Below are positions 1 to 64,000 of a stretch of DNA of 64,000 bases, piece after piece (within the stretch, counting starts at the first letter, position 1; every line of letters starts with the position of its first letter). The notes beneath the pieces are model-generated. The model was given only the letters and a program-made list of their open reading frames with translations. It had not been told where the DNA came from and did no database searches. Both the position numbers and the translations under genes were made by a program. This DNA comes from Solirubrobacterales bacterium (GTDB lineage: Bacteria > Actinomycetota > Thermoleophilia > Solirubrobacterales > Solirubrobacteraceae), in the NCBI GenBank assembly GCA_019240115.1, contig JAFAYV010000071.1, positions 1-64,000 of the forward strand, read 5' to 3'.

Positions 1-1
1 C

Positions 2-127
2 AGCCCTGGCGGCCGCAGCATGCGCGGCCTGGTGCGCGTGGCGGCCGAGACGGTCGCCTCGGACGCGGACCTGCGGGCCTGGATCGACCGCGGCCTGGCC
101 TTCGCCGGCTCGCTGCCGCCCAAGTAG
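2..127 (+). CDS. C-terminal fragment of an unidentified protein
   Basis: An open frame enters from the left edge and ends at TAG 125-127. The 41 visible residues end in AGSLPPK and contain a helical stretch with VRVAAETVASDADLRAW. Codon use is strongly GC3-biased like the core genes on the right of the window, so it probably belongs to the ancestral chromosome rather than the island. No family can be named from this much sequence. The gene starts outside the window. Confidence 0.6.
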   Translation, partial: SPGGRSMRGLVRVAAETVASDADLRAWIDRGLAFAGSLPPK

Positions 128-157
128 CCGCGGCGCCTAGAATCGTCGCTCCCCTGA

Positions 158-229
158 GGGCGCGTAGCTCAGTGGGAGAGCGCTCGCTTCACACGCGAGA
201 GGTCGCTGGTTCGAAACCAGCCGTGCCCA
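158..229 (+). tRNA. tRNA-Val (anticodon CAC)
   Basis: The 72-nt cloverleaf is readable directly. The acceptor stem GGGCGCG pairs with CGTGCCC (one G-U pair), the D arm is GCTC/GAGC, the anticodon stem CTCGC/GCGAG encloses the loop TTCACAC, and the T arm GCTGG/CCAGC encloses TTCGAAA. The discriminator base is A229 and the CCA end is not encoded. The anticodon CAC reads GTG valine codons. Mobile-element remnants begin almost directly downstream, so this tRNA is a plausible integration point for the accessory region. Confidence 0.96.
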
Positions 230-239
230 TCACGCATAT

Positions 240-266
240 CCTGCAAATCGACATCTTTTTTGCAGG
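240..266. other. 8-bp perfect hairpin just after the tRNA
   Basis: CCTGCAAA (240-247) is the perfect reverse complement of TTTGCAGG (259-266), with an 11-nt loop containing a T run. It lies 10 nt past the tRNA-Val. It could serve as the tRNA terminator or be the leftover end of an insertion sequence. The T run sits inside the loop rather than after the stem, so it is not a canonical intrinsic terminator. Confidence 0.4.
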
Positions 267-347
267 CACTCGCGCTGATCGGGGTCCGCGATCGGCACAC
301 TTCCAGCCAGGGGACTATTCACGGGACTAAACCTGACCCGCGTGATC

Positions 348-718
348 TCGTCCACCACCTCGGGTCCGAGCCGGCGCGCCAGCTTGCGCACCGTCGACTC
401 CTCCGGCACCCGCCGGTCGATCCCGATCAGGCAAGACCGCCGCAGGTGCAACGAGTCCGAGACCTCGCGGATCAGCGTCTCGTATCCCCAGCCGGTGCGC
501 TGCTTGATCACCATCAGCCGCACGAACGTGGCCATCGCAATCGACGGACGCCCCTGCTCGCGGGCCGTCTGCTCCCACGCCTCGGCGATCGGCAACAGAA
601 CGTCGTCGGTCAGAACCTGATCTAGCCGCGCGAGATCCTCGGGCAGCTCGCGCACCTCCACCGGCAACACCTCGTCCCACAGCGACTCCATCTGCGGGCC
701 ACACAGTGTCAGCATCAC
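348..718 (-). pseudogene. Truncated DUF772-type transposase (N-terminal remnant)
   Basis: The reading frame starts near 718 and gives an N-terminal transposase domain with the typical pattern LWDEVLPVEVRELPEDLARLD, then GRPSIAMATFVRLMVIKQR and GWGYETLIREVSDS, ending in ARRLGPEVVDEITR. This matches the DUF772 head of IS1182/ISNCY-type transposases. After about residue 123 the homology stops and the frame runs into unrelated sequence toward the tRNA, so the catalytic DDE core is missing. It is inactive and probably marks the left edge of the island. The IS family assignment is from memory of the motif. Confidence 0.75.
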
Positions 719-830
719 ACCTCCACCGGGTCACAAAAGCAGGCACATCCTGATCAACCAACCGCACAGAACCCGCCGGTCTGACCGGGGTCGGTGAGAT
801 CCTCATGCCACCCATCACAGGAGGCGTGAC

Positions 831-1370
831 ATGCCCGGACCCGGACGCAACCAGCCTTGCCCCTGCGGCTCTGGTCGCAAGACCAAACGCTGCTGCGGCC
901 AACAACGCGGTCCCGCCGCCGACCAGCTCGCGCGCGCTCATGTCGCCGCGCTGTGCCAAGAAGCGATCCCCGACCTGGCCGACCTTCCCGAGCACGCGCT
1001 CGACATCCTCTGGGAAGCCCTGATTGACCTGCCCAGCCTCGACTACTCATTGCTGGTCACGCTGCCCACCCTGATCGACCCCGACCTTCAACGCCTGCGC
1101 GAATCCATCAAAGACGACGATCCCGACTGGGGCTGGGACGCGCTCACCACAGTCGCCCAGCAGACAGACACCCCACAAGAACGCGCCCGACTGGCTGACG
1201 CGATCGTCTCACTTCGTGACCGCCGCCGACTCAGCCGCCGCCAAGCCGCCTACGCGCTACTGGACCTCAACACCCCATCCACCCGCCTCATCGGCGCCAG
1301 CCTGCTCGAAGCCGTCGCCGTCTCCGTCGGCGCGCACCGCACCCCCGGCGGCCTCCAAATCGCCGCGTAA
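831..1370 (+). CDS. SEC-C motif protein, 179 aa
   Basis: The N-terminus carries a complete SEC-C zinc-binding motif: GRNQPCPCGSGRKTKRCCG at about residues 5-23, with the CxCx8CC spacing. The remaining 150 residues are acidic and helical without recognisable domains. SEC-C motifs bind zinc and often mediate contacts with SecB, ribosomes or nucleic acids, and free-standing copies have mostly unknown function. The ATG at 831 follows GGAGG at 820-824. The gene lies between a transposase remnant and a group II intron remnant, so it may be cargo. It appears intact. Confidence 0.7.
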   Translation: MPGPGRNQPCPCGSGRKTKRCCGQQRGPAADQLARAHVAALCQEAIPDLADLPEHALDILWEALIDLPSLDYSLLVTLPTLIDPDLQRLRESIKDDDPDWGWDALTTVAQQTDTPQERARLADAIVSLRDRRRLSRRQAAYALLDLNTPSTRLIGASLLEAVAVSVGAHRTPGGLQIAA

Positions 1371-1460
1371 CCCCCGGTCATTGATGGAGGGTCGGCGGGC
1401 GGCGCCTGGTGCTCGCACGGCATTGCCGACTGAGCGCCGGTTTCCTCCCGCCGCCACTTC

Positions 1461-1493
1461 GATCCGTGCGTGCGGTCCTCCCGCACACGGCTC
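1461..1493 (-). ncRNA. Group II intron domain V remnant
   Basis: On the minus strand this 33-nt segment begins GAGCCGTGTGCGG and ends CCGCACGCACGGATC. It reproduces the catalytic AGC-triad hairpin of group II intron domain V: stem GAGCCGUGUGCGG, GNRA-like loop region, and the complementary arm ending GGAUC. It lies directly 3' of the reverse transcriptase C-terminal remnant, as expected for intron order. The 5' half of the intron is missing, so it cannot splice. Domain VI would lie at about 1380-1455 but is not clearly foldable by eye. Confidence 0.75.
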
Positions 1494-1862
1494 TCCGACG
1501 TTCTTCACCGCCGCCATTCGGCTATCTCCCTCGCCAGGCCCGGTGGGCGTGGGCGCGACGATGGTCCCAGCGAGCCTGATCAGCCCCAGGCGATTCGGCA
1601 AAGCGTACGTAACGATCCGCCAGCCGTAGGCTCGCGACCGCTGGTGGCGCTTGGCCACGAACAGCGCCAGCCGGTTGTGCGCGTGGTGCTCGATCAGATT
1701 GAAGTGACGGGCCGAGTTGCCGTAGCGGAAGTAGCCCGCCCACCCGCGCAGGTACCGGTTGAGGTCCTGCACGACTTCCTCGATCGGCAGCAGCAGCCGT
1801 TCGCGCGCGGTGATCTCACCGACGCGACGCGCGTCCGCCCGCGGACGCCGATCCTCCCTAAC
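1494..1862 (-). pseudogene. Group II intron reverse transcriptase/maturase, C-terminal remnant
   Basis: The minus-strand frame encodes the maturase (GIIM/X) end of an intron-encoded protein: EEVVQDLNRYLRGWAGYFRYG, then HHAHNRLALFVAKRHQR and YGWRIVTYALPNRLGLIRL. This pattern is diagnostic of the C-terminal region of bacterial group II intron RTs. The polymerase domain (YxDD) is absent: upstream of 1862 the frame meets the promoter region of the aldo/keto reductase. The frame reads on through domain V without a normal stop. It is a dead 3' fragment truncated by later rearrangement. Confidence 0.85.
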
Positions 1863-1937
1863 CGGAATGCCTTTCCGTATTATGGCGGAAGAGCTTTCCA
1901 CTTTCTTCGAGTCGAGATCCCCACCCAAGGAGCACTC

Positions 1938-2966
1938 ATGCACTACCGCACGCTCGGACGAACCGGCATCAAGGTCAGCCCCTACGCCCTCGGGGCGATG
2001 ATGTTCGGCCCGATGGGCAACCCCGACCACGACGACGCGATCGCGATGATTCACAAGGCGCTCGATACCGGCATCAACTTCCTCGACACGGCCGACCGCT
2101 ACTCGGCCGGAGAGTCGGAGGAGATCGTCGGCAAGGCGCTGAAGGGACGCCGCGAGAACGTCGTGCTGGCCACCAAGGTCCACGGCCCGATGGGCGAGGA
2201 CCCCAACCAGCAGGGGAGCTCGCGGCGCTGGATCATCGCCGAGGTCGAGAACTCGCTGCGCCGCCTGCAGACCGACTACATCGACCTGTACCAGATCCAC
2301 CGTCCCGATCCGAGTACCGACATCGAGGAGACGCTGTCGGCACTGAGCGACCTCATCCACAGCGGCAAGGTCCGCGCCATCGGTCACTCGGCGATGCCCG
2401 CCTCAGACATCGTCGAGGCCCAGTGGGTAGCCGAGCGCCGCGGCTATGAACGCTTTCGCACCGAGCAGCCCACCTACTCGATCCTCAATCGCGGCATCGA
2501 GTCCGAGGTCCTGCCCGTCATCGAGCGCTACGGAATGGGCACCCTCGTCTGGAGCCCACTGGCCAAGGGCATGCTCACTGGACGCATCCGCAAGGACCAG
2601 CAAAGCGACCTGCGCCGCACCGAGATGTTCTCCAGCTTCAGCGACGAACAGCGCCTGGACAAGGTCGAACAGATCATCCCGCTCGCCGAAGAAGCCGGCC
2701 TGCCAATGACCCATCTCGCGATGGCATTCGCGATCGCTCACCCCGGCGTGACCAGCGCGATCATCGGACCGCGGACTCATGAGCATCTCGACGACCTGCT
2801 CGCCAGCGTCGAGGTCAACCTCTCCGACGACATTCTCGACCGCATCGATGCGATCGTGCCGCCCGGCACCGACGTCGGCGCACCCGACGAATCCGCCTAC
2901 CGGCCGCCGGCGCTCACGCAGACCAGCTTGCGCCGGCGCTCTCCCGAGGAACGATCAGCCGCCTGA
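1938..2966 (+). CDS. Aldo/keto reductase
   Basis: The 342-residue protein is an NADPH-dependent TIM-barrel oxidoreductase of the AKR superfamily. Visible signatures are LGRTGIKVSPYALG at the N-terminus, the catalytic-tetrad regions FLDTADRYSAGESEEIVGKAL (D, Y), VVLATKVH (K) and DLYQIHRPD (H), and the late cofactor segment TSAIIGPRTHEHLDDLL. Length is normal. The frame is open far upstream, but ATG 1938 is preceded by AAGGAG (1927-1932) and starts the conserved region, so it is chosen. A terminator-like stem follows. The substrate cannot be told from sequence. Confidence 0.9.
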   Translation: MHYRTLGRTGIKVSPYALGAMMFGPMGNPDHDDAIAMIHKALDTGINFLDTADRYSAGESEEIVGKALKGRRENVVLATKVHGPMGEDPNQQGSSRRWIIAEVENSLRRLQTDYIDLYQIHRPDPSTDIEETLSALSDLIHSGKVRAIGHSAMPASDIVEAQWVAERRGYERFRTEQPTYSILNRGIESEVLPVIERYGMGTLVWSPLAKGMLTGRIRKDQQSDLRRTEMFSSFSDEQRLDKVEQIIPLAEEAGLPMTHLAMAFAIAHPGVTSAIIGPRTHEHLDDLLASVEVNLSDDILDRIDAIVPPGTDVGAPDESAYRPPALTQTSLRRRSPEERSAA

Positions 2967-2990
2967 CATCCGGGCGGAGAACCACACAGC

Positions 2991-3018
2991 GGCCCGAGCA
3001 TCACGCCGCGCTCGGGCC
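2991..3018 (+). terminator. Terminator-like stem-loop after the aldo/keto reductase
   Basis: GGCCCGAGC (2991-2999) pairs perfectly with GCTCGGGCC (3010-3018) across a 10-nt loop, 25 bp after the stop codon. No T run follows, which is usual for GC-rich actinobacterial terminators. Confidence 0.55.
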
Positions 3019-3316
3019 TGCCCGCGTCGCAAACAGACAAACGAGGACGGGCGCTGCCGTAGAAAGCATTGCCCCCGCTCCGCCGCCAACCCGACGCTCT
3101 CAGCGAAGCTGCTGGTTTCGCGCGCATTCCGGTTCTCGCGGCGGGCGGCTTGGGATGCGCATGGTTGCGGCGAAGGGCGTCTGCCTCTGGTTCTCTGTGC
3201 CACGGCGGTCTGGCCGTCCTGCTCTGTCTGGCGGACGCTCGGCAATCACGGAGGCCGAGACGGGACTGGATCCCGGGCTGGGGCGCCGTACTGCTGACGC
3301 CCGGGTGGTATCGACG
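3019..3316. other. Intergenic stretch, nothing recognised
   Basis: About 300 bp separate the aldo/keto reductase from the TetR gene that ends at 3317. Short open frames exist on both strands but show no family pattern, ribosome binding site or consistent codon bias. I see no repeat or structured RNA here. Confidence 0.5.
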
Positions 3317-3901
3317 CTACGAGGTAGGGACGAGGAGAGCGATCGCCTCTCGGACGAGCCCTGCGAGCTGCTCGTGCGGGACGTCTTCAAAAGCGGCGGC
3401 GCTTTCCCCGAAGACCTCAGTGATCACGCCGACCATCGCGGCCATCCGGACGCGCTCGGTGAGAGGAATCGCCGACGAGGAAAGGATGCGTTCAAAGCGG
3501 GCTTCGACATCTCGGCCCCCTCCCAGGCCGCGCGCGTCGAGGCTTTCGAACGCGTTGCGGTTGCGGTTGTGGAGGAGTAGCAGCGCTCGGTTCTCAACCA
3601 TGAAGTCGATCATCTCGTTGGCGAGACGAGGCCAGATTGCGGCTCGCGCGGGTCCGTCAGGGGCCGCTTCGAGCTCGTCGAGCACGTTGGCGCCGAGCTC
3701 CTGCAGGCGGAGGTGGAGCTCGATGAGGATCTCTTCCTTGCGCTCGAAGTAGTGATAGAGCGCCGCTTTGGTGATCTGCAGGCGCTCGGCGATGTCCCGC
3801 AGCGAGGTCTTCTCGTAGCCCTGCTGCGTGAACAACTCCTGCGCGACAGCGAGGATCCGCTCGCGCGTCTGGGGTCCTTGACTCCCGGGTGGTCGCGACA
3901 C
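3317..3901 (-). CDS. TetR/AcrR family transcriptional repressor
   Basis: The 194-residue protein has a classic TetR N-terminal DNA-binding domain at residues 12-58: [21 protein letters not shown] followed by the helix-turn-helix [18 protein letters not shown]. The C-terminal ligand domain is helical and not diagnostic. It is divergently transcribed from the MFS pump at 4014, and the 112-bp intergenic region contains two similar palindromic sites. This arrangement suggests a repressor that controls itself and the pump and is released by a pump substrate. The ligand is unknown. Confidence 0.92.
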
Positions 3902-3914
3902 GCCGCAAATATTA

Positions 3915-3976
3915 CTTGACGGCCGGTCAGTTCACGCTACCTTGCCTGCACGGCAGTTACTTGACGACCGGTTAGC
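3915..3976. promoter_or_regulatory. Paired TetR operator sites between regulator and MFS pump
   Basis: Two related half-symmetric boxes lie in the divergent intergenic region. ACTTGACGGCCGGTCAGT (3914-3931) contains TGAC and GTCA arms, and ACTTGACGACCGGTTAGC (3959-3976) repeats it with 14 of 18 positions identical, centred 45 bp away. A TGACnnnnnGTCA-type palindrome beside a tetR gene is the usual operator layout. That this TetR binds here is inferred. Confidence 0.7.
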
Positions 3977-4013
3977 AGCTTGTTTTCACCGCCGTCCCGA
4001 CCCGGGAGACTCC

Positions 4014-5537
4014 ATGGGTACCACCACGATCCCCGCCTCATCGACCGACGCGACGATCCCCGCCTCCCCCACCGACGCGGGCCAGTCGAGTCCGAGCCCA
4101 CACCGCCTGCGCTGGGTCGTGCTGCTCGTGGTCATGACTGCCAACGTGATGGACGCGATGGATTCGACGATCGCGACTATCGCCGGCCCGTCGGTCCGGC
4201 GTGATCTCGGAGGCGACGCCTCGACGCTGCAGTGGATCAGTGCCGGCTACACCCTCGCGTTCGCCGTGCTGCTGATCGCCGGGGCACGGCTCGGGGATAT
4301 CTTCGGTCGCCGCCGGGTGTTCCTGATCGGGCTTTCCGGCTTCACCCTGTTCTCCGCTGCCTGCGCCGCGGCCCCATCCATGCCCATCCTGATTGCTTCT
4401 CGCGCACTCCAGGGCGCGTTCGGCGCGCTGATGATCCCGCAGGGCTTCGGCTTCCTCAAACAGGTCTTTTCCGACCAGAGCGAGTTCGACAAGGCGATGG
4501 GATTCGTCGGTCCCGCGTCGGGCGTGCCACTGCTCGCCGCTCCGATCCTCGCCGGCGCGCTGATCGACGCGAACCTCTGGCACATCGGCTGGCGCCTGGT
4601 GTTCCTGATCAACGTTCCGATCGGCGTGCTCGCGCTCTTGCTGGCGATCCCCTCCCTTCCCGACAGCGCCAAGCGCGCTGGCCTGACGCTCGACATCGGC
4701 GGAGTCTGGCTCGTCGGACTCGCGCTCGTCGCGATCATCTATCCGCTCATCGAGGGCCGGGCCGAGGGCTGGCCGATCTGGATCTTCACCGTCCTCGCCG
4801 CCGGCATGGTTCTGCTGTTCGTCTTCCTGCGCCACGAGCGACGCAGCCGCGACAACGCGCTCATCGAACCCTCGCTGCTCCGCAACCGGACCTACCTGAG
4901 CGGTATCGCCGTCATCCTGTTCTTCTTCGGAGGTTTCGCCGGTCTGCTGCTCTGCGTCTCGCTGTTCGGGCAGCTCGGCGAGGGCTGGTCACCGATCCAC
5001 GCCGGCCTGACGTTGACCCCGATGGTCACCGGAATCATCATCGGCATGACCGCCTCCTTCACGCTGGTCGACCGCCTCGGACGGCACCTCCTCCACGTCG
5101 GGATCCTGCTCATCGCGTCCGGCGACGTTGCCGTCGCCCTCGTCCTCACCGGGGCCCACAGCGCCTCGAGCTGGGACCTCGTCCCCGGCCTCGTGCTCGC
5201 CGGCGTCGGCGCCGGCACCAGCTTCGCCCAGCTCTTCGGGTTCGTTCTCAACAGCGTCAACATGGACGAGGTGGGATCCGCCTCCGGTGTCCTCGAAGCG
5301 ACCCAGCAGCTCTCGACCTCGCTCGGCGTCGCCGTCCTCGGCACGGTCTTCTTTTCCGCCTTCGACCACCACCTCGCCACCGACGCGCTGCAGATCACCG
5401 CATGGACATGCCTTGCACCGCTCGCGGCCGCGTTCGCGCTCATCTTCCGTCTGCCGATGCGGGCACGAGACGAGCAAGAGCAACTCCGGCAAAGCGACCC
5501 GCGGACTCCGCCACCCACGCCACCGAAGCCCTCATGA
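4014..5537 (+). CDS. MFS drug-type transporter (DHA2/EmrB-like)
   Basis: The 507-residue membrane protein has about 14 hydrophobic segments. Motifs include VMTANVMDAMDSTIATIAG in the first helix, the motif A loop GARLGDIFGRRRVF, and RALQGAFGALMIPQGFGFL. These are typical of 14-TM proton-coupled efflux pumps (DHA2 family). ATG 4014 follows GGGAG. The first 30 residues are a Thr/Ser/Pro-rich cytoplasmic tail with an internal TIPAS.TDA repeat. It is divergent from a TetR gene with paired operators, so drug- or metabolite-inducible efflux is the likely role. Confidence 0.9.
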   Translation: MGTTTIPASSTDATIPASPTDAGQSSPSPHRLRWVVLLVVMTANVMDAMDSTIATIAGPSVRRDLGGDASTLQWISAGYTLAFAVLLIAGARLGDIFGRRRVFLIGLSGFTLFSAACAAAPSMPILIASRALQGAFGALMIPQGFGFLKQVFSDQSEFDKAMGFVGPASGVPLLAAPILAGALIDANLWHIGWRLVFLINVPIGVLALLLAIPSLPDSAKRAGLTLDIGGVWLVGLALVAIIYPLIEGRAEGWPIWIFTVLAAGMVLLFVFLRHERRSRDNALIEPSLLRNRTYLSGIAVILFFFGGFAGLLLCVSLFGQLGEGWSPIHAGLTLTPMVTGIIIGMTASFTLVDRLGRHLLHVGILLIASGDVAVALVLTGAHSASSWDLVPGLVLAGVGAGTSFAQLFGFVLNSVNMDEVGSASGVLEATQQLSTSLGVAVLGTVFFSAFDHHLATDALQITAWTCLAPLAAAFALIFRLPMRARDEQEQLRQSDPRTPPPTPPKPS

Positions 5538-6183
5538 TTTCCCCCCACGCTTCGGCCGATGCCGTAACGGACCCTGTCACCGACCCCCGCGGCGCGGAAA
5601 GGCGCGCGCGACCAAGCAAGCGGAGCCGCCGACCGAACGAGGTCGCATCCGCCGATCGGCCGTCCGGTCGAGCAGGCGATTACCCTGCTCGCCGCGCACT
5701 GCGCGTGCGCCGTAGACCGCGGCGAGATGCTCGTCGCGGGAGATAAGCGGGAGCCGCCAGTGCGGCAGTCTTAGTCGTTTGCGAAGCCTCTCTTTCGCAT
5801 CTCGGTCCCGCCGGGTGGCTGTGGCAGCGCACTTGCCGTGGTCGGTGGCTAGAGGCACGTGTGTTCAGCGCGTGCGCGGATCGCTCTGCTGGGCTCTGCC
5901 GATCGGGTCGCTCATCGTTTCGAGCCAGTCGGCGAGCTCCGCGGCGCTCACGTCGTCGCGTCCCGACGCGAACAGATCGCGCGCGTGCCTAAGCATTGCC
6001 CGGGCCCGTCTCGTGTCACCGCGGAGGAGCGCTGTTGCGCCCAGGAGTGTGGTTGTCTGCGCACGGTGATGGTCGTCCAGGGGTAGATAGTCACCGGCTC
6101 AGTGTCGCCTCGGGCGGTTCGCGATGCATTGAGCTCGTTGCTCGAGGACGCCGCTGGCAACGAGGACGGGTACCGATCCCTCG
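5538..6183. other. Long gap with degraded coding remnant
   Basis: This 646-bp stretch has no intact gene. A minus-strand open frame at 5865-6098 looks like the end of a former gene and is listed separately. The part at 5538-5860 shows only short frames without a recognisable product. Confidence 0.5.
5865..6098 (-). pseudogene. C-terminal remnant of an unknown helical protein
   Basis: Between an upstream in-frame TGA (6099-6101) and the stop at 5865-5867 the minus strand encodes about 77 residues with normal actinobacterial composition, including HHRAQTTTLLGATALLRG, RRARAMLRHARDLFASG and SAAELADWLETMSDP. The helical pattern resembles a TPR or regulator C-terminus, but no family is recognised. 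There is no start codon or ribosome binding site upstream, so it is probably the tail of a truncated gene. Confidence 0.4.
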
Positions 6184-6840
6184 CTACCGGACTCGAGACC
6201 TCACACCACCCTGGGAGAGGCTGAGCCAGCGGTCCAGTTCGTCCAGGAGGGTTTCGATGATTGGGCGGAGCTCCTCGGCGATTTGTGTCTGCGTCGCGCC
6301 CTCGTGGGTGCGCCGGCCGGCGTGGTTGAAGATGGTCTGGTAGACGCCGGCGATGGCCGTGCCTTGCAGCTTGGCCACTTCTGCCGGCACGCGGGTGGTG
6401 TCGCTGATGGCGGCGGCGATGGCGTCGGCTTGGTGGTCGGTCATCTCCAGTGTCAGCCGGTGGACGGTCGGGCTGATGACGGCCAGGTAGCCGATCTCTC
6501 CGCGCCAGATGTCAGGCGGGATGGTCGCGATGGCGTCGACGGAGGCGAGCACGTAGTCCCGGACGGCGCCGGCGGGACTGACGCCGGGGGCGCGAGCGCG
6601 GATCAGCTTTACGAGCTGGTCTTGGACTTGCTCGTCGCGGTCGGTGACCAGCTGTTCCTTGCTCGGGAAGTAGTTGTAGACCGTCTGCTCGGAGACCTCG
6701 GCTTCGCGGGCGATGTCGCTGACGGTGACGTGCTCATAGCCCCGCTCGGCAAACAGCCGTGCGGCGACCTCGGCGATGAGCTGGCGCGTGCGCGCCTTCT
6801 TGAGTTCCCGCAGTCCCGCCACGGGAGGATCGTAAACCAC
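6184..6840 (-). CDS. TetR/AcrR family transcriptional regulator
   Basis: The 218-residue protein has a TetR HTH at about residues 14-60: TRQLIAEVAARLFAERGYEHVT followed by SDIAREAEVSEQTVYNYFPSKEQL. The rest matches the ligand-binding layout of actinobacterial TetR proteins, with a conserved mid-region IWRGEIGYLAVISPTVHRLTLEM. It is divergent from the decayed cupin and ester cyclase operon starting at 7007. The AT-rich promoter region between them carries two direct repeats. It probably controlled that oxidoreductase cluster. Confidence 0.9.
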   Translation of the reverse strand: MVYDPPVAGLRELKKARTRQLIAEVAARLFAERGYEHVTVSDIAREAEVSEQTVYNYFPSKEQLVTDRDEQVQDQLVKLIRARAPGVSPAGAVRDYVLASVDAIATIPPDIWRGEIGYLAVISPTVHRLTLEMTDHQADAIAAAISDTTRVPAEVAKLQGTAIAGVYQTIFNHAGRRTHEGATQTQIAEELRPIIETLLDELDRWLSLSQGGVRSRVR

Positions 6841-6858
6841 GAACGCTGCCGACCCTAT

Positions 6859-6886
6859 GTTTAGAGTCTGCTATAAGTTTAGGTCC
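6859..6886. promoter_or_regulatory. AT-rich promoter region with direct repeats
   Basis: GTTTAGAGTC (6859-6868) and GTTTAGGTCC (6877-6886) repeat at 18-bp spacing, in a segment that is unusually A/T-rich for this window and lies 18 bp upstream of the TetR start. It is a likely operator or promoter for the TetR and for the divergent genes. The binding assignment is inferred. Confidence 0.4.
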
Positions 6887-7006
6887 AAATCCAATAGTGC
6901 GGAGGCGTTCATGACCGCAGCACAGCCCGACCAGCCGAATTCGATGTCGCGTCAGGCCCGATGTCCCGGCTGATCGCGGCGCGTTTGTTGCGAGCCGTGC
7001 GACCTC

Positions 7007-7135
7007 TCCGGCGTACTGGTTCTACGGGACGCTGTGGGTGGTCCTTGCTGATGTGCATCAGACCGGTGGTTCGTACACCGTGATGGAGCCGTGGATGCGC
7101 GGCGGGATCACGGGTCATGAACAACAACTACTGGT
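7007..7135 (+). pseudogene. Cupin-domain gene, N-terminal remnant
   Basis: The plus strand encodes a cupin-like segment YWFYGTLWVVLADVHQTGG followed by SYTVMEPWMRGG, which matches the first strands of small actinobacterial cupins. The metal-binding His motif GxHxH, expected next, is missing: after ITGHEQQLLV the sequence becomes unrelated. No proper start codon or ribosome binding site precedes it. It is a 5' fragment of a gene lost from the head of the oxidoreductase cluster. Confidence 0.55.
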
Positions 7136-7248
7136 CGGCGTCAAGCGACTCGGGCTGGTCGAAGCTCGCCCCCCACCGCTGACAAGGACCTACCGAAAGT
7201 GGCCGCACATCGACATCAATGGCGCTGAGCGCCAAGAAAGGAGCCGTC

Positions 7249-7707
7249 ATGACTAACGAGACCGACCCCACCGAACGCGTTGCACACATCCTCGCGCTCA
7301 TGAAGCAGGGCGACGACGCCTTCAATCGCCGCGACAAAGCCGGGATGGACGCCGCGCACCACCCGGAGATGGTCGCGCACCTCACCGGCAACGCCGAGCC
7401 GATCCACGGCCGCGAAGCGCACGCCGCCGCCATGCACGCGATGTTCGGAGCCTTTCCCGACGTCCACATCGACAACGATCCCTACCCGCTGCAGTTCGGG
7501 CAGGGCGACTGGATGACCGTCATCACCAAGGCCACCGGAACGTTCACCGGCGAGATGACCCTGCCCGACGGGAACGTGATCCCCGGCACCGGCAAGGCCT
7601 TTGACCTCACCTTCTCCACCACGGCGCGATGGGACGGCGAGCAGCTCATCGAGGAGTACGTGTTCTGGGACTCAGCACTCATGGCCCAGCAGATCGGCCT
7701 CGCGTAG
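7249..7707 (+). CDS. SnoaL-like ester cyclase
   Basis: The 152-residue protein belongs to the NTF2-like superfamily, ester cyclase/SnoaL type. The fold pattern is visible as an N-terminal helix with LALMKQGDDAFNRRD, then MVAHLTGNAEPIHGREAH, FPDVHIDNDPYPLQFGQGD and a C-terminal strand set ending EEYVFWDSALMAQQIGLA. Such proteins bind small hydrophobic ligands and catalyse cyclisation, isomerisation or hydration. Start ATG 7249 follows AAAGGAG (7237-7243). It heads a run of NAD(P)-binding genes at 51 bp spacing, probably one operon. Confidence 0.85.
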   Translation: MTNETDPTERVAHILALMKQGDDAFNRRDKAGMDAAHHPEMVAHLTGNAEPIHGREAHAAAMHAMFGAFPDVHIDNDPYPLQFGQGDWMTVITKATGTFTGEMTLPDGNVIPGTGKAFDLTFSTTARWDGEQLIEEYVFWDSALMAQQIGLA

Positions 7708-7758
7708 CACCCAGAACGCCGCCCCTATCAACAACCGAGACAAGCGAAAGGTCAGGAC

Positions 7759-8610
7759 ATGATCCTCATCGCAACAGCAGGAAAGGTGGGCTCCGAGGCA
7801 GCGCGGCTGCTCGCGCAGCAGGACGCGCCAGTGCGTGTCCTGGTCCGCGATCCGGACAAGGCGACCGTCCTAGCGCAGCTGGGAGTCGACGTCGCCGAGG
7901 GCGACCTCGACGACGTGACGTCGATCGACGCGGCCATGCAGGGAGTCACTGCCGTGGTGCTGGTCAGCCCGGCGGTCCCCGCCCAAGAGCTGAGCCTGAT
8001 CGACAGCGCCGCTCGGGCCAGGGTCGGGCACGTGGTGAAGATCACCAGCAAGGCGTCGGCGGACTCGCCGATCGCTCGGCAACGCGGACAGGCCGAGATC
8101 GAAGCTGGGCTGCTCGGCTCAGGACTCGACTACACGCTGCTGCGCAACAACTTCTACATGCAGAACTTCCTCATGCTCGCCCCCGCGATCGCCCAGACGA
8201 GTAGCTTCGGCGCCGCCGCCGGCGACGGCCAGGTCGGTTTCGTCGATACCCGCGATGTCGCCGCGGTGGCGGCCGAGATCGCTGCCGCACCCGCCGGGCA
8301 TGCCGGCGCGACCTACCTGCTCACCGGGCCGCAGCTGCTCTCCTACGCCGACGTGGCCGCGGCGCTTTCGAAAGTGCTGGGGCGGCCGATCGCGTTCCAC
8401 ACGCGGACCCGGGAGCAGGACAAGCAGGAGATGATCGACGCGGGCCTCCCGCGCGAGCTTGCGGACATGAACGCCCATGCCGTCAGCTTGATCGCCGACG
8501 ACGACGCCGCCTGGCTCTCGCAGGACGTCCCCAGCGTCCTCGGCCGCCCAGCGCGCTCCTTCGCGCAGTTCGCCACCGACCACGTCGCCGCGTTCGCTCC
8601 GGAGCGTTGA
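7759..8610 (+). CDS. NmrA-type NAD(P)-binding oxidoreductase
   Basis: The 283-residue protein is an atypical short-chain dehydrogenase of the NmrA/HSCARG group. Evidence is the N-terminal Rossmann strand and glycine motif MILIATAGKVGSEAARLL, then VRVLVRDPDKA, the acidic strand VAEGDLDD, and the later LDYTLLRNNFYMQNFL and GQVGFVDTRDVAAVAAE. The tyrosine-lysine catalytic pair of classical SDRs is not conserved, as usual for NmrA proteins that sense or reduce quinone-type substrates. It sits in an operon with a second paralogue just downstream (3 bp). Confidence 0.88.
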   Translation: MILIATAGKVGSEAARLLAQQDAPVRVLVRDPDKATVLAQLGVDVAEGDLDDVTSIDAAMQGVTAVVLVSPAVPAQELSLIDSAARARVGHVVKITSKASADSPIARQRGQAEIEAGLLGSGLDYTLLRNNFYMQNFLMLAPAIAQTSSFGAAAGDGQVGFVDTRDVAAVAAEIAAAPAGHAGATYLLTGPQLLSYADVAAALSKVLGRPIAFHTRTREQDKQEMIDAGLPRELADMNAHAVSLIADDDAAWLSQDVPSVLGRPARSFAQFATDHVAAFAPER

Positions 8611-8612
8611 CG

Positions 8613-10070
<1,458 letters not shown>

Positions 10071-10176
10071 GAAGCCAAACGAGAGGGCGGCCTTCTCAAG
10101 CCGGTCACTTCTCAGCGACCACGACGAAGGAGCAGATCACGATGCCCGACAACGACGAGGTCCGGGCCGGACCCAT

Positions 10177-10464
10177 ATGCAGCTCATCACCTACGACAAC
10201 GGGATCGACACCGACGAGGAGTGGGACCAATCGTGGGAGGGCAAGGACCACGGCTGCGACATGTCGATCATCCATCTGTCGACCACCCGGGACGGGTTCA
10301 GCCCGGCCCTGCATCTCCATCCCTACCCGGAGGTGATCCTCATCAGGCGCGGCACCGCGACGGTATACGTCGGCGACCAAGAGCTTGAGGGCATCGCGGG
10401 TCAGACGGTCATCGTTCCGAGCAGGCCTCGTGTTCGAGGGAACGCCGGTAGGCGGATGCTCTGA
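10177..10464 (+). pseudogene. Cupin-domain protein, damaged at both ends
   Basis: The frame encodes a single-domain cupin core: MQLITYDNGIDTDEEWDQSW, DHGCDMSIIHLSTTRDG, LHLHPYPEVILIRRG and TATVYVGDQELEGIAGQTVIVP. The His-x-His of cupin motif 1 is present (LHLHP). The second metal motif is lost because the frame breaks after QTVIVPS into an unrelated tail. A better ribosome binding site precedes an out-of-frame ATG at 10142, suggesting a second lesion at the 5' end. It could be a shortened gene but more likely is decaying. Confidence 0.55.
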
Positions 10465-10531
10465 GCAATGCTCGGGTGCCGGCTGGGCTGCGGTCTGAGC
10501 GGGCCGGGGCTTTCGTCGTGAGAAGGTGGCC

Positions 10532-11932
10532 TCAGGATCCGGTGAGGATTTGCTCTGAGCGTTGGATCGCGGGGACGAGGGTGCCGTCCTCGTTGGTGAG
10601 GATGACGACGACGTAGCCGCCGTGGGGATAGATGTCGATCTGGTCGGTGTAGCCGGGGGTGCCGCCGTTGTGGCCGACGAACGCGACGTGGTTGATGGCC
10701 TGGTAGACGAAGCCGTAGGTGAACTCGTCGACGGGCGGCCCGCCGGGCTGTGGGGCGTTGACCCTGGGGGCGAGGATTGTGGCGGTCATCGCGGCGCTGA
10801 GCAGCTTGTGCTGCAGCAGCGCCCGGCCGAGGTTGTGCAGGTCGCCGGTGGTGGCGTAGGCGCCGCCGGAGGGGTTGGCGATCTGTGGCTGGCCGCTGAT
10901 GTCCTCCAGCCTTGAGCCGACGAGCGCGTAGCCGTGGGCCATGCCGGGGACCTGTTCGGGGGTATAGGTCGCGTAGCCGGTGTGGGTCATCCCGGCGGGG
11001 TTCAGGATGTGCTGGCGGAGGTAGTCGCTGTACCTCTCACCGCTCAGCCGTTGGACGACGGCGCCGAGCAGGATGAAGCCGTCGTTGCTGTAGAGGGTCT
11101 TGGTGCCGGGCGAGAACTGGAGCGGTTCTGCGGCGATCAGCGCGACCATGCCGCCCAGCGTTCGTGGCGGGTTGGCGCGACCGAGCACGACGTTGTCCAG
11201 GCCGGAGGTCATGTCCAGCAGCTGACCGATCGTGACGTGGTCGGCAATCCTGGCGGGGAGACCGCTCACGTACCGGCCGACGGGGGCGTCGAAGGACAGC
11301 TTGTGCTGCTCGGCCAGCTGGCCGATTGCGACCGCGGTGAACAGCTTGCCGATCGAGGCGATGCAGAACAGCGTCTGCGGCGAGTTCGGGGTCCGGGTGG
11401 TCCTGTTGGCGAACCCGTATCCGGCGTCGAGCATGGTTCGGTCGCCGTGAGCGACGAGCACCGCCCCGGAGAACTGGCCCGCCGTGGCCTGCTGCCCCAG
11501 CCAGTTGGCGTACTGATCCCAGGTGGCCTGCGTAACGGCAGCGACATTGCTGCCGCCGCCGTCCGCCGCGGGCACGGGACCGCGACCCGGCGAAGCGCCA
11601 CCGGCAGGCCCGTACTTCGCGCAGACCTTCGCGGCCGCCGCGAAGGTCGGCGAGTCTGGGCTGATCCCACTGGAGGGGTTCAGCGTGATGTGCCCGTCGA
11701 CCGGGTCAGGGAACGTCGGCAGGCCGTGGGCGCGCATGCACTTGGCGTACTTCAGCGGCAGCGACCCCGCGCTGGAGCTTGTGGTTGGCGGCGGGCTGAC
11801 GGTCAGCGGGGTGCTGTGGGTCGTTGAGGGCTTCGGGGTATGGCTCGGTTTGGTGGAGCTGGCGCAGGCGCTGAGCAGGACGGCGACCGCGAGCGCTGCG
11901 ATCGCCGCCACCGGCGTGGATCGGCTGGTCAT
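10532..11932 (-). CDS. Lipoprotein with class C beta-lactamase-type serine hydrolase domain
   Basis: The 466-residue protein starts at ATG 11932 with a lipoprotein signal peptide ending LLSAC (Cys23). A Pro/Ser/Thr linker leads to a small module (residues 57-110) with KYAKCMRAHGLPTFPDPVDG, a pattern common in actinobacterial lipoproteins. The beta-lactamase/esterase domain follows: nucleophile motif SIGK (193-196), YSN (281-283) and HNGGTPG near the C-terminus. It is likely anchored outside the cytoplasmic membrane and hydrolyses peptide or ester bonds. It is divergent from the histidine kinase at 12065, which may control it. Confidence 0.88.
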   Translation of the reverse strand: MTSRSTPVAAIAALAVAVLLSACASSTKPSHTPKPSTTHSTPLTVSPPPTTSSSAGSLPLKYAKCMRAHGLPTFPDPVDGHITLNPSSGISPDSPTFAAAAKVCAKYGPAGGASPGRGPVPAADGGGSNVAAVTQATWDQYANWLGQQATAGQFSGAVLVAHGDRTMLDAGYGFANRTTRTPNSPQTLFCIASIGKLFTAVAIGQLAEQHKLSFDAPVGRYVSGLPARIADHVTIGQLLDMTSGLDNVVLGRANPPRTLGGMVALIAAEPLQFSPGTKTLYSNDGFILLGAVVQRLSGERYSDYLRQHILNPAGMTHTGYATYTPEQVPGMAHGYALVGSRLEDISGQPQIANPSGGAYATTGDLHNLGRALLQHKLLSAAMTATILAPRVNAPQPGGPPVDEFTYGFVYQAINHVAFVGHNGGTPGYTDQIDIYPHGGYVVVILTNEDGTLVPAIQRSEQILTGS

Positions 11933-12064
11933 GGATGACCTCCTGGGTGGACGAGGTCTGATGTGGCGCGGTTGTACGCCGGCGCTGGTCACATCCGTTT
12001 CACGGAGGCTGTTAACTCGCTGTGACGACGGACCGGCGACGATGACCAAGCTCAGGAGGATCAG

Positions 12065-13348
12065 GTGAGAACTCGGCCCACCCAGGCGCGACTCGCAACG
12101 CTCGCTCGCTTGCGTCTGCGTCGCACCGTCAGAGCGCGCCTCACGTTGCTGTACGGCGGCCTGTTCTGCGTGTGCGGCGCGGCGCTCTTGGCGATCACGT
12201 ACCTGCTGGTCCGCCACTTCTCCGGCCGCGTTCTGCGGGTCTCGCACATCGCGCCCGCCACGGGGGTGCGCTCGGCCAGCGGGCAGAGCGCCCGGCTACC
12301 AGCGCTCCCATCGCTGGAAGGGCTCAGGCGCCAGGCCCAGCATCAGCTCGTTGCTCAGCACGGCCGCGACCTGCATCAGCTGCTGGTGTGGTCGCTGGTC
12401 GCGCTGGCCGTGATGGGGGTCGTGTCGCTGGTGATCGGATGGCTGCTCGCCGGAAGGGTGCTGGCGCCGCTGCGGACGATGACCGCCCGTGCACGGCGGA
12501 TCTCACAAGACAACTTGGACGAGCGCCTCGCGCTTGGGGGTCCCGCCGACGAGCTGCGTGAGCTCGGCGACACGATCGATGATCTACTCGCCCGGCTGGA
12601 AGCCGCGTTTGGCGCGCAGCGGCGGTTCGTAGCCAACGCCTCGCACGAGCTGCGCACGCCGCTGGCGCGGATCCGGACCGCGCTGGACGTCGCGCTCGGC
12701 AAGCCCGACCCGGCACCGCCTCCGCTGATAGCGCTCGATCACAAGATCCGGGAGGGGCTAGACCGTGCTGACCGGCTGATGGAGGGCCTGCTCGCGCTGA
12801 GCCGCGCTGAACAGGGCGAGCTGACCGACAGCGGGGTGCTGCGCCTGGGTGACCTGATCAACGCGACGCTCGCCGAACACCGGGCACAGATCACCGCCAA
12901 GCAGATCACCCTGGAGCGATCTCTTGACCCGATCTCGGTCATCGGGAGTCCGACGCTGCTCGGCCGGCTCGTGGAGAACGTGGTCGACAACGGCGTCCGG
13001 CACAACCAGACCGGCGGGTGGATGGGAATCACCCTGCGCGACGCCGGGAGCCGCGCACAACTGACCGTCGACACCAGCGGGCCGCCCCTCGATCAGGCCC
13101 TGGTCGATGATCTGGACCAGCCGTTCCGGCGGCTGCGCAGCGACCGTACCGGCTCCGTGCAGGGCGCCGGCCTGGGCTTGTCAATCGTTGCCGCGATCGC
13201 GACCGCCCACCGCGGCAGCCTCGCGCTACACGCACGCAAGCAGGGCGGCCTCCAGGTTGTGATCGACCTACCACTCGCATCACACACCGACCAGCGCGTC
13301 GGTGGGGTGAACGCCGACGACCAATCAGCGGCGGCCGCACTCAGATGA
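12065..13348 (+). CDS. Membrane sensor histidine kinase
   Basis: The 427-residue protein has two transmembrane segments (about residues 25-48 and 103-125) flanking a short extracytoplasmic loop, then a HAMP domain, the dimerisation H-box NASHELRTPLARI (phosphorylated His194) and an ATPase domain with N-box ENVVDNGVRHN and G-box GAGLGLSIV. GTG 12065 is preceded by AGGAGG. The G1 DxG region is weak: DTSGPPLDQ stands where DNGPG is expected. It overlaps the response regulator by 4 bp and forms a classic two-component pair. Confidence 0.92.
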   Translation: MRTRPTQARLATLARLRLRRTVRARLTLLYGGLFCVCGAALLAITYLLVRHFSGRVLRVSHIAPATGVRSASGQSARLPALPSLEGLRRQAQHQLVAQHGRDLHQLLVWSLVALAVMGVVSLVIGWLLAGRVLAPLRTMTARARRISQDNLDERLALGGPADELRELGDTIDDLLARLEAAFGAQRRFVANASHELRTPLARIRTALDVALGKPDPAPPPLIALDHKIREGLDRADRLMEGLLALSRAEQGELTDSGVLRLGDLINATLAEHRAQITAKQITLERSLDPISVIGSPTLLGRLVENVVDNGVRHNQTGGWMGITLRDAGSRAQLTVDTSGPPLDQALVDDLDQPFRRLRSDRTGSVQGAGLGLSIVAAIATAHRGSLALHARKQGGLQVVIDLPLASHTDQRVGGVNADDQSAAAALR

Positions 13349-14016
13349 GGGTCCTCGTCGTCGACGACGAACGCGGCCTGGCCGACGACATCGCCGAGGG
13401 ACTGCGAGACCAGGGGCTCGCAGTTGACGTCGCCTACGACGGCCTCGACGCCGCCGCCCGGCTCAATCTCTACCCCTACGACGTGATCGTGCTCGACCGC
13501 GACCTGCCCGGGCTGGGTGGCGACACGGTCTGCCGGCTCGTCGCCGAAAGCGAGCATCCCGCGATGGTGCTGATGCTCACCGCCGCCGGCTCCCCAGCCG
13601 ACCGCGTGACGGGTCTGACGCTTGGCGCCGACGACTACCTCGCAAAACCCTTCCACTTCCCTGAGCTCGTACTCCGCATCCGGGCCCTCGCCCGCCGCCG
13701 ACCCGACGCCGCGGCCCGCGTGCTGCGCGCTGGCGACATCGAGCTCGACCCCCTACACCACACGGCCATCCGCGCCGGCCGCCGCCTCGACCTCAGCGCC
13801 AAAGAATTCGCCGTCCTGGAAGCCCTCCTCAAGGCCAGCCCGGGATCGCTCACCCCCGAGCAACTGCTCCACCAAGCCTGGGACCAGAACGCCGACCCTT
13901 TCACTAGAACCGTCTACGTCACCGTCGCGCGACTCAAGCGCAAGCTCGGCGAACCGCAGCCCATACAAGCCACACCCGGCATCGGCTACAACATCATGAA
14001 CCCAGGTCTTTCCTGA
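13345..14016 (+). CDS. OmpR-family response regulator
   Basis: The 223-residue protein has a receiver domain with acidic pair D7/D8, phospho-acceptor Asp51 in VIVLDRDLPG, and Lys in DDYLAKPFHF. A winged-helix domain follows with LDLSAKEFAVLEALL, TPEQLLHQAWDQN and TVARLKRKLGEPQPIQATPGIGY. It is translationally coupled to the kinase (ATGA overlap at 13345-13348). Its target is unknown; the divergent lipoprotein-hydrolase gene next to the kinase is the obvious candidate. Confidence 0.94.
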   Translation: MRVLVVDDERGLADDIAEGLRDQGLAVDVAYDGLDAAARLNLYPYDVIVLDRDLPGLGGDTVCRLVAESEHPAMVLMLTAAGSPADRVTGLTLGADDYLAKPFHFPELVLRIRALARRRPDAAARVLRAGDIELDPLHHTAIRAGRRLDLSAKEFAVLEALLKASPGSLTPEQLLHQAWDQNADPFTRTVYVTVARLKRKLGEPQPIQATPGIGYNIMNPGLS

Positions 14017-14057
14017 ACGCGGCCGGACACCTCCTCCTCGCCCGGTTCCAGGTGCTC

Positions 14058-14082
14058 GCCCGCACGGTGATGCGTGCCGGGC
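14058..14082 (+). terminator. Imperfect stem-loop after the two-component operon
   Basis: GCCCGCACG and CGTGCCGGGC face each other across GTGATG about 40 bp after the response regulator stop. The stem has one bulge and no T run. It may end the operon transcript. Confidence 0.35.
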
Positions 14083-14109
14083 CTGCCGCTACAGCGCTAC
14101 GACCAGGTC

Positions 14110-14420
14110 GCGCCACGGATCCGGCTCAGGCCGCCGGGCGATCAGGCGCTCTACGCCGGCGACGATCTCGGCGAACTGATGGTGATCGAGCGTCCAGATC
14201 AGGATGATGCCGGCGAGCGCGGTAGACAGACGGATGGTGCGCATGAACCCGAGCTCGTCGCGGCCGGCGCGGCGGGGTCGCATCCGGGCATAGAGCCGGT
14301 CGCGGTGGACGTCCAGGGCGCCGAAGATGTAGCGGATGCCATGCTTTCGGTTACACGTCGCGCGCAGCCGGTGCGGTCGCTCGGTGATCGGTCGAGCCGG
14401 TCCGCCACCGACGACCAGCT
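14110..14420 (-). pseudogene. IS630-type transposase fragment
   Basis: A minus-strand frame contains ERPHRLRATCNRKHGIRYIFG, GALDVHRDRLYARMRPRR, DELGFMRTIR and IILIWTLDHHQ. This matches the middle of IS630-family transposases around the second catalytic Asp (the family pattern is a HGVRH...ALD...G then ...LDNxxxH). Here the DN is DHH, and the N- and C-terminal parts are absent. It is a dead remnant in the 700-bp gap between the response regulator and the DUF6777 lipoprotein. No inverted repeats were found. Confidence 0.65.
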
Positions 14421-14732
14421 CGAGGTTGTGGAGCGCCCCTGCCGGCGCTGCCGCAGCTCGCGGCGCTCGACAGCGCTGACCGTCTGATCCAGCCGTTGTG
14501 ATGGCCGAGGTCGACGGACGGTTGCACGGCGGACGATCGCTGCGCGATGAACCGTGGTCGCGGAATAGCTCTATGCCTAGCCCGACCGACACCGCGCGAT
14601 CGCGGCCGCAAGCCACCAGGTGGGGCGTGTCCTGCGGACGCTGCGACGCGGGAACGTGTAACGCCCTAACACCGGAGCTGGACCGAGCCGGATCACGGGT
14701 GCCCGCTTCCGGTGTTGCCCGGAGTTCCGCCG

Positions 14733-15962
14733 TCACCCCGTGCTGCCGGGAGCGCTCGTGGTGCTGGAGTTCCCGCTGGCCCCGGAGTTCCCGCTGGCCC
14801 CGGAATTCCCGCTTGGTGGAGCCGCCACATTGATCGAGGCCGACCCCGAGGCTCCCGTAGCGGTGTCGGTGACGGTGACGTTGTAGGCGCCCGACGGGGA
14901 TGGTCCGCCCCCACTGGGAAACGTGTAGGTGGCGTTGCCGTCGGAGTCCGCGGTCGTCGAGAAGTTGTCAGTGCCTCCGTCGGGCCGGTTGACTGTGATC
15001 TGGAGGGACGCGCTGGGCCTGAAGCCGGAGGCGCTCAGGGTTACGGTGCCGCCCTGTATGACCGGATTGGGAGACAGCGAGACGGACGGATTCTCGCTCG
15101 GTGCCGAAGGGGATGCCGAGGTTGGTGGCGCGGGGGTGGTCGAGGACGAGGACGACGACGAGGACGAGGACGAGGACGACGGTGACGAATTCGGTGCAGC
15201 GTTGAGATAGGGGCCGTCGCGGCCGTTCGGCGTGCGAGCGAAGAGCTTGCCGGTGGTCGGGTCATACAGATAGAACTTGTTGATGATCGTCACCGACTGC
15301 TGGATGAGCGTGATCTGGGTCGTGCTGAAGTCGGTCCACAGCGGCCCCGTGTAGACGGGGGCCGAGAGCAGCTGCGGCGCCGTCAGCGGATTCCCGCAAT
15401 AGCATTTCACGACTGGCCTGCCGTACTGGTCCACCAGCACGGCCGTGCCGGCTTGGAGCACCGACTGAATCGGGTCAGCGACGCCGTCGACGTAGCCGTG
15501 GTTGGTCACTCGCGTGTCGGTGCGCAGGATCACGTCGGTCAAGCTCGAGACGTAGCTGCGTATCTGGGTCGTCTGGATGCCCAGCGTGGATGCCCACACC
15601 TGGGCCTTGGCCGGGTTCTGCGCGAGGTAGTCGACCAGCTCAGCCTTGTTGCAGGTCGAGTAGTCGCGGGTGCCGCCGTAGAGCCCGGGCAGCGCGGCGT
15701 TGTAGGTGACCGGTCCGCCGCTCGAGCGGGCGGCTGCTGCTGGCGGCCTCACGCCGGGCAGATCGGTTCCGAGCTTAGGCGTGAAGGGGTCATTGCCGGT
15801 TGTCGAGATTGCTGCCGCTACAACCTCGCTCTGGCCCCTCACCCGCTTTGACGGACTGCCGCCACCACAACCGACCAGCGCGACCGCCACGAGCACCGCA
15901 CACAGGCGAACCGGACGATTCGTGCCCGGCATCGCTCGATCAAGCTTCGGCAATCCAGCCAT
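14733..15962 (-). CDS. DUF6777-type lipoprotein with poly-Ser linker and Ig-like C-terminus
   Basis: The 409-residue protein has a lipoprotein signal ending VALVGC. The central domain has LPGLYGGTRDYSTCNKAEL, NPAKAQVWASTLGIQ, VILRTDTRVTNHGYVDG and QAGTAVLVDQYGRPVVKCYCG, the pattern I associate with DUF6777. A pure serine run and a Thr/Pro linker follow, then a beta-sandwich (VSLSPNPVIQGGTVTLSASG) and a short repetitive tail (GNSGAS units). It is probably an exported, surface-anchored protein of unknown function. Start ATG 15962 is taken; ATG 15932 is also possible. Confidence 0.8.
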   Translation of the reverse strand: MAGLPKLDRAMPGTNRPVRLCAVLVAVALVGCGGGSPSKRVRGQSEVVAAAISTTGNDPFTPKLGTDLPGVRPPAAAARSSGGPVTYNAALPGLYGGTRDYSTCNKAELVDYLAQNPAKAQVWASTLGIQTTQIRSYVSSLTDVILRTDTRVTNHGYVDGVADPIQSVLQAGTAVLVDQYGRPVVKCYCGNPLTAPQLLSAPVYTGPLWTDFSTTQITLIQQSVTIINKFYLYDPTTGKLFARTPNGRDGPYLNAAPNSSPSSSSSSSSSSSSSTTPAPPTSASPSAPSENPSVSLSPNPVIQGGTVTLSASGFRPSASLQITVNRPDGGTDNFSTTADSDGNATYTFPSGGGPSPSGAYNVTVTDTATGASGSASINVAAPPSGNSGASGNSGASGNSSTTSAPGSTG

Positions 15963-16104
15963 TGCCCCGGTAACAGGGACTATACCCCCGCCGGCGATTG
16001 ACGTGCCAGCTCGGCGCGGTAACCCTGCCCCCGCCGGGCTCAGTGGGTTTGCGCGAAACGCGCGGCCGTCATGGTCGGGATCGCTTTATCGATCACCAGT
16101 GGTC

Positions 16105-16250
16105 GCCGTAAACCCGGGGACATGAGCCGCTTCCCGACCGAGCATCACCTCGCCTCTTGGGGCGGTATGTGCCCCGGCCAACGCGAATCCGGCGACAAAA
16201 GCACTCCGCCGCGACACGCCGAGGCTCCAAGTGGCTGCGCGGCCCTGACC
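16105..16250 (+). pseudogene. IS110-family transposase fragment
   Basis: The plus strand encodes DMSRFPTEHHLASWGGMCPGQ then RESGDKS, which is the highly conserved transposase_20 region of IS110 elements (DMSRFPTxxHLASWAGLCPG). A frameshift near 16205 moves the following conserved RGSKWLR segment into another frame (16219-16240). Only about 45 residues remain. It lies just upstream of the toxin-antitoxin genes. Confidence 0.8.
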
Positions 16251-16363
16251 GAATGCTCCAACGGGGTCCGCTGCTTCCGCGGAGGCGGCCCGGGCCGACG
16301 ATCGGTTTGTCAGCAGGACGAGATCGGCGGCGATCGCAATGGCGAGCCATTCCGAAGTAGCGC

Positions 16364-16388
16364 GTACGCAATACGGTACACTAAGTGC
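16364..16388 (+). promoter_or_regulatory. Promoter/operator of the toxin-antitoxin operon
   Basis: Two GTAC half-sites (16364-16367 and 16376-16379) frame GCAATACG as an imperfect palindrome. A TACACT -10-like box (16377-16382) ends six bases before the GTG start at 16389. This spacing suggests a leaderless transcript with an autoregulatory operator over the promoter. Inferred from sequence only. Confidence 0.5.
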
Positions 16389-16673
16389 GTGGCGAAGATC
16401 GTTCCGGCTCGGGAGTTCAGAACCAAGCTCAGTGAGCTACTCAGCGATGTCGCCGACCGACGCGATCACGTGCTCGTGACCCGCAACGGCAAACCAGCCG
16501 CCGCACTGGTCCCGATCGACGAGTACGAAGCGCTCGAAGAGACCGCCGAGATCCTCTCGGACTCTCCCGCGCTCGCCGCCATCGAAGCTGGCCTAGCCGA
16601 CCTGGCACGAGGTGACAGCGTCACTCTCGATGACCTTCGCCGCGAGCTCACGGAACGTCGCGCCGCTCGCTGA
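16389..16673 (+). CDS. Phd/YefM-type antitoxin
   Basis: The 94-residue protein begins at GTG 16389 and shows the Phd/YefM N-terminal fold: VPAREFRTKLSELLSDVADR, DHVLVTRNGKPAAALVPIDEYEAL. This region dimerises and binds operator DNA. The acidic C-terminal helix (GDSVTLDDLRRELTERRAAR) would wrap the toxin. The toxin gene starts 3 bp after its stop, the normal antitoxin-first order. Confidence 0.92.
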   Translation: MAKIVPAREFRTKLSELLSDVADRRDHVLVTRNGKPAAALVPIDEYEALEETAEILSDSPALAAIEAGLADLARGDSVTLDDLRRELTERRAAR

Positions 16674-16676
16674 CGC

Positions 16677-16940
16677 GTGGCCAAAGTCGTTCTTGCCCGG
16701 CGCGCTCGACAGCAACTGCTCGACCTCGACTGGCCCCTAGTCGACGCCGTCGAGGACGCGCTCGAGCTGCTCGAGCGGGATCCTTGCCAGGGACACGCAC
16801 TACGCGGCCGCCTGAACGGCCTGCGCTCGCTGCGCGTAGGCACGTATCGCATCATCTACCAGCTGGCCGACAACGACCAGACCGTCCGCGTCGCCACGAT
16901 CCGGCACCGCTCGATCGCCTACCGCACCCACCCGCGCTGA
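16677..16940 (+). CDS. RelE/ParE-family toxin
   Basis: The 87-residue protein has the RelE/ParE fold pattern: an N-terminal strand VVLARRARQQLLDL, helices with VEDALELLERDP, then LRGRLNGLRSLRVGTYRIIYQLAD and the final strand TVRVATIRHRSIAYR. RelE-type members cut mRNA on ribosomes and ParE-type members inhibit gyrase; the two are not separable here. The GTG start follows the antitoxin stop by 3 bp. The pair is complete and looks functional. Confidence 0.92.
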   Translation: MAKVVLARRARQQLLDLDWPLVDAVEDALELLERDPCQGHALRGRLNGLRSLRVGTYRIIYQLADNDQTVRVATIRHRSIAYRTHPR

Positions 16941-17037
16941 TGGTGCGAATGAGGCGCTTCCCGCTGTCCGCCCGGAGCGGGCGCTTGGTCCCCGGCGCGG
17001 TGATACTCCCGCGACATGATGAGCAGGTCTCGCGGCT

Positions 17038-17880
17038 CTATCTGGTGGCAACGACGCAACGTGCGTGAAACGGGAGGCTCAACCTGCCGTTTGTCTTAAA
17101 GGCTTGTGCCTTTTCGATCGTGGCAGCTCGAATTCGCTCTTTCGTGGCGTGATCAACTCCGGCGAGAACCGCAACGACGGGCGCCGTCACCTCAGTCAGC
17201 ATCGTCCAATAGTCATCGCCACTGTCCACCTCGAGGGATCCTCGTACGTCTGATTCGGCGACGTCGTGTAATCCGGCCTCGCGGAGGATCGCGGCGACCG
17301 AATCTGGCGCAGCGCAGCGAAACAGCCCTGGAGCGTCTGGTTCGGGTGCTGCCAACTCGACCTCGGCACTGATCGCTCCCATCGGGAGAGTTGCCCACGC
17401 GTTCCCATCTGGTTGCGCCCAAACCGCCGTCGAGATGCGACCACCAGGACGTAGCACGCGGACAAGCTCCGAGACTGCACCCCGAATATCGGGGAAGAAC
17501 ATGAACCCAAAGCGGCAGCTCACGCTATCGAAGGACGCGTCGTTGAACGGAAGGTCATCCACGCCACACACTCGTATCTCGACGTTCCGAAGAGCCAGTT
17601 TCTCGGCTTTCGAGCTAGCCCCGGCCAGCATCGCCTCCGAAAGGTCGGTCAACACGACTCGGCCCCTGGGCATCTGAGCGGCGATGGAAAGACCCGGCTC
17701 GCCAGTGCCCGAAGCGACGTCCAGGTGGACACCGTCCTCAGCCAGGACGAGCGAGCGGATCATCTCCTGCCCGACAGGAGCGAGCATCTCGACCACCTGG
17801 GGGTCCCACTTGATCCATCCCGCCGAGAACCGTTCCCAGGTCTCGCGCTGTTGCTTTTCGATCTCTCGCGCCTCTGGCAT
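17038..17880 (-). CDS. Class I SAM-dependent methyltransferase
   Basis: The 280-residue protein shows methyltransferase motif I as VHLDVASGTGEPGLSIA, motif II VVLTDLSEAML, the post-motif VDDLPFNDASFDSVSCRFGFMFF and motif III RVLRPGGRISTAVWAQ. This is the UbiE/type-11 layout acting on a small molecule. The N-terminus IEKQQRETWERFSAGW is typical of the group. The substrate is unknown. Neighbours are a toxin-antitoxin pair and a VOC protein, with no evident operon. Confidence 0.88.
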   Translation of the reverse strand: MPEAREIEKQQRETWERFSAGWIKWDPQVVEMLAPVGQEMIRSLVLAEDGVHLDVASGTGEPGLSIAAQMPRGRVVLTDLSEAMLAGASSKAEKLALRNVEIRVCGVDDLPFNDASFDSVSCRFGFMFFPDIRGAVSELVRVLRPGGRISTAVWAQPDGNAWATLPMGAISAEVELAAPEPDAPGLFRCAAPDSVAAILREAGLHDVAESDVRGSLEVDSGDDYWTMLTEVTAPVVAVLAGVDHATKERIRAATIEKAQAFKTNGRLSLPFHARCVVATR

Positions 17881-18261
17881 CGAACCCGCCTCCGGTATTG
17901 GGATTGATGGCCTCCCCTTCGCAGTCGACAGACATTATGCGCCGGGCGATCGGGCCGTGCTTGGTATCAGCAATTCCCACCCGCAACCTTCCGGCCGGGG
18001 CGCTCAGCCTCGTCGGCAGTGGCCCGCCACGCCGCGAGAGCCGTAGCGAGAAAACGTCGAACACCATCCCCAACCGCCAGCCAAAGCGCGGCGCGCCAAG
18101 CCGCCTAGATATCAGGGCCGGGGGCCCTGCAGCCCGCGCGAACGAGGGATGTACGGAGGGGTTCATGAACGCGCGTGTTGATAGGGATGTGGGCGAGGTG
18201 CTCCGCTGACGTGCTTTCGGCCTGCCGATGCCGGGGATGTTTGGGCCGCAGATTCGTCGTC
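17881..18261. other. Intergenic stretch, no gene recognised
   Basis: The 381 bp between the methyltransferase and the VOC gene hold short overlapping frames on both strands without ribosome binding sites or family patterns. I see no repeat or structured RNA. Confidence 0.5.
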
Positions 18262-18639
18262 TCAGCCGCCAGCGAGTCCTATGAGGTTGCCTTCGGGATC
18301 GGCAAAATGCGCGACAACGAGGCCGTTAGGCGCTGTCTCGGGTCCCATCTTTCGGGTCGCGCCGAGTCGCTCGGCCCGCTCGAGCGCCGCGGGGACGTCG
18401 TCCACGCCGACGTAGAACAGCGCCCGCGGCTGGCGTCCCGCGCCGCCGCCGACTCCGCCACGGATCCCCACCCCATCGTCAGTGGTCATGAGATCAATGA
18501 ACCCGTAATCGTCGGGGTCGGACACCGTCGACGCGACAGGCGTCATCTCATACGTCCAGCCGAATAGCTCGCTGAAGAACTCGCGTAGCCGGCCCGGGTT
18601 CGTCCCGGCGATCTCGAAGTGCACGACCGGTTGGCCCAT
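18262..18639 (-). CDS. VOC (glyoxalase/bleomycin resistance-fold) protein
   Basis: The 125-residue single-domain VOC protein has the paired beta-alpha-beta pattern: PVVHFEIAGTNPGRLREFFSELFGW and RALFYVGVDDVPAALERAERLGATR, ending with VVAHFADPEGNLIGL. Metal-binding positions (His in VVHFEI, Glu in DPEGN) are present. Start ATG 18639 is chosen as the conserved domain start. It is divergent from an HxlR regulator 125 bp away. The substrate is unknown. Confidence 0.88.
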   Translation of the reverse strand: MGQPVVHFEIAGTNPGRLREFFSELFGWTYEMTPVASTVSDPDDYGFIDLMTTDDGVGIRGGVGGGAGRQPRALFYVGVDDVPAALERAERLGATRKMGPETAPNGLVVAHFADPEGNLIGLAGG

Positions 18640-18764
18640 CGAAGTCCTCCCCAGCCTCGGGACCGATGTCCGCGAGCGGTCCCAGACTTGTTGGTCTGTA
18701 TCGGATTCAGTACGGTAACAGCTGATGGTTGCAGAAAACAAGGTCTAAGTTGTGAAATCCCTCT

Positions 18765-19397
18765 ATGGCGACTTCTCGTAGCTATCGCGACCGGTGTCCG
18801 GTCGCGCGCGCGCTCGATGTCGTCGGCGAGCGGTGGGCGCTGTTGGTCGTCCGCGAGTTGCTGTTCGGACCACAGCGCTTCTCAGAGCTCCGCCGGGCGT
18901 TGCCGGGCGCCAGCACGAACATGCTCACCGACCGGTTGCGAGAGCTCGAATCTCACGGTGTCGTCGAACACCGAACGCTTCCACCGCCCGCCGCGAGCAC
19001 GGTCTATCAGTTGACTGAGCGTGGCAACAAGCTTGAGGGAGTGCTGGATGCTCTAGGCGGCTGGGGCGCGTCCGAGCCTGAGCCAGTCGGCGGTTCGGTC
19101 AGCCTCGGCGCGGTGCTCATGTTCCTACGCAGCCTCGCTCGGGCCCATGTCAACCCCCCCAAGGGTCTCTGGACCGTGATCCTGGAGGGACAGCCCTGGT
19201 CAATCATCGGACGCGACGGCACCGTCGAGATCAGCCCAGGCGCCTTGCCCGGGGCGGACTCCCAGCTCGAGACCGACCCCACGACCCTCAATTCGCTCCT
19301 GCTCGATCCCGCCGGCTTTGACAGCGCGATCACCCACGGCCGGGCAGTGCTGCACGGCGCTGAGGGCGCGCCGGCCTGGCTTTCAGTCGCGGATTGA
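18765..19397 (+). CDS. HxlR-family transcriptional regulator with SCP2-like C-terminus
   Basis: The 210-residue protein has an HxlR winged helix at residues 8-100: DRCPVARALDVVGERWALLVVRELLFG, RFSELRRALPGASTNMLTDRLRELE and GVVEHRTLPPPAASTVYQLTERG. Beyond residue 115 a sterol-carrier-like domain follows (WTVILEGQPWSIIGRDGTVEI), as in many actinobacterial HxlR proteins, and probably binds a small ligand. It is divergent from the VOC gene and may regulate it. Confidence 0.9.
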   Translation: MATSRSYRDRCPVARALDVVGERWALLVVRELLFGPQRFSELRRALPGASTNMLTDRLRELESHGVVEHRTLPPPAASTVYQLTERGNKLEGVLDALGGWGASEPEPVGGSVSLGAVLMFLRSLARAHVNPPKGLWTVILEGQPWSIIGRDGTVEISPGALPGADSQLETDPTTLNSLLLDPAGFDSAITHGRAVLHGAEGAPAWLSVAD

Positions 19398-19534
19398 GGC
19401 TGAGGCCGTGCAGACCGAGGCTGGGCTCGACGGTCAGCCGATCCGCCGGTGACACACGCGCGTCGCCGCCAAAGCAGGTCACAGCCACCGCAAGGGAAGC
19501 AGCCCCGCAATTCGCGCCAATTTCAGGTGAGTCT

Positions 19535-19850
19535 CGGGTCGGGCTTCGTGCCGGCTATCGGGGTGTCGCCCGAGTCGCTGGATGAATCGCGCGTCCGGGT
19601 CGTCGCGCTCTTCGGTCAGCCCGATGCGGGTGCACAAGCGGAGGCTGCGAGTATTCTCGCGCGCACCGACGGCCCGGAAGATCGGAGCCCGTGGCCGCCG
19701 GCGATGTCGCAGAGCAGCGCCTCGAGCAGGTATCGCCCCAGCGTCGCCGACCGGCCGTCGGGGTCGATCGGATCGAGGTCGGGTAGGACCGCGCCCTGCA
19801 GCTCGACGGTGACCGCCGCCACTCCAGGTAGGTGGAGGCCATCAGCTTCC
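19535..19850 (-). pseudogene. GNAT N-acetyltransferase, frameshifted remnant
   Basis: The minus strand encodes a GNAT-like middle (VAAVTVELQGAVLPDLDP, ATLGRYLLEALLCDIAGGHG) and, after a single-nucleotide frame change near 19680, the typical end IFRAVGARENTRSLRLCTRIG with LTEERDDPDARFIQRLG. The NTRSLRL segment is the usual asparagine-serine helix of GNAT enzymes. The N-terminal part also lacks a start. It fills most of the 630-bp gap between the HxlR and TetR genes. Confidence 0.6.
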
Positions 19851-20029
19851 CTTATGGCACCCTCCGGCGCGGCGGCCGCGACCGGAGCCTGGTGGTTCTC
19901 GTCTCGTATCTGCTCGACGCGCCGGGCCACGCCCCGGGTGGTCGGCAGAGAGCCTTGCCGCGGACCGCCGCGCCCCGGGTCCGGCGACTCGCCGCGGCTA
20001 CGAGCAAGGCGGCTGGTGTGACCGGCCCG

Positions 20030-20629
20030 TCAGCTGATTTGCCGCAGGGTGGCGAGGTGTTGGTTGACGGCCCGGGTGGTGCGGTCGGTGTCGCCGGTGG
20101 CGAGGAGGTCCAGTAGCGCGCCGCGCAGGACGGAGAGGGCGAGGGTTCGCTGGGCGGCTCCGGCTTTGGTCTTGCGTCGTGAGGGTGGTTGGGCGGCGGC
20201 GAGCACGGTGAGCCAGTCCGCGACGGTCTGGCGGGCGAAACCGGCCCACAACGCGTCGGGCGAGACGAGCGATCGGGCGTAGGCCTCGACCCATAGGCCG
20301 AGCAGCGGTCGGTGGGTCTCGTCTGCGAGCCATCGCCACACCAGCTCGACGGTGGCGGAGAGGTCTCGCTGTTCGCTCGGCGAGCCAGCGTGTTCGAGCA
20401 GTTCGAGCTGATCTGTGCGGGCGCGGGCCAGTAGTGCGCGCACGAGACCGTCCTTGCTGCCGAATAGGTAGAGCAGCACCCGCGGGCTGGATCCGATCGC
20501 TGCCGCCAGCGGCCGCAGGGAGAGCTCGGCGAGTCCGTGCTCGAGCGCGTAGCGGTAGGCACTCTCCAGGAGCTGCTGCTGGCGGGCCGAGGGTGGCCGC
20601 TGGGCGTAGTCAGCCGTGCTAGCTTGCAC
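20030..20629 (-). CDS. TetR-family transcriptional regulator
   Basis: The 199-residue protein has an HTH at about residues 14-60 (QQQLLESAYRYALEHGLAELS, LRPLAAAIGSSPRVLLYLFGSKDGLV). The C-terminal part is helical with LVWRWLADETHRPLLGLWVEAYARS. An upstream in-frame ATG at 20683 exists, but it would cross the palindromic operator and the divergent gene start, so GTG 20629 is preferred. It is divergent from the GNAT gene at 20658 and likely controls it. Confidence 0.85.
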   Translation of the reverse strand: MQASTADYAQRPPSARQQQLLESAYRYALEHGLAELSLRPLAAAIGSSPRVLLYLFGSKDGLVRALLARARTDQLELLEHAGSPSEQRDLSATVELVWRWLADETHRPLLGLWVEAYARSLVSPDALWAGFARQTVADWLTVLAAAQPPSRRKTKAGAAQRTLALSVLRGALLDLLATGDTDRTTRAVNQHLATLRQIS

Positions 20630-20648
20630 TGAAACGACTGTATCAGTT
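20628..20648. promoter_or_regulatory. Palindromic operator between TetR and GNAT genes
   Basis: ACTGAAACGACTGTATCAGT (20628-20647) has perfect ACTGA/TCAGT arms and partial inner symmetry (AC..GT). It overlaps the TetR start codon region and lies 10 bp upstream of the GNAT start, as expected for an autoregulated divergent pair. Confidence 0.65.
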
Positions 20649-20657
20649 GGAGGCGTA

Positions 20658-21188
20658 GTGGTCGTGAGTCCCGAGGTCGTCATCCGTGCGCCCGATCAGC
20701 CGGGCGACCTCGGCTGGGTCGTGATGGCCCACGGGGAGGTCTACGCCTCGGAGTTCGGGTGGGACCAGAGCTTTGAGACGTTGGTCGCCGGGATCGTCGC
20801 CGACTATGCCACTCACCACGACACCAGCAGGGAGGCTGCGTGGATCGCCGAGGTCGACCAGCGCCGGGCCGGCTGCGTGTTCTGCGTAGCCGAGGATGAG
20901 CGGACCGCGAAGCTGCGGATTCTGCTCGTCGAGCCGTGGGCCCGTGGCCACCGGCTCGGCGCTCGGCTGGTCGATGAGTGCGTGGCCTTCGCGCGCGCGG
21001 CCGGCTACGAGCGGGTTCGACTGTGGACGAACAGTCCCTTGCTGGCGGCCGCTCGCGTCTACCGCGCCCGCGGCTTTCGGTTGGCCGAGGAGGAACCTCA
21101 TCACAGCTTCGGCGCCGAGCTCATCGGCCAGACCTACGAGCTGGACCTTCGCGATCCCGAACGCCTCCGGGGCGTTGGACCGCGATGA
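20658..21188 (+). CDS. GNAT-family N-acetyltransferase
   Basis: The 176-residue protein has the acetyl-CoA binding motif VEPWARGHRLGARLVDECV (R-x-x-G-x-G/A type loop), preceded by the strand KLRILLV and followed by GYERVRLWTNSPLLAAARVYRARGF. The N-terminus IRAPDQPGDLGWVVMAHGEVY resembles GNAT domains fused or linked to MarR-type regulators. GTG 20658 sits 4 bp after GGAGG; GTG 20664 is an alternative. The substrate is unknown. Confidence 0.86.
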   Translation: MVVSPEVVIRAPDQPGDLGWVVMAHGEVYASEFGWDQSFETLVAGIVADYATHHDTSREAAWIAEVDQRRAGCVFCVAEDERTAKLRILLVEPWARGHRLGARLVDECVAFARAAGYERVRLWTNSPLLAAARVYRARGFRLAEEEPHHSFGAELIGQTYELDLRDPERLRGVGPR

Positions 21189-21269
21189 GCGTTCCGCGCG
21201 CCGGACGCGAGCCGAGCGCCTACCCGCCCCCTCCGCGGCGCGAGCCGTCGCTGGGGTGACTTCGGCTCT

Positions 21270-21465
21270 GCCGGGCTTGTCGTGTTCGCGCTCTTGTTGC
21301 GCAGCAATCTGCCCAAGCTCGCTGTTTCCGCTCTACGCCAGGGTCCACAGCCTCTCGTCGACCGGGTCACCTTGCTGTTCGCGGCCTACACGCTGGTGGC
21401 GATCCCCGCGATCGTGTTCGGGCCGCTCTCAGACGCCACGGGGAGCCGCTCGAACCAGTCGCGCG
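21270..21465 (+). pseudogene. MFS transporter N-terminal fragment with frameshifts
   Basis: Pieces of a transporter are spread over two frames: VVFALLLRSNLP then SSLFPLYARVHSLSS in the next frame, then VTLLFAAYTLVAIPAIVFGPLSDA back in the first. Joined, they give the first two helices and the motif A loop (GPLSDATG) of an MFS protein. The rest of the gene is absent. It begins shortly after the GNAT gene and may have been in its operon. Confidence 0.6.
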
Positions 21466-21607
21466 CGGTGCCGGGGTTGTGACTGGGATCCCGCGAAGAG
21501 ATCGAAGTTCATCTGCGGCACTCCGCGAGAGCAGCCGCGCGTCCGAGCCACCACCGAACGCAGTGGCTCATCGTCCTGCGGACTGTTGCGTCTCGGCGTG
21601 CGGGCGG

Positions 21608-21740
21608 TTAGCGTCGTTCGGTTGCCAGGCGAAAAGCGAAGCTGATCAAGACGACACCGCTGAGCTGCTCCAGCCGTCGCTGCACGTTCGGCCGCCGAAG
21701 CCACGATGCCGCTCGTCCGACCAGCCACAACCGGTGAGCG
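21608..21740 (-). pseudogene. LysE-family transporter C-terminal remnant
   Basis: The minus strand ending at TAA 21608-21610 encodes LWLVGRAASWLRRPNVQRRL followed by EQLSGVVLISFAFRLATERR. This matches the last helix of LysE/RhtB exporters (pattern RxxRxLDRxxGxVLxGLGxRLA). No start and no upstream helices are present. It is a short gene tail in a junk-rich 780-bp gap. Confidence 0.55.
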
Positions 21741-21967
21741 TGCCGGCCGCGGTGCGCACCCGGCGCCGCCACTTGCCGCAGCCGATGCTCTCCGGGTGCG
21801 TGAGGGCCCGCGGTGCTCTCGCAGTCTCTACGCAGGGCGCGCGCGCAGCTCGGCGGTCAGCCCGATGAGCCCGGTGAGGCACCCCGGCGTGCCGGCACCG
21901 ATGAGTTCGGTGCGGCGGTTCGGTCTCACCGGACCATGATCCACCCAACGAGAAGAGAACCGCGAGC

Positions 21968-22570
21968 ATGAAGCTGACGACCATGACGCAAGTCTCCGTC
22001 GATGGAGTGATGCAGGGAAACGGGCCGTCCGAGGAGGACCGCAGGGACGGATTCGAGCGATGCGGATGGGCCTTGGGCAGGGGCGACAACGAGACCAGGA
22101 CGTTCATCAGCCAGACCTACCAGAGCGCCGACGCGTTCCTGTTCGGCCGGCGGACCTACACGATGTTCGCCCCCCAATGGGGCGCGATGGATCCGGGCAG
22201 CCATCCGATCGCAGACGCCTTGAACACGAAGCCCAAGTACCTCGCATCGACGACGATCACCGATCCGCAATGGGCGAACACGACCGTTCTCGGCGGTGAC
22301 CTCGCGGCAGCCATCGGCGAACTGAAAGCCACGTCGGCGGGTGAGCTGCAGGTGCACGGCAGCGGTGTCCTGATCCGGTGGCTGCTCGCCAACGACCTCG
22401 TGGACGAGATGACCCTGCTCATCGTCCCGGTGGTGGTCGGCCAGGGCAGGCGGCTGTTCCCCGACGCCGGACCGGACATTGCGCTTGACCTGGTCGACTC
22501 GCGAGCCGACTCGAAGGGCGTAACGATGCAGATCTATAGGCCGACCGGGCGCCCGCAATATGCGAGCTGA
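21968..22570 (+). CDS. Dihydrofolate reductase-fold (RibD C-terminal-like) protein
   Basis: The 200-residue protein follows the RibD_C pattern: MKLTTMTQVSVDGVMQGNGP, ADAFLFGRRTYTMFAPQWG, KPKYLASTTITDPQWANTTV, GELQVHGSGVLIRWLLANDLVDEMTL and PVVVGQGRRLFPDAG. These proteins bind NADPH and are common in actinobacteria as reductases of unknown substrate rather than true DHFR. ATG 21968 follows GAGAAGAG. No operon partner is evident. Confidence 0.9.
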   Translation: MKLTTMTQVSVDGVMQGNGPSEEDRRDGFERCGWALGRGDNETRTFISQTYQSADAFLFGRRTYTMFAPQWGAMDPGSHPIADALNTKPKYLASTTITDPQWANTTVLGGDLAAAIGELKATSAGELQVHGSGVLIRWLLANDLVDEMTLLIVPVVVGQGRRLFPDAGPDIALDLVDSRADSKGVTMQIYRPTGRPQYAS

Positions 22571-22635
22571 GGCGCGGGGGCTCCCGCAGTCATGCGAGTC
22601 GGCCTGGTGAGACGAAGCGTCCGCGACACCCCGCT

Positions 22636-23427
22636 CTATGGGGTGGCTGCTCTCGCGGCCTTGATCTCGTCGGCGAGGAGTTGCGCGAAGGCGTCGGGCC
22701 GCGACAGGAAGGGGTGGTGTCCGGCGTCGAACTCGACGTGGTGGGCGCCGGCGCGGATCCGAGCTCGCTGGGTCTCGGCGGGCGTGGCGAGGTCCTGGGT
22801 GCACACGATGTAGCTGGAAGGGGTCGAGCGCCACGCGATCTCACAAGGCGGCTGGCCGAACGGCGCGAGCGATTGGCGGGTGAGACGCGCGAGGGCCGCC
22901 TCGACGGTCGCCTCGTCGCAGTCCTGTAGGAAGTAGTCGCGGATCATGTCCGGATCGACCCCGACGGTGTCCTTGCCCGGCTGCAGCCACGGTGCGGGCT
23001 CGGCGCCGATCATCTCGGCCTGGGACTGGCCAGCGTCGGGCATCACCGAGGTGACGTAGAGCAGTTGGGTGACGCGCTCGTGGGCTCCGGCCTCGGTGAT
23101 GATGACGCCTCCGTAGGAGTGGCCGCAGAGGACGACCGGACGGTCGACCTCGCGGATCGCCTCTTGGCACGCCTGAACGTCGGCGGTCAGGTCGCCCAGC
23201 GCGTCGCCGGTCTCGCCACAGCTGGGCAGCGCGACCGCCGCGCTCGGTATTCCCCGTTCGGCCAACGGCCCGATCATCTGGCTCCACCACCACCCGGCGT
23301 CGCGAACACACGCGCCGTGGACGAAGAGAAGAGTCGGCAGGACGCGTTGCGCATCGCTCGCGGGCGTGGCGGTTGAGCTCGACGAGGCGGCGATCTGCCC
23401 TCCCCGGTCTTCTGGCACGGTGTTCAT
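22636..23427 (-). CDS. Alpha/beta hydrolase
   Basis: The 263-residue protein has the hydrolase fold: oxyanion strand LLFVHGACVRDAGWWW, the nucleophile elbow VVLCGHSYGGVIIT (Ser), and the catalytic His in HHVEFDAGHHPFLSRPDAF. The pattern is that of EstC-like esterases. The first 30 residues are Ser/Ala-rich and unconserved; ATG 23427 is used. It is divergent from the TetR at 23456, 28 bp away, and is likely repressed by it. Confidence 0.88.
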   Translation of the reverse strand: MNTVPEDRGGQIAASSSSTATPASDAQRVLPTLLFVHGACVRDAGWWWSQMIGPLAERGIPSAAVALPSCGETGDALGDLTADVQACQEAIREVDRPVVLCGHSYGGVIITEAGAHERVTQLLYVTSVMPDAGQSQAEMIGAEPAPWLQPGKDTVGVDPDMIRDYFLQDCDEATVEAALARLTRQSLAPFGQPPCEIAWRSTPSSYIVCTQDLATPAETQRARIRAGAHHVEFDAGHHPFLSRPDAFAQLLADEIKAARAATP

Positions 23428-23455
23428 CGTGGCGTCTCCCGGATCGGATCCCAAT

Positions 23456-24037
23456 ATGCGTAACGACGTTACAACACCTCGTCGGCCTCGCGACGAGCAG
23501 CTCCGTCAACGCCTCACCGAGCAAGCGGCCGCGCTACTCGTCGCCCGACAGAGCAGCGCGATCACCCTGCGCGACCTGGCCGCCGCGCTCGACACGAGCT
23601 CGCGCATGCTCGTCCACCACTTCGGCTCCCGCGACCAGCTCATCACCGCCGCGTTAGCTCACGCCCGCCGCCAGCTGCTCGACATCGCCCGCACCCAGCT
23701 GACCGCACACGACCCCCACGACCTCCGCAGCCTCGTCGCGGCGCTGCGCTCCATCGTCACCGACCCCATCAACCGTCCGTACTTCCGACTCTTCGACGAG
23801 GTCAATGCGCTGGCCCAGACCCAGCCCGAGCGATTCCCCGACTTCGGCCACGCGAGCGTCTATGACTGGCTGCCCCAGCTCACCCAACTGCTCGCCCCCA
23901 CCAGCACCGACGACACCGACGCACGGGCGCGAGCAACCCTGGCCCTCGCCGTCATCCGCGGTCTCATGCTCGACCGCAACGCCACCCACGAGCAGGCCCG
24001 GATCGACGCCGCCTTCGCCGTCTTCGACGCCCTCTAG
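23456..24037 (+). CDS. TetR-family transcriptional regulator
   Basis: The 193-residue protein has the HTH DEQLRQRLTEQAAALLVARQ, AITLRDLAAALDTSSRMLVHHFGSRDQL. The second half is a helical ligand domain (RPYFRLFDEVNALAQ, RATLALAVIRGLMLD). Its coding start overlaps a perfect palindrome, so autoregulation is likely. Together with the divergent alpha/beta hydrolase it forms a compact regulator-enzyme cassette. Confidence 0.88.
   Translation: MRNDVTTPRRPRDEQLRQRLTEQAAALLVARQSSAITLRDLAAALDTSSRMLVHHFGSRDQLITAALAHARRQLLDIARTQLTAHDPHDLRSLVAALRSIVTDPINRPYFRLFDEVNALAQTQPERFPDFGHASVYDWLPQLTQLLAPTSTDDTDARARATLALAVIRGLMLDRNATHEQARIDAAFAVFDAL
23460..23472. promoter_or_regulatory. Perfect 13-bp palindrome at the TetR start
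   Basis: GTAACGACGTTAC is perfectly symmetric and lies at codons 2-6 of the TetR gene, 33 bp upstream of the divergent hydrolase start. It is the obvious operator for this TetR, placed to block both promoters. Binding is inferred. Confidence 0.75.
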
Positions 24038-24434
24038 CGCGGTCCACCGGGCCGTGATCTCGACCACGGTCACATCGCGACTTCCGGTCTCACGCACCGG
24101 CAGGAGTCGCAGCCACACTGGAAGCGGCGGCGGGCCCTTCCAGGTCCTGCTCCGCGCGGCGACGAGCGAGAGCGGCGCACGGCCGCGCGGAGGCCTGCTT
24201 TCCGCGATGCTCACGTACGATCGTCGGGTGTTCGGGCTCGTCATCGTCCTTGGCGAGCCCAGCGAGGCCAGCCAGCCGATCAGCTGCCGTCCGGTCGGGG
24301 GGAACGTTGGCCTGCTCGGCGGCTTCGGTGCAGCGGCCTTTGCTGCCGAGCAGGTACGACGCCGCAGGAGGGCGCTCGTCACCCTCGCTCACCGCAGGAC
24401 GCGCAAGCGGAGCCTGCAGAGCGAACTCCCTGAT
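24038..24434. other. Intergenic stretch, possible decayed minus-strand gene
   Basis: Nearly 400 bp lie between two convergent genes. A minus-strand frame at 24090-24392 starts with ATG and has an ordinary composition (ADRLAGLAGLAKDDDEPEHP), but there is no ribosome binding site and no family I recognise. I do not call it a gene. Confidence 0.4.
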
Positions 24435-24848
24435 TTACTCGCCGACCGGGGCGCCGGGGTAGGTGCCGAATGACCAGTGGTTGCCCTCGGGATCCCTGAG
24501 CGCGAAGTCGCGTGAGCCGTAGTCGGTGTCATGCGGCGCTCGGGTGATCTCTGCGCCGGCGGCAGCGACACGAGCGTGGATCGCGTCGATGTCATCGGCG
24601 ACGACGTATGCGCCGAACGTCCCGGGCTGAGGTGACCATTGCGTGGCCGGGTCGACCTCGCGCATGGAGCCGAGCATGACGCCGCCGCCGGGCGGCCAGG
24701 CAAGCTCGGCGTGGTCGACGCGGTCGCCGTCGCCGTAGACGACCGTCTCATGGAAGCCGACGACGTCAACCAGAAAACGAATCAGCGCCCGCGCGTCGTG
24801 GGCGCGAAGCGTCGGCCAAACCTGAGGTGTGGGAGATGTTGGGCTCAT
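24435..24848 (-). CDS. VOC-family protein
   Basis: The 137-residue VOC protein shows VWPTLRAHDARALIRFLVDVVGF, VVYGDGDRVDHAELAWPPGGGVML, FGAYVVADDIDAIHARVAAAGAEI and FALRDPEGNHWSFGTYPG. This close variant is usually encoded next to AraC regulators. ATG 24848 lies inside the 3' end of the upstream araC-type gene, so the two are translationally linked by an 83-bp overlap. It probably binds or modifies the signal sensed by that regulator. Confidence 0.9.
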   Translation of the reverse strand: MSPTSPTPQVWPTLRAHDARALIRFLVDVVGFHETVVYGDGDRVDHAELAWPPGGGVMLGSMREVDPATQWSPQPGTFGAYVVADDIDAIHARVAAAGAEITRAPHDTDYGSRDFALRDPEGNHWSFGTYPGAPVGE

Positions 24849-25752
24849 GGATCGGACGGTAGGTGTCGGAGCGGCGGCGGTCTTGGACGTTTCGGAACTC
24901 TTGGCGTAGCCACTGCGAGGGAGGCAGCTCAGCAAACGCCCTGAAGTCGCGGACGAGGTGAGATTGGTCGGAGTATCCAGAGCAGACTGCCGTCCAGGCG
25001 ATGTCTGCCCGGTCCGCGGCTCTGACCTGTGCTTGCAGCAGGGACCGGGCTCGGTGAAAGCGGATCACCCGGCTGGCGAGTTTCGGAGTCATCCCAACCT
25101 CCTGCCGGAAGCGGTTTGCGAGATGGCGCTCGCTGAAGCCGACCTCACGCGCAATCCTCGCGACAGGGAGAGCTCCAGCGCCCGCGAGCATCAATCGCCA
25201 TGCGTGAGCGACCGGCGCGGGTACCGCCGCCTCCCGGTCGAGCCGGCGCAACAACGTCGCGTCGAGAACCTGGAAGCGCTGACGCCATCCCGCGGCTGCC
25301 GCGATCTGCTCCCGGAGCCCGCCGATGAGGCCGCCCAGCACGTCCTCGGCTGCGACGTCGACGTCCGCCAGCTCGCCCGCCGGCATGCCGAGCAACGCGC
25401 GTGACGCGAGCGGGCTCACTCGTAGTTGGATGCCGCTCTGGGCGCCGTCGTGCGCGATCACGACCGGAGTCGCATGCAGGCCACCGATCAGCGCGTCGTA
25501 CTGGTTGGGAGGACGCCGCCGGTCGAGATGACAAACAACGTGAAGCGGCTCATCGAGGGTCACGATCACCGTCAGAAATGGAGACGGCAGCCCGAGGTGC
25601 CGGGCCGGCGCGACTCCGCGGAGACGGTAGCCGTCATAAGCGGCGATCAGCCCGCGCAGCGGCGCGGCCGGAAGACATCGCACACTCTCAACAACAGGCT
25701 GCCCGCAGGCGGCACCCTCGGATCGCACCACCTCAGTATGCCGCCGACCCAT
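24766..25752 (-). CDS. AraC-family transcriptional regulator
   Basis: The 328-residue protein has an N-terminal cupin-like sensor (PSPFLTVIVTLDEPLHVV, IAHDGAQSGIQLRVSPL) and a C-terminal double HTH: LPVARIAREVGFSERHLANRFRQ and then DIAWTAVCSGYSDQSHLVRDFRAF, ending in SQWLRQEFRNVQD. After that the frame continues 40 residues over the VOC gene start. ATG 25752 is chosen because residues before it in the longer frame are unconserved. It forms a pair with the VOC gene. Confidence 0.86.
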   Translation of the reverse strand: MGRRHTEVVRSEGAACGQPVVESVRCLPAAPLRGLIAAYDGYRLRGVAPARHLGLPSPFLTVIVTLDEPLHVVCHLDRRRPPNQYDALIGGLHATPVVIAHDGAQSGIQLRVSPLASRALLGMPAGELADVDVAAEDVLGGLIGGLREQIAAAAGWRQRFQVLDATLLRRLDREAAVPAPVAHAWRLMLAGAGALPVARIAREVGFSERHLANRFRQEVGMTPKLASRVIRFHRARSLLQAQVRAADRADIAWTAVCSGYSDQSHLVRDFRAFAELPPSQWLRQEFRNVQDRRRSDTYRPIHEPNISHTSGLADASRPRRAGADSFSG

Positions 25753-26046
25753 TGCGGGTCGGAGCGTGGCTGACGTCACACGCGGACGCCTCGGCCATCG
25801 GCAGAGTTCGCCGAGCCGGCTTGCAGCTCGCGGATGATCGTGCCGAGCAGGCCCGACGCCAGAAGCCCGGCCCGAGGGGACCGGACGCATTCTCACCGAC
25901 CGGCGGCAGTTGTCGCAGGGAGACCCTGGACGGCGCGGACATACGGCCAAGCTGCCTGCCGTGGATCGGCAACCGAGCGCCGTCGAGCGCTTCGCGGGGC
26001 AGCCTCCGCGAAGCCGCGCCCCGTCGCGCGGCAGGTGCGACGCGTC
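25753..26046. other. Upstream region of the AraC gene, nothing else seen
   Basis: About 290 bp between the AraC start and the end of the DUF5946 gene contain no convincing frame. It should hold the AraC promoter, but no clear -10/-35 or palindrome stands out. Confidence 0.4.
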
Positions 26047-26568
26047 TCAGTCGGCGGTCAGCGCCTGGACAGCGGCCGCGACCGTGGAATGGTGGACCGT
26101 CCAGGATCGCCAGACCGATTGTGCCCAGTCCTGAGCGCGCGCCTCGTAGTCGGCCTGGTCGCGAGCGCCCACCATGTGCTGGATGGTCAGCTCCCCAGGA
26201 CCTCGATCACGGCGCAGGATCGGAAAGTCGGCACGACGGCTGACGATGCGCCGAACGATCTGGCCGGCGCGTTCGGCTGCGAGGTCGAGCTCCAGGCGCG
26301 CATAGAGCCCCGCGAGGTGGGCGAAGACCGATTGTCGATCGCGTCGATCGCTGCCGTCGCCGGGATGCTGGGCCATGTAGGCATCGACGATCAGCCGGTG
26401 GGCCGGCGGGTAGCCGAAGCGCTGCAGCTCGTTGGCTTGAACCTCGCCGAAGATCTGCCAGCAGCCGGGCGCGGACGGCACGTACGTATGCACCGGCCCG
26501 TCGATGTCCGCCACCACCGCCCGACACTGCGCGCAGCGCGTTGTTGCAGGCGGGACCGACGCCTCCAT
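26047..26568 (-). CDS. DUF5946 family protein
   Basis: The 173-residue protein begins with a zinc-ribbon-like CAQC pair, then DIDGPVHTYVPSAPGCWQIFGEV, AHRLIVDAYMAQHPGDGSDRRDRQSVFAHLAGLYARLE and the C-terminal WAQSVWRSWTVHHSTVAAAVQAL. This matches DUF5946, a family of unknown function common in Actinomycetota. The His/Cys-rich pattern suggests metal binding. No operon partner is evident. Confidence 0.8.
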   Translation of the reverse strand: MEASVPPATTRCAQCRAVVADIDGPVHTYVPSAPGCWQIFGEVQANELQRFGYPPAHRLIVDAYMAQHPGDGSDRRDRQSVFAHLAGLYARLELDLAAERAGQIVRRIVSRRADFPILRRDRGPGELTIQHMVGARDQADYEARAQDWAQSVWRSWTVHHSTVAAAVQALTAD

Positions 26569-26657
26569 CGAGAACAGTCAAGCGCAGGCGCCGCCGCCAG
26601 CGCCCTCCGCACGCCGGTTGAGCATCGACAACCGAGGACGGTTGTCGTTACCTCCTG

Positions 26658-27077
26658 TCAGTCCTGGTCGTGCAGCACAGGGGCGTAGGAGATTCCGACC
26701 ACCGCGCCCTCGGGTGACTGCAGCCTGGCGACCGTTTGCCCCCACGGCTCCTCGCGTGCTGGGTGCAACAGCTCGTAGCCAGCTTGCTGGAGCTCGCGTG
26801 CCGCTGGGCCCACCGCCGCGGCGTCCGCCACGTCGAACTCGATGCTGACCTGCGGGACCGGCCGCCCCGCCGGCCAATGCGGCGTCCCGAAGCACGCCTC
26901 AGCGGCCTGGGCCAGCGGCCAGATACCGAAAGACTTGCAACCGGCGAGCTGCTCGCTGTGGTGATAGTCGCCGCCGTCGCTTTCCAGCGCCAGCCCGAGG
27001 GCGTCGACGTATAGCTGGCGACTGGCGGCGGGATCGGGCGCGATCACCGCCAGCGTCGAGAGGAACTCGATGTTCAT
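26658..27077 (-). CDS. VOC-family protein
   Basis: The 139-residue VOC protein starts at ATG 27077 behind GGAGGTGGC. Motifs are NIEFLSTLAVIAPDPAASRQLYVDALGL, KSFGIWPLAQAAEACFG, VSIEFDVADAAAVGPAARELQQAGYEL and TVARLQSPEGAVVGISYAP. Length and layout are normal for a single-domain dioxygenase/glyoxalase-fold protein. The substrate is unknown. Confidence 0.88.
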   Translation of the reverse strand: MNIEFLSTLAVIAPDPAASRQLYVDALGLALESDGGDYHHSEQLAGCKSFGIWPLAQAAEACFGTPHWPAGRPVPQVSIEFDVADAAAVGPAARELQQAGYELLHPAREEPWGQTVARLQSPEGAVVGISYAPVLHDQD

Positions 27078-27339
27078 GCCACCTCCTCGTTCGGGCTGTG
27101 CTCGGTCAACGATCCAAGCAGGCTCCGCAACCCGCGGCATTCCGAGTCTCTCGTCGCCGTACCTGGGAAGGACGTCCGGCTGCCGAAGCAGGGAGCTCTC
27201 TTCGACGCAGCCGGCTGTCCGGTTGGCGCCCCGGTCCCGAGACGACGACCGGACGGGTCCTGCGGGAATCAGCGCCTTCCGAGGCGGTGGGAGACGGCTT
27301 TCGATGCTCCGGTGTGTCACGCCCGCGTAACGTCAAGGC

Positions 27340-27717
27340 ATGCACGAGCACTTCGCCGACTGGATCGCCGCTTATGAGGCGGCGTGGCGGAGCCCCGGTA
27401 CCGACGACGTCCGGACCCTGTTCACCGAGGAGGCGACCTACCAGGCGGCTCCCTTCGACGAACCACTCGTGGGATTGGACGCCATCGCCAGCTTCTGGGA
27501 GGACGAGCGCGAGGGGCCAAACGAGGCCTTCACGCTGACCTCGGAGATCGTCGCCGCGGAGGGCGACACCGCCGTCGCTCGGATCCAGGTCGTGTACGGC
27601 GACCCGCCACAGCGAACCTATCGTGACCTCTGGGTGATCACGTTGACCGGCGACACGCGCTGCTCAGCGTTCGAGGAGTGGCCGTTTCACCCCGGCCAGG
27701 CCCGGACCGCTTTCTGA
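27340..27717 (+). CDS. NTF2-like (SnoaL) domain protein
   Basis: The 125-residue protein has the NTF2/SnoaL-like pattern: HFADWIAAYEAAWRSPGTDDVRTLFTEEATY, LVGLDAIASFWEDER, FTLTSEIVAAEGDTAVARIQVVY and YRDLWVITLTGDTRCSAFEEWPFHP. Such small proteins bind or isomerise small ligands. The gene is monocistronic and convergent with the FAD monooxygenase. The specific role is unknown. Confidence 0.85.
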   Translation: MHEHFADWIAAYEAAWRSPGTDDVRTLFTEEATYQAAPFDEPLVGLDAIASFWEDEREGPNEAFTLTSEIVAAEGDTAVARIQVVYGDPPQRTYRDLWVITLTGDTRCSAFEEWPFHPGQARTAF

Positions 27718-27844
27718 GCGGCTGTCACGCCGCGCGGTGTTCTCGCTGGCCGACCGCCATCCGGGCGCCTGATCGGCGTCCCGTAGCCCGTTCGTCTATC
27801 GGACACCGGTGTGGTTGCCGCGGGGCCATTCGTCGTCGGGTGGG

Positions 27845-29317
27845 TCAGGTTGCGATCGGTGACCCGAACCAGGCGGTGAGGGCGTCGATGAGTCCGTGTT
27901 GGGTTCCGTCGCCAACCCAGGCGACGTAACCGTCGGGACGGATCAGCGCGGCGCCCGGGGCCTCGACTGCGCCGATGACCGGGAGTTCCCAGTTCCCGTC
28001 GAAGCGCGCGTCGATCAGCTGGACGCGATCGGCCCACGGCGCGATTCCGATGGCGCCTGGATTTCCGAGGTTGAGCAGTATCGGTCGGGCGTCGTGCATC
28101 AGCTCGAAAGCTGTGACCGCGCGGTCGGGGGTCACGAGGTCGAGATCGGGCATCCGGCGTCCCAGCAGCGGGTGTCCTGGCCCGAAGTCATAGTGGATGT
28201 CGAGGCCGGACACGGTCCCGGCGAGCCGTTGGCGAGGCTCGTCCATGGTCGCCAGTTCGGAGACGATGTCGAGCAGAGTCTGCATGCGGTCATCAACGCG
28301 CTGAAGCGTTCCCAGGGCCAGTGTGTAGTTGATCGCGCGAGCTGCGACCGGGTGGCGCTCGGCGTGGTAGGTGTCGAGCAGCCGGTCCGGCGATGTTCCC
28401 TTGACCACCTGCGCGAGCTTCCACCCGAGGTTGACCGCGTCCTGTACGCCGAGACTCAGACCCTGCCCGCCGGCCGGGTAGTGGATGTGTGCTGAGTCGC
28501 CGGCCAGCAGCGCCCGCCCCGCGCGATAGCTTGCTGCCTGACGAGTCGCATCGGTGAACCTGGAGATCCAGGTGGGGCTGTGGACGCCGAAGTCGGTGCC
28601 GTAGACGGCGATGAGAGCGTCGCTCAGTTCACGGAGGGTGGGCTCGTCGCCTGGCCCGATCTCCCTCTCGGTCACGACGACCCGCACGGTCTGTCCGTCC
28701 TCCATCCGATGCAGCCCGTGGTGCCCGATCGTGTCGCGACGGATGCCGGTCGGCGGCTCCTCGGTGACTTCGACCTCGGCGAGCAGGTTGCTCCGCGTCG
28801 GCGCCCATCCCGGGAACTCGACTCCCGCCGCCTTGCGAATCACGCTGCGCCCGCCATCACAGCCGACGAGATACTGGGCTCGCATCAAGTCGCCATCGGC
28901 GAGCCGGACGTCAACTCCGGAGTTGTTCTGGACAAAGCCGAGCACCTCGCGCCCGTGGTAGATCCGCGCCGGCAGCTCGTTGACCCACTCGGCCATGATC
29001 CGCTCGATCTTGTTCTGCCAGATCCCGAGCGCATACGGGTGCCGGGTCGGGAAGTCACTCATGTCCAGGACCGTCGTGCCGAACATCGCGGCCTGCCCCG
29101 TTTGGCCCTCGGCGAGGAACCGATCAGCCACCCCGCGCTGGTTCAGCACCTCGATCGTGCGCGCGTGAAATCCCCCCGCGCGCGAGCCGACCAGCACGTG
29201 ATCAGAGCGCCGCTCGACAACCGCGACATCGACCCCTGCCAACGCCAATTCGGCCGCCAACATCATCCCCGCCGGTCCCGCTCCGGCGATCACCACCGCA
29301 TGTTCCTCGCTGCTCAT
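27845..29317 (-). CDS. FAD-dependent aromatic monooxygenase (PHBH/rifampicin-monooxygenase-like)
   Basis: The 490-residue class A flavoprotein has the Rossmann motif VVIAGAGPAGMMLAAELALAG, the RTIEVLNQRG segment, the DG motif YLVGCDGGRSVIRKAAG and the GD motif RALLAGDSAHIHYPAGGQG followed by LGVQDAVNLGWKLAQVV. A thioredoxin-like C-terminal domain follows. The family hydroxylates phenolic compounds, including antibiotics such as rifampicin and tetracyclines; which one cannot be told here. It is divergent from a methyltransferase gene and has no evident regulator next to it. Confidence 0.92.
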   Translation of the reverse strand: MSSEEHAVVIAGAGPAGMMLAAELALAGVDVAVVERRSDHVLVGSRAGGFHARTIEVLNQRGVADRFLAEGQTGQAAMFGTTVLDMSDFPTRHPYALGIWQNKIERIMAEWVNELPARIYHGREVLGFVQNNSGVDVRLADGDLMRAQYLVGCDGGRSVIRKAAGVEFPGWAPTRSNLLAEVEVTEEPPTGIRRDTIGHHGLHRMEDGQTVRVVVTEREIGPGDEPTLRELSDALIAVYGTDFGVHSPTWISRFTDATRQAASYRAGRALLAGDSAHIHYPAGGQGLSLGVQDAVNLGWKLAQVVKGTSPDRLLDTYHAERHPVAARAINYTLALGTLQRVDDRMQTLLDIVSELATMDEPRQRLAGTVSGLDIHYDFGPGHPLLGRRMPDLDLVTPDRAVTAFELMHDARPILLNLGNPGAIGIAPWADRVQLIDARFDGNWELPVIGAVEAPGAALIRPDGYVAWVGDGTQHGLIDALTAWFGSPIAT

Positions 29318-29473
29318 CCGCTCCCGCCCTCCTCGTCGTTGTGGCTTTGCGGCGGGCGATTATGCGGCAGGCATCAAGGCCTCATGAGGCTCTCCAGTCG
29401 GGTATAAATTGGAAGTGGGGCCAAGACGGTGAGCGACGGCTCCCTGCCTGCATCAGTCGGGAGGAAGAGGGAG

Positions 29474-30133
29474 ATGTCGGAGCAGACACGAGTGCGAGCC
29501 GACGATCCGTTCGGCGGCCGACAGCCGACCATTCATGAGCAGCGCGCAGGCCAGCCTTGGGATGCGTCCTACCTCGACGGTCCGGCGCCCTGGGACGTCG
29601 GACAGCCACAGCCCGCCGTCGCGCGTCTGGCGAGCGAGGGCGCCTTCAGCGGCACGGTTCTTGACGCAGGATGCGGCACGGGGGACAACGCTCTCCACAT
29701 CGCCGCGCTGAGCGTGCCAGTCCTGGGCGTTGACGTGGCCGAGACGGCACTCTCGATCGCGGGGAAGCGGGCGGCGGAGCGCGGCCTGGACGCCGAGTTC
29801 GTGCTCGCCGACGCGCTTGGCCTCGACGGCCTCGGTCAGACGTTTCTGACGGTGCTCGACTGCGCGTTGTTCCATGTCTTTCGAGGGCGAGGAGCGGCGA
29901 GAGTACGCGGTGAGCTTGGCGGCCGTAACCGAGCGTGGAGGGCACTGCATCTGCTGTGCTTCGGTGACGCCGGAACCCACATAGGCCCGCACCCCGTCGC
30001 TCAGCGCGATCTGCGGGGGGCGTTCAAGCCCAGCAGCGGCTGGAGCACCGCCTCCATCGATCCGGATCGGCTGCTGAGCCGGTTCGCCCCGCAGGGAATG
30101 CCGGCCTGGCGGGCGAGAATCGAACGGGTCTGA
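29474..30133 (+). CDS. SAM-dependent methyltransferase with internal out-of-frame segment
   Basis: The 219-residue frame has motif I SGTVLDAGCGTGDNALHIAAL, motif II LGVDVAETALSIAGKRAAERG and DCALFHVF. Between about 29881 and 29941 the translation becomes Arg/Gly-rich nonsense, while the +1 frame reads the expected EGEERREYAVSLAAVTERGG. The normal frame then resumes with LHLLCFGDAGTHIGPHP. A one-base insertion near 29880 and a one-base loss near 29941 compensate. The protein is full length but about 20 residues are scrambled, so it may be impaired or reflect sequencing errors. Confidence 0.75.
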   Translation: MSEQTRVRADDPFGGRQPTIHEQRAGQPWDASYLDGPAPWDVGQPQPAVARLASEGAFSGTVLDAGCGTGDNALHIAALSVPVLGVDVAETALSIAGKRAAERGLDAEFVLADALGLDGLGQTFLTVLDCALFHVFRGRGAARVRGELGGRNRAWRALHLLCFGDAGTHIGPHPVAQRDLRGAFKPSSGWSTASIDPDRLLSRFAPQGMPAWRARIERV

Positions 30134-30206
30134 TCGCGGCTTCGAGCCCGGTAGAACGCGACTTCAGCAGCGGCGGACCCGACTCACAGCTCGGGTTGGA
30201 TTTCAG

Positions 30207-31082
30207 TCATCGGTGTGGTTGCAGCGGCGTGGTGTCGCCGACCGACCAGTTGTGGCCGAACGGATCGCGAAAGCCACCCTGGCGGTGTGCCCCCCAGGGC
30301 ATCGGGTGCTCGGTGACGGCCGATCCGGCGGTGGCGCCGGCGGCGATCGCGCGGGCGATGAAGCTGTCGGGATCCTCGAGGAAGACCTCGATTCGGGTGC
30401 TGGTGGCGCCGATCTGCTCCGGCGCGTTCTCGGCGTGGTTGTCGGGGTTGTCCTCGTGAACGAAGAACGGGGCGCCGGCAATCGACAGCCCGGCAACGCC
30501 GCCCAGATCCCACAGCACGCTGGCGCCGAGGGCGTTCTCATACCAGGCGACCGCCGCGTCCCCATCGGGGACGATGAGCATGACCGAGATCAGCGGACCG
30601 GACGGGAACGGCCGGGCGGGTGCCAGTGGTGCCCTCGCGGGCTCGAGCCCGGGGCCTGAGGTGCCGCCCCACTGCTCGGGAGCAAGATCGGCGATCGACT
30701 CAGAGAACGTCCAGTGATGGCCGCCGAGATCCTCGACGGTGTACTGGCGCTCTCCGTAGGGGAAGTCGCGCGGGGCCTTCACGATCGTCGCGCCGCGCTC
30801 GCGGGCGCGTTCGTGGTGAGCGTTGACGTCAGCGACTCGGACCATGATGTCGCGTGGCCCGGGCCGCACCTTTGACGTCCGAGGCTCGGTAATGGCCACC
30901 GTGCCGCCGCCAAAGGACAGCTGCGCGCGATGATCGCCAACCCGCCAGCGCTCAACGAACCCCAGCGTGTCGCACAACCAGTCGGCTGCCGCGCCGACGT
31001 CGTCGTAGACCAGCTCCGGGATCACCGTGCAGGGCGGCATCGTGCGGTTCGCCAACGACGTGGTCGGCTCGCGTCCTGTCAC
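30207..31082 (-). CDS. Two-domain VOC-family protein
   Basis: The 291-residue protein contains two tandem glyoxalase folds. The first has TVIPELVYDDVGAAADWLCDTLGF and YTVEDLGGHHWTFSES. The second has PLISVMLIVPDGDAAVAWYENALGAS and GGFRDPFGHNWSVGDTTPL. A Pro/Ala linker of about 20 residues joins them. The second resembles PhnB-like domains. It is divergent from a TetR regulator 48 bp away, which probably controls it. Confidence 0.9.
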   Translation of the reverse strand: MTGREPTTSLANRTMPPCTVIPELVYDDVGAAADWLCDTLGFVERWRVGDHRAQLSFGGGTVAITEPRTSKVRPGPRDIMVRVADVNAHHERARERGATIVKAPRDFPYGERQYTVEDLGGHHWTFSESIADLAPEQWGGTSGPGLEPARAPLAPARPFPSGPLISVMLIVPDGDAAVAWYENALGASVLWDLGGVAGLSIAGAPFFVHEDNPDNHAENAPEQIGATSTRIEVFLEDPDSFIARAIAAGATAGSAVTEHPMPWGAHRQGGFRDPFGHNWSVGDTTPLQPHR

Positions 31083-31130
31083 CGCGCTTCCTTTCTCCGG
31101 CGGGTCGACTCGAGCCTAATCTTTACAGTT

Positions 31131-31730
31131 GTGTCAAACTTAGTTCCGGGGCGCAGACGTGCCGATGCCCGGCGCAACGTGCAGCGCATCCTCGACGCGA
31201 CCGCCGAGCTGATCGCGGTCAATCCCACAGCCGGTCTTGCGCAGATCGCCGCCCACGCTGGCGTCTCACGCGCGACGCTGTATCACCACTTCGCCAACCG
31301 CGACACGCTGCTGGACGCGCTGACTGACGAGTCGATCGCCGAGGTCACACGCGCGGTGCAGGCCGCCCGCCCAGATCAGGGCACCGCCGCCGAAGCCCTC
31401 GAGCGCGTGCTGCTCGCCGCGTGGGAGGTGATCGGCCGCTACCGCGGGCTGGTCATCGTCAACCCCCAGCGACTCCCCCGCGCCGAGCTCCGCGACCGGC
31501 TCAAGCCCGCCCTCACACCCATCCGAACGCTCATCGAGCGCGGCCAGCACAGCGAGGAGTTCGATCCCGAACTCCCGGCCGACTGGCTGATCAGGGCGGT
31601 CGTCGACCTGGTCCACGCCGCCAGCCGGCAGGTCACCGCCGGCGCCATGTCCCCGCACCAAGCGCAGCGCGCGCTGCTGCGCAGCGCCGCAGCCACCCTC
31701 AGCTCACACCGGCGCATCCGACCTGGGTGA
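31131..31730 (+). CDS. TetR-family transcriptional regulator
   Basis: The 199-residue protein starts at GTG 31131 and has the HTH ADARRNVQRILDATAELIA, AGLAQIAAHAGVSRATLYHHFANRDTLLDAL. The C-terminal part (WLIRAVVDLVHAASRQVTAGAMSP) matches the TetR_C ligand domain found in actinobacteria. The short AT-rich region before GTG contains TAATCT ten bases upstream, consistent with a leaderless or near-leaderless transcript. It is paired with the divergent two-domain VOC gene. Confidence 0.88.
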   Translation: MSNLVPGRRRADARRNVQRILDATAELIAVNPTAGLAQIAAHAGVSRATLYHHFANRDTLLDALTDESIAEVTRAVQAARPDQGTAAEALERVLLAAWEVIGRYRGLVIVNPQRLPRAELRDRLKPALTPIRTLIERGQHSEEFDPELPADWLIRAVVDLVHAASRQVTAGAMSPHQAQRALLRSAAATLSSHRRIRPG

Positions 31731-31974
31731 CGCCCCCGAGCCCGGGAATCCTCGACACCGGCGCCAGCCAGGCCAGAGCGGGTGCCGCCGCGCGTCGGCC
31801 ACACGGCACTCGCGTTTCGGCCGATCTCGAGACGCGCGGGGTCGTCGGCGGTCGGCGGCGCTGATGCGCTCAGGCCCAGGCCTGTCTGCTCGCCGAACCG
31901 GTGACCCGCAGTAATGAGCGTCGAAGCCTCAACCCGGCGCCTGACGCTGCCGATACGCGTGATGAGATCTAGCC

Positions 31975-32331
31975 GTGAACGACAGCGCTATGAGCACAGA
32001 GCATCACGAGCAGGACGAGACCGACCCGTCGCAGAAAGCAGTCGCGGCGCGCAGCGCTGCCTGTGAGCACTGCGCAGCGCCCGGTGTACTGGTCGACGAC
32101 TACACCGGGCGCCCCGGCGAGCTGGTCTCCATCGAGTGGAGCCGGCCCTACCCGCTCTGCCAGGCGTGTCTTGACGAGGGCGACTTCATCCAATGCCGCG
32201 AGTGTGGGCGCTACAGCGCCGCCCGTTACATGATCGGCTTCGTCTGCGAGGATTGCAGCGACGCGCATCCCGTCGGCTGCGCGTGCGAGGGCTGCGTCTG
32301 GGAGTACGGGGGCGCCGTCGTGCTCGCTTGA
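31975..32331 (+). CDS. Cysteine-rich zinc-ribbon-like protein, 118 aa
   Basis: The protein contains four CxxC pairs (CEHC, CQAC, CREC, CEDC) and a final CACEGC, spaced like two zinc knuckles, with the sequence VLVDDYTGRPGELVSIEWSRPYPLC between the first two. No known family is recognised. GTG 31975 is the first start; ATG 31990 is also possible, and neither has a clear ribosome binding site. It may be a small metal-binding or nucleic-acid-binding protein. Confidence 0.6.
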   Translation: MNDSAMSTEHHEQDETDPSQKAVAARSAACEHCAAPGVLVDDYTGRPGELVSIEWSRPYPLCQACLDEGDFIQCRECGRYSAARYMIGFVCEDCSDAHPVGCACEGCVWEYGGAVVLA

Positions 32332-32522
32332 CGTGTCCACGTCCCACTGCCGAAATGCAGAAGTTCCGCTTGAGCGAGTTCGCGACCCGGCGAATGGCCG
32401 GCGCGGCCTACGCGGACGCGGACAGGCATGGTTCTGAGCGGCCTTGCTGGCTACGGCGCGGCCAAGGCCGGTGTCACGAGCGGTGACACGGGCGCCGAAG
32501 TCCCGGCCTAGCATCCCGATCA

Positions 32523-32823
32523 TGACGACCGCCGACCCCTCTCCCGCCGCGCTGGGCGAGCCATGCTCGAGCTGATCGAGGCCCCCAACACGGCGCACCT
32601 CGCGACGTCGACGGCCGACGGATCGCCCCAGGTCTCGCCGGCCGGGATCGTCGTGGAGGGCGACCGGCCGGCGATCTTCTTCAGCCGGGGGCACCTGAGG
32701 ATCCGCAAGCTGCGGCGGCGCTGCACCGGAGAGGACGTGCCGGTCCGCTCGACGATCGTCATGCTTATCGTGCCCGAGCGCGTGCGCCTGCAGGAGCTCG
32801 GATTCGAGCATCCGGGCGGCTGA
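32523..32823 (+). pseudogene. Pyridoxamine 5'-phosphate oxidase-like (F420/FMN split-barrel) gene, damaged
   Basis: From ATG 32563 the frame reads LELIEAPNTAHLATSTADGSPQVSPAGIVVEGDRPAIFFSR in pattern, the N-terminal half of actinobacterial split-barrel FMN/F420-binding proteins, and ends with RVRLQELGFEHPGG, their usual C-terminus. About 40 middle residues are missing. Upstream, ATG 32523 begins MTTADPSPAALG in a frame that would join after a one-base shift. An internal deletion and a 5' frameshift make loss of function likely. Confidence 0.6.
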
Positions 32824-32838
32824 CGGAGAAGGATCACC

Positions 32839-33672
32839 GTGCGGATCGTGCTGGCCCAGCTCGACGTGACGATCGGCGAGATCGACTCCAACCTCGCGCA
32901 GATCCGCGAGGTGATGGACCAGGCCAACGACCAGGCCGCCGATCTGACCGTCTTCCCGGAGCTCGCCGTCCACGGCTACGCGCTCGGGCAGCTCGCCGAG
33001 GAGCTGAGCATGAGCGCTCGGGACCCGCGCCTGACCGGCCTCGCGGAGGGCCGCTCCGACGTCGTCGTCGGCTTCCACGAGGACGGCGGCGTGCGCAGCT
33101 ACAACGCCGCCGCCTACCTGACCGCGTCCGGCCTCGTGCACGTGCACCGCAAGCTGTACCTTCCGACCTATTCCGGCTGGGAGGAGCGCAAGCACTCGAG
33201 CCCCGGCCAGTCGCTGCGCGCCTTCGACACCGACCACGGGCGCAGCGCGATCCTCATCTGCAACGACGCCTGGCAACCCGCGATCCCGTGGCTGGCCGCC
33301 CAGGACGGCGCCCAGCTGCTCATCGTGCCGACCAACAGCGCCGCCAACCTCGGGCCGCCGAGCCTGAACACGCTCGAGTACTGGGACGCGCTGCTGTCGT
33401 TCATCGGCCGGGTGCAACAGGCATGGGTGGTGTTCGTCAACCGCGTCGGCAGCGAGGGCGGCGCCACCTTCTGGGGAGGCAGCCGGATCGTCGATCCGCA
33501 CGGTCAGATCGTCGCCCAGTGTCCGCTGTGGGAGCCGTCGGTGATGACCGTCGACATCGAGGTCTCCGCCGCCCGGCGGGCGCGGCGCGAGATCCCGCTC
33601 ATCGCCGAGGCCCGGCTCGGCCTGATCGAGCGCGAGGTGCGGCGGCTGATCGCCGAGGGCGGCGACGCCTGA
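32839..33672 (+). CDS. Carbon-nitrogen hydrolase (nitrilase superfamily)
   Basis: The 277-residue protein has the catalytic triad segments of the nitrilase superfamily: Glu in LTVFPELAVHGYALG, Lys in HVHRKLYLPTYSGWEE and Cys in SAILICNDAWQPAIPWLAAQDGAQLLI. The N-terminal MRIVLAQLDVTIGEIDSNL resembles the glutaminase-like domain of NAD synthetases, so an amidase of that branch is likely. GTG 32839 follows GGAGAAGG. It is the first gene of the dense core-like region and lies upstream of the KdpD-type kinase. Confidence 0.9.
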   Translation: MRIVLAQLDVTIGEIDSNLAQIREVMDQANDQAADLTVFPELAVHGYALGQLAEELSMSARDPRLTGLAEGRSDVVVGFHEDGGVRSYNAAAYLTASGLVHVHRKLYLPTYSGWEERKHSSPGQSLRAFDTDHGRSAILICNDAWQPAIPWLAAQDGAQLLIVPTNSAANLGPPSLNTLEYWDALLSFIGRVQQAWVVFVNRVGSEGGATFWGGSRIVDPHGQIVAQCPLWEPSVMTVDIEVSAARRARREIPLIAEARLGLIEREVRRLIAEGGDA

Positions 33673-33682
33673 CGAGCGCGGC

Positions 33683-33760
33683 CGACGAGCCCGGCCGACG
33701 AGCCCGGCCGAGGAGCCCGGCCGACGAGCCCGACCGGCGAGCCCGACCGGCGAGCCCGAC
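33683..33760. repeat. 13-bp tandem repeat, six units
   Basis: The unit CGACGAGCCCGGC is repeated six times with drift (CGAGGAG, CGGCGAGCCCGAC) directly after the nitrilase stop codon. Because 13 is not a multiple of three and the repeat is outside the frame, it is likely replication-slippage sequence. It separates the nitrilase from the kinase gene. Confidence 0.85.
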
Positions 33761-33812
33761 CGGCGGCATCCGAGCCGGCCACCCGCCCGGCCGCGCGGCG
33801 TACTCTGGTCCG

Positions 33813-35228
33813 GTGCTGCGCCGCTGGGATTCGATCCTGCTCCGGGGTCGCCGGCCGTCGCTGATCGCGGGCGTCGGGACGATGGCGGTGCTGCTGGCGG
33901 CGTGCACCGCGCTCGTCTACCCGCTCGAGCGGGTGACCTCGGTGACGGCGCTCGGCGTCGTGTACCTGCTCGGCGTCGTGATCATCGCGACGTTCTGGGG
34001 CGTGTGGCTCGGGATCGCGATGGCGGTGCTGAGCGGCGCCGCGTACAACTTCTTTCACCTGCCGCCGGTCGGCCAGTTCACGATCGCCGACAGCGGCAAC
34101 TGGGTCGCGCTGGTCACGTTCCTGGCGGTGGCGGCGGTGATGAGCTCGATCAGCGAGCTGGCGCGCGCCCGTGCGCGGGAGGCCGAACGACGGCGGGCGG
34201 AGGCCGACCTGACCGCCGAGATGGCCCAGCTGCTGCTCGCGCGGATGGGCATGCAGGAGACGCTCGGTCTGATCGGGCAGCGGTTGGCCCAGGTGTTCGA
34301 GCTGCAGTCGGCGACGATCGTGTTGCGGGAGGCTGCGGGCGACGCGCGGCGCCAGGCGATCGCGCTCGGCGTCGGGACGGGACGCCTCGGGACGCTGCTC
34401 GTGCCCGCGGGTCTGCCGACGGCGACCGAGCACCGGCTACGCCGCGGCGCGGTGCCGGCGCTGACCGCCGTTCTGCGCGCGGCGCTCGAGCGCGAGCGGC
34501 TCGTCGCCGAGGCGGTGCAGACCGAGGGCCTGCGGCGCAGCGAGGCGGTCAAGACCGCGGTCCTGCGCGCCGTCTCGCACGACCTGCGCTCGCCGCTGAC
34601 GGCGATGATCGCCGCCGGGGCCGCCGTCCGCGGCGACGGGGTGACCGCCGAGGAGCGCGACGAGCTCGGCGGGCTCGTCGAGCACGAGGGAACGCGCCTG
34701 TCGCGGCTGATCGACGATCTGCTCGACCTCTCCAGGCTCGAGGCCGACGCCGCCGCGCCGCGTTTCGCCGAGTGCTCGATCGAGGAGGTGATCGACGCGG
34801 CGCTCGCGGTCCAGCCCGCGGGCGCGCGCTTCGACCTCGCGGTCGAGACCGACCTGCCGGCGGTCACCGCCGACTTCGTCCAGCTTGAGCGGGCCCTGGC
34901 CAATCTGCTCGAGAACGCCACCCGGTTCTCGACGCCGGCGCCGGTCGTGCTTCGCGCGCGGGCGCATGGCGACCGGGTGAGCGTGCGGGTGGCCGATCGC
35001 GGGCCGGGGATCGCCGCCGCCGATCAGGAGCGGATCTTCGAGCCCTTCTACCGCGCCGCCGGGCAGCCGAACGACGAGCACGCCGGCTCGGGCCTGGGCC
35101 TGGCGATCGCCCGCGGATTCGTGGAGACCAACGGCGGTCGTATCTGGGTTGAGTCCAATCCCGGACAGGGCAGCGTGTTCGTGATCGACCTGCCCGCGGC
35201 TCAGGTGCGCGCACCGGCAGCCGGATGA
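33813..35228 (+). CDS. kdpD: KdpD-type sensor kinase, C-terminal half only
   Basis: The 471-residue protein begins with the KdpD membrane domain (DUF4118): VLLAACTALVYPLERVTSV, VVYLLGVVIIATFWGVWLG and GAAYNFFHLPPVGQFTI. A GAF-like segment (NFELQ/VFELQSATIVLRE type) follows, then the H-box VSHDLRSPLTAM (His256), N-box LLENATRF and G-box GSGLGLAIARGFV. The N-terminal KdpD and USP domains are missing and are encoded separately at 43630. GTG 33813 starts at the first conserved residues. It is followed by kdpE and should sense potassium limitation or turgor. Confidence 0.88.
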   Translation: MLRRWDSILLRGRRPSLIAGVGTMAVLLAACTALVYPLERVTSVTALGVVYLLGVVIIATFWGVWLGIAMAVLSGAAYNFFHLPPVGQFTIADSGNWVALVTFLAVAAVMSSISELARARAREAERRRAEADLTAEMAQLLLARMGMQETLGLIGQRLAQVFELQSATIVLREAAGDARRQAIALGVGTGRLGTLLVPAGLPTATEHRLRRGAVPALTAVLRAALERERLVAEAVQTEGLRRSEAVKTAVLRAVSHDLRSPLTAMIAAGAAVRGDGVTAEERDELGGLVEHEGTRLSRLIDDLLDLSRLEADAAAPRFAECSIEEVIDAALAVQPAGARFDLAVETDLPAVTADFVQLERALANLLENATRFSTPAPVVLRARAHGDRVSVRVADRGPGIAAADQERIFEPFYRAAGQPNDEHAGSGLGLAIARGFVETNGGRIWVESNPGQGSVFVIDLPAAQVRAPAAG

Positions 35229-35287
35229 CTCACGCAGCCGACATACGGGCGAGTCTGGATGGCGAGCGGAGGCGATCAGCGTGAGCG
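35214..35287 (+). repeat. Intergenic cassette, copy 1 (kinase-kdpE junction)
   Basis: The sequence from CCGGCAGCCGGATGACTCAC to GCGATCAGCGTGAGCGC, spanning the kinase stop codon and the kdpE start, is nearly identical at both ends to the mftD-mftF junction at 49416-49548 (minus strand). The first 31 bases match with one difference and the last 17 with one difference; the middle is shorter here. See findings. Confidence 0.75.
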
Positions 35288-35967
35288 CCCGCCGCGTCCT
35301 CGCCGTCGACGACGAGCTGCAGATCCTCCGGGCGCTGCGGCTGATCTTGCGGGGCGAGGGCTACGAGGTGCTGACCGCCGCCGGCGTGCAGGACGCTCTG
35401 GATCGCACGGCGCTGACTCCCGTGGACGCCGCGATCGTCGACCTGCTGCTGCCCGACGGCGACGGAGTGCAGCTGTGTCGGCGCCTGCGCGAGTGGAGCA
35501 CGATGCCGATCATCGTCCTCTCGGCGGTCGGGGAGGAGGAGCAGAAGGTCCGGGCGCTGCGGGCCGGCGCCGACGACTACATCACGAAGCCGTTCGGGCC
35601 CGGCGAGCTGGTCGCCCGGCTGGAGGCGGTGCTGCGCCGGGTCGTGACCGAGCCCGAGCCGGCCAGCTTCTCGGCCGCCGGCCTCGAGGTAGACCTGGTC
35701 GCTCACGTCGTCCGCCGCGATGGGCAGGCGATCCATCTCACGCCGACCGAGTTCTCGCTGCTGCGTGCGCTGGTGGTCAACCGAGGGCGGCTGATGACCC
35801 ACCGCGCGCTGCTGACCGACATCTGGGGTCCGGAGTACGCCGACGACGTCACCGTCCTGCGCGGGCAGATCGCCAACCTGCGGCGCAAGCTCGAGCCGAC
35901 GTCGGGGCCACGGCGCCACTACGTCCGCACCGAACCGGGAATCGGCTACCGCTTCGACCCGCGCTGA
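35281..35967 (+). CDS. kdpE: Response regulator KdpE
   Basis: The 228-residue OmpR-type regulator has receiver residues D10/D11, phospho-acceptor Asp54 in AIVDLLLPDGDG, and Lys in DDYITKPFGPGEL. The winged-helix domain has IHLTPTEFSLLRALVVNRG, THRALLTDIWGPEYADD and LRRKLEPTSGPRRHYVRTEPGIGYRF, closely following KdpE. GTG 35281 is preceded by GGAGG. It should activate the kdp pump genes 3 kb downstream. Confidence 0.92.
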   Translation: MSARRVLAVDDELQILRALRLILRGEGYEVLTAAGVQDALDRTALTPVDAAIVDLLLPDGDGVQLCRRLREWSTMPIIVLSAVGEEEQKVRALRAGADDYITKPFGPGELVARLEAVLRRVVTEPEPASFSAAGLEVDLVAHVVRRDGQAIHLTPTEFSLLRALVVNRGRLMTHRALLTDIWGPEYADDVTVLRGQIANLRRKLEPTSGPRRHYVRTEPGIGYRFDPR

Positions 35968-36019
35968 GCTGGTGCCGCGCGCGGGCGGCGCCGTCGACGG
36001 AACGTTCATCCCGCCGATC

Positions 36020-36042
36020 GCGGGAGCGCCCGCCTCTCCCGC
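36020..36042 (+). terminator. Stem-loop after kdpE
   Basis: GCGGGAG (36020-36026) pairs with CTCCCGC (36036-36042) over a 9-nt loop, 53 bp past the kdpE stop. There is no T run. The rest of the 315-bp gap up to 36282 shows nothing else I recognise. Confidence 0.4.
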
Positions 36043-36282
36043 CCGACCCGATGCATGGCCGGGGGTGGCGCGACTTCGGCTCGCCGCGTAAGAGCTCGAC
36101 GTCGTCTCACCCACGTGAGGCGGTGGTCGTACGACTTGCGGCGGGCGCGGGATCGCTCGATGTCGTCTTGCCCCCGGGCGCGGTCGGGGTGGCAGCCGGA
36201 ACGTCGTCCCAGACCGGCTTATTGACGGCCACCCCCCGATGGCCACCCCCGGCGTGTGCCGGAACTCAGACGGTGCCGACCA

Positions 36283-36765
36283 CTAGACGTAGAGCACCAT
36301 CTGGTGCACGGCGAAGGCGAAGAACGTCGCCAGCAGGCTCCACGTCGTCGGCCAGCTCAAGGTGCGAAGGAACGACCGCTGCCAGCGTCCGGCGCTGACC
36401 ACGTATCCGAACAGGACCGCGAGCAGGATCGCGAAGACGATGATCGCCGCGATTGCGGAGAGAGCGAGCCCGATGACCGGCGCCACGATGAGCCCGAGCA
36501 CGAGCCAGATCCCGATCGCCAGCACGTCGACCGACAGACGCGTGCGCTCGCGGCCGACGATCGTCATGAAGCCGCCGGCGCCGACGACCGCGGCGACCAT
36601 GAACACGCCGAGCGGCCAGTGCGAGCCGAAGCCGAAGATGGCGCCCATCAGATGCCCGCCGATCCACAGCAGGAACGGATCGACGAGGGCGACCGCCACA
36701 TAGCAGGCGAACATGTCGGTTGGCTTGTCCCACGGGTTGGCGAACACCGGCCGCCGGGGGACCAT
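36283..36765 (-). CDS. Unrecognised membrane protein, about five TM segments
   Basis: The minus-strand frame encodes PVFANPWDKPTDMFACYVAVALVDP, then hydrophobic segments GVFMVAAVVGAGGFMTIVG, VLAIGIWLVLGLIVAPVIGL, IAAIIVFAILLAVLFGYVV and LLATFFAFAVHQMVLYV. No family is recognised. ATG 36765 is suggested because the 55 residues before it (to 36930) are poorly patterned. It is divergent from the kdp-side genes and could be linked to ion transport, but that is only context. Confidence 0.65.
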   Translation of the reverse strand: MVPRRPVFANPWDKPTDMFACYVAVALVDPFLLWIGGHLMGAIFGFGSHWPLGVFMVAAVVGAGGFMTIVGRERTRLSVDVLAIGIWLVLGLIVAPVIGLALSAIAAIIVFAILLAVLFGYVVSAGRWQRSFLRTLSWPTTWSLLATFFAFAVHQMVLYV

Positions 36766-36902
36766 CGCCTCCCGCAGCGCCGAGCCGCTCAACGCGGCGC
36801 GCAGTGAGCCCGAGCTTTCCGGTTCGGAGGCCAACGCGTCCCGGATGCTACCGGGCCATGCGTGGAGAACGGGATCAGTTCGCGTGCCTGCTCTCGTCGC
36901 CC

Positions 36903-36952
36903 GGCAGGCAGGAATCTGTGCGTCGCCCACCGGATGGTGTTCGCGCGCTCGA
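36903..36952 (+). repeat. kdp-upstream repeat, copy C
   Basis: GGAATCTGTGCGTCGCCCACCGGAT-type sequence (36911-36935) matches copy B at 38791 (AATCTGTACGTCGCACACCGGAT) with two differences over 23 bases, then drifts. It lies about 60 bp before the GTG of the frameshifted gene at 37009, in a promoter-like position. Confidence 0.6.
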
Positions 36953-37008
36953 CCGAGGCTCGCCCGCGGCTCGGGGATGCTCGCTCACACACCGCGGGTG
37001 GTTACCCT

Positions 37009-37859
37009 GTGCTGTTCATTTCGATCACCGCACAAAGGACGCCGCGAGATGAGCCCGACTACTGGCTCGGCTACGGGACTCACGCCACCCCCGACGAGGG
37101 GCGGTGCGCGATGGAGTGGGTCAGCTTCTTGGCCGGCGAACCCCACGGCGATCAACCGGCGTGCGTGAGCACTGTGCTGCGAGCGTTCTGCACGACGCTC
37201 AACGACAGCCTTCAGGACGCGCCCGGCAACGGCTGCGTCCCTACCTGGCGCGCACGATCGGCACCGCTGATGATGGGCTCGACGAGGCGCGTTCGTGGAT
37301 CGCGATGGATTGGCTGATCCGCGTCTATGCGCCGAGCTGGCTGGTCGCGGCCGAGTTGACCGGGTCGGCGCGCCGCCTCGCGGCACTGCCCCCGGTCGCG
37401 GGCGCCGAGGAGCTCCACGGCGCGCTGCTCGCGCTCGCGCCCGCGAGACGCGAGGCGCGCGCGGCGTGGTCGGCGACGCCGGGCGCGTCCAGGCTTCCGG
37501 CTCGGGGGCCGTGGACCGCCGGCCGCGCCGTCGCTCGGGAGGCGGCGTGGGAGTCGGGCGGAGCCGCCGCGTGGGCCGCTGCGCGCCTCGCGATCGGGGA
37601 CATCGCCGGCGACCGAGCGCGCGCTGCTGCCCGGGAGATCGCCGGCGACGCCGCCGCCACGGTCGCGCGAAGCACGCGACTCGTCACGAGCCGCGCCGCC
37701 GCCCGGGTGCAGGCGCGGGCGGCTCTGGCCCCGACCCTGAGGGAGCTCGAGCGGTCGGCGCTTGCTCTGCTGGATCGGATGCTGCCGACAGCGCCGCTGA
37801 GCCCCGGGCTCGTTGATGGTGCCGGCCGGTGGCGGTGGCCGGCCGCAGCGGCGTCGTGA
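37009..37859 (+). pseudogene. Conserved actinobacterial hypothetical gene with a single frameshift
   Basis: From GTG 37009 the first frame reads DYWLGYGTHATPDEGRCAMEW, VSFLAGEPHGDQPACVSTVL and AFCTTLNDSLQD. Near 37218 the conserved sequence moves to another frame: ARQRLRPYLARTIGTADDGLDEARSWIAMDWLIRVYAPSWL, then WTAGRAVAREAAWESGGAAAWAAARLAIGDIAG and a C-terminal LLDRMLPT. Together they make one continuous protein of about 280 residues of a conserved family of unknown function. Loss of one base at 37215-37220 explains the break; a sequencing error is possible. Confidence 0.8.
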
Positions 37860-38090
37860 CGCGCTCGGGCTCCGGCGACACTCGAAGACACGACCGAGAA
37901 GCTGAATCATCAGTAGCGGCGCCGTGCCTGGCCAGAGCTGATCCACGAGCGCCCGCCGACCGTCCGAGGCAGGCGCTGCGATCGCTTCCGACGGTGGGTC
38001 CGCGTGACGCTCGTCGTCCGCATCGAGGGATGTTGCGAGGCCAGCCCGGTGATCTCGCTGGACGTCCGGGCCTTGGTTGACCCTCGGCAC

Positions 38091-38142
38091 CTGTAGACAA
38101 TCTGTATGCGCGGTGGCCCCTTCTGTACGCGCCGTGTACGGG
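38091..38142 (+). repeat. kdp-upstream repeat, copy A
   Basis: CTGTAGACAATCTGTATGCG and TTCTGTACGCGCCGTGTACG share with copy B (38784) the frame CTGTAGnnAATCTGTAyG...TTCTGTACGCGsCGTrTACGG at identical spacing. It lies about 67 bp before the ATG at 38209. Confidence 0.7.
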
Positions 38143-38208
38143 CTTTCGGCGATCGTTGCCGCCGATGGCATCCGGTTGTGTCGCATCGCACCCCGCCGCT
38201 CGCCGTTG

Positions 38209-38760
38209 ATGCGGCTCACGTGGCGATACCGGCCTCGCGTCAGCCTGCACCGGCGGTCGCGGCAACTGCGGCGCCGGCTCGAGGGCCAGCTCCCGAAGGA
38301 GAGTCCGGCGGTCGGCGCCGCCGCCCGGGCGCTGCGGGTCAAAGCGATTCCAGACGCGCTGGACCGGGCCGGTCTGGCCCTCGCGATGCGCCAGATCGCC
38401 TCCGACGCCGAGCGCCCCGGCGCAACGCTGGACGAGTCGATATGTGGGGTGGCGGTGCTTCAGTGGCGCGAGGGGCTGCTGGGACTGGCCGGACGACTGG
38501 AAGGGGAGCAAGGGTCCGCTGCGCTTGATTTTCGCGAGATCACGCGGGCACGACGTCGTCCCACCAATGGGCTGGGACAGCCTCGCCGCGCTCGCGCGCA
38601 CGCAGGCGCCCCAGAGGCGATGCGACTGATCGCCGAACAGCTTTCGCTGTGGCACCGCTGGGGGCGTCCGGTGGAGATGGAGCCCGGATGCGTCGTGTGG
38701 AGATGTGAGCGCTGCGGCGCGCTCGCGACCACCGACGGTCCCGCCGCGCGCCCCCGGTAG
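38209..38760 (+). CDS. Unrecognised hypothetical protein, 183 aa
   Basis: The protein starts RLTWRYRPRVSLHRRSRQLRRRLEGQLP and continues with helical, Ala/Arg-rich sequence AVGAAARALRVKAIPDALDRAGLALAMRQIASDAERP. The N-terminal 110 residues resemble small hypothetical proteins found near kdp genes in related actinobacteria (from memory). The last 60 residues, with a CERC pair, look unrelated and may come from a frameshift or recombination. No function is proposed. Repeat copies A and B flank it. Confidence 0.5.
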   Translation: MRLTWRYRPRVSLHRRSRQLRRRLEGQLPKESPAVGAAARALRVKAIPDALDRAGLALAMRQIASDAERPGATLDESICGVAVLQWREGLLGLAGRLEGEQGSAALDFREITRARRRPTNGLGQPRRARAHAGAPEAMRLIAEQLSLWHRWGRPVEMEPGCVVWRCERCGALATTDGPAARPR

Positions 38761-38783
38761 GCAAGGCCCCCGCGGGCGACCGC

Positions 38784-38834
38784 CTGTAGGAAATCTGTAC
38801 GTCGCACACCGGATTCTGTACGCGGCGTATACGG
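38784..38834 (+). repeat. kdp-upstream repeat, copy B, in the kdp promoter region
   Basis: CTGTAGGAAATCTGTACGTC and ATTCTGTACGCGGCGTATAC repeat copy A at the same spacing and share the central ACACCGGAT with copy C. It ends 13 bp before the first small kdp open frame (ATG 38848), so it occupies the kdp promoter and leader. It may hold KdpE binding sites (direct TCTGTACG repeats 26 bp apart). Confidence 0.7.
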
Positions 38835-38847
38835 CCCGGCCCCCACC

Positions 38848-38937
38848 ATGCTCGACATGGATTTCTTCGCGGTGTTCCTCGCGCTGGTCGCGTTCGTGCT
38901 CCTCTACCTCCTGATCGAGGGGATCGATCGGATATGA
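38848..38937 (+). CDS. 29-aa single-pass membrane peptide upstream of kdpF
   Basis: ATG 38848 opens a 29-codon frame encoding MLDMDFFAVFLALVAFVLLY and then LLIEGIDRI. It has one hydrophobic helix with acidic residues at the N-terminus and near the C-terminus. Similar tiny proteins precede kdpF in other actinobacteria. It may be a Kdp accessory subunit or leader peptide. It is transcribed with kdpF-A-C-B. Confidence 0.7.
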   Translation: MLDMDFFAVFLALVAFVLLYLLIEGIDRI

Positions 38938-39003
38938 GCAGCCGGACGACCCGCGCCGCGACCTGTCATCCGAGCCCGGATGGCGAGGGGTCGCGATGAG
39001 CGC
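38938..39003 (+). repeat. Intergenic cassette, diverged copy 3
   Basis: GCAGCCGGACGACCCGCGC and CGGATGGCGAGGGGTCGCGATG resemble the two ends of copy 1 (GCAGCCGGATGACTCACGC; TGGATGGCGAGCGGAGGCGAT), and the sequence again fills the gap from a stop codon to a start codon. The middle differs, so the match could be partly chance. Confidence 0.4.
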
Positions 39004-39085
39004 GGGGGACCTGTTCGGACTGATCGTGTCCGCGATCGTCTGCGTCTACCTCCTGTACGCGCTGCTGCGCGGCGAGCGGTTCTAG
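38996..39085 (+). CDS. kdpF: Potassium-transporting ATPase subunit KdpF
   Basis: The 29-residue peptide MSAGDLFGLIVSAIVCVYLL then YALLRGERF has the KdpF pattern: one membrane helix followed by YALLRxExF. KdpF stabilises the KdpFABC complex. It lies 40 bp upstream of kdpA in the standard position. Confidence 0.9.
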   Translation: MSAGDLFGLIVSAIVCVYLLYALLRGERF

Positions 39086-39125
39086 TGCCCGCTCGGTGCC
39101 GCACGACCGACCGACGGAGATACCG

Positions 39126-40880
39126 GTGACGTTCACCGGCTGGCTGACGATCTTCGGCTTCGCGGCGATCCTCACCGCGCTGGCGCTGCCGTTCGGCCGC
39201 TACCTGGCGGCCGTGTATACCGGCGGGCGCACCTGGCTGGACCCCGTGCTGGGTGCGCCCGAGCGCTTCCTCTATCGCCTGCTGCGCGCCGACCCGAGCG
39301 AGGGCCAGGACTGGCGGACCTACGCCAAGAGCCTGATCGTGTTCTCGCTGGCCGGGTGGCTGCTGCTGTTCCTGATCCTGCGCACGCAGACGCTGTGGGA
39401 CTTCACCGGCCTGAACCCGCTGCACTACCACTCGGCGCCGTGGAACGTGACGTTCAACACGACGTCGTCGTTTCTGACCAACACGAACTGGCAGTACTAC
39501 GGCGGCGAGACGACGATGAGCTACTTCAGCCAGATGGCGGGGCTGACGGTGCAGAACTTCCTCTCCGCGGGCGTGGGGATCGTGGTCGCGGTGGCGCTGA
39601 TCCGCGGGATCGTGTCGCGCGGCGGCTCGAGCCTGGGCAACTTCTGGCAGGACATCGTCCGGACGGTGCTCTACGTGCTGTTGCCGCTGTCGATCGTCGT
39701 CGCGCTCGTCCTGGTCTTCCAGGGCAGCATCCAGACGTTCTCGACCTACCTCGTCAGCCACGGCCTGACCAGCGGGGGCAGCCAGTCGATCGCCGTGGGC
39801 CCGGTCGCCTCGCAGGAGGCGATCAAGGAGCTCGGCACCAACGGCGGCGGCTTCTTCAACGTCAACTCGGCGCACCCGTTCGAGAACCCGACCGGCTTCA
39901 CCAACCTCGTCGAGATGCTGGCGGTCCTGATCATCCCGGCGGCGCTCGTGTTCACCTACGGCCGGATGACCGGCAGCCGCCGCCAGGGTTACGCGATCTA
40001 CGCGACGATGATGGTGATGTTCCTCGGGGCGGCGGTCGTGTGCTACGTCGCCGAGGCCCACGGCTCCCCCGCCCAGCACGCCGCGGGCATCCACCACGGG
40101 GGCAACCTCGAGGGCAAGGAGCAGCGTTTCGGGATCGCCGGCTCGGCGCTGTTCGACGTCGTCACGACCGTCACCTCGTGCGGAGCCGTCAACAGCGCGA
40201 TCGAGTCGTTCACCGGGATCGGCGGCGCGGTGCCGTTCGCCAACCTGTCGGCGAGCGAGGTCATCTTCGGCGGGGTGGGGACCGGCCTGTACTCGATCCT
40301 GCTCTACGTCCTGCTCGCGGTGTTCATCGGCGGGCTGATGGTCGGCCGTACGCCCGAGTACCTGGGCAAGAAGATCGAGGCGCGGGAGATCAAGCTGGTC
40401 GCGCTGGGCCTGCTGATCACGCCGCTGGCGGCGCTGTTCTCGACCGCGCTGGCGACAGCCAGCCGGGCCGGACGGGCGTCGATCTCGGCGACGGGCGTCG
40501 GGCCGCAGGGATTCTCGGAGTCGTTCTATGCCTACCTGTCGCAGGCCAACAACAACGGCTCCGCGTTCGCCGGTTACGGAGGGTTCGTGCAGCCCAACGC
40601 CGGCAGCCTCGGCTCCCACGGGATCACGTTCGCCGACCTGCTCGGCGGCTTCGAGATGCTGTTCGCCCGCTACGGGCCGATCCTGTTCGCCCTGGCGGTC
40701 GCCGGAACGCTCGTCGGCAAGCGGGTCAGTCCGGCGGGTCTGGGCACGATGCGCACCGACAATCCGACGTTCGTGATCCTGCTCATCGGGGTGATCATCC
40801 TCGTCGGTGCGCTGACGTTCTTCCCCGCCCTGCTCCTCGGACCGATCGTCCAGGGCCTGACCGGACACCTCTACTCATGA
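39126..40880 (+). CDS. kdpA: Potassium-transporting ATPase subunit KdpA
   Basis: The 584-residue protein is the K+-channel-like subunit with ten membrane helices. The four selectivity-filter loops are visible, e.g. TNGGGFFNVNSAHPFENPTGF, VTSCGAVNSAIESFTGIGG and AYLSQANNNGSAFAGYGG. GTG 39126 lies 8 bp after GGAG. The stop overlaps the kdpC start (ATGA), so the two are translationally coupled. It imports potassium at low external concentration together with KdpB. Confidence 0.96.
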   Translation: MTFTGWLTIFGFAAILTALALPFGRYLAAVYTGGRTWLDPVLGAPERFLYRLLRADPSEGQDWRTYAKSLIVFSLAGWLLLFLILRTQTLWDFTGLNPLHYHSAPWNVTFNTTSSFLTNTNWQYYGGETTMSYFSQMAGLTVQNFLSAGVGIVVAVALIRGIVSRGGSSLGNFWQDIVRTVLYVLLPLSIVVALVLVFQGSIQTFSTYLVSHGLTSGGSQSIAVGPVASQEAIKELGTNGGGFFNVNSAHPFENPTGFTNLVEMLAVLIIPAALVFTYGRMTGSRRQGYAIYATMMVMFLGAAVVCYVAEAHGSPAQHAAGIHHGGNLEGKEQRFGIAGSALFDVVTTVTSCGAVNSAIESFTGIGGAVPFANLSASEVIFGGVGTGLYSILLYVLLAVFIGGLMVGRTPEYLGKKIEAREIKLVALGLLITPLAALFSTALATASRAGRASISATGVGPQGFSESFYAYLSQANNNGSAFAGYGGFVQPNAGSLGSHGITFADLLGGFEMLFARYGPILFALAVAGTLVGKRVSPAGLGTMRTDNPTFVILLIGVIILVGALTFFPALLLGPIVQGLTGHLYS

Positions 40881-41527
40881 AACGCATCCTCATCACATCC
40901 GCCATCTCGATGATCGTGTTCACGCTGGCGCTGGGCATCGTCTATCCGCTGGTGATCACCGGGATCAGCCAGCTGGCGTTTCCGGGCAACGCCAACGGTC
41001 AGCAGATCAGGGAGGGCGGTCGCCTGGTCGGCTCGAAGATCATCGGCCAGCAGTTCACAGACGTGGTGCTCAAGCCCGATGCGAAGCCCGAGATGGACTC
41101 GGCCGGCAACCCGGTCACCGTCCCCGACAAGCGCTACTTCCAGACGCGCCCGTCGGGCACCACCCCCGAAGACAACTCGGCGGCGACGACGTTCGCCAAC
41201 CTCGGCCCCAACGACCTGGCCACCAAGCAGGCGATCGTCACCAACATGGACGCCTACCTCGCGCTCGAGCGGCCCTATGACCCCGGACTGACCGCGAGCC
41301 AGGTGCCCGTCGACGCCGTCGACACCTCGGCCTCGGGCATCGATCCCGACATCTCGCCGGCCAACGCCGACATCCAGGCCCACCGCGTCGCCGCGATGCG
41401 CCATCTGACGCTCGCGACCGTGAAGGCGCTGATCGACCAGAACACGGCCGGCCGCGGCCTCGGCTTCTCCGGCGAGCCCTCGGTCGACGTCGTCACGCTC
41501 AACCTCGCCCTGGACGCCAGGAGGTAA
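40877..41527 (+). CDS. kdpC: Potassium-transporting ATPase subunit KdpC
   Basis: The 216-residue protein has an N-terminal membrane helix ([20 protein letters not shown]) and the KdpC domain: [33 protein letters not shown], and a C-terminal [11 protein letters not shown] in place of the usual VNVLxLNxALD. It stabilises nucleotide binding by KdpB. It stands between kdpA and kdpB, which is not the usual A-B-C order. It is 2 bp upstream of kdpB. Confidence 0.95.
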
Positions 41528-41529
41528 CC

Positions 41530-43623
41530 ATGGCCATCGCCGATCCCCCCGCTCAGCAGAGGCCCACCCGACCCGGCCGATCGCTGTTCACCGGAGACCT
41601 GGCCCGGCGGGCGGTGCTCGACAGCTTCGCAAAGCTCGACCCGCGGGTCCAGATCCGCAACCCCGTGATGTTCGTCGTCGAGCTCGGCGCGTTGATCACG
41701 TCGGTCACCTGGCTGATCCAGGTGTTCGGTGGAGGGCCGCTCGGCGGCGGCCACGAGCCCGCCTGGTACACGTTCACGATCTCGATCTGGCTGTGGCTGA
41801 CGGTCGTGTTCGCCAATCTCGCCGAGGCGTTCGCCGAAGGCCGGGGCCGGGCGCAGGCGGCGACGCTGCGGGCGATGCGCCAGGAGACCGAGGCCCATCT
41901 GCGCGATGGCGGCGTCAAGTCGGCCTCGGAGTTGACCAAGGGCGACGTCGTCGTCGTTGAGGCGGGCGAGCTGATCCCCGGCGATGGCACGGTGATCGAG
42001 GGCATCGCCTCGGTCGACGAGTCGGCGATCACCGGCGAGTCGGCCCCGGTCATCCGCGAGTCCGGCGGCGACCGCAGCGCGGTCACCGGTGGCACCCGCG
42101 TGCTCTCGGACCAGATCGTCGTCGAGATCACCCAGGAGCCGGGGCAGTCGTTCATGGACCGGATGATCGCGCTCGTCGAGGGCGCCGCCCGGCGCAAGAC
42201 CCCGAACGAGATCGCGCTGAACATCCTGCTCGCGGGGCTGACGCTGATCTTCATGATCGTCGTCGCCACGCTGCGCCCGTTCGGCCTGTTCGCGCACACT
42301 CCGATCTCGGAGACGACGCTGATCTCGCTGCTCGTGGCGCTCATCCCGACGACCATCGGCGCGCTGCTCTCGGCGATCGGGATCGCCGGCATGGACCGGC
42401 TCGTGCGCCGCAACGTGCTCGCGCTGTCCGGGCGCGCCGTCGAGGCCTCCGGCGACGTCGACGTCCTGCTGCTCGACAAGACGGGCACGATCACGATCGG
42501 CAACCGCCTCGCGTCGGAGTTCATCCCGATGCCCGGCGTATCGGAGACCGAACTCGCCGAGGTCGCCCAGCTCTCCTCGCTGGCCGACGAGACCCCGGAG
42601 GGGCGGTCGATCGTGGTGCTCGCCAAGCAGTACGGGATCCGCGAGCACGAAATGGCCGACCTGCACACCGAGTTCGTGCCGTTCAGCGCCCAGACGCGGA
42701 TGAGCGGCGTCGACCTCGACGGCCGCAGCCTGCGCAAGGGCGCCGGTGACGCGATCATCGGCTTCGCCGAGCAGGAGGGCGGGCACGCGCCCGACGAGCT
42801 GCAGTCCACGCTGGACCGGATCGGGCGCGAGGGCGGCACGCCGCTGGCGGTCGCGCGCGACAGCCAGATCCTCGGCGTCATCTACCTCAAGGACACGATC
42901 AAGGAGGGCATGCGCGAGCGCTTCGATCAGCTGCGGGCGATGGGGATCCGCACGATCATGATCACCGGCGACAATCGGCTGACCGCGGCCAAGATCGCCG
43001 AGGAGTCCGGAGTCGACGACTTCCTCGCCCAGGCCACGCCGGAGGCCAAGCTGCAGCTGATCCGCGAGCAGCAGGGCACCGGTCGGATGGTCGCGATGAC
43101 CGGCGACGGCACCAACGACGCCCCGGCGCTCGCGCAGGCCGACGTCGGCGTGGCGATGAACACCGGCACCCAGGCGGCCCGCGAGGCCGGCAACATGGTC
43201 GACCTGGACTCCAATCCAACCAAGCTGATTGAGATCGTCGAGGTCGGCAAGCAGCTGCTGATCACCCGGGGCGCGTTGACGACGTTCTCGATCGCCAACG
43301 ACGTCGCCAAGTACTTCGCGATCCTCCCCGCGATCTTCCTCTCCACCTGGGCCACGACGCGGGAGGGCGAGGGGCCGCTGCACGTGCTCAACGTCATGAA
43401 TCTCGGGTCGCCACGCTCGGCGGTCATCTCCGCGATCGTGTTCAACGCCATCGTCATCCCGCTGCTGATCCCGATCTCGCTGAAGGGCGTGGCGTATCGC
43501 GCGATCGGCGCCAGCGCGCTGCTGCGACGCAACCTGCTCATCTACGGCCTCGGCGGCCTGATCGCCCCGTTCATCGGGATCAAGCTGATCGACCTGATCG
43601 TCCACAACCTGCTCGGCGCGTAG
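41530..43623 (+). CDS. kdpB: Potassium-transporting P-type ATPase subunit KdpB
   Basis: The 697-residue catalytic subunit has the TGES loop ([17 protein letters not shown]), the phosphorylation motif [13 protein letters not shown] (Asp near residue 316), the nucleotide-binding segment and the hinge [28 protein letters not shown]. Membrane helices are placed as in KdpB. All catalytic residues look intact. ATG 41530 lies 8 bp after AGGAGG. Confidence 0.97.
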
Positions 43624-43629
43624 TGGCCG

Positions 43630-44793
43630 GTGAGCCGTGGGACGTACAAGATCTTCCTCGGCATGGCCGCGGGCGTGGGCAAGACCTACCGCATGCTCCA
43701 GGACGGTCACGCCGAGGCCCACGAGGGCCGTGACGTCGTGATCGGCCTGCTCGAGTCCCACGGGCGCGCCGAGACCGCCGCGCAGGCGGCCGGCCTCGAG
43801 GTCGTCCCGCGCCGGCGCATGACCTATCGCGACACCGAGCTGAGCGAGATGGACCTCCCCGCGATCCTGCGCCGCGCGCCGCAGCTGTGCCTCATCGACG
43901 AGCTCGCCCACACCAACGCGCCCGGGCTCGAGCACGACAAGCGCTACGAGGACATCGAGGACGTGCTGACGGCGGGGATCGACGTCTTCTCCACCGTCAA
44001 CGTGCAGCACCTCGAGTCGCTCAACGACCAGGTCACCGAGCTGACCGAGATCCGCGTCCGCGAGACCGTCCCCGACGCGGTGCTCGGCTCCGCCGACGAC
44101 GTCGTGCTGATCGACATCACGCCCCAGTCGCTGATCGAGCGCCTGCGGGCCGGCCTCGTGTATCCGCCCGAGCGCGTCCCGGCGGCGCTGAACCACTTCT
44201 TCAAGGTCGAGAACCTCGCCGCGCTGCGCGAGGTCGCGTTGCGCCAGGTCGCCGAGGAGGTCGAGTCCAAGCGCATGCCGCCGGCCTCCGAGGCCGACCA
44301 CCGGCGCGAGGACCGGCTGATCGACGTCGCGGTCCCGGTGGCGATCGCCGAGCGGCTGCTCGCGCTCGTCACCCCCGACCCCGGATCGCAGCGAGTCGTG
44401 CGGCGCGCGTGGCGCTCGGCGCAGCGCCTCGGGGCCGAGATCGACCTGCTGTGGGTCGCCGACCATCGCGCGACCGCGGTCGAGGAGGAGCAGCTCGACG
44501 CGCTGCGCCGGCTGGCGAGCGTGATCGGCGCCCACCTGCTGATCGAGACCGGCGACGACGTGGCCGCGGTCGCGCAGCGCGTCGCCCGCGAGCGCGGCAC
44601 CACCTACGTGATGATGGGCGCGCCGCGCCGGCGCAGCGCGTTGCGAGAGCTCATCTCGCCGCCGCTGCCGCTGCGGCTGATGACCGCGCTTCCCGGCGTC
44701 GACATCCGGATCGTCGCCGACCGGACCCAGCGCCAGCCCGAGCGGACCCAGCGCCAGCCCGACCGGACCCAGCGCCACCGGGAGGAGACGTGA
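43630..44793 (+). CDS. kdpD: KdpD N-terminal sensor half (KdpD + USP domains), no kinase
   Basis: The 387-residue protein starts TYKIFLGMAAGVGKTYRML with a Walker A (residues 11-19), followed by VVIGLLESHGRAET and LIDELAHTNAPG, the KdpD N-terminal cytoplasmic domain. A USP domain follows from about residue 240 (DVAVPVAIAERLLALV...TYVMMGAPRRRSALRELI). The membrane and histidine kinase parts are absent and encoded at 33813. The C-terminus is a short TQRQPxR repeat. It probably modulates the separate kinase half in trans; truncated KdpD proteins are known in cyanobacteria. Confidence 0.9.
   Translation: MSRGTYKIFLGMAAGVGKTYRMLQDGHAEAHEGRDVVIGLLESHGRAETAAQAAGLEVVPRRRMTYRDTELSEMDLPAILRRAPQLCLIDELAHTNAPGLEHDKRYEDIEDVLTAGIDVFSTVNVQHLESLNDQVTELTEIRVRETVPDAVLGSADDVVLIDITPQSLIERLRAGLVYPPERVPAALNHFFKVENLAALREVALRQVAEEVESKRMPPASEADHRREDRLIDVAVPVAIAERLLALVTPDPGSQRVVRRAWRSAQRLGAEIDLLWVADHRATAVEEEQLDALRRLASVIGAHLLIETGDDVAAVAQRVARERGTTYVMMGAPRRRSALRELISPPLPLRLMTALPGVDIRIVADRTQRQPERTQRQPDRTQRHREET
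44725..44785 (+). repeat. 21-bp in-frame repeat at the 3' end of the KdpD N-terminal gene
   Basis: The unit CGGACCCAGCGCCAGCCCGA occurs twice and a partial third time, encoding RTQRQPE-RTQRQPD-RTQRH. It is a seven-residue repeat tail with high Arg/Gln content. Confidence 0.85.
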
Positions 44794-45416
44794 TCGCGAT
44801 CGTCATCGCGGCGGCGATGGCCGCCGGCGCGGCGGCGGCGGCCGCGGCCCTCCACCATCGACGACGCACGGCGGTGGTCGGCGGGCCGACCGGGACGGGC
44901 TGGCCCGGCCGGCGAGCCGCGGCGGCGCCGGCACCCCGCCCGGGAGCGCACCGGATCCTGTTCCCGTTCGTCGCCCAGGCCCTGTCGACCCGCGCGCTCG
45001 ACGTCGCGCTGCGCCTCGCCCGCGCGCTCGACGCGACGCTCGTGCCGGTCTTCCTCGCGCGGGTGTCGCTCGACCTGCCGCTCGACGCCTCGATCCCGCG
45101 CCAGTCGGCGATCGCGCTGCCGCTTCAGGAGGCGATCGAGCAGCGCGCCGCCCACTTCGGGGTTCCCGTCGACTGCCGGATCGAGCGCGGTCGCACCCAC
45201 CGCCACGCGCTCCGAGAGGCGATCACCACCGAGCGCTACGACCGGCTCGTGATCGCTGCGGCCAACCGAAGTCACCCCGGGTTCAGCGCCGACGACGTCG
45301 CGTGGCTGCTCGATCACGCGGCCGGCGAGATCGTCATCCTGCGCCCGGCCGACGTCGAGCCGGCGGAGCCACGCCCCAACGGCGTGGCCGCCTCGCTCAC
45401 CCCGACGGCGGCGTGA
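44790..45416 (+). CDS. Membrane-anchored universal-stress-like protein
   Basis: The 208-residue protein begins with a hydrophobic Ala-rich helix (IAIVIAAAMAAGAAAAAAAL) and continues with a USP-like alpha/beta fold: RILFPFVAQALSTRALDVALRLARAL, ATLVPVFLARVSLDLPL, YDRLVIAAANRSHPGFSADDVAWLLDHAAGEIVILRP. The ATP-binding GxxGxxxS motif is not evident. Its GTG overlaps the kdpD stop (GTGA), so it belongs to the kdp operon and may be an extra signalling component. Its 3' end overlaps the convergent VOC gene by 20 bp. Confidence 0.8.
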   Translation: MIAIVIAAAMAAGAAAAAAALHHRRRTAVVGGPTGTGWPGRRAAAAPAPRPGAHRILFPFVAQALSTRALDVALRLARALDATLVPVFLARVSLDLPLDASIPRQSAIALPLQEAIEQRAAHFGVPVDCRIERGRTHRHALREAITTERYDRLVIAAANRSHPGFSADDVAWLLDHAAGEIVILRPADVEPAEPRPNGVAASLTPTAA

Positions 45417-46230
45417 ACTGACTGAGCGTGAACTCGGCGCCGGCGGGATCGCGGACGGCGGCCTCGCGGGTCCAGCCGGTGTCCCGGCTGGAGACGATCG
45501 TCGCCCCGAGGCGCTTGGCGGTCGCCGCCGCCGCGTCGCGATCCGGCACCGCGAACACGACGTGCCAGCGCGGCGCGGTCTCGCCGGTCGACGGCCGGTC
45601 GAGCCCGGCGATGACGTCCTCGAACCCCGGAGGGGCCTTGACGTCGGCCTGGCGGGCCCGGATGCCGGGGTCGACGGTCGCCTCGAGATGGTCGCCGTAC
45701 CCGGGGCGCCGCCACATGACCGCCTCGGGGCCGAGCTCGAGGGCCTCCCAGCCGAACACGCGCTCGTAGAACTCACGCGCCGCCGGCGCGTCGGCGCAGT
45801 GCAGGTGCGAGAAGTTCCAGGCGCCGGGGGCGTTGACGAGCTGGGCGCCGGAGATCGCCCCGGCCTCCCAGAGCCGGAACGGCGTCCCGAGCGGGTCGAC
45901 GCACGTCGCGCGGCGGCCGTCGGTGACGAGGTCCTCGGGCGGCGAGGCGACCTCACCGCCGAACTCGGTGACCCGGGCCACGGCGGCTTCGGCGTCATCG
46001 ACGGCGATGTAGGTGTTCCAGGCCACGGGACCCGACGCCTCGAAGCGGATCGCGGCGACCTCGCGGGTATCGATCGTGGCCACCTGATACGCGCCCGGGA
46101 CCGCGCCCTCGTCGCGGAACGTCCAGCCGAACAGCTGACCGTAGAACTCGACCGCGGCCTCGGGGTCGGGCTGGTCGGTGTCAATCCAGCAGGGCACGCC
46201 CTCGGGATAGGTTCGGGTCTCCTCGCTCAT
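45397..46230 (-). CDS. Two-domain VOC-family protein
   Basis: The 277-residue protein has two glyoxalase-fold halves: GVPCWIDTDQPDPEAAVEFYGQLFGWTF with AVDDAEAAVARVTEFGGEV, then WNFSHLHCADAPAAREFYERVFGW with HVVFAVPDRDAAAATAKRLGATIV and AEFTLSQFTPP. It closely resembles the mycobacterial two-domain hydrolase-like glyoxalase (27-kDa antigen Cfp30B type). ATG 46230 is selected because homology begins there. It is monocistronic. Confidence 0.9.
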   Translation of the reverse strand: MSEETRTYPEGVPCWIDTDQPDPEAAVEFYGQLFGWTFRDEGAVPGAYQVATIDTREVAAIRFEASGPVAWNTYIAVDDAEAAVARVTEFGGEVASPPEDLVTDGRRATCVDPLGTPFRLWEAGAISGAQLVNAPGAWNFSHLHCADAPAAREFYERVFGWEALELGPEAVMWRRPGYGDHLEATVDPGIRARQADVKAPPGFEDVIAGLDRPSTGETAPRWHVVFAVPDRDAAAATAKRLGATIVSSRDTGWTREAAVRDPAGAEFTLSQFTPPSG

Positions 46231-46368
46231 CGCCGACAGCGTAGAGCCGAGCCGGCGGGCGCGCCACGCGACCGCCGCTCTCCCGCACCGGACCGGAAGC
46301 TCGAGGGCATCGTGGCGAGCTTCCTGGACGTCCACGGGCTGTAGCCCTCGCGCCGACGACGGGCCGAC

Positions 46369-47196
46369 CTACACGCTCAGCCCGCCGTCGACCGGGACCG
46401 CCGCCCCGGTCAGCGCCGAGGACTCCGGGCCGGCGAGCCAGACGAGCAGCGCGGCGACCTCCTCGGGATCGAGCAGGCGCTCGAGCGGCTGCTGGCTCGC
46501 GAAGGACTCGGCGGACGGCAGGCCGTAGAGGCGCGCGGTCTCGTCCAGGATCGCGGTCCGGGTGGAGCCGGGGCTGACCGCGTTGGCGCTGACGCCGGTG
46601 CCGCGCAGCTCGACGGCGAGCGCGCGGACCACACCGACGACGCCGGCCTTGGCCGCGCAGTAGGCGGCGAGCAGGGGCAGCCCGCGCGCCGCGGCGGTCG
46701 AGGCGAGCGCGAGAAAGCGCCCCCGGCGGGGCTCGGGGCGGCGCAGCAGCGCGGGAATCGCGACTCGGGCGCCGACGAGCACGCCGTCGAGACACACCGA
46801 CAGGACCGCGCGCTCCTGCTCGCGTGGCATCTCCCACAGCGGCACCCCGCCGGCGATCACCCCGGCGCCGGCGACGAACGCGTCGAGGCCGCCGTGGCGC
46901 GTCTCGGCAGCGTCGACGACGGCGGCCATCGCATCGACGTCGGTGGCGTCGGCGACGACGGCCTCAGCGCCGGTGGCGGCGGCGACCGCCTCGAGCTGTG
47001 CGCGGGTGCCGAGCGCGTAGGGCAGCCCGGGGGCGTCGGCGCACGCGTCGACCGCGACCACGGTCCAGCCGGCCCGGCGCAGGCCGATGACGGTCGCCGC
47101 GCCGATCCCCCGCGCGGCGCCGGTGACGATCGCCACCCCGGACACCCCGGACACCCCGGCCGCCCCGCCGGCGTCGGCCGCGGCTACGTCAGCCAT
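46369..47196 (-). CDS. Mycofactocin-associated short-chain dehydrogenase (SDR)
   Basis: The 275-residue SDR has the cofactor motif VAIVTGAARGIGAATVIGLRRAG, the active-site region LALASTAAARGLPLLAAYCAAKAGVVGVVRALAVEL (Ser, Tyr, Lys) and NAVSPGSTRTAIL. SDRs of this subgroup with tightly held nicotinamide are the typical partners of mycofactocin. The N-terminus has a GVSGVSGV micro-repeat. Its ATG overlaps the end of mftE by 13 bp, so it is the last gene of the mft operon. Confidence 0.88.
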   Translation of the reverse strand: MADVAAADAGGAAGVSGVSGVAIVTGAARGIGAATVIGLRRAGWTVVAVDACADAPGLPYALGTRAQLEAVAAATGAEAVVADATDVDAMAAVVDAAETRHGGLDAFVAGAGVIAGGVPLWEMPREQERAVLSVCLDGVLVGARVAIPALLRRPEPRRGRFLALASTAAARGLPLLAAYCAAKAGVVGVVRALAVELRGTGVSANAVSPGSTRTAILDETARLYGLPSAESFASQQPLERLLDPEEVAALLVWLAGPESSALTGAAVPVDGGLSV

Positions 47197-47795
47197 GCCC
47201 GCGCCATCGCCGCCAGCCGCTCCCCCTCCCGCGCCAGCCGATCGCGGCCGCGGTCCGCGCTCGCCCCGGCGGGGTCGCCGAGCACCCCGTTGGGGCTCGC
47301 CGCCGCCACCCCTCCCGCGCGCAGGTTGCCCATCAGCTCGGCCACCGGCGCCGGATTGCCCGCGGTCGCTCGAGCGACGTCGACGCGATCGGGCGCGATC
47401 GCGAGCATCAGCGAGGTCTCGAGCTCTCCGGCATGGGCGTCGCCCGACCAGCGCGGCGTCCACGCGCGGACGTCGCGGCCCTCGCCGCGCAGGGTGGCCA
47501 CCGCCTCGGCGAGCGGCTCGGCGTTGCCCCCGTGGGCGCAGAGGAACAGGACGCGCGGGAACGTCTCGGTCGCCGAGCGGCCGAGCTCGACGAGCGCGGC
47601 CCGGGTCGCCGCGCGCCCGATCGACAGCGTGCCGGCGAACCCCTGGTGCTCGCCCGAGGCGCCGTAGCCGAGCGCCGGGGCCAACCACGCGCCCGGCACC
47701 TGCGCGCACAGGCCACGCGCGAGCGCGGTCGCGATCTCGGTGTCGGTCGTCAGCGGCAGATGCGGCCCGTGCTGCTCGGTGGCGCCGAGCGGCAC
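47184..47795 (-). CDS. mftE: Mycofactocin precursor peptide peptidase MftE
   Basis: The protein is a creatininase-family metallopeptidase that releases the C-terminal Val-Tyr dipeptide-derived unit from MftA. Motifs include VVPLGATEQHGPHLPLTTDTEIA, GYGASGEHQGFAGTLSIG and FLCAHGGNAEPLAEAV, with metal ligands His/Asp/Glu in place. The conserved N-terminus (TTPELAHLASP...) extends to about 47852, yet no ATG, GTG or TTG lies in frame before GTG 47795. The true start is therefore unclear, and the given start is only the first canonical codon. Confidence 0.85.
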   Translation of the reverse strand: MPLGATEQHGPHLPLTTDTEIATALARGLCAQVPGAWLAPALGYGASGEHQGFAGTLSIGRAATRAALVELGRSATETFPRVLFLCAHGGNAEPLAEAVATLRGEGRDVRAWTPRWSGDAHAGELETSLMLAIAPDRVDVARATAGNPAPVAELMGNLRAGGVAAASPNGVLGDPAGASADRGRDRLAREGERLAAMARAWLT

Positions 47796-47844
47796 GACGA
47801 GCAGGCTCGGATCCGCGACCGCCGGCGAGGCGAGATGAGCGAGC

Positions 47845-49422
47845 TCAGGCGTCGTCGCGCCCTCCGCGCTTCCCGCGCCCCCCGCGCTTCCCGCGCTTCC
47901 CGCGCCCCCCGCGCTTCCCGCGCCCTCGGCGCTCGCCGGGCCCCCCGCGCCCCCGCTGGGCGGCGCGCACGATGCCGGGCACGAGCGGCCCCGGCTCGCG
48001 CGCCCGCAGGCAGCCGAGCCACACCCCGGTCGCGTAGGCGAGATCGTCGGCGGTGCGCAGCAGGCCGTAGGAGACGGGGTCCATCCGCGGGCGTCGCCGC
48101 CACCAGTCGGCGCCGGTGCAGATCGCCAGCCCGGCGGCGACCAGCCGCCGGCCCCGGCGACTGCCCATCGCGCCCGCGAGCACGAGCGGCGGATAGGCGC
48201 GGGAGGCGGACTCGAGCGTCTGCTCGGCGAGCCGCAGGTGCGCCCCGGCGGCCACCCGCAGCATCTGCCCGCGCGCGTCCGGCACCGCCGGCAGCCGCGC
48301 CGCGACCGCGGCGGTGCCGCCGAGCGCCGCCACGAGCGCGAGCCGCGGGCGCCCGCCGAGCACCAACAGCCAGGGGGCCAGACCCCAGGTCGGCAGCACG
48401 AGATGGCGCATGAGCCCGGGGTGGCGGACGGCGAGCGGCGCCGCCGAGGAGCCGTAGGCCACGCGCTGGGACAGCCAGGCCCGCGGCCCGGCGCGGTGGG
48501 GATGCTCGACGCGGGCGCGCGGCTCGTAGCGCACCCGCCAGCCGGCGCGGGCCAGCCGCCACACGAGATCGACGTCCTCGCCGTAGCGCATCGCGACGTC
48601 GAAGCCGCCGTCCCCGAGCGCGGCGCGGCGGACGACGAGCGCCGCTGCCGGCACGAAGCCCACCCGCTGCCCGGGGCCGACGACACCGGGCTCGGGACCG
48701 AGGTCGAGCGGCGAGCGCACCGCCTCGTAGGCCGACAGCGTCGATCCGCCCGCCGGGACCATGACCCGCGGCGCGACCGCGGCGACCTTCGGATCGTCGA
48801 AGTGCGCCTCGAGCGTCGGCAGCCAGCCGGGGGTCGGGGTCGTGTCGGAGTCGACGAAGGCGATGAGCGGGGCGGTCGTCGCGCGCAGGCCCGCGTTGCG
48901 CGCCGCCGCGGGACCGGCGCCGTCGCTCAGGCGCAGGACCCGGGCGCCGCCCTCGCGGGCGACCGCGGCGACCGCGGCGGGATCGCGCGAGCCGTCGTCG
49001 ACGACGACGATCTCGGCGGCGGGCCCGACGCGAGCCAGGCACGCGGCGAGCAGGTCGGCGCGGTCGCGCACGGGGATGACGATGGCCACCCGGACGCCGG
49101 GGGGCCGCGCCGACGCGGGCACCGGGTGGGCGAGGCCGATCTCGATCAGGCGCGCCGCCAGGCGCCGGGCGGCGGGGGCCTCGGTCACCGGCGAGCCGTC
49201 GCGCCACGCGCGGATGAGGCGGGCCCCCCCGGGGGTCAGCCGGAGCATCCGCATCGGCTGCCCGCCGAGCACGACCGCGCCGTCGGCGAGCAGCCGGGCG
49301 CAGACGTCGAGGCGCAGCGTCGTGGCGGCGTCAGGGGCGGCGACGGCGGCCGGGCCGACGACCGCGTCCGGGCCGACGACCGCGTCCGGAGCGGCGACCG
49401 CGAGCGCCCGCCGGACGCTCAC
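47845..49422 (-). CDS. mftF: Mycofactocin glycosyltransferase MftF
   Basis: The 525-residue GT2 glycosyltransferase builds the oligoglucose chain on premycofactocin. It has the GT2 start VAIVIPVRDRADLLAACLARV, VVVDDGSRDP, the DxD-like AFVDSDTTPTPGWLP, and EDVDLVWRLARAGWRVRYEPRA. An N-terminal PqqD-like segment (RLDVCARLLADGAVVLGGQPMRMLRL) fits MftF. GTG 49422 is preferred to ATG 49467. The last 25 residues are an Arg/Lys/Gly repeat (RGKRGG). It overlaps the conserved start of mftE. Confidence 0.9.
   Translation of the reverse strand: MSVRRALAVAAPDAVVGPDAVVGPAAVAAPDAATTLRLDVCARLLADGAVVLGGQPMRMLRLTPGGARLIRAWRDGSPVTEAPAARRLAARLIEIGLAHPVPASARPPGVRVAIVIPVRDRADLLAACLARVGPAAEIVVVDDGSRDPAAVAAVAREGGARVLRLSDGAGPAAARNAGLRATTAPLIAFVDSDTTPTPGWLPTLEAHFDDPKVAAVAPRVMVPAGGSTLSAYEAVRSPLDLGPEPGVVGPGQRVGFVPAAALVVRRAALGDGGFDVAMRYGEDVDLVWRLARAGWRVRYEPRARVEHPHRAGPRAWLSQRVAYGSSAAPLAVRHPGLMRHLVLPTWGLAPWLLVLGGRPRLALVAALGGTAAVAARLPAVPDARGQMLRVAAGAHLRLAEQTLESASRAYPPLVLAGAMGSRRGRRLVAAGLAICTGADWWRRRPRMDPVSYGLLRTADDLAYATGVWLGCLRAREPGPLVPGIVRAAQRGRGGPGERRGRGKRGGRGKRGKRGGRGKRGGRDDA
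47857..47925. repeat. 9-bp GC-only tandem repeats at the mftF/mftE junction
   Basis: On the minus strand, units GGGAAGCGC and GGGGGGCGC alternate about seven times. They are translated as RGKRGG in the mftF frame and would read GAGSAG in the mftE frame. The repeat covers the place where the mftE start is expected. Confidence 0.85.
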
Positions 49423-49548
49423 GCTGATCGCCGACGCTCGCCCGCGGGCTTGCTGCCCGCTCGGCATCCTGCCTCGCCGGATCGGGCAGCGCCCGCGTCA
49501 TCCAGCTGGCTCGCCTGGATGTCGGCGGCGTGAGTCATCCGGCTGCCG
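49416..49548 (-). repeat. Intergenic cassette, copy 2 (mftD-mftF junction)
   Basis: On the minus strand this runs from GCAGCCGGATGACTCACGCC (mftD stop inside) to GCGATCAGCGTGAGCG (mftF start inside). Both ends match copy 1 at the kinase-kdpE junction. The middle adds about 58 bp with a GCGGGC-AGCAA-GCCCGC hairpin (49444-49460). No gene lies between mftD and mftF. Confidence 0.78.
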
Positions 49549-50722
49549 GCTCGACGACCCGATGCGTGGTGAAGCCCTCGGGCACCAGCACGTCGGACGC
49601 CTCCAGATCGGCCACCGAGGCCCGTCCGAGGCCGCGCAGCGCCGAGTCGATCCCGCCGGTGAGGATGTCGAGCACGTTCTCCACCCCGGCCTGCCCGTTG
49701 GCGGCCAGACCCCACAGGTAGGCGCGGCCGATCATCGTCGCCCGGGCGCCCAGCGCGAGCGCCTTGACGACGTCCGAGCCGCGGCGGATCCCCGAGTCGA
49801 GCACGATCTCGACCTGGTCGCCGACCGCATCGGCGATCGCGGGCAGGGTGCGGATCGACGCCGGCTGGCCGTCGAGGTTGTTGCCGCCGTGGTTGGAGAC
49901 CGAGATCGCGGTGGCGCCGATGTCGACGGCCCGGCGGGCGTCGTCGGGGCGGGAGATGCCCTTGATCATCACCGGCCCCTCCCACCAGCCGACGAGCCAG
50001 CGCAGGTCCTCCCAGGTCGGCGGCGGGGTCTGCATCCACTCGCCGTAGGCGGCGAAGAAGGTCGGCGGGTCCTCGCCCTCGATCGTCATGTTGGGCACGG
50101 TCAGCTCGGGCGGCCCGCCGGTCCTCGCGTAGGCCTTCAGCCACCGCGGGCGGATGATCGTCTCCGGAGCGAAGCTCAGCATCGCGCGCAGATCGAGCTT
50201 GTCGGGGATCGGGGGGCTGCCCCAGTCGCGACCGTGGGAGAACTGCCAGTCCAGCGTGACGATCAGCCCCACGACGCCCGCGCGCCGGGCGCGTTCCAGG
50301 CGCTGGGTCAACCGGTCGCGGTCGCCGCACCAGTAGGTCTGAAAGAACGTCTGGGGGTTGGCCTCCACGACCTCCTCGACGGGCTCCGAGCCGAACGAGG
50401 ACAGGCCGATCGCGGTGCCGCGAGCGGCCGCCGCCCGCGCGACCGCCACCTCCCCGTCGGGATGCACGGCCTGCACCCCGGTCGGCGAGATCATCACCGG
50501 CAACGCGATCTCCTGGCCCATCACCGACGTGCCCTGGCCGCGCTCGGCGGGCGCCTGGGCGACGTGGGGCGCAAAGCCGAGCTCGCTGAACGCCGCGAGG
50601 TTGTCGGCCATCGTGTTGCCGTGCTCGGAGCCGGCGATGATCGCCTTGTAGACCGACTTGGGCAGGGTCTTGCGCGCGCGGCGCTGCGCCTCGGCGACCG
50701 TCTCGAACCATCCGCCGGCCAT
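49535..50722 (-). CDS. mftD: Premycofactocin synthase MftD
   Basis: The 395-residue FMN enzyme of the lactate dehydrogenase/glycolate oxidase family deaminates the MftE product to premycofactocin, forming the redox-active ketoamide. Signatures are MISPTGVQAVHPDGEVAVARA, VMIKGISRPDDARRAVDIGA, VSNHGGNNLDGQPASI and VLDSGIRRGSDVVKALALGAR. ATG 50722 is chosen; it lies 5 bp after the mftC stop and begins MAGGWFETVAEAQRRARK, the conserved MftD N-terminus. Confidence 0.94.
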   Translation of the reverse strand: MAGGWFETVAEAQRRARKTLPKSVYKAIIAGSEHGNTMADNLAAFSELGFAPHVAQAPAERGQGTSVMGQEIALPVMISPTGVQAVHPDGEVAVARAAAARGTAIGLSSFGSEPVEEVVEANPQTFFQTYWCGDRDRLTQRLERARRAGVVGLIVTLDWQFSHGRDWGSPPIPDKLDLRAMLSFAPETIIRPRWLKAYARTGGPPELTVPNMTIEGEDPPTFFAAYGEWMQTPPPTWEDLRWLVGWWEGPVMIKGISRPDDARRAVDIGATAISVSNHGGNNLDGQPASIRTLPAIADAVGDQVEIVLDSGIRRGSDVVKALALGARATMIGRAYLWGLAANGQAGVENVLDILTGGIDSALRGLGRASVADLEASDVLVPEGFTTHRVVEPAAG

Positions 50723-50727
50723 GACCG

Positions 50728-51843
50728 CTACCCGGCGCGCAGGCGCCTGGAGTGACCGGCGCCCACGAGCGGCCGCTCGTCGGCGGCGACCTTGACGAGC
50801 TCGAGCTCGCCGTGGCCGAGCACGCATTCGGGGTCGGGGCCGTCGAGCGGCATCCCGGTGAAGAACTTCGCCGCCATACAGCCGCCCTGACACTTGTCAT
50901 ACAGGCCGCAGGACGCGCACGCGCCGGCGCTCTGAGGCTCGCGCAGCTCGGCGAACAGCGCCGACTCGCGCCACACGCCCGCAAACCCGCCCGGGGCGCG
51001 CACGTTGCCCGCCAGGAACTCGTCGTGGAGCACGAACGGACAGGCGTAGACGTCGCCGACCGGGTCGACGAGGCAGACGACGCGCCCGGCGCCGCAGAGG
51101 TTGAGCCCCGGCAGCGGCTCGCCGAGGGCCGACAGATGGAAGAACGAGTCGCCGGTCAGCACGTCCGGCCGGGCGATCAGCCACCTGTAGAGCTCGCGCT
51201 GCTGGGACGGGCTCGGGTGCAGCTCGTCCCACACCGACGCGCCGCGACCCGAGGGGCGCAGGCGGGTGATCCGCAGCTGGGCGCCGTACTCGTCGGCGAT
51301 CTTCTCCAGCGCGTCGAGCTCGGGAATGTTGTGCCGGGTCATGACGACCGAGATCTTGAACGGCCCGAAGCCGGCGGCCGCGAGGCGGTCCATGCCGCGG
51401 CGGGCCATGGCATAGCTGCCGCGGCCGCGCACCGGGTCGTTGGTCTCGGGCGTCGCGCCGTCGATCGAGATCTGGACGTCGAGGTAGTCGGTGGCCGCGA
51501 TCCGCGCCGCCGCTGCCGGGGTGATCAGCGCGCCGTTGGTGGAGAACTTGACGCCGACCTTGCGCTCTACGGCGTGGTCGACGAGATCGAGGAAGTCGCG
51601 GCGCACGAGCGGCTCGCCCCCGCCGACGTTGACGTAGAACACGCGCATCGCGGCGAGCTCGTCGATGAGGTGGCGGCACTCCTCGGTGCTCAGCTCGCGC
51701 GGATCGCGCTTGCCCGAGGAGGACAGGCAGTGCGCGCAGGCGAGGTTGCACCCGTAGGTGACCTCCCAGGTCAGGCAGATGGGCGCCTGCAGGCCGTGCT
51801 TGAAGCGGTCGCGGAGCTCGGGGCTCGCGGTATCAGCGGACAT
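50728..51843 (-). CDS. mftC: Mycofactocin radical SAM maturase MftC
   Basis: The 371-residue radical SAM/SPASM enzyme has the cluster motif C32-NLA-C36-AH-C39 in TWEVTYGCNLACAHCLSSSG, the VNVGGGEPLVRRDFLDL segment, and C-terminal SPASM cysteines (ACASCGLYDKCQGGCMA). MftC decarboxylates the MftA C-terminal Tyr and forms the valine-tyramine crosslink. It overlaps mftB by 11 bp. All cluster cysteines are present. Confidence 0.96.
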   Translation of the reverse strand: MSADTASPELRDRFKHGLQAPICLTWEVTYGCNLACAHCLSSSGKRDPRELSTEECRHLIDELAAMRVFYVNVGGGEPLVRRDFLDLVDHAVERKVGVKFSTNGALITPAAAARIAATDYLDVQISIDGATPETNDPVRGRGSYAMARRGMDRLAAAGFGPFKISVVMTRHNIPELDALEKIADEYGAQLRITRLRPSGRGASVWDELHPSPSQQRELYRWLIARPDVLTGDSFFHLSALGEPLPGLNLCGAGRVVCLVDPVGDVYACPFVLHDEFLAGNVRAPGGFAGVWRESALFAELREPQSAGACASCGLYDKCQGGCMAAKFFTGMPLDGPDPECVLGHGELELVKVAADERPLVGAGHSRRLRAG

Positions 51844-52123
51844 GGATCACCTCCGAGGCCTGCAGCCGGGCCAGCGCGCGCAGCATCGCGGGTCGCTGTT
51901 GGGCGGTGACGCCGTGCGCGTGCAGCGCCGCGTCGGCCGAGGGATGAGCGCCGATGTCCTGCACGATCGCCGTCAGCTGCGGCGACTTCAAGAACGTCAG
52001 CTTGCGGTTGCCGTAGTGATAGAGCAGCGCGCCGAACCGCTCGTGGCGCAGCGCCAGATCGCGATGCAGCGCGTACGGGGAGCCGGCGTCGAAGGCCGGG
52101 GGCGACGTCTCGCTAATAGACAC
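51833..52123 (-). CDS. mftB: Mycofactocin precursor-binding protein MftB
   Basis: The 96-residue PqqD-like chaperone (RRE fold) delivers MftA to MftC. The pattern SPYALHRDLALRHERFGALLYHYGNRKLTFLKSPQL is diagnostic of MftB. Its GTG at 52123 overlaps the mftA stop region by 11 bp, and its 3' end overlaps mftC by 11 bp. A longer open frame upstream is unconserved and is not used. Confidence 0.94.
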   Translation of the reverse strand: MSISETSPPAFDAGSPYALHRDLALRHERFGALLYHYGNRKLTFLKSPQLTAIVQDIGAHPSADAALHAHGVTAQQRPAMLRALARLQASEVIHVR

Positions 52124-52259
52124 CGCACATGCCGTCGATCGAGACCTCCTCGACGAGCAGCTCGTCGGCGATGACGTCGTCGTCGCCGGGCGCCGGGGTC
52201 GCGGCCACGGGCTCGGGCTCGGCGGGCGCCTCGGTCTGCGAGGTCTGCGGCTCGGACAC
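52113..52259 (-). CDS. mftA: Mycofactocin precursor peptide MftA
   Basis: The 48-residue peptide starts at GTG 52259, six bases after GGAGAGGAG, and ends with the hallmark core IDGMCGVY. The acidic leader includes DDDVIADELLVEEVS, the MftB-binding region. The final Val-Tyr is the part converted to mycofactocin. The gene was too short to be obvious but is unmistakable by its C-terminus and its place before mftB. Confidence 0.97.
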   Translation of the reverse strand: MSEPQTSQTEAPAEPEPVAATPAPGDDDVIADELLVEEVSIDGMCGVY

Positions 52260-52420
52260 GTCGTCTCCTCTCCGTCGGGTGCGGAGCGGAAAGCTAGCTC
52301 ATACGGCGCGCCCCGGCAACAATCGCGCGCTACCCCCTGGCTACTGCGCGGGCGCCTGCACAATCGGCTCTCGTAGGCTGTCAGACGCACGTTCCTGTCA
52401 CCCGAGGAGAGGGAAAGTCG

Positions 52421-53686
52421 ATGGAAGCAGAACGCCTCTGGGAATTTCCGATCAAGGAGTTCCACAACGTCCCGCGCGGCCTGCTCGGCCCGGGCGCTTA
52501 CGAGCTCGTCGGCGTCGAAGCCAAGAACCTCGGCTTCAAGAAGTCGCTGCTGATGACCTCGGGCCTGCGCGGCACCGGAATCATCGATGACATCGTCGGC
52601 AAGGTGAAGCACGCCGGCGTCGACGTCGCCGTCTTTGACAAGGTGGAGTCCAACCCCAAGGACTACAACGTCATGGACGCCCACCAGATGTACGTCGACG
52701 AGACATGTGACTCGTTCATCTCGGTCGGCGGCGGCTCAACCCACGATGCGTGCAAGGGCGCGCGCATCGTCGCCGCCCACGACGGGCGCAACATCAACGA
52801 GTTCGAGGGCTTCAACAAGTCCGAGAATCCGATCAACCCGCCGCACATCGCGATCTCCACCACGGCCGGCACCGGCTCGGAGACGAGTTGGGCGTACGTG
52901 ATCACCGACACCTCGGACAAGGACAGCCCGCACAAGTACGTCGGCTTCGACGACCGCTGCATCGCGTCGCTGGCGATCTGCGACCCCGTCATGTACTACG
53001 ACCTGCCCCAGGACTACACCGCGCAGTGCGGCTTCGACGTGCTGGCGCACGCCTCGGAGCCCTACGTCTCGCGGCTGGACTTCGCGCCCAGCCTCGGACA
53101 GGCCCTGTGGGCGATCCAGCTCACGGCCAAGCACCTGCGCACGGCGTACGCCGAGCCCAAGAGCTACGACGCGCGCATGGGCATGATGTACGCGCAGTAC
53201 ATCGCCGCGCAGGCGTTCAATTCCGGTGGCCTGGGGATCATCCACTCGATCTCGCACGCCGTCTCGGCGTTCTACGACACCCACCACGGCCTCAACAACG
53301 CGGTTGCCCTGCCCCGCGTGTGGGAGTACAACCTCCCCTCGCGCTACGAGCGCTTCGCCGACATCGCCGTCGCCATGGGCGTGGAGCGCAACGGCAAGAC
53401 GACCGTGCAGATGGCCGAGGCAGCGCTCGAGGCGGCGATCCAGCTGCTCAAGGACGTCAACATCACGGAGAACTTCACCTCCGTCAAGAAGGACACGTAC
53501 TCCAAGAACCGCATGGACACCGGCGTCTACGAGGGCAAGGGCGCCGAGATCAAGGGCGACGCCGACGACATCCACCGCGTCGCGGTGCACATCATGGGTG
53601 ACGCCTGCACGCCGGGCAACCCGCGCGAGTGCACGGTGCAGTCGCTGACGCCCGTCGTCAAGGAGACGATGGTCGGCACCCTCTAG
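52421..53686 (+). CDS. NDMA-dependent methanol/alcohol dehydrogenase (Mno/Mdo type)
   Basis: The 421-residue group III iron-type alcohol dehydrogenase shows GGGSTHDACKGARIVAAH for nucleotide binding and the metal-ligand segments FDVLAHASEPY and IIHSISHAVSAFYDTHHGLNNAVALP. Overall it matches actinobacterial NDMA-dependent methanol dehydrogenases, which hold NAD(P) tightly and need an external acceptor, now known to be mycofactocin. It is divergent from mftA (161-bp gap), consistent with MFT use. ATG 52421 follows GGAGAGGGA. Confidence 0.92.
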   Translation: MEAERLWEFPIKEFHNVPRGLLGPGAYELVGVEAKNLGFKKSLLMTSGLRGTGIIDDIVGKVKHAGVDVAVFDKVESNPKDYNVMDAHQMYVDETCDSFISVGGGSTHDACKGARIVAAHDGRNINEFEGFNKSENPINPPHIAISTTAGTGSETSWAYVITDTSDKDSPHKYVGFDDRCIASLAICDPVMYYDLPQDYTAQCGFDVLAHASEPYVSRLDFAPSLGQALWAIQLTAKHLRTAYAEPKSYDARMGMMYAQYIAAQAFNSGGLGIIHSISHAVSAFYDTHHGLNNAVALPRVWEYNLPSRYERFADIAVAMGVERNGKTTVQMAEAALEAAIQLLKDVNITENFTSVKKDTYSKNRMDTGVYEGKGAEIKGDADDIHRVAVHIMGDACTPGNPRECTVQSLTPVVKETMVGTL

Positions 53687-53732
53687 CCTGTCGATCAATC
53701 GAAACCGCCGACCGCAATCGCCGAGGCCCTTT

Positions 53733-54842
53733 GTGACCACCGAACCCCAGATGAGCGCGACGTTTGAGGACGTCTCCGACGTCGTGCAGCGCTTCCGCGA
53801 CCACGACTACGTCATGCCCGACAAGGTCGGGACGGTCGTGTACCTGGCCGCGGAGCTGGGCAAGCCCGTGCTCGTGGAGGGCCCGGCCGGCGTCGGCAAG
53901 ACCGAGCTGGCCAAGACGCTGGCCGCCGTCACCGGGCGGCGGCTGGTGCGCCTGCAGTGCTACGAGGGCCAGGATGACACCAAGGCCCTGTACGAATGGG
54001 ACTACGGCAAGCAGCTGCTCTACACGCAGTTGCTGCGCGAGCAGATCGACAGCCTCATGGAGGGCACCACCGGGCTCGCCGACGCCGCCTCGCGGTTGCG
54101 CGACCACGAGGACGTGTTCTTCTCCGAGCACTTCCTGCTCGAGCGGCCGCTGCTCGAGGCGATCCGCTCGCCGGAGCCGACGGTGCTGCTCATCGACGAG
54201 ATCGACCGCTCCGACGAGCACCTCGAGGCGCTCATGCTCGAGGTGCTCGCCGAGTACCAGGTGACGGTCCCCGAGCTCGGGACGCTCGTGTCGCGCTCGA
54301 GCCCGCTCGTCGTCATCACCTCCAACGCCACCCGCGACGTCTCGGAGGCGCTCAAGCGCCGGTGCCTGCACCTGTCGCTGACCTATCCGACCGCGGAGCG
54401 CGAGATGGAGATCCTCCAGCTGCGGATCCCCGGCATCGCCGAGGACCTTCTGGGTCAGGTCGTCGAGGTCGTGCGCGGGATGCGCGACCTCGATCTGCGC
54501 AAGGCGCCGAGCATTTCCGAGGCGCTCGACTGGGCGCGGGCGCTGACCCTGCTGAACGTCGCCAGCCTTGACCGTGCGACGGTCGAGGAGACGATCACGC
54601 TGCTGATCAAGTACGACCGCGACGTCGAGCGCGTCCAGGGCGAGATCCCGCGACTGCTCGGCCGGGCGGGGATCGACGTGGCACTGGAGCAGCAGGTGCA
54701 CAACCACGGTGACGGGCACGGCCATGACCACGACCAGCCGCACTCCCACTCCCGCGCCCAGGGCGCGCACCACCACCACGAGCACGACGACATGCGGACC
54801 GATTCGAAGGGCTACTTCGGCTCGGTGCGCGGCGACCACTAG
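53733..54842 (+). CDS. MoxR-family AAA+ ATPase with His-rich C-terminus
   Basis: The 369-residue protein has Walker A GPAGVGKTELAKTL, Walker B VLLIDEIDRSDEHLEALML and sensor-1 VVITSNATRDVSEALKRR, as in MoxR/CoxD-type chaperone ATPases. Residues about 323-353 are extremely His-rich (HNHGDGHGHDHD, HSHS, HHHHEHDD), a probable metal-binding tail. It precedes a VWA gene by 6 bp. MoxR/VWA pairs activate or load metal into enzymes; here the likely client is the adjacent dehydrogenase. Confidence 0.9.
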   Translation: MTTEPQMSATFEDVSDVVQRFRDHDYVMPDKVGTVVYLAAELGKPVLVEGPAGVGKTELAKTLAAVTGRRLVRLQCYEGQDDTKALYEWDYGKQLLYTQLLREQIDSLMEGTTGLADAASRLRDHEDVFFSEHFLLERPLLEAIRSPEPTVLLIDEIDRSDEHLEALMLEVLAEYQVTVPELGTLVSRSSPLVVITSNATRDVSEALKRRCLHLSLTYPTAEREMEILQLRIPGIAEDLLGQVVEVVRGMRDLDLRKAPSISEALDWARALTLLNVASLDRATVEETITLLIKYDRDVERVQGEIPRLLGRAGIDVALEQQVHNHGDGHGHDHDQPHSHSRAQGAHHHHEHDDMRTDSKGYFGSVRGDH

Positions 54843-54848
54843 CGCTCC

Positions 54849-56354
54849 GTGGAGGCGCCGGTCGTTCGCTTCGCGGGGCTGCTGCGCAACCGCGGGGTGC
54901 GCATCTCCCCCGCCGAGACGCTCGACGCGCTGCGCGCGATCCGCGCGGTGCGCCTGTCAAGCCGCGCCGCCGTCCGCGAATCGCTCCGCGCCACGCTGAT
55001 CAAGGAGGCGCGCGACGAGCGGCTGTTCGACGAGCTGTTCGAGGAGTTCTTCTCGCCGTGGCTGGCGACCGAGGGCAACTGCCGCGGTCATGGACACGCC
55101 CACGACCACGACGAGCCCGACGCCGCCGGGGTTCCCACCGACATCAAGATCTCCGAGCAGCCCCCGGACTTCGACGACCCCAGCCACTCGCACGGCGCGC
55201 CCGAAGACGTCGCCAAGTACTTCGACGACGACCAGCTCGCGACCGCCAAGCGGATGCACAAGGAGGGCAACCGGATCGACCTCGCGGGCCTGTCGAGCGA
55301 GCTGATGCTCGGCGAGACCGACGCGCTCGACGAGAGCGTCGAGCGCCTGCGCCACGTGCTGCACCTGCGCCGCCTCTCCAACCCCGGCGCGCCGGGCGAC
55401 TTCGCCTTTGACGCGGGCGAGGTCGTCGACGCCGACCTGTCGGTCGGCTCCGTCGACCACCTGCCGCCGCTGCCGGGCTCAGAGAAACTCGACCCCGACG
55501 AGCTCGCGGCGCTGCGCGAGCGCGTCGACGGGGCGATCGCCAACCTGCCCGAGCTCCTCAAGGGCTACCTCGAGCGGCTGATGGAGCTCGAGCAGCCCCC
55601 GCCCAAGCCGACAGAGCTGAACCCCGCGTATCGGATGGCCTTTGACGAGGATGAGCGGCGGCGGATGGATGCGCTGCTGCGCCGGCTCGGCCGTCAGCTG
55701 CGCGGCGCCCAATCCCAGCACCGCAAGCGCGCCGCGCGCGGCCGGCTGAACGCGTCGCGCACGATGCGGCGCAACATGCGCTACGGCGGGCTGCCGTTCG
55801 ACCCGGTCATGGCCGCCAAGCGCGAGGACAAGCCGCGGCTCGTGCTGCTCGTCGACGTGTCGCTGTCAGTGCGCAACACCGCCCGCTTCACCCTGCATCT
55901 CGTGTACGGGCTGCAGTCGCTGTTCTCGCAGGTGCGCACGTTCGCCTTCGTCGCCGACCTCGTGGAGGTGACCCCGTACCTCAGCACCTCCGAGCTCGAC
56001 GAGTCGCTCGGCAAGGTGTTCGGCGGCGAGGTGCTCGACGTCGACGCGAACTCCAACTACGGACGCGCGCTCGAGCAGTTTCACTCCGAGTACCTGAGCG
56101 CGATCAACCGGCGCACGACGGTACTCGTGCTCGGCGACGGCCGCGGCAACCGCAACCCGCCGAACTTCTGGGCGCTCGACGACATCACGCGGCGGGCCAA
56201 GCAGACGATCTGGCTGACCCCCGAGCCCGAGAAGTACTGGCACCTCGGCGCCTCGGACATGGACGGCTACGCCGAGCTGTGTGACCGGGTCGAGCTCGTG
56301 CGCGACCTCGACCAGCTCGAGGCGGTCGCCGGCGACATCCTGAAGCCGGTCTGA
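54849..56354 (+). CDS. VWA-domain protein (CoxE-like) with His/Asp-rich segment
   Basis: The 501-residue protein has an N-terminal helical part, a His/Asp-rich insert at about residues 77-118 (CRGHGHAHDHDEPD, SHSHGAP) and a C-terminal VWA domain with the MIDAS motif LLVDVSLSVRNTARFTLHLV and VLGDGRGNRNPPNFWALDD. This is the CoxE/DUF58-like partner of MoxR ATPases. GTG 54849 follows the moxR stop by 6 bp. The shared His-rich feature supports joint metal handling. Confidence 0.9.
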   Translation: MEAPVVRFAGLLRNRGVRISPAETLDALRAIRAVRLSSRAAVRESLRATLIKEARDERLFDELFEEFFSPWLATEGNCRGHGHAHDHDEPDAAGVPTDIKISEQPPDFDDPSHSHGAPEDVAKYFDDDQLATAKRMHKEGNRIDLAGLSSELMLGETDALDESVERLRHVLHLRRLSNPGAPGDFAFDAGEVVDADLSVGSVDHLPPLPGSEKLDPDELAALRERVDGAIANLPELLKGYLERLMELEQPPPKPTELNPAYRMAFDEDERRRMDALLRRLGRQLRGAQSQHRKRAARGRLNASRTMRRNMRYGGLPFDPVMAAKREDKPRLVLLVDVSLSVRNTARFTLHLVYGLQSLFSQVRTFAFVADLVEVTPYLSTSELDESLGKVFGGEVLDVDANSNYGRALEQFHSEYLSAINRRTTVLVLGDGRGNRNPPNFWALDDITRRAKQTIWLTPEPEKYWHLGASDMDGYAELCDRVELVRDLDQLEAVAGDILKPV

Positions 56355-56369
56355 TCGGACGAGGCACTG

Positions 56370-57464
56370 GTGCGCTGGGCGCGGCGCGGCGGGGGGCTGA
56401 CCGTCGCCTGGGAGGCGGCCAACCCGGGGCTGTCGGGCGCCGTGGACGGCGCGGTTCGCACGCCGACGTTCACTGTCGCGCCCGGCGTGCTCGTGCACCG
56501 CCTGTGCGCCGGCGAGGTCGACAACGACCTCGGCGACCGAGTCGCGGCCGAGCTCGTGCGCCCGGGGCTGGTCGACGACTTCGAGACGGCGTTCGCGGGC
56601 GTGGTCACGTGCACGGCCGCCGACCCCTGGGACGCATGGGAGGGCTTCTACGCTCGGACGCTCGCCCGCCTCGGCGCGGCTGGCGGGTCGGGGGCGGACG
56701 GCGCGTCGGGGACGATCGCGACGTTTGCGACGATCTACGCCCACGCGCTGTCGCTCGTGCGCGGCGACTCGCTGCTGGACGCCGGCAGCTGCTTCGGCTT
56801 TCACTGCCTGCTCGCGGCCGCCCGGGGGCTGGACGTGCACGGCACCGATGTGTGCGCGGGAACGGTGGCGCTCGCGGGTGCGATGGCGGCGCGCCGCGGC
56901 TGCTCGGATCGGCTGCGGTTCAGCCGCGCGGACGTGCGTCGCGGTCTGCCGGGCATCGCCGACACCGTCTGCGCGCTGCACCTGCTCGAGCACCTCGCCG
57001 GCCACGAGGTCGGCGCCGCGCTGCAGGTCCTGTGCGCGTCGGCCCGGCGCCGGGTCGTCGTCGCCGTCCCCCTCGAGGCCGCCCCCGATCCCGTCTACGG
57101 TCATCGCACCGCGTTCGACGTGGTGGCGCTGCGCGCCCTCGCCCGCTCGGTGAGCGGCTGGCACGCCGACGTGCACGAGCGTCACGGCGGCTGGATCGTG
57201 CTCGACCGCGTGTCCGCGACCGCGACCGCCTCCGCGAGGGCCGGCGCGGCCGGGACGGTCGGTTCAGGCGGGAACGGGCTCGGGATGGCGCGCGAGCCGC
57301 ATGCGCAGGCGCGCGCGCTGGCGGACGACGCTCGCGCTCTGCGCGCCCGGGAGCAGGATGCCGTCGCGCTCGCCGACCCCGTCGAGGAAGTCGGTCTCGA
57401 GATCGGCGAGCAGGCGGTAGGGGCGGGTGGCGATGAGCCCCACGAGCTGTCGGCGCAGTCGTGA
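56370..57464 (+). CDS. SAM-dependent methyltransferase, MftM candidate
   Basis: The protein (364 residues as an open frame) has motif I DSLLDAGSCFGFHCLLAAARG, motif II VHGTDVCAGTVALAGAM, ADVRRGLPG and VCALHLLEHLAGHEVGAAL. Its place in the MFT locus suggests MftM, which methylates the mycofactocin oligoglucoside; family membership is from context and pattern. Conserved sequence ends near residue 280 (GGWIVLDRV). The last 67 codons (57264-57464) run antisense over the convergent regulator and are probably not conserved. Confidence 0.72.
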   Translation: MRWARRGGGLTVAWEAANPGLSGAVDGAVRTPTFTVAPGVLVHRLCAGEVDNDLGDRVAAELVRPGLVDDFETAFAGVVTCTAADPWDAWEGFYARTLARLGAAGGSGADGASGTIATFATIYAHALSLVRGDSLLDAGSCFGFHCLLAAARGLDVHGTDVCAGTVALAGAMAARRGCSDRLRFSRADVRRGLPGIADTVCALHLLEHLAGHEVGAALQVLCASARRRVVVAVPLEAAPDPVYGHRTAFDVVALRALARSVSGWHADVHERHGGWIVLDRVSATATASARAGAAGTVGSGGNGLGMAREPHAQARALADDARALRAREQDAVALADPVEEVGLEIGEQAVGAGGDEPHELSAQS

Positions 57465-58469
57465 GACCTCGGCGCGGACGCTCATCAGCTTCGTCGGATC
57501 GTCGAACAGCTCGACCGCGAGCTCGCGCGCGCTCAGCCCGTCGGGGTGCAGCGCCATCAGCACGAGCATCTCGGAGTGGCGCGGCGAGAGGCGGATCGTC
57601 ATTCCGTCGACGGTGACCTTGGCGCGGGGGTCACCGAGCGCTTCGACGTACACCCGCCGGCGGCCCGGGCCGCTCGCGCGACCCTCGACGACGATCCCGG
57701 CGCCGCCCTCGAGAGGATCGGCGACGAGCGCCTCGTCGGAGCCCGACGCAAGCCACATCCCCTCGCCGGCGGACACGAGCGGGCCGGTCAGCCACCCCGG
57801 AGGGCTGCACGCGAGCACGCGGCCGACCCGGTCGACGAGCGCCACGCGCGTCTGACCCCAGCGCGCCGCGCGCTCGTAGAACTCGGCGCGCAGCGTCGCG
57901 TTGCGCTGCTCGAGCTCGCCCCGGAGCACGCTTTCGACCGCGTCGGCGGCGGCCGAGACGAGCGCCAGCGAGGTCGGGTGGGCGGCCCGAATGCCGCTCG
58001 AGACGTCGATGACGCCGAGCACCTCGCCGGTCTCGGGGTCATGGATCGGCGCGCCCGAGCAACTCCAGGCGCGGATCTTCAGGTTGTAGTGCTCGGCGGA
58101 GAAGATCTGCACCGGGTGGTCGAGGGCGAGCGCGGTGCCGACGCCGTTGGTGCCCACGATCTCCTCGCGCCAGACGTGACCCGGGCAGAACGAGATCGAT
58201 TCCGAGGCGACGAGCACCTGGGGATGGCCGCTCGCCCAGATGATGCAGCCGTCGGCGTCGGCGATGACGACGATGTGCTGCGAGTCGTAGGCGAAGTCGC
58301 AGAGCAGCTTGTTGACCAGGGGCGCGAAGCGGTGCAGCGGATGGGTCGACCAGGCCTCCTGGGCCTCGCGCTTGTCGTGGAGCAGCGGGGACTCGTGATG
58401 CTCGGGGTCCACACCGGCGGCCTGCGCGCGCTCCCAGGAGGCGGACACGATCGAGCGGACTCCGGACAC
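57264..58469 (-). CDS. GAF-domain transcriptional regulator (AcoR-type sensor, non-Fis output)
   Basis: The 401-residue protein starts with the AcoR signature IVSASWERAQAAGVDPEHHE, then a GAF sensor (VVIADADGCIIWASG, GVGTALALDHPVQIFSAEHYN, GVIDVSSGIRAAHP). It lacks the sigma-54 AAA+ domain. The C-terminal 90 residues have LSPRHSEMLVLMALHPDGLSARELAVELFDD and VSRLRRQLVGLI, a winged-helix-like output. Such regulators accompany alcohol/aldehyde dehydrogenases in actinobacteria and probably activate this MFT locus. GTG 58469 is the only reasonable start. Confidence 0.85.
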   Translation of the reverse strand: MSGVRSIVSASWERAQAAGVDPEHHESPLLHDKREAQEAWSTHPLHRFAPLVNKLLCDFAYDSQHIVVIADADGCIIWASGHPQVLVASESISFCPGHVWREEIVGTNGVGTALALDHPVQIFSAEHYNLKIRAWSCSGAPIHDPETGEVLGVIDVSSGIRAAHPTSLALVSAAADAVESVLRGELEQRNATLRAEFYERAARWGQTRVALVDRVGRVLACSPPGWLTGPLVSAGEGMWLASGSDEALVADPLEGGAGIVVEGRASGPGRRRVYVEALGDPRAKVTVDGMTIRLSPRHSEMLVLMALHPDGLSARELAVELFDDPTKLMSVRAEVSRLRRQLVGLIATRPYRLLADLETDFLDGVGERDGILLPGAQSASVVRQRARLRMRLARHPEPVPA

Positions 58470-58641
58470 CTCGTCGCCCGCCAGCGCACGGTAGCGCGCC
58501 TTGACGAGCGCGCGGGCCAGAGCGACGGGGTCGACGCCCAGCTGAAGTCCTACCCATGGATGCTTTATGACCGCACCTCTGCCTCTGGGTGAGAGAGTAC
58601 CCGCCCGCGGTCGCCGGACGCGCGTGATTTCTGGGCGCCAC

Positions 58642-59685
58642 CTACGCGGAGAGCACCACCTTCAGCGCGTCGTGCTCGTCGGCGGCGCCGAACACGTCGT
58701 AGGCCTGCTCGATCTCCGACAGCGAGAAGTGGTGGGTGCCGAGCTTCTCGGCCTCGATCCGGCCGTCGCGGGCGAGCGCGAGCAGAGTCGGGATCGTCGA
58801 GCCGCTGACCAGGCCGGTGGTGATCGTGATGTTGCGGATCCACAGGTCCTCGAGGTGCAAGGTCGTTGGGGCGCCGTGGACGCCGATGTTGGCCACGGTG
58901 CCGCCCGGACGGACGATCCGCGTGCAGAGGTCGAACGTCTCGGGGACGCCGACCGCCTCGATGGCCACGTCAGCGCCCTCGCCGCCGGTGATCTCCATCA
59001 CCTCGCGCTCGGCATCATCGCCGCCGGCGACCGTGTGGGTGGCCCCGAAGCTCTCGGCGTGGCGCAGCCGCGACGGCGAGAGGTCGATCGCGATGATCCG
59101 ACCCGCGCCGGCGATCGCGGCGGTCATCATCGTGGCCAGGCCCACCGGGCCGGCGCCGACGACGGCGACCGCGTCGCCCGGCTTGACGCGCCCATTCTGC
59201 ACGCCGATCTCGTAGCCCGTGGGCAGGATGTCCGACAGGAACAGGACCTGCTCGTCGGTGACGCCGTCGGGGACCTGGTGCACCGAGGTCTCGGCGAATG
59301 GGACGCGCGCGTAGTCGGCCTGCAGGCCGTCGACGAGGTGGCCGAAGAGCCAGCCGAGCCCGCCACTCCCCTGGCAGTGCGCGGCCATGCCCCGCTTGCA
59401 CGGTCCGCAGCGCCCGCACGAGGTGATCGCGGGCACGAGCACCTTGTCGCCCTCGCTCAGGCCGGTGACCGCAGCCCCCGTCTGCACGACGGTGCCGACC
59501 GCCTCGTGGCCGAGCGTGCGGCCCTCGGTGACGGTGGGAACATCGCCGCGCAGGATGTGCAGGTCGGTGCCGCAGATCGTCGTCGTGTCGATCTTGACGA
59601 TGACGTCGGTGGGGTCCTCGATGCCCGGATCGTCCTTGGAGTCCCACGACCGCTTCCCGGGTCCGCCGAACACGAGCGCTTTCAT
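58642..59685 (-). CDS. Zinc-dependent alcohol dehydrogenase
   Basis: The 347-residue medium-chain dehydrogenase has the catalytic zinc region TTICGTDLHILRGDVP with LGHEAVGTV, structural zinc cysteines CGRCGPCKRGMAAHC, and the Rossmann motif VAVVGAGPVGLATMM. It oxidises or reduces small alcohols/aldehydes with NAD(P). ATG 59685 follows AGGAGGAGAG. It lies upstream of the GAF regulator on the same strand (172-bp gap) and may be its target. Confidence 0.9.
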   Translation of the reverse strand: MKALVFGGPGKRSWDSKDDPGIEDPTDVIVKIDTTTICGTDLHILRGDVPTVTEGRTLGHEAVGTVVQTGAAVTGLSEGDKVLVPAITSCGRCGPCKRGMAAHCQGSGGLGWLFGHLVDGLQADYARVPFAETSVHQVPDGVTDEQVLFLSDILPTGYEIGVQNGRVKPGDAVAVVGAGPVGLATMMTAAIAGAGRIIAIDLSPSRLRHAESFGATHTVAGGDDAEREVMEITGGEGADVAIEAVGVPETFDLCTRIVRPGGTVANIGVHGAPTTLHLEDLWIRNITITTGLVSGSTIPTLLALARDGRIEAEKLGTHHFSLSEIEQAYDVFGAADEHDALKVVLSA

Positions 59686-59744
59686 CTCTCTCCTCCTGGT
59701 GAGCCGTTGCCCCGACGCTATTGGTTCGTCCTCCCGCGCTCCTG

Positions 59745-59814
59745 TCTCAATGCGCGACAGGTCGTGTATCAGACAGTGAGGCCGGGGCACAGACCGGAAA
59801 GTTGCGCATTGTCC
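59745..59814. promoter_or_regulatory. Inverted pair of CAATGCGC boxes upstream of the zinc ADH
   Basis: TCTCAATGCGCGAC (59745-59758) and GTTGCGCATTGTCC (59801-59814) are inverted copies of an AATGCGC-centred box, 42 bp apart and 60-130 bp upstream of the ADH start. A CTGTC...GACAG symmetry surrounds the first. They are candidate sites for the nearby GAF regulator. Confidence 0.5.
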
Positions 59815-59931
59815 CGGCTCGATCCCGAATTTCGAGAAGCGGCCTCCATTTCGGGTTCGTACCGCCGGGAAACGGGTAACGGCGTCTCAATTGTCCGTTG
59901 TAAACGGGACAGAAATGGAAGGAAGAGGCAT

Positions 59932-60333
59932 ATGACTGAAGCCGATCGACCGATCGGGGATCTCTTGCGCGAGTTGTCGGAGCAGACGACGACGCTGGTG
60001 CGCCAAGAGCTCCAGCTGGCTCAGGCCGAGATGACCGAGAAGGGCAAGCGGGCCGGCATCGGCGTCGGCATGTTCGGTGGCGCCGCTGTCGTCGGGCTGT
60101 ACGCGCTGGGCGCGCTGATCGCAGCCGCCATCATCCTGCTGGGCACGGCGGTCGCTCCCTGGCTCGCGGCCGTGATCGTCGCCGCGGTCCTCGGGGTGAT
60201 CGCCGGGGTGCTGGCGCTGCGCGGCCGCTCGCAGGTGGCGAAGGCCACCCCGCCGGTACCCGAGCAGGCAACCGAGAGCGTGAAGGAGGATGTGGAATGG
60301 GCCAAGACCCGAGCCAACCAGGCCAGGAGCTAG
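59932..60333 (+). CDS. Phage_holin_3_6 (DUF1469) family membrane protein
   Basis: The 133-residue protein has an amphipathic N-terminus GDLLRELSEQTTTLVRQELQLAQAEMTEKGKRAG and two membrane helices (FGGAAVVGLYALGALIAAAIILL and AAVIVAAVLGVIAGVLAL). This is the chromosomal holin-like family found with DUF3618 and not a phage lysis gene. ATG 59932 follows GGAAGGAAGAGG. It overlaps the next gene by 37 bp and heads a five-gene envelope operon. Confidence 0.9.
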   Translation: MTEADRPIGDLLRELSEQTTTLVRQELQLAQAEMTEKGKRAGIGVGMFGGAAVVGLYALGALIAAAIILLGTAVAPWLAAVIVAAVLGVIAGVLALRGRSQVAKATPPVPEQATESVKEDVEWAKTRANQARS

Positions 60334-60683
60334 GCGGCGACGCGGAGCGCAGCCCCGAGCAGCTACGAGCGGAGATCGAGCAGACGCGCGAGGAGATGGG
60401 CGATACGGTCGCGGCGCTGGCGGAGAAGACCGACGTCAAGGCGCAGGCTCAGCGCGCGGCGCAGAACGCGCGGGCGACCGCAACGGCCAAGGTCAATGAG
60501 ATCAAGGGGTCGGTGCCGTTCAGAAAGGATGATGCGGGCGCCTCGGGGTCGCCGGAGGCCGCGGTGGGGTCGGCGGGGGACGCCGGCAAGCAGCTGGCGG
60601 GTTTGGCACAGCGCAACCGCGTCGGGCTGATGGTGGGCGGCGCCCTCCTCGTCGGCATCCTCATCGGCAGGTCACGGTCATGA
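60297..60683 (+). CDS. DUF3618 domain protein
   Basis: The 128-residue protein has the DUF3618 pattern SPEQLRAEIEQTREEMGDTVAALAEKTDVKAQA, a coiled-coil-like middle (QNARATATAKVNEIKG) and a C-terminal membrane helix (RVGLMVGGALLVGILIGRS). It normally pairs with the holin-like protein upstream, possibly as an envelope or membrane-shaping complex. It overlaps the following gene by 4 bp. Confidence 0.92.
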   Translation: MGQDPSQPGQELGGDAERSPEQLRAEIEQTREEMGDTVAALAEKTDVKAQAQRAAQNARATATAKVNEIKGSVPFRKDDAGASGSPEAAVGSAGDAGKQLAGLAQRNRVGLMVGGALLVGILIGRSRS

Positions 60684-60961
60684 GCCTGGTGTTCAAGCCG
60701 ATCGGAATCATCACCGGCCTGCTCGCGGGGATCATCGGCAAGAAGATCTTCGATCTGGTGTGGGGGTTGATCGACGAGGAGGACGCGCCCGAGCCTCAGT
60801 ACCGCGAGATCGGGCTGGTCAAGCTGGGGTTGGCGCTGGTGATCCAGGGGGCGATCTTTCGCGCGGTGCGCGGGTTGACCGAGCATGGCACCCGGCATGC
60901 GTTCGCCCGGCTGACCGGGGAGTGGCCGGGCGAAGAGAAGCCCGAACCCAAGGAGGATTGA
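60680..60961 (+). CDS. DUF4235 domain protein
   Basis: The 93-residue protein has FKPIGIITGLLAGIIGKKIFDLVWGLIDEEDAPEP and GLVKLGLALVIQGAIFRAVRGLTEHGTRHAFARLTGEWPGE, which is DUF4235. It has two membrane helices. The start overlaps the preceding stop (ATGA), and its own stop overlaps the next ATG. It is of unknown function, linked to the envelope operon. Confidence 0.92.
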   Translation: MSLVFKPIGIITGLLAGIIGKKIFDLVWGLIDEEDAPEPQYREIGLVKLGLALVIQGAIFRAVRGLTEHGTRHAFARLTGEWPGEEKPEPKED

Positions 60962-61305
60962 TGAACGTCACCGATCAGCTGGGCGCGATCGTCGATCGTC
61001 TGCTCGACGACGACTACGTCCAGGACCAACTCGACCGTGGTCTGGCCAACCTGCGCAAGGGGTCGCGCCGCGCCCAGCGCAAGGGCGCCAAGCAGGCCGC
61101 CACCGACCGCCGGGTGCAGGACCAGCTCGGAGCCGGCGTCGCGGCCGTCGCGCGGGCACTGCAAGCGCTGTCCCAACCCCCGGCGCCGCGTCGTCACGCG
61201 CTCCGTAACAGCGTTCTGCTGGTCGGGCTGGGCGGAGCGGCCGGCGGGGCGGCGCTCGCCTACCGGCAGCTGACCTCGAGCGCGAAGCCGACCTCCGATG
61301 GCTGA
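60961..61305 (+). CDS. Small hypothetical membrane-associated protein
   Basis: The 114-residue protein begins NVTDQLGAIVDRLLDDDYVQDQL and has a basic middle (KGSRRAQRKGAKQAA) and a C-terminal hydrophobic segment (NSVLLVGLGGAAGGAALAY). No family is recognised. It is tightly packed in the operon (1-bp overlap upstream, 8 bp downstream with YihY), so it likely acts with the neighbours at the membrane. Confidence 0.78.
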   Translation: MNVTDQLGAIVDRLLDDDYVQDQLDRGLANLRKGSRRAQRKGAKQAATDRRVQDQLGAGVAAVARALQALSQPPAPRRHALRNSVLLVGLGGAAGGAALAYRQLTSSAKPTSDG

Positions 61306-62296
61306 ATCCGACCGGCCGGTGGCCCAGGGCGCCGAGCGGCGCGGGTTGGACCCTGAAGCGGCGCACCGCGATCCCGCCGCGCCCGATCAGCCCACAGATC
61401 TTCCGGGCTCGGCCGTCCCGGGCGTGTTCAAGCGGACGCTGCGTGAGTTCTCAGCCGACCATCTCACCGACCTCGCGGCGGCGTTGACCTACTACGGGGT
61501 GCTGGCGATCTTTCCCATGATCATCGTGATCATCTCGGTGCTGGGCCTGATCGGGCACTCGGCCACCCAGCCGCTGATCACCAACCTCTCAAGCGTCGCG
61601 CCCGGACCGGCCAAGCAGATCCTCACCAGCGCCATCACCAACGTCGCGTCGGGCCGCGGGACCGCCGGGATCCTGTTCATCGCCGGCCTGGCGGGCGCGC
61701 TGTGGTCGGCCTCGGGGTACATCGCCGCGTTCATGCGCGCCTCCAACGTCGTCTGGGACGTCAAGGAGGGGCGCCCGTTCTACAAGACGATCCCGATCCG
61801 CCTGGGCGTGACGCTGGTGACGGTGATCCTCCTGACCGTGAGCGCGCTCGCCGTCATCCTGACCGGCGATCTCGCGAAGAAGGTCGGCAATCTGATCGGG
61901 CTGGGGTCGACGGCGGTGACGGTGTTCGACATCGCCAAGTGGCCGATCATGCTCCTCATCTTCAGCGTCATCCTCGCCATCCTCTACTACGCCGGACCCA
62001 ACGTCCGCCAACCCGGCATCCGCTGGGTCAGCCCCGGCAGCGTGTTGGCGGTCATCGCCTGGATCATCGCCTCGGCGGCGTTCGCGTTCTACGTGGCGAG
62101 CTTCAGCTCCTATAACAAGACCTACGGCGCGCTGGGCGGCGTCATCGCCTTCCTGGTCTGGCTCTGGATCACCAACCTGGTCATCCTCCTCGGCGCCGAA
62201 CTCAACGCCGAACTCGAGCGCGGGCGGCTCATCGCCGCCGGGCACCCCGCCGAGCGCGAACCCTACCTCCCACCCCGCGACCAGCCCCGCACCTAG
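61298..62296 (+). CDS. YihY/BrkB family inner-membrane protein
   Basis: The 332-residue protein has about six membrane helices and the YihY pattern: LAAALTYYGVLAIFPMIIVIISVLG, ALWSASGYIAAFMRASNVVWDVKEGRPF and YNKTYGALGGVIAFLVWLWITNLVILLGAELNAELER. The family is sometimes misnamed ribonuclease BN. Its transport function is unproven. ATG 61298 overlaps the preceding gene by 8 bp. Confidence 0.93.
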   Translation: MAESDRPVAQGAERRGLDPEAAHRDPAAPDQPTDLPGSAVPGVFKRTLREFSADHLTDLAAALTYYGVLAIFPMIIVIISVLGLIGHSATQPLITNLSSVAPGPAKQILTSAITNVASGRGTAGILFIAGLAGALWSASGYIAAFMRASNVVWDVKEGRPFYKTIPIRLGVTLVTVILLTVSALAVILTGDLAKKVGNLIGLGSTAVTVFDIAKWPIMLLIFSVILAILYYAGPNVRQPGIRWVSPGSVLAVIAWIIASAAFAFYVASFSSYNKTYGALGGVIAFLVWLWITNLVILLGAELNAELERGRLIAAGHPAEREPYLPPRDQPRT

Positions 62297-62338
62297 CCGG
62301 CGCCCAGCGGCGACGCTCGCCGATAGCGTCCAGCGTCC

Positions 62339-63787
62339 GTGACCGACCGCGCGCCATCCCGGCCCAACGCGGCCCGGTCGACCTCGCTCATGCGCGCCGA
62401 CGCGCTGGCCAGCCGAGAACGGATCCTCGAGGCCGCGCTCGTCATCGCCGGCGAGCGCGGGTTCAGCATGGCCGAGATCGCGGATGCGGCGGGGGTGGGT
62501 CGCTCGACCCTGTACCGCCATTTCCCGACCCGGGAAGCGCTGCGGGATGCGTTGTCCCAGCGGGGAGCCAGAGCGGCTGAGCGACTCGCCCCCGACCAGC
62601 GCGTCACGCCGCTGCCCTACCAGGCGCCCGGCCAGCTGGGCCGCGACCAGCCGCTGTCCCTCGAGGTGACGCGGGTCCTGGACGAAGTGCCCCCACACCT
62701 GGTGCCCGACCAGCTGGTCTCCGAGGCCCGGCGCGCCGCCGGCGTCCCGGTGGCTCTGTACGTCGTCGACATCGACGGCTCACACCTGCTGCGGCTCGCC
62801 GGGTCCGACGAGTTCCCCCAGGACATCGCCGCCCCGCCGGCGCTCGGCCCCGAGATCGTCCCCGAGGGACTTCCCGCCTTCTACGAGCGGCTCGACGAGA
62901 TGCTGCCGGGGTGCGTCGTCGAGCCGCTGTGGTTGCGCGGACGCGTCACGGCCTTGCTGCTGTGCATCGGCACTCCCCACAGCCCGCTTGCCGACATCGC
63001 CAAGCAGGGCGCCGCCGCCCTCGAACTCGCCGGCGACTACACCGACTCGATCGAGGAAGCGCGTCGTCGCAAGCCGACCACCCCCGCCGCCGAGATCCAG
63101 CAGAACCTGTTCCCGCCGCGCATCGCCCGCGTCGCCGGCGCGCAGCTCGCCGGTGTCCTGCTGCCGAGCTACGAGGTCGGCGGCGACTGGTTTGACTTCG
63201 TGGAGAACCGCGATGGTGCCTGGCTGGCGATCGCCGACGCGTCGGGCAACGGTCCAACCGCTGCCGGATTGGGCGCCGCTGTGCTCGGCGCCCTGCGGGC
63301 CGCGCGGCGCGCCGGCGGCGAGCTCGAACAGGCGCTGGATCTGATGGATGACACGGTCCGTCGACTCGAGCATCCCGATCTCTTCGTCACCGCCATCGTC
63401 GCTCGCTGGCGCGCGGCCACCGGCTCGCTGCGATGGGTCAACTGCGGGCATCCCTCGCCGCTCGTGCTCGACCCCGACGGCGCGCTCGTCGAGCTCGAGG
63501 AGACGCCGCACCCCGCTCTCGGAACCGGGCCGCGACCCGCGGGCTTCGCCGTGTCCGAGCGGCGCCTGCGGTCCGGCGAGCGGCTCATCCTGATCACCGA
63601 CGGCGTCACCGCCCGCGAGGTTCAGGGCGGCGGACGGTTTGGCGTCGACGGCATCGCAGCCGCCGTGCAGGCCGCCGAGAGCCCGACCGCCGCCGACACC
63701 GCGATGTCCATCCAGAGCGCGATCACCGACAGCTGGACCGAGCCGCTGCAGGACGACGCCACCCTGGTCGTGATGGCCGTCGGTTAG
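62339..63787 (+). CDS. TetR HTH - sensor domain - PP2C (SpoIIE-type) phosphatase fusion
   Basis: The 482-residue protein combines three modules. Residues 22-70 are a TetR helix-turn-helix (ASRERILEAALVIAGERGFSMAEIADAAGVGRSTLYRHFPTREALRD). Residues about 110-235 look like a GAF-type sensor (VALYVVDIDGSHLLRLAG). Residues 240-482 are a PP2C/SpoIIE phosphatase: IQQNLFPPRIARVAGAQLAG, SYEVGGDWFDFVE, ADASGNGPTAA, WVNCGHPSPLVL, LILITDGVTAREV and DDATLVVMAV. GTG 62339 starts it. It could couple direct DNA binding to partner-switch dephosphorylation. Confidence 0.88.
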   Translation: MTDRAPSRPNAARSTSLMRADALASRERILEAALVIAGERGFSMAEIADAAGVGRSTLYRHFPTREALRDALSQRGARAAERLAPDQRVTPLPYQAPGQLGRDQPLSLEVTRVLDEVPPHLVPDQLVSEARRAAGVPVALYVVDIDGSHLLRLAGSDEFPQDIAAPPALGPEIVPEGLPAFYERLDEMLPGCVVEPLWLRGRVTALLLCIGTPHSPLADIAKQGAAALELAGDYTDSIEEARRRKPTTPAAEIQQNLFPPRIARVAGAQLAGVLLPSYEVGGDWFDFVENRDGAWLAIADASGNGPTAAGLGAAVLGALRAARRAGGELEQALDLMDDTVRRLEHPDLFVTAIVARWRAATGSLRWVNCGHPSPLVLDPDGALVELEETPHPALGTGPRPAGFAVSERRLRSGERLILITDGVTAREVQGGGRFGVDGIAAAVQAAESPTAADTAMSIQSAITDSWTEPLQDDATLVVMAVG

Positions 63788-63847
63788 CTGCTGATGGCCG
63801 CAGGCTCGCGCAGGCGCCGCTGGGGAGTGCCCGAATGCGAGCGTACT

Positions 63848-63877
63848 TGAGGGGACGGCCACAGTGGCCGCTCCTCA
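63848..63877 (+). terminator. Terminator-like stem-loop after the phosphatase fusion
   Basis: TGAGGGGACGGCCAC is followed after one base by GTGGCCGCTCCTCA, giving a long stem with one bulge 60 bp after the stop codon. The remaining 120 bp to the window end show no gene I can support. Confidence 0.5.
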
Positions 63878-64000
63878 GGAGGTGGTCACCGGTCAGTGGG
63901 GATGGCCGCCGGCGCGCCCACCGCGATCGGATGAGGACCCAGCGGGCGACCCCCCGGGCCAGCCTGGAGCTTCGGAGGAGGGGGTAACGCGACATCCGTC

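What the first reader, a model, noticed from the sequence alone, without database searches (positions are those of the whole stretch)
62339..63787. TetR DNA-binding domain fused to a sensor and a PP2C/SpoIIE phosphatase
One continuous frame joins a canonical TetR HTH, a GAF-like middle and a complete PP2C phosphatase with its Asp/Gly metal motifs. TetR proteins are normally one-component repressors, and SpoIIE-type phosphatases normally act on anti-sigma antagonists. A single polypeptide with both could switch transcription and a partner-switching cascade with one ligand.
Basis: partly seen in the sequence, partly recalled or inferred. Interest (0 to 1): 0.8.

Follow-up and report, generated by a model that had tools for sequence, protein, structure and literature searches.

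The report
DNA-binding stress phosphatase of soil actinobacteria
One protein joins a TetR-type DNA-binding head, a GAF sensor and a stress-signalling phosphatase; the fusion is real, arose once, is conserved across a class of soil bacteria, and sits beside the kind of membrane-stress genes such phosphatases are thought to switch on, so one molecule may act on both a signalling cascade and its target promoter.

Summary
Window 62339-63787 (+) encodes one 482-aa frame: TetR_N helix-turn-helix (29-72), GAF-fold domain (about 110-236) and SpoIIE/RsbU-type PPM phosphatase (about 245-482) with its metal-site aspartates. It is not an assembly join: full-length relatives occur in isolates and complete genomes of several Thermoleophilia families (Conexibacter, Solirubrobacter, Patulibacter, Paraconexibacter). 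A tree puts all 43 fused proteins (one decayed) in one clade; relatives outside it are GAF-PPM phosphatases without TetR. The neighbouring genes are the best clue to function: a Holin-X/DUF3618/DUF4235/BrkB (or DUF2382, MscS-helix, aquaporin) cassette, usually divergent, co-directional in the window. The same cassette is induced by the osmotic-stress sigma factor σH in Actinoplanes (published). The window's cassette promoter has a σH-like site between two GGGACA boxes; GGGACA is about 24-fold enriched at these promoters in the close orthologue group, replicates in four held-out genomes, and is absent from cassette promoters of six genomes without the fusion. Best model: an RsbU-type activator of a SigB/H-like sigma factor that also binds its target cassette's promoter. 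DNA binding and dephosphorylation are untested. I found no description of a TetR-PPM protein in the papers searched.

The parts
62339..63787 (+). Fused gene: TetR_N - linker - GAF - PPM (SpoIIE/RsbU type) phosphatase, 482 aa, GTG start; alternative in-frame ATG at 62390
62393..62575 (+). TetR-type helix-turn-helix module (residues 19-79; Pfam match 29-72)
   Evidence: Pfam PF00440 E 1.7e-12; R55, T57, R60, F62 kept in 34-36 of 37 relatives; PDB sequence matches to TetR regulators 2qwt, 2q24
62654..63046 (+). GAF-fold sensor domain (about residues 106-236), the most conserved part among close orthologues (77-84% identity)
   Evidence: fold of the part alone matches GAF domains; Pfam GAF in 5 of 37 relatives; per-domain identity
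63047..63784 (+). Linker and PPM phosphatase domain (about residues 237-482) with D283, D286, D300, D421, D472, D473
   Evidence: Pfam PF07228 E 3.4e-37; closest folds Rv1364c RsbU domain 3ke6 Z 26.6, SiaA 6k4e Z 24.7, SpoIIE 5ucg Z 23.9
59932..60333 (+). Holin-X-like (Phage_holin_3_6 kind) small membrane protein gene, first gene of the linked cassette
   Evidence: homologue L053:7330-7782 is PF07332 E 4e-39; homology of the window gene by clustering
60297..60683 (+). DUF3618 gene of the cassette
   Evidence: PF12277 E 3.3e-15
60680..60961 (+). DUF4235 gene of the cassette
   Evidence: PF14019 E 7.3e-16
61298..62296 (+). BrkB/YihY-family membrane protein gene of the cassette, 42 bp before the fused gene
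   Evidence: PF03631 E 2.9e-66
59855..59878 (+). sigma-H/sigma-B-like promoter match GTTC-N15-GGGTA before the cassette
   Evidence: published sigma-H consensus GTTT / 14.6 nt / GGGTA (PMC11205660)
59810..59815 (-). GGGACA box (TGTCCC on +), candidate operator
59906..59911 (+). GGGACA box, candidate operator

Best explanation
The protein is a GAF-sensing RsbU/SpoIIE-type phosphatase that has gained a TetR DNA-binding head. A stress signal read by the GAF domain would, through a dimeric helical linker of the kind known from RsbU, switch on the PPM domain, which dephosphorylates an RsbV-like STAS anti-anti-sigma factor and so frees a SigB/SigH-like sigma factor. The TetR head holds the same protein at the promoter of the neighbouring envelope/osmotic-stress cassette (in the orthologue group probably through GGGACA boxes) and adds direct control there, most simply repression relieved by the same signal. 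The result would be coherent feed-forward control (sigma released and promoter freed by one event), with feedback because the gene is linked to the cassette. Shown here: architecture, conservation of both modules, single origin, linkage to the cassette, motif and sigma-promoter enrichment, presence of the sigma/STAS/kinase set in the genome. Shown by others: sigma-H induces the same kind of cassette in Actinoplanes. Inferred: DNA binding, the GGGACA target, phosphatase activity, its STAS substrate, the signal, and the sign of regulation.
For: Architecture confirmed. 34 of 37 relatives have TetR_N, 36 have SpoIIE; HTH and metal residues conserved. 43 fused proteins form one clade, support 95/86. 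Holin-X/DUF3618/DUF4235/BrkB/DUF2382/MscS-helix/aquaporin genes flank the fused gene in about two thirds of 33 loci, usually divergently. The Actinoplanes cassette ACSP50_3380-3383 (DUF4235, DUF3618, Holin-X, BrkB) is upregulated by sigma-H (PMC11205660), a homologue of the S. coelicolor sigma-H that is held by partner switching. Sigma-H-like promoter on the cassette strand in 5 of 24 loci against 0.24 expected, the window included. GGGACA 6.03/kb upstream of the fusion against 0.26 in other intergenic DNA and 0.15 in coding DNA (Fisher p 7.5e-12); 4 of 4 held-out orthologue promoters positive, p 3.7e-7; none in cassette promoters of six genomes without the fusion. Own genome has a SigBFG sigma (269 bits, cut-off 234), a STAS protein with the DSTG phospho-site motif and RsbW-like HATPases; of its strong SpoIIE-type matches, two intact ones are TetR-fused and one is REC-fused.
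Against: No STAS, anti-sigma or SigB-type sigma gene is directly linked to the fused gene in the window; the sigma-70 gene near five loci is of the RpoD-like kind with region 1.2. GGGACA is absent from the promoters of the more diverged fused clades, its copies are direct or scattered rather than the palindrome usual for TetR, and close GGGACA pairs also occur elsewhere in the genome beside integrase-like genes, so another protein may bind it. The usual TetR dimerisation domain is missing. The strict sigma-H-like promoter is found in only 5 of 24 loci. No wet-lab data.
Confidence: 0.5

Rival explanations
1. Only the TetR head is an output: the protein is a one-component repressor of the cassette, and the PPM domain serves as a dimerisation or partner-binding part (as the PPM-like domain of RssB serves as an adaptor), with no relevant catalysis.
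For: RssB PPM domains are among the closest folds; the gene sits beside its likely target genes as TetR regulators do.
Against: All metal-site aspartates are kept in 35-37 of 37 relatives, which an adaptor need not keep; TetR-less relatives with the same GAF-PPM exist.
Confidence: 0.15
2. Only the phosphatase is an output: the TetR head is a dimerisation or anchoring module without a specific operator, and the cassette is linked because the phosphatase belongs to the same sigma regulon.
For: The TetR part diverges faster than the GAF part (59-66% against 77-84% identity among close orthologues); TetR-less relatives survive in the same genus and family (L035-L038).
Against: Recognition-helix residues R55, T57, R60, F62 are conserved over the clade, and a specific motif marks the promoters of the orthologue group.
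Confidence: 0.15
3. Both modules work, but the DNA-binding head acts on other genes, and GGGACA belongs to another regulator of the cassette.
For: GGGACA pairs occur elsewhere in the genome; TetR operators are usually palindromic, these are not.
Against: GGGACA is absent from cassette promoters of genomes that lack the fusion and follows the cassette promoter when gene order changes (window, L217).
Confidence: 0.19
4. Artefact: a frameshift or assembly join of a TetR gene and a phosphatase gene.
For: The genome is a 99-contig draft; one relative (L063/L030) is split in frame and one own copy (C19) is decayed.
Against: Same full-length frame in dozens of independent genomes including isolates and complete chromosomes.
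Confidence: 0.01

Closest known systems
RsbU / RsbP / RsbZ-type PPM phosphatases that start the general stress response (B. subtilis, C. difficile)
   Same: C-terminal PPM domain of the SpoIIE family behind an N-terminal sensor (GAF in RsbZ) and a helical linker (PMC12143880)
   Different: None described in the passages read carries a DNA-binding domain; N-terminal parts listed are PAS, REC, GAF, HAMP and the RsbU domain
Rv1364c of Mycobacterium tuberculosis (3ke6)
   Same: Closest solved phosphatase by sequence and fold (E 7e-12; Z 26.6); a PPM fused to other regulatory domains
   Different: Fused to PAS, anti-sigma and anti-anti-sigma domains, not to a DNA-binding domain
Stand-alone actinobacterial GAF-PPM proteins (about 400 aa, L128-L150)
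   Same: Same GAF and PPM order, outgroup of the fused clade
   Different: 0 of 21 have TetR_N
TetR/AcrR one-component regulators
   Same: N-terminal TetR_N HTH; gene often divergent from likely targets
   Different: No TetR C-terminal ligand/dimer domain in the window protein; a GAF-PPM takes its place
Sigma-H-induced cassette of Actinoplanes sp. SE50/110 (ACSP50_3380-3383)
   Same: Same set of genes as beside the fused gene (DUF4235, DUF3618, Holin-X, BrkB)
   Different: No TetR-PPM gene is reported with it in the passages read

Membership tests
SpoIIE/RsbU-type PPM phosphatases (PF07228) | Significant match to the SpoIIE domain model and PPM fold | tested here: met
   E 3.4e-37, 128.7 bits against cut-off 25; Z 26.6 to 3ke6
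SpoIIE/RsbU-type PPM phosphatases (PF07228) | Metal-binding aspartates | tested here: met
   D283, D286, D300, D421, D472, D473 present and conserved in 35-37 of 37
SpoIIE/RsbU-type PPM phosphatases (PF07228) | Dephosphorylates a STAS anti-anti-sigma factor | not testable with these tools
   A STAS protein with the DSTG motif and a SigBFG sigma exist in the genome but are unlinked
TetR/AcrR family regulators (PF00440) | TetR_N helix-turn-helix | tested here: met
   E 1.7e-12, 47.4 bits against cut-off 24, whole profile 1-47
TetR/AcrR family regulators (PF00440) | Alpha-helical C-terminal ligand/dimerisation domain directly after the HTH | tested here: not met
   After residue 80 the model has a disordered linker and then a GAF fold; it has a TetR DNA-binding domain but is not a standard TetR repressor
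TetR/AcrR family regulators (PF00440) | Sequence-specific DNA binding | not testable with these tools
   Only a candidate motif
GAF domains | GAF fold | tested here: met
   Part folded alone matches solved GAF domains, top VIA Z 10.6, rmsd 3.6, 130 residues; Foldseek best E 1.4e-4
Sigma-B/sigma-H partner-switching gene modules | Linked sigma, anti-sigma kinase and STAS genes | tested here: not met
   None next to the fused gene; such a set lies on another contig, C77

The most novel reading that the evidence does not exclude
A new class of dual-output signalling protein: a DNA-bound partner-switching phosphatase that frees a stress sigma factor and at the same time acts by its own TetR head on the promoter that this sigma factor will use, so that sigma release and promoter access are set by one conformational change. 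To my knowledge it would be the first PPM phosphatase shown to be a promoter-bound transcription factor.
Probability: 0.4. Interest if true: 0.8.

Novelty: new variant of a known kind. Interest (0 to 1): 0.62.

Why it matters
Partner-switching phosphatases are known to act on sigma-factor control through protein partners. A phosphatase that can also sit on DNA would link the two levels of bacterial transcription control (sigma supply and promoter access) in one molecule. The architecture is conserved in cultivable genera, comes with a candidate operator and a candidate target cassette, and so can be tested directly. It also gives a handle on stress control in Thermoleophilia, a group of soil bacteria for which the paper library held nothing on partner switching.

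Tried and rejected
Assembly or frameshift artefact: rejected by intact relatives. Palindromic TetR operator: no shared dyad found in upstream regions; the shared element is the short GGGAC[AG] box, often repeated at 9-12 bp spacing. Genome-wide search for close GGGACA pairs to find a regulon: 21 matches against 1 for the reversed control, but several lie beside integrase-like genes or in coding repeats, so no regulon was inferred. Fold search with the whole model says nothing on the GAF part because the PPM domain fills the list; the part was folded alone for that. Literature: no paper in the held library describes a TetR-SpoIIE/PP2C fusion under the terms tried. The library lacks most subscription papers, and domain databases may list the architecture without comment, so this is weak evidence of novelty. 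I did not test whether independent TetR-PPM fusions exist outside the Actinomycetota; in the phylum sample (396 genomes) the matches at E 1e-30 outside the window's own family had no TetR_N in 21 of 21 scanned.

Full report
What is there. The open frame 62339-63787 on the + strand is real: GTG start, 482 aa, no internal stop. Pfam finds TetR_N at residues 29-72 and SpoIIE at 292-480, both well over their cut-offs. The middle has no Pfam hit in this protein. AlphaFold on 15 full-length relatives gives an HTH, a low-confidence linker (80-105), an alpha/beta domain (110-234) and a PPM domain at high confidence. The PPM domain is closest to the RsbU domain of Rv1364c (VIA Z 26.6), SiaA and SpoIIE. 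The middle, folded alone on 48 relatives (pLDDT 85), matches solved GAF domains, and 5 of 37 relatives score with Pfam GAF.

Is it a fusion or a join? Full-length relatives with all three modules at 64-71% identity were found in many genomes of the genus and family, and more diverged ones at 40-58% in other families. They include isolates and complete genomes: Conexibacter sp. CPCC 206217 and DBS9H8, Solirubrobacter phytolaccae, taibaiensis and deserti, Patulibacter americanus, Paraconexibacter antarcticus. In 34 of 37 relatives scanned TetR_N is found, in 36 SpoIIE; three proteins without the TetR part (L035-L037) were put in on purpose. In a sample of 399 genomes of the class 52 had a match at E 1e-60 or better, most covering the TetR part. 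In 396 genomes of the phylum, the further relatives were GAF-PPM proteins; 0 of 21 scanned had TetR_N. A maximum-likelihood tree of the GAF-PPM part puts all 43 fused proteins (37 short, 5 long and one decayed) in one clade (support 95/86), with the four TetR-less relatives of the same family branching next to it and the other actinobacterial GAF-PPM proteins further out. The simplest reading is one fusion, early in this class, followed by duplication into several clades. The own genome has three copies: this one, an intact one at C68, and a decayed one at C19. One clade has a longer form with a stretch where the TetR C-terminal domain would lie and a PAS domain between HTH and GAF (L029, L064, L068, L070).

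Are both ends alive? The metal-site aspartates D283, D286, D300, D421, D472 and D473 are kept in 35-37 of 37 relatives and the HTH residues R55, T57, R60 and F62 in 34-36. Among close orthologues the GAF part is the most conserved (77-84%), then PPM (65-68%) and TetR (59-66%). This argues that both ends are under selection, but activity has not been measured.

Surroundings. In the window the gene is the last of a co-directional set: Holin-X-like (59932-60333), DUF3618 (60297-60683), DUF4235 (60680-60961), a small gene, BrkB (61298-62296), then 42 bp and the fused gene. In about two thirds of 33 relatives' loci genes of the same kind, or DUF2382/PRC-barrel, MscS-type helix and aquaporin genes, lie beside the fused gene, mostly in divergent orientation. 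So gene order and direction differ but the partners stay. In Actinoplanes the run DUF4235-DUF3618-Holin-X-BrkB (ACSP50_3380-3383) is among the genes strongly raised by sigma-H expression; that sigma-H is a homologue of the S. coelicolor osmotic-stress sigma held by partner switching, and its promoter is GTTT, 14.6 nt, GGGTA (PMC11205660). Strict matches to GTT[TCG]-N12-18-GGGTA on the cassette strand occur in 5 of 24 promoter regions against 0.24 expected, none on the other strand; one is in the window at 59855-59878.

A candidate operator. K-mer counts in upstream regions pointed to GGGACA. In nine close orthologues it occurs at 6.03 per kb in the 350 bp upstream of the fused gene, 0.26 in other intergenic DNA and 0.15 in coding DNA (Fisher p 7.5e-12). 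In the window, where the fused gene follows BrkB after 42 bp, two boxes flank the sigma-H-like promoter of the cassette (59810 and 59906); in L217 two boxes lie between the fused gene and the cassette gene that follows it. Four orthologues fetched later, not used for finding the motif, all have it in the divergent region (7 sites in 1.4 kb against 5 in 27.8 kb, p 3.7e-7). Nine BrkB-cassette promoter regions at eight loci without a fused orthologue beside them had none; six of these loci are from genomes in which one search found no fusion (G007, G012, G044, G046, G049, G050), two (L211, L214) are from genomes that have a fused gene elsewhere. An unlinked cassette in G016, which has the fusion elsewhere, has one site. 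Against a simple story: the boxes are not palindromic as TetR operators usually are, more diverged fused clades lack them, and GGGACA pairs also occur elsewhere in the genome, some beside integrase-like genes. I treat the motif as a candidate only.

Partners in the genome. Contig C77 holds a SigB/F/G-family sigma factor (269 bits, cut-off 234), an RsbW/SpoIIAB-like HATPase and a STAS protein with the DSTG motif of RsbV-like antagonists; C51 holds a stressosome-like RsbR/S/T/X set (the RsbR/S/T/X labels are mine, from gene order and weak family matches). The genome has few SpoIIE-type phosphatases: REC-PPM (C5), this one, its C68 and C19 paralogues, and two weaker matches (RsbX-like and PstP-like). 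So the TetR-fused proteins are main candidates for the activator of this sigma pathway. Linkage does not show it, since none of these genes lies beside the fused gene.

Mechanism. RsbU-type phosphatases are switched by dimeric helical linkers that carry signals from the N-terminal domain to the PPM switch helices (PMC12143880). With a GAF sensor in the middle, one movement could reach both ends: phosphatase on, HTH pairing changed. The most likely arrangement is coherent: the same signal frees the sigma factor and clears (or arms) the cassette promoter. The sign is a guess; repression is the TetR default (general knowledge). Rivals are an HTH-only output, a phosphatase-only output, and a head that acts on other genes, listed with what would refute each.

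Verdict. It is a new variant of known parts: PPM phosphatases have many N-terminal partners in the literature read here, none of them a DNA-binding domain, but novelty rests on a limited library.

Noticed in passing
L011:8473-9651 (-), G000 contig C19: Third own paralogue has lost the GAF core and has a frame change in TetR helix 1 with no start codon upstream in frame; probably decayed, or an assembly error.
   Followed up: partly
L029, L064, L068, L070; L063/L030: Longer form: TetR_N, a stretch in the place of the TetR C-terminal domain and a PAS domain, then GAF and PPM (about 700-740 aa), one clade; in L063/L030 the same protein is split over two frames.
   Followed up: partly
L082:7950-11899: In Paraconexibacter antarcticus a second related phosphatase gene (697 aa) follows the fused gene directly.
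   Followed up: no
G000 C16:30605, C64:27723, C64:28963 (L234, L236): Close direct repeats of GGGACA (such as GGGACATATTGGGGACA) beside or inside integrase-like genes; 21 GGGACA pairs in the genome against 1 for the reversed pattern.
   Followed up: partly
window 57264-58469 (-) and 58642-59790 (-): GAF-domain protein (401 aa, rest without Pfam hit) next to a zinc-type alcohol dehydrogenase gene, divergent from the stress cassette; the two GGGACA boxes lie in the intergenic region between dehydrogenase and cassette.
   Followed up: no
L219:2099-5479 (G000 C51): Stressosome-like set: two STAS proteins, an RsbT-like kinase, an RsbX-like phosphatase, and a GAF-like protein.
   Followed up: partly
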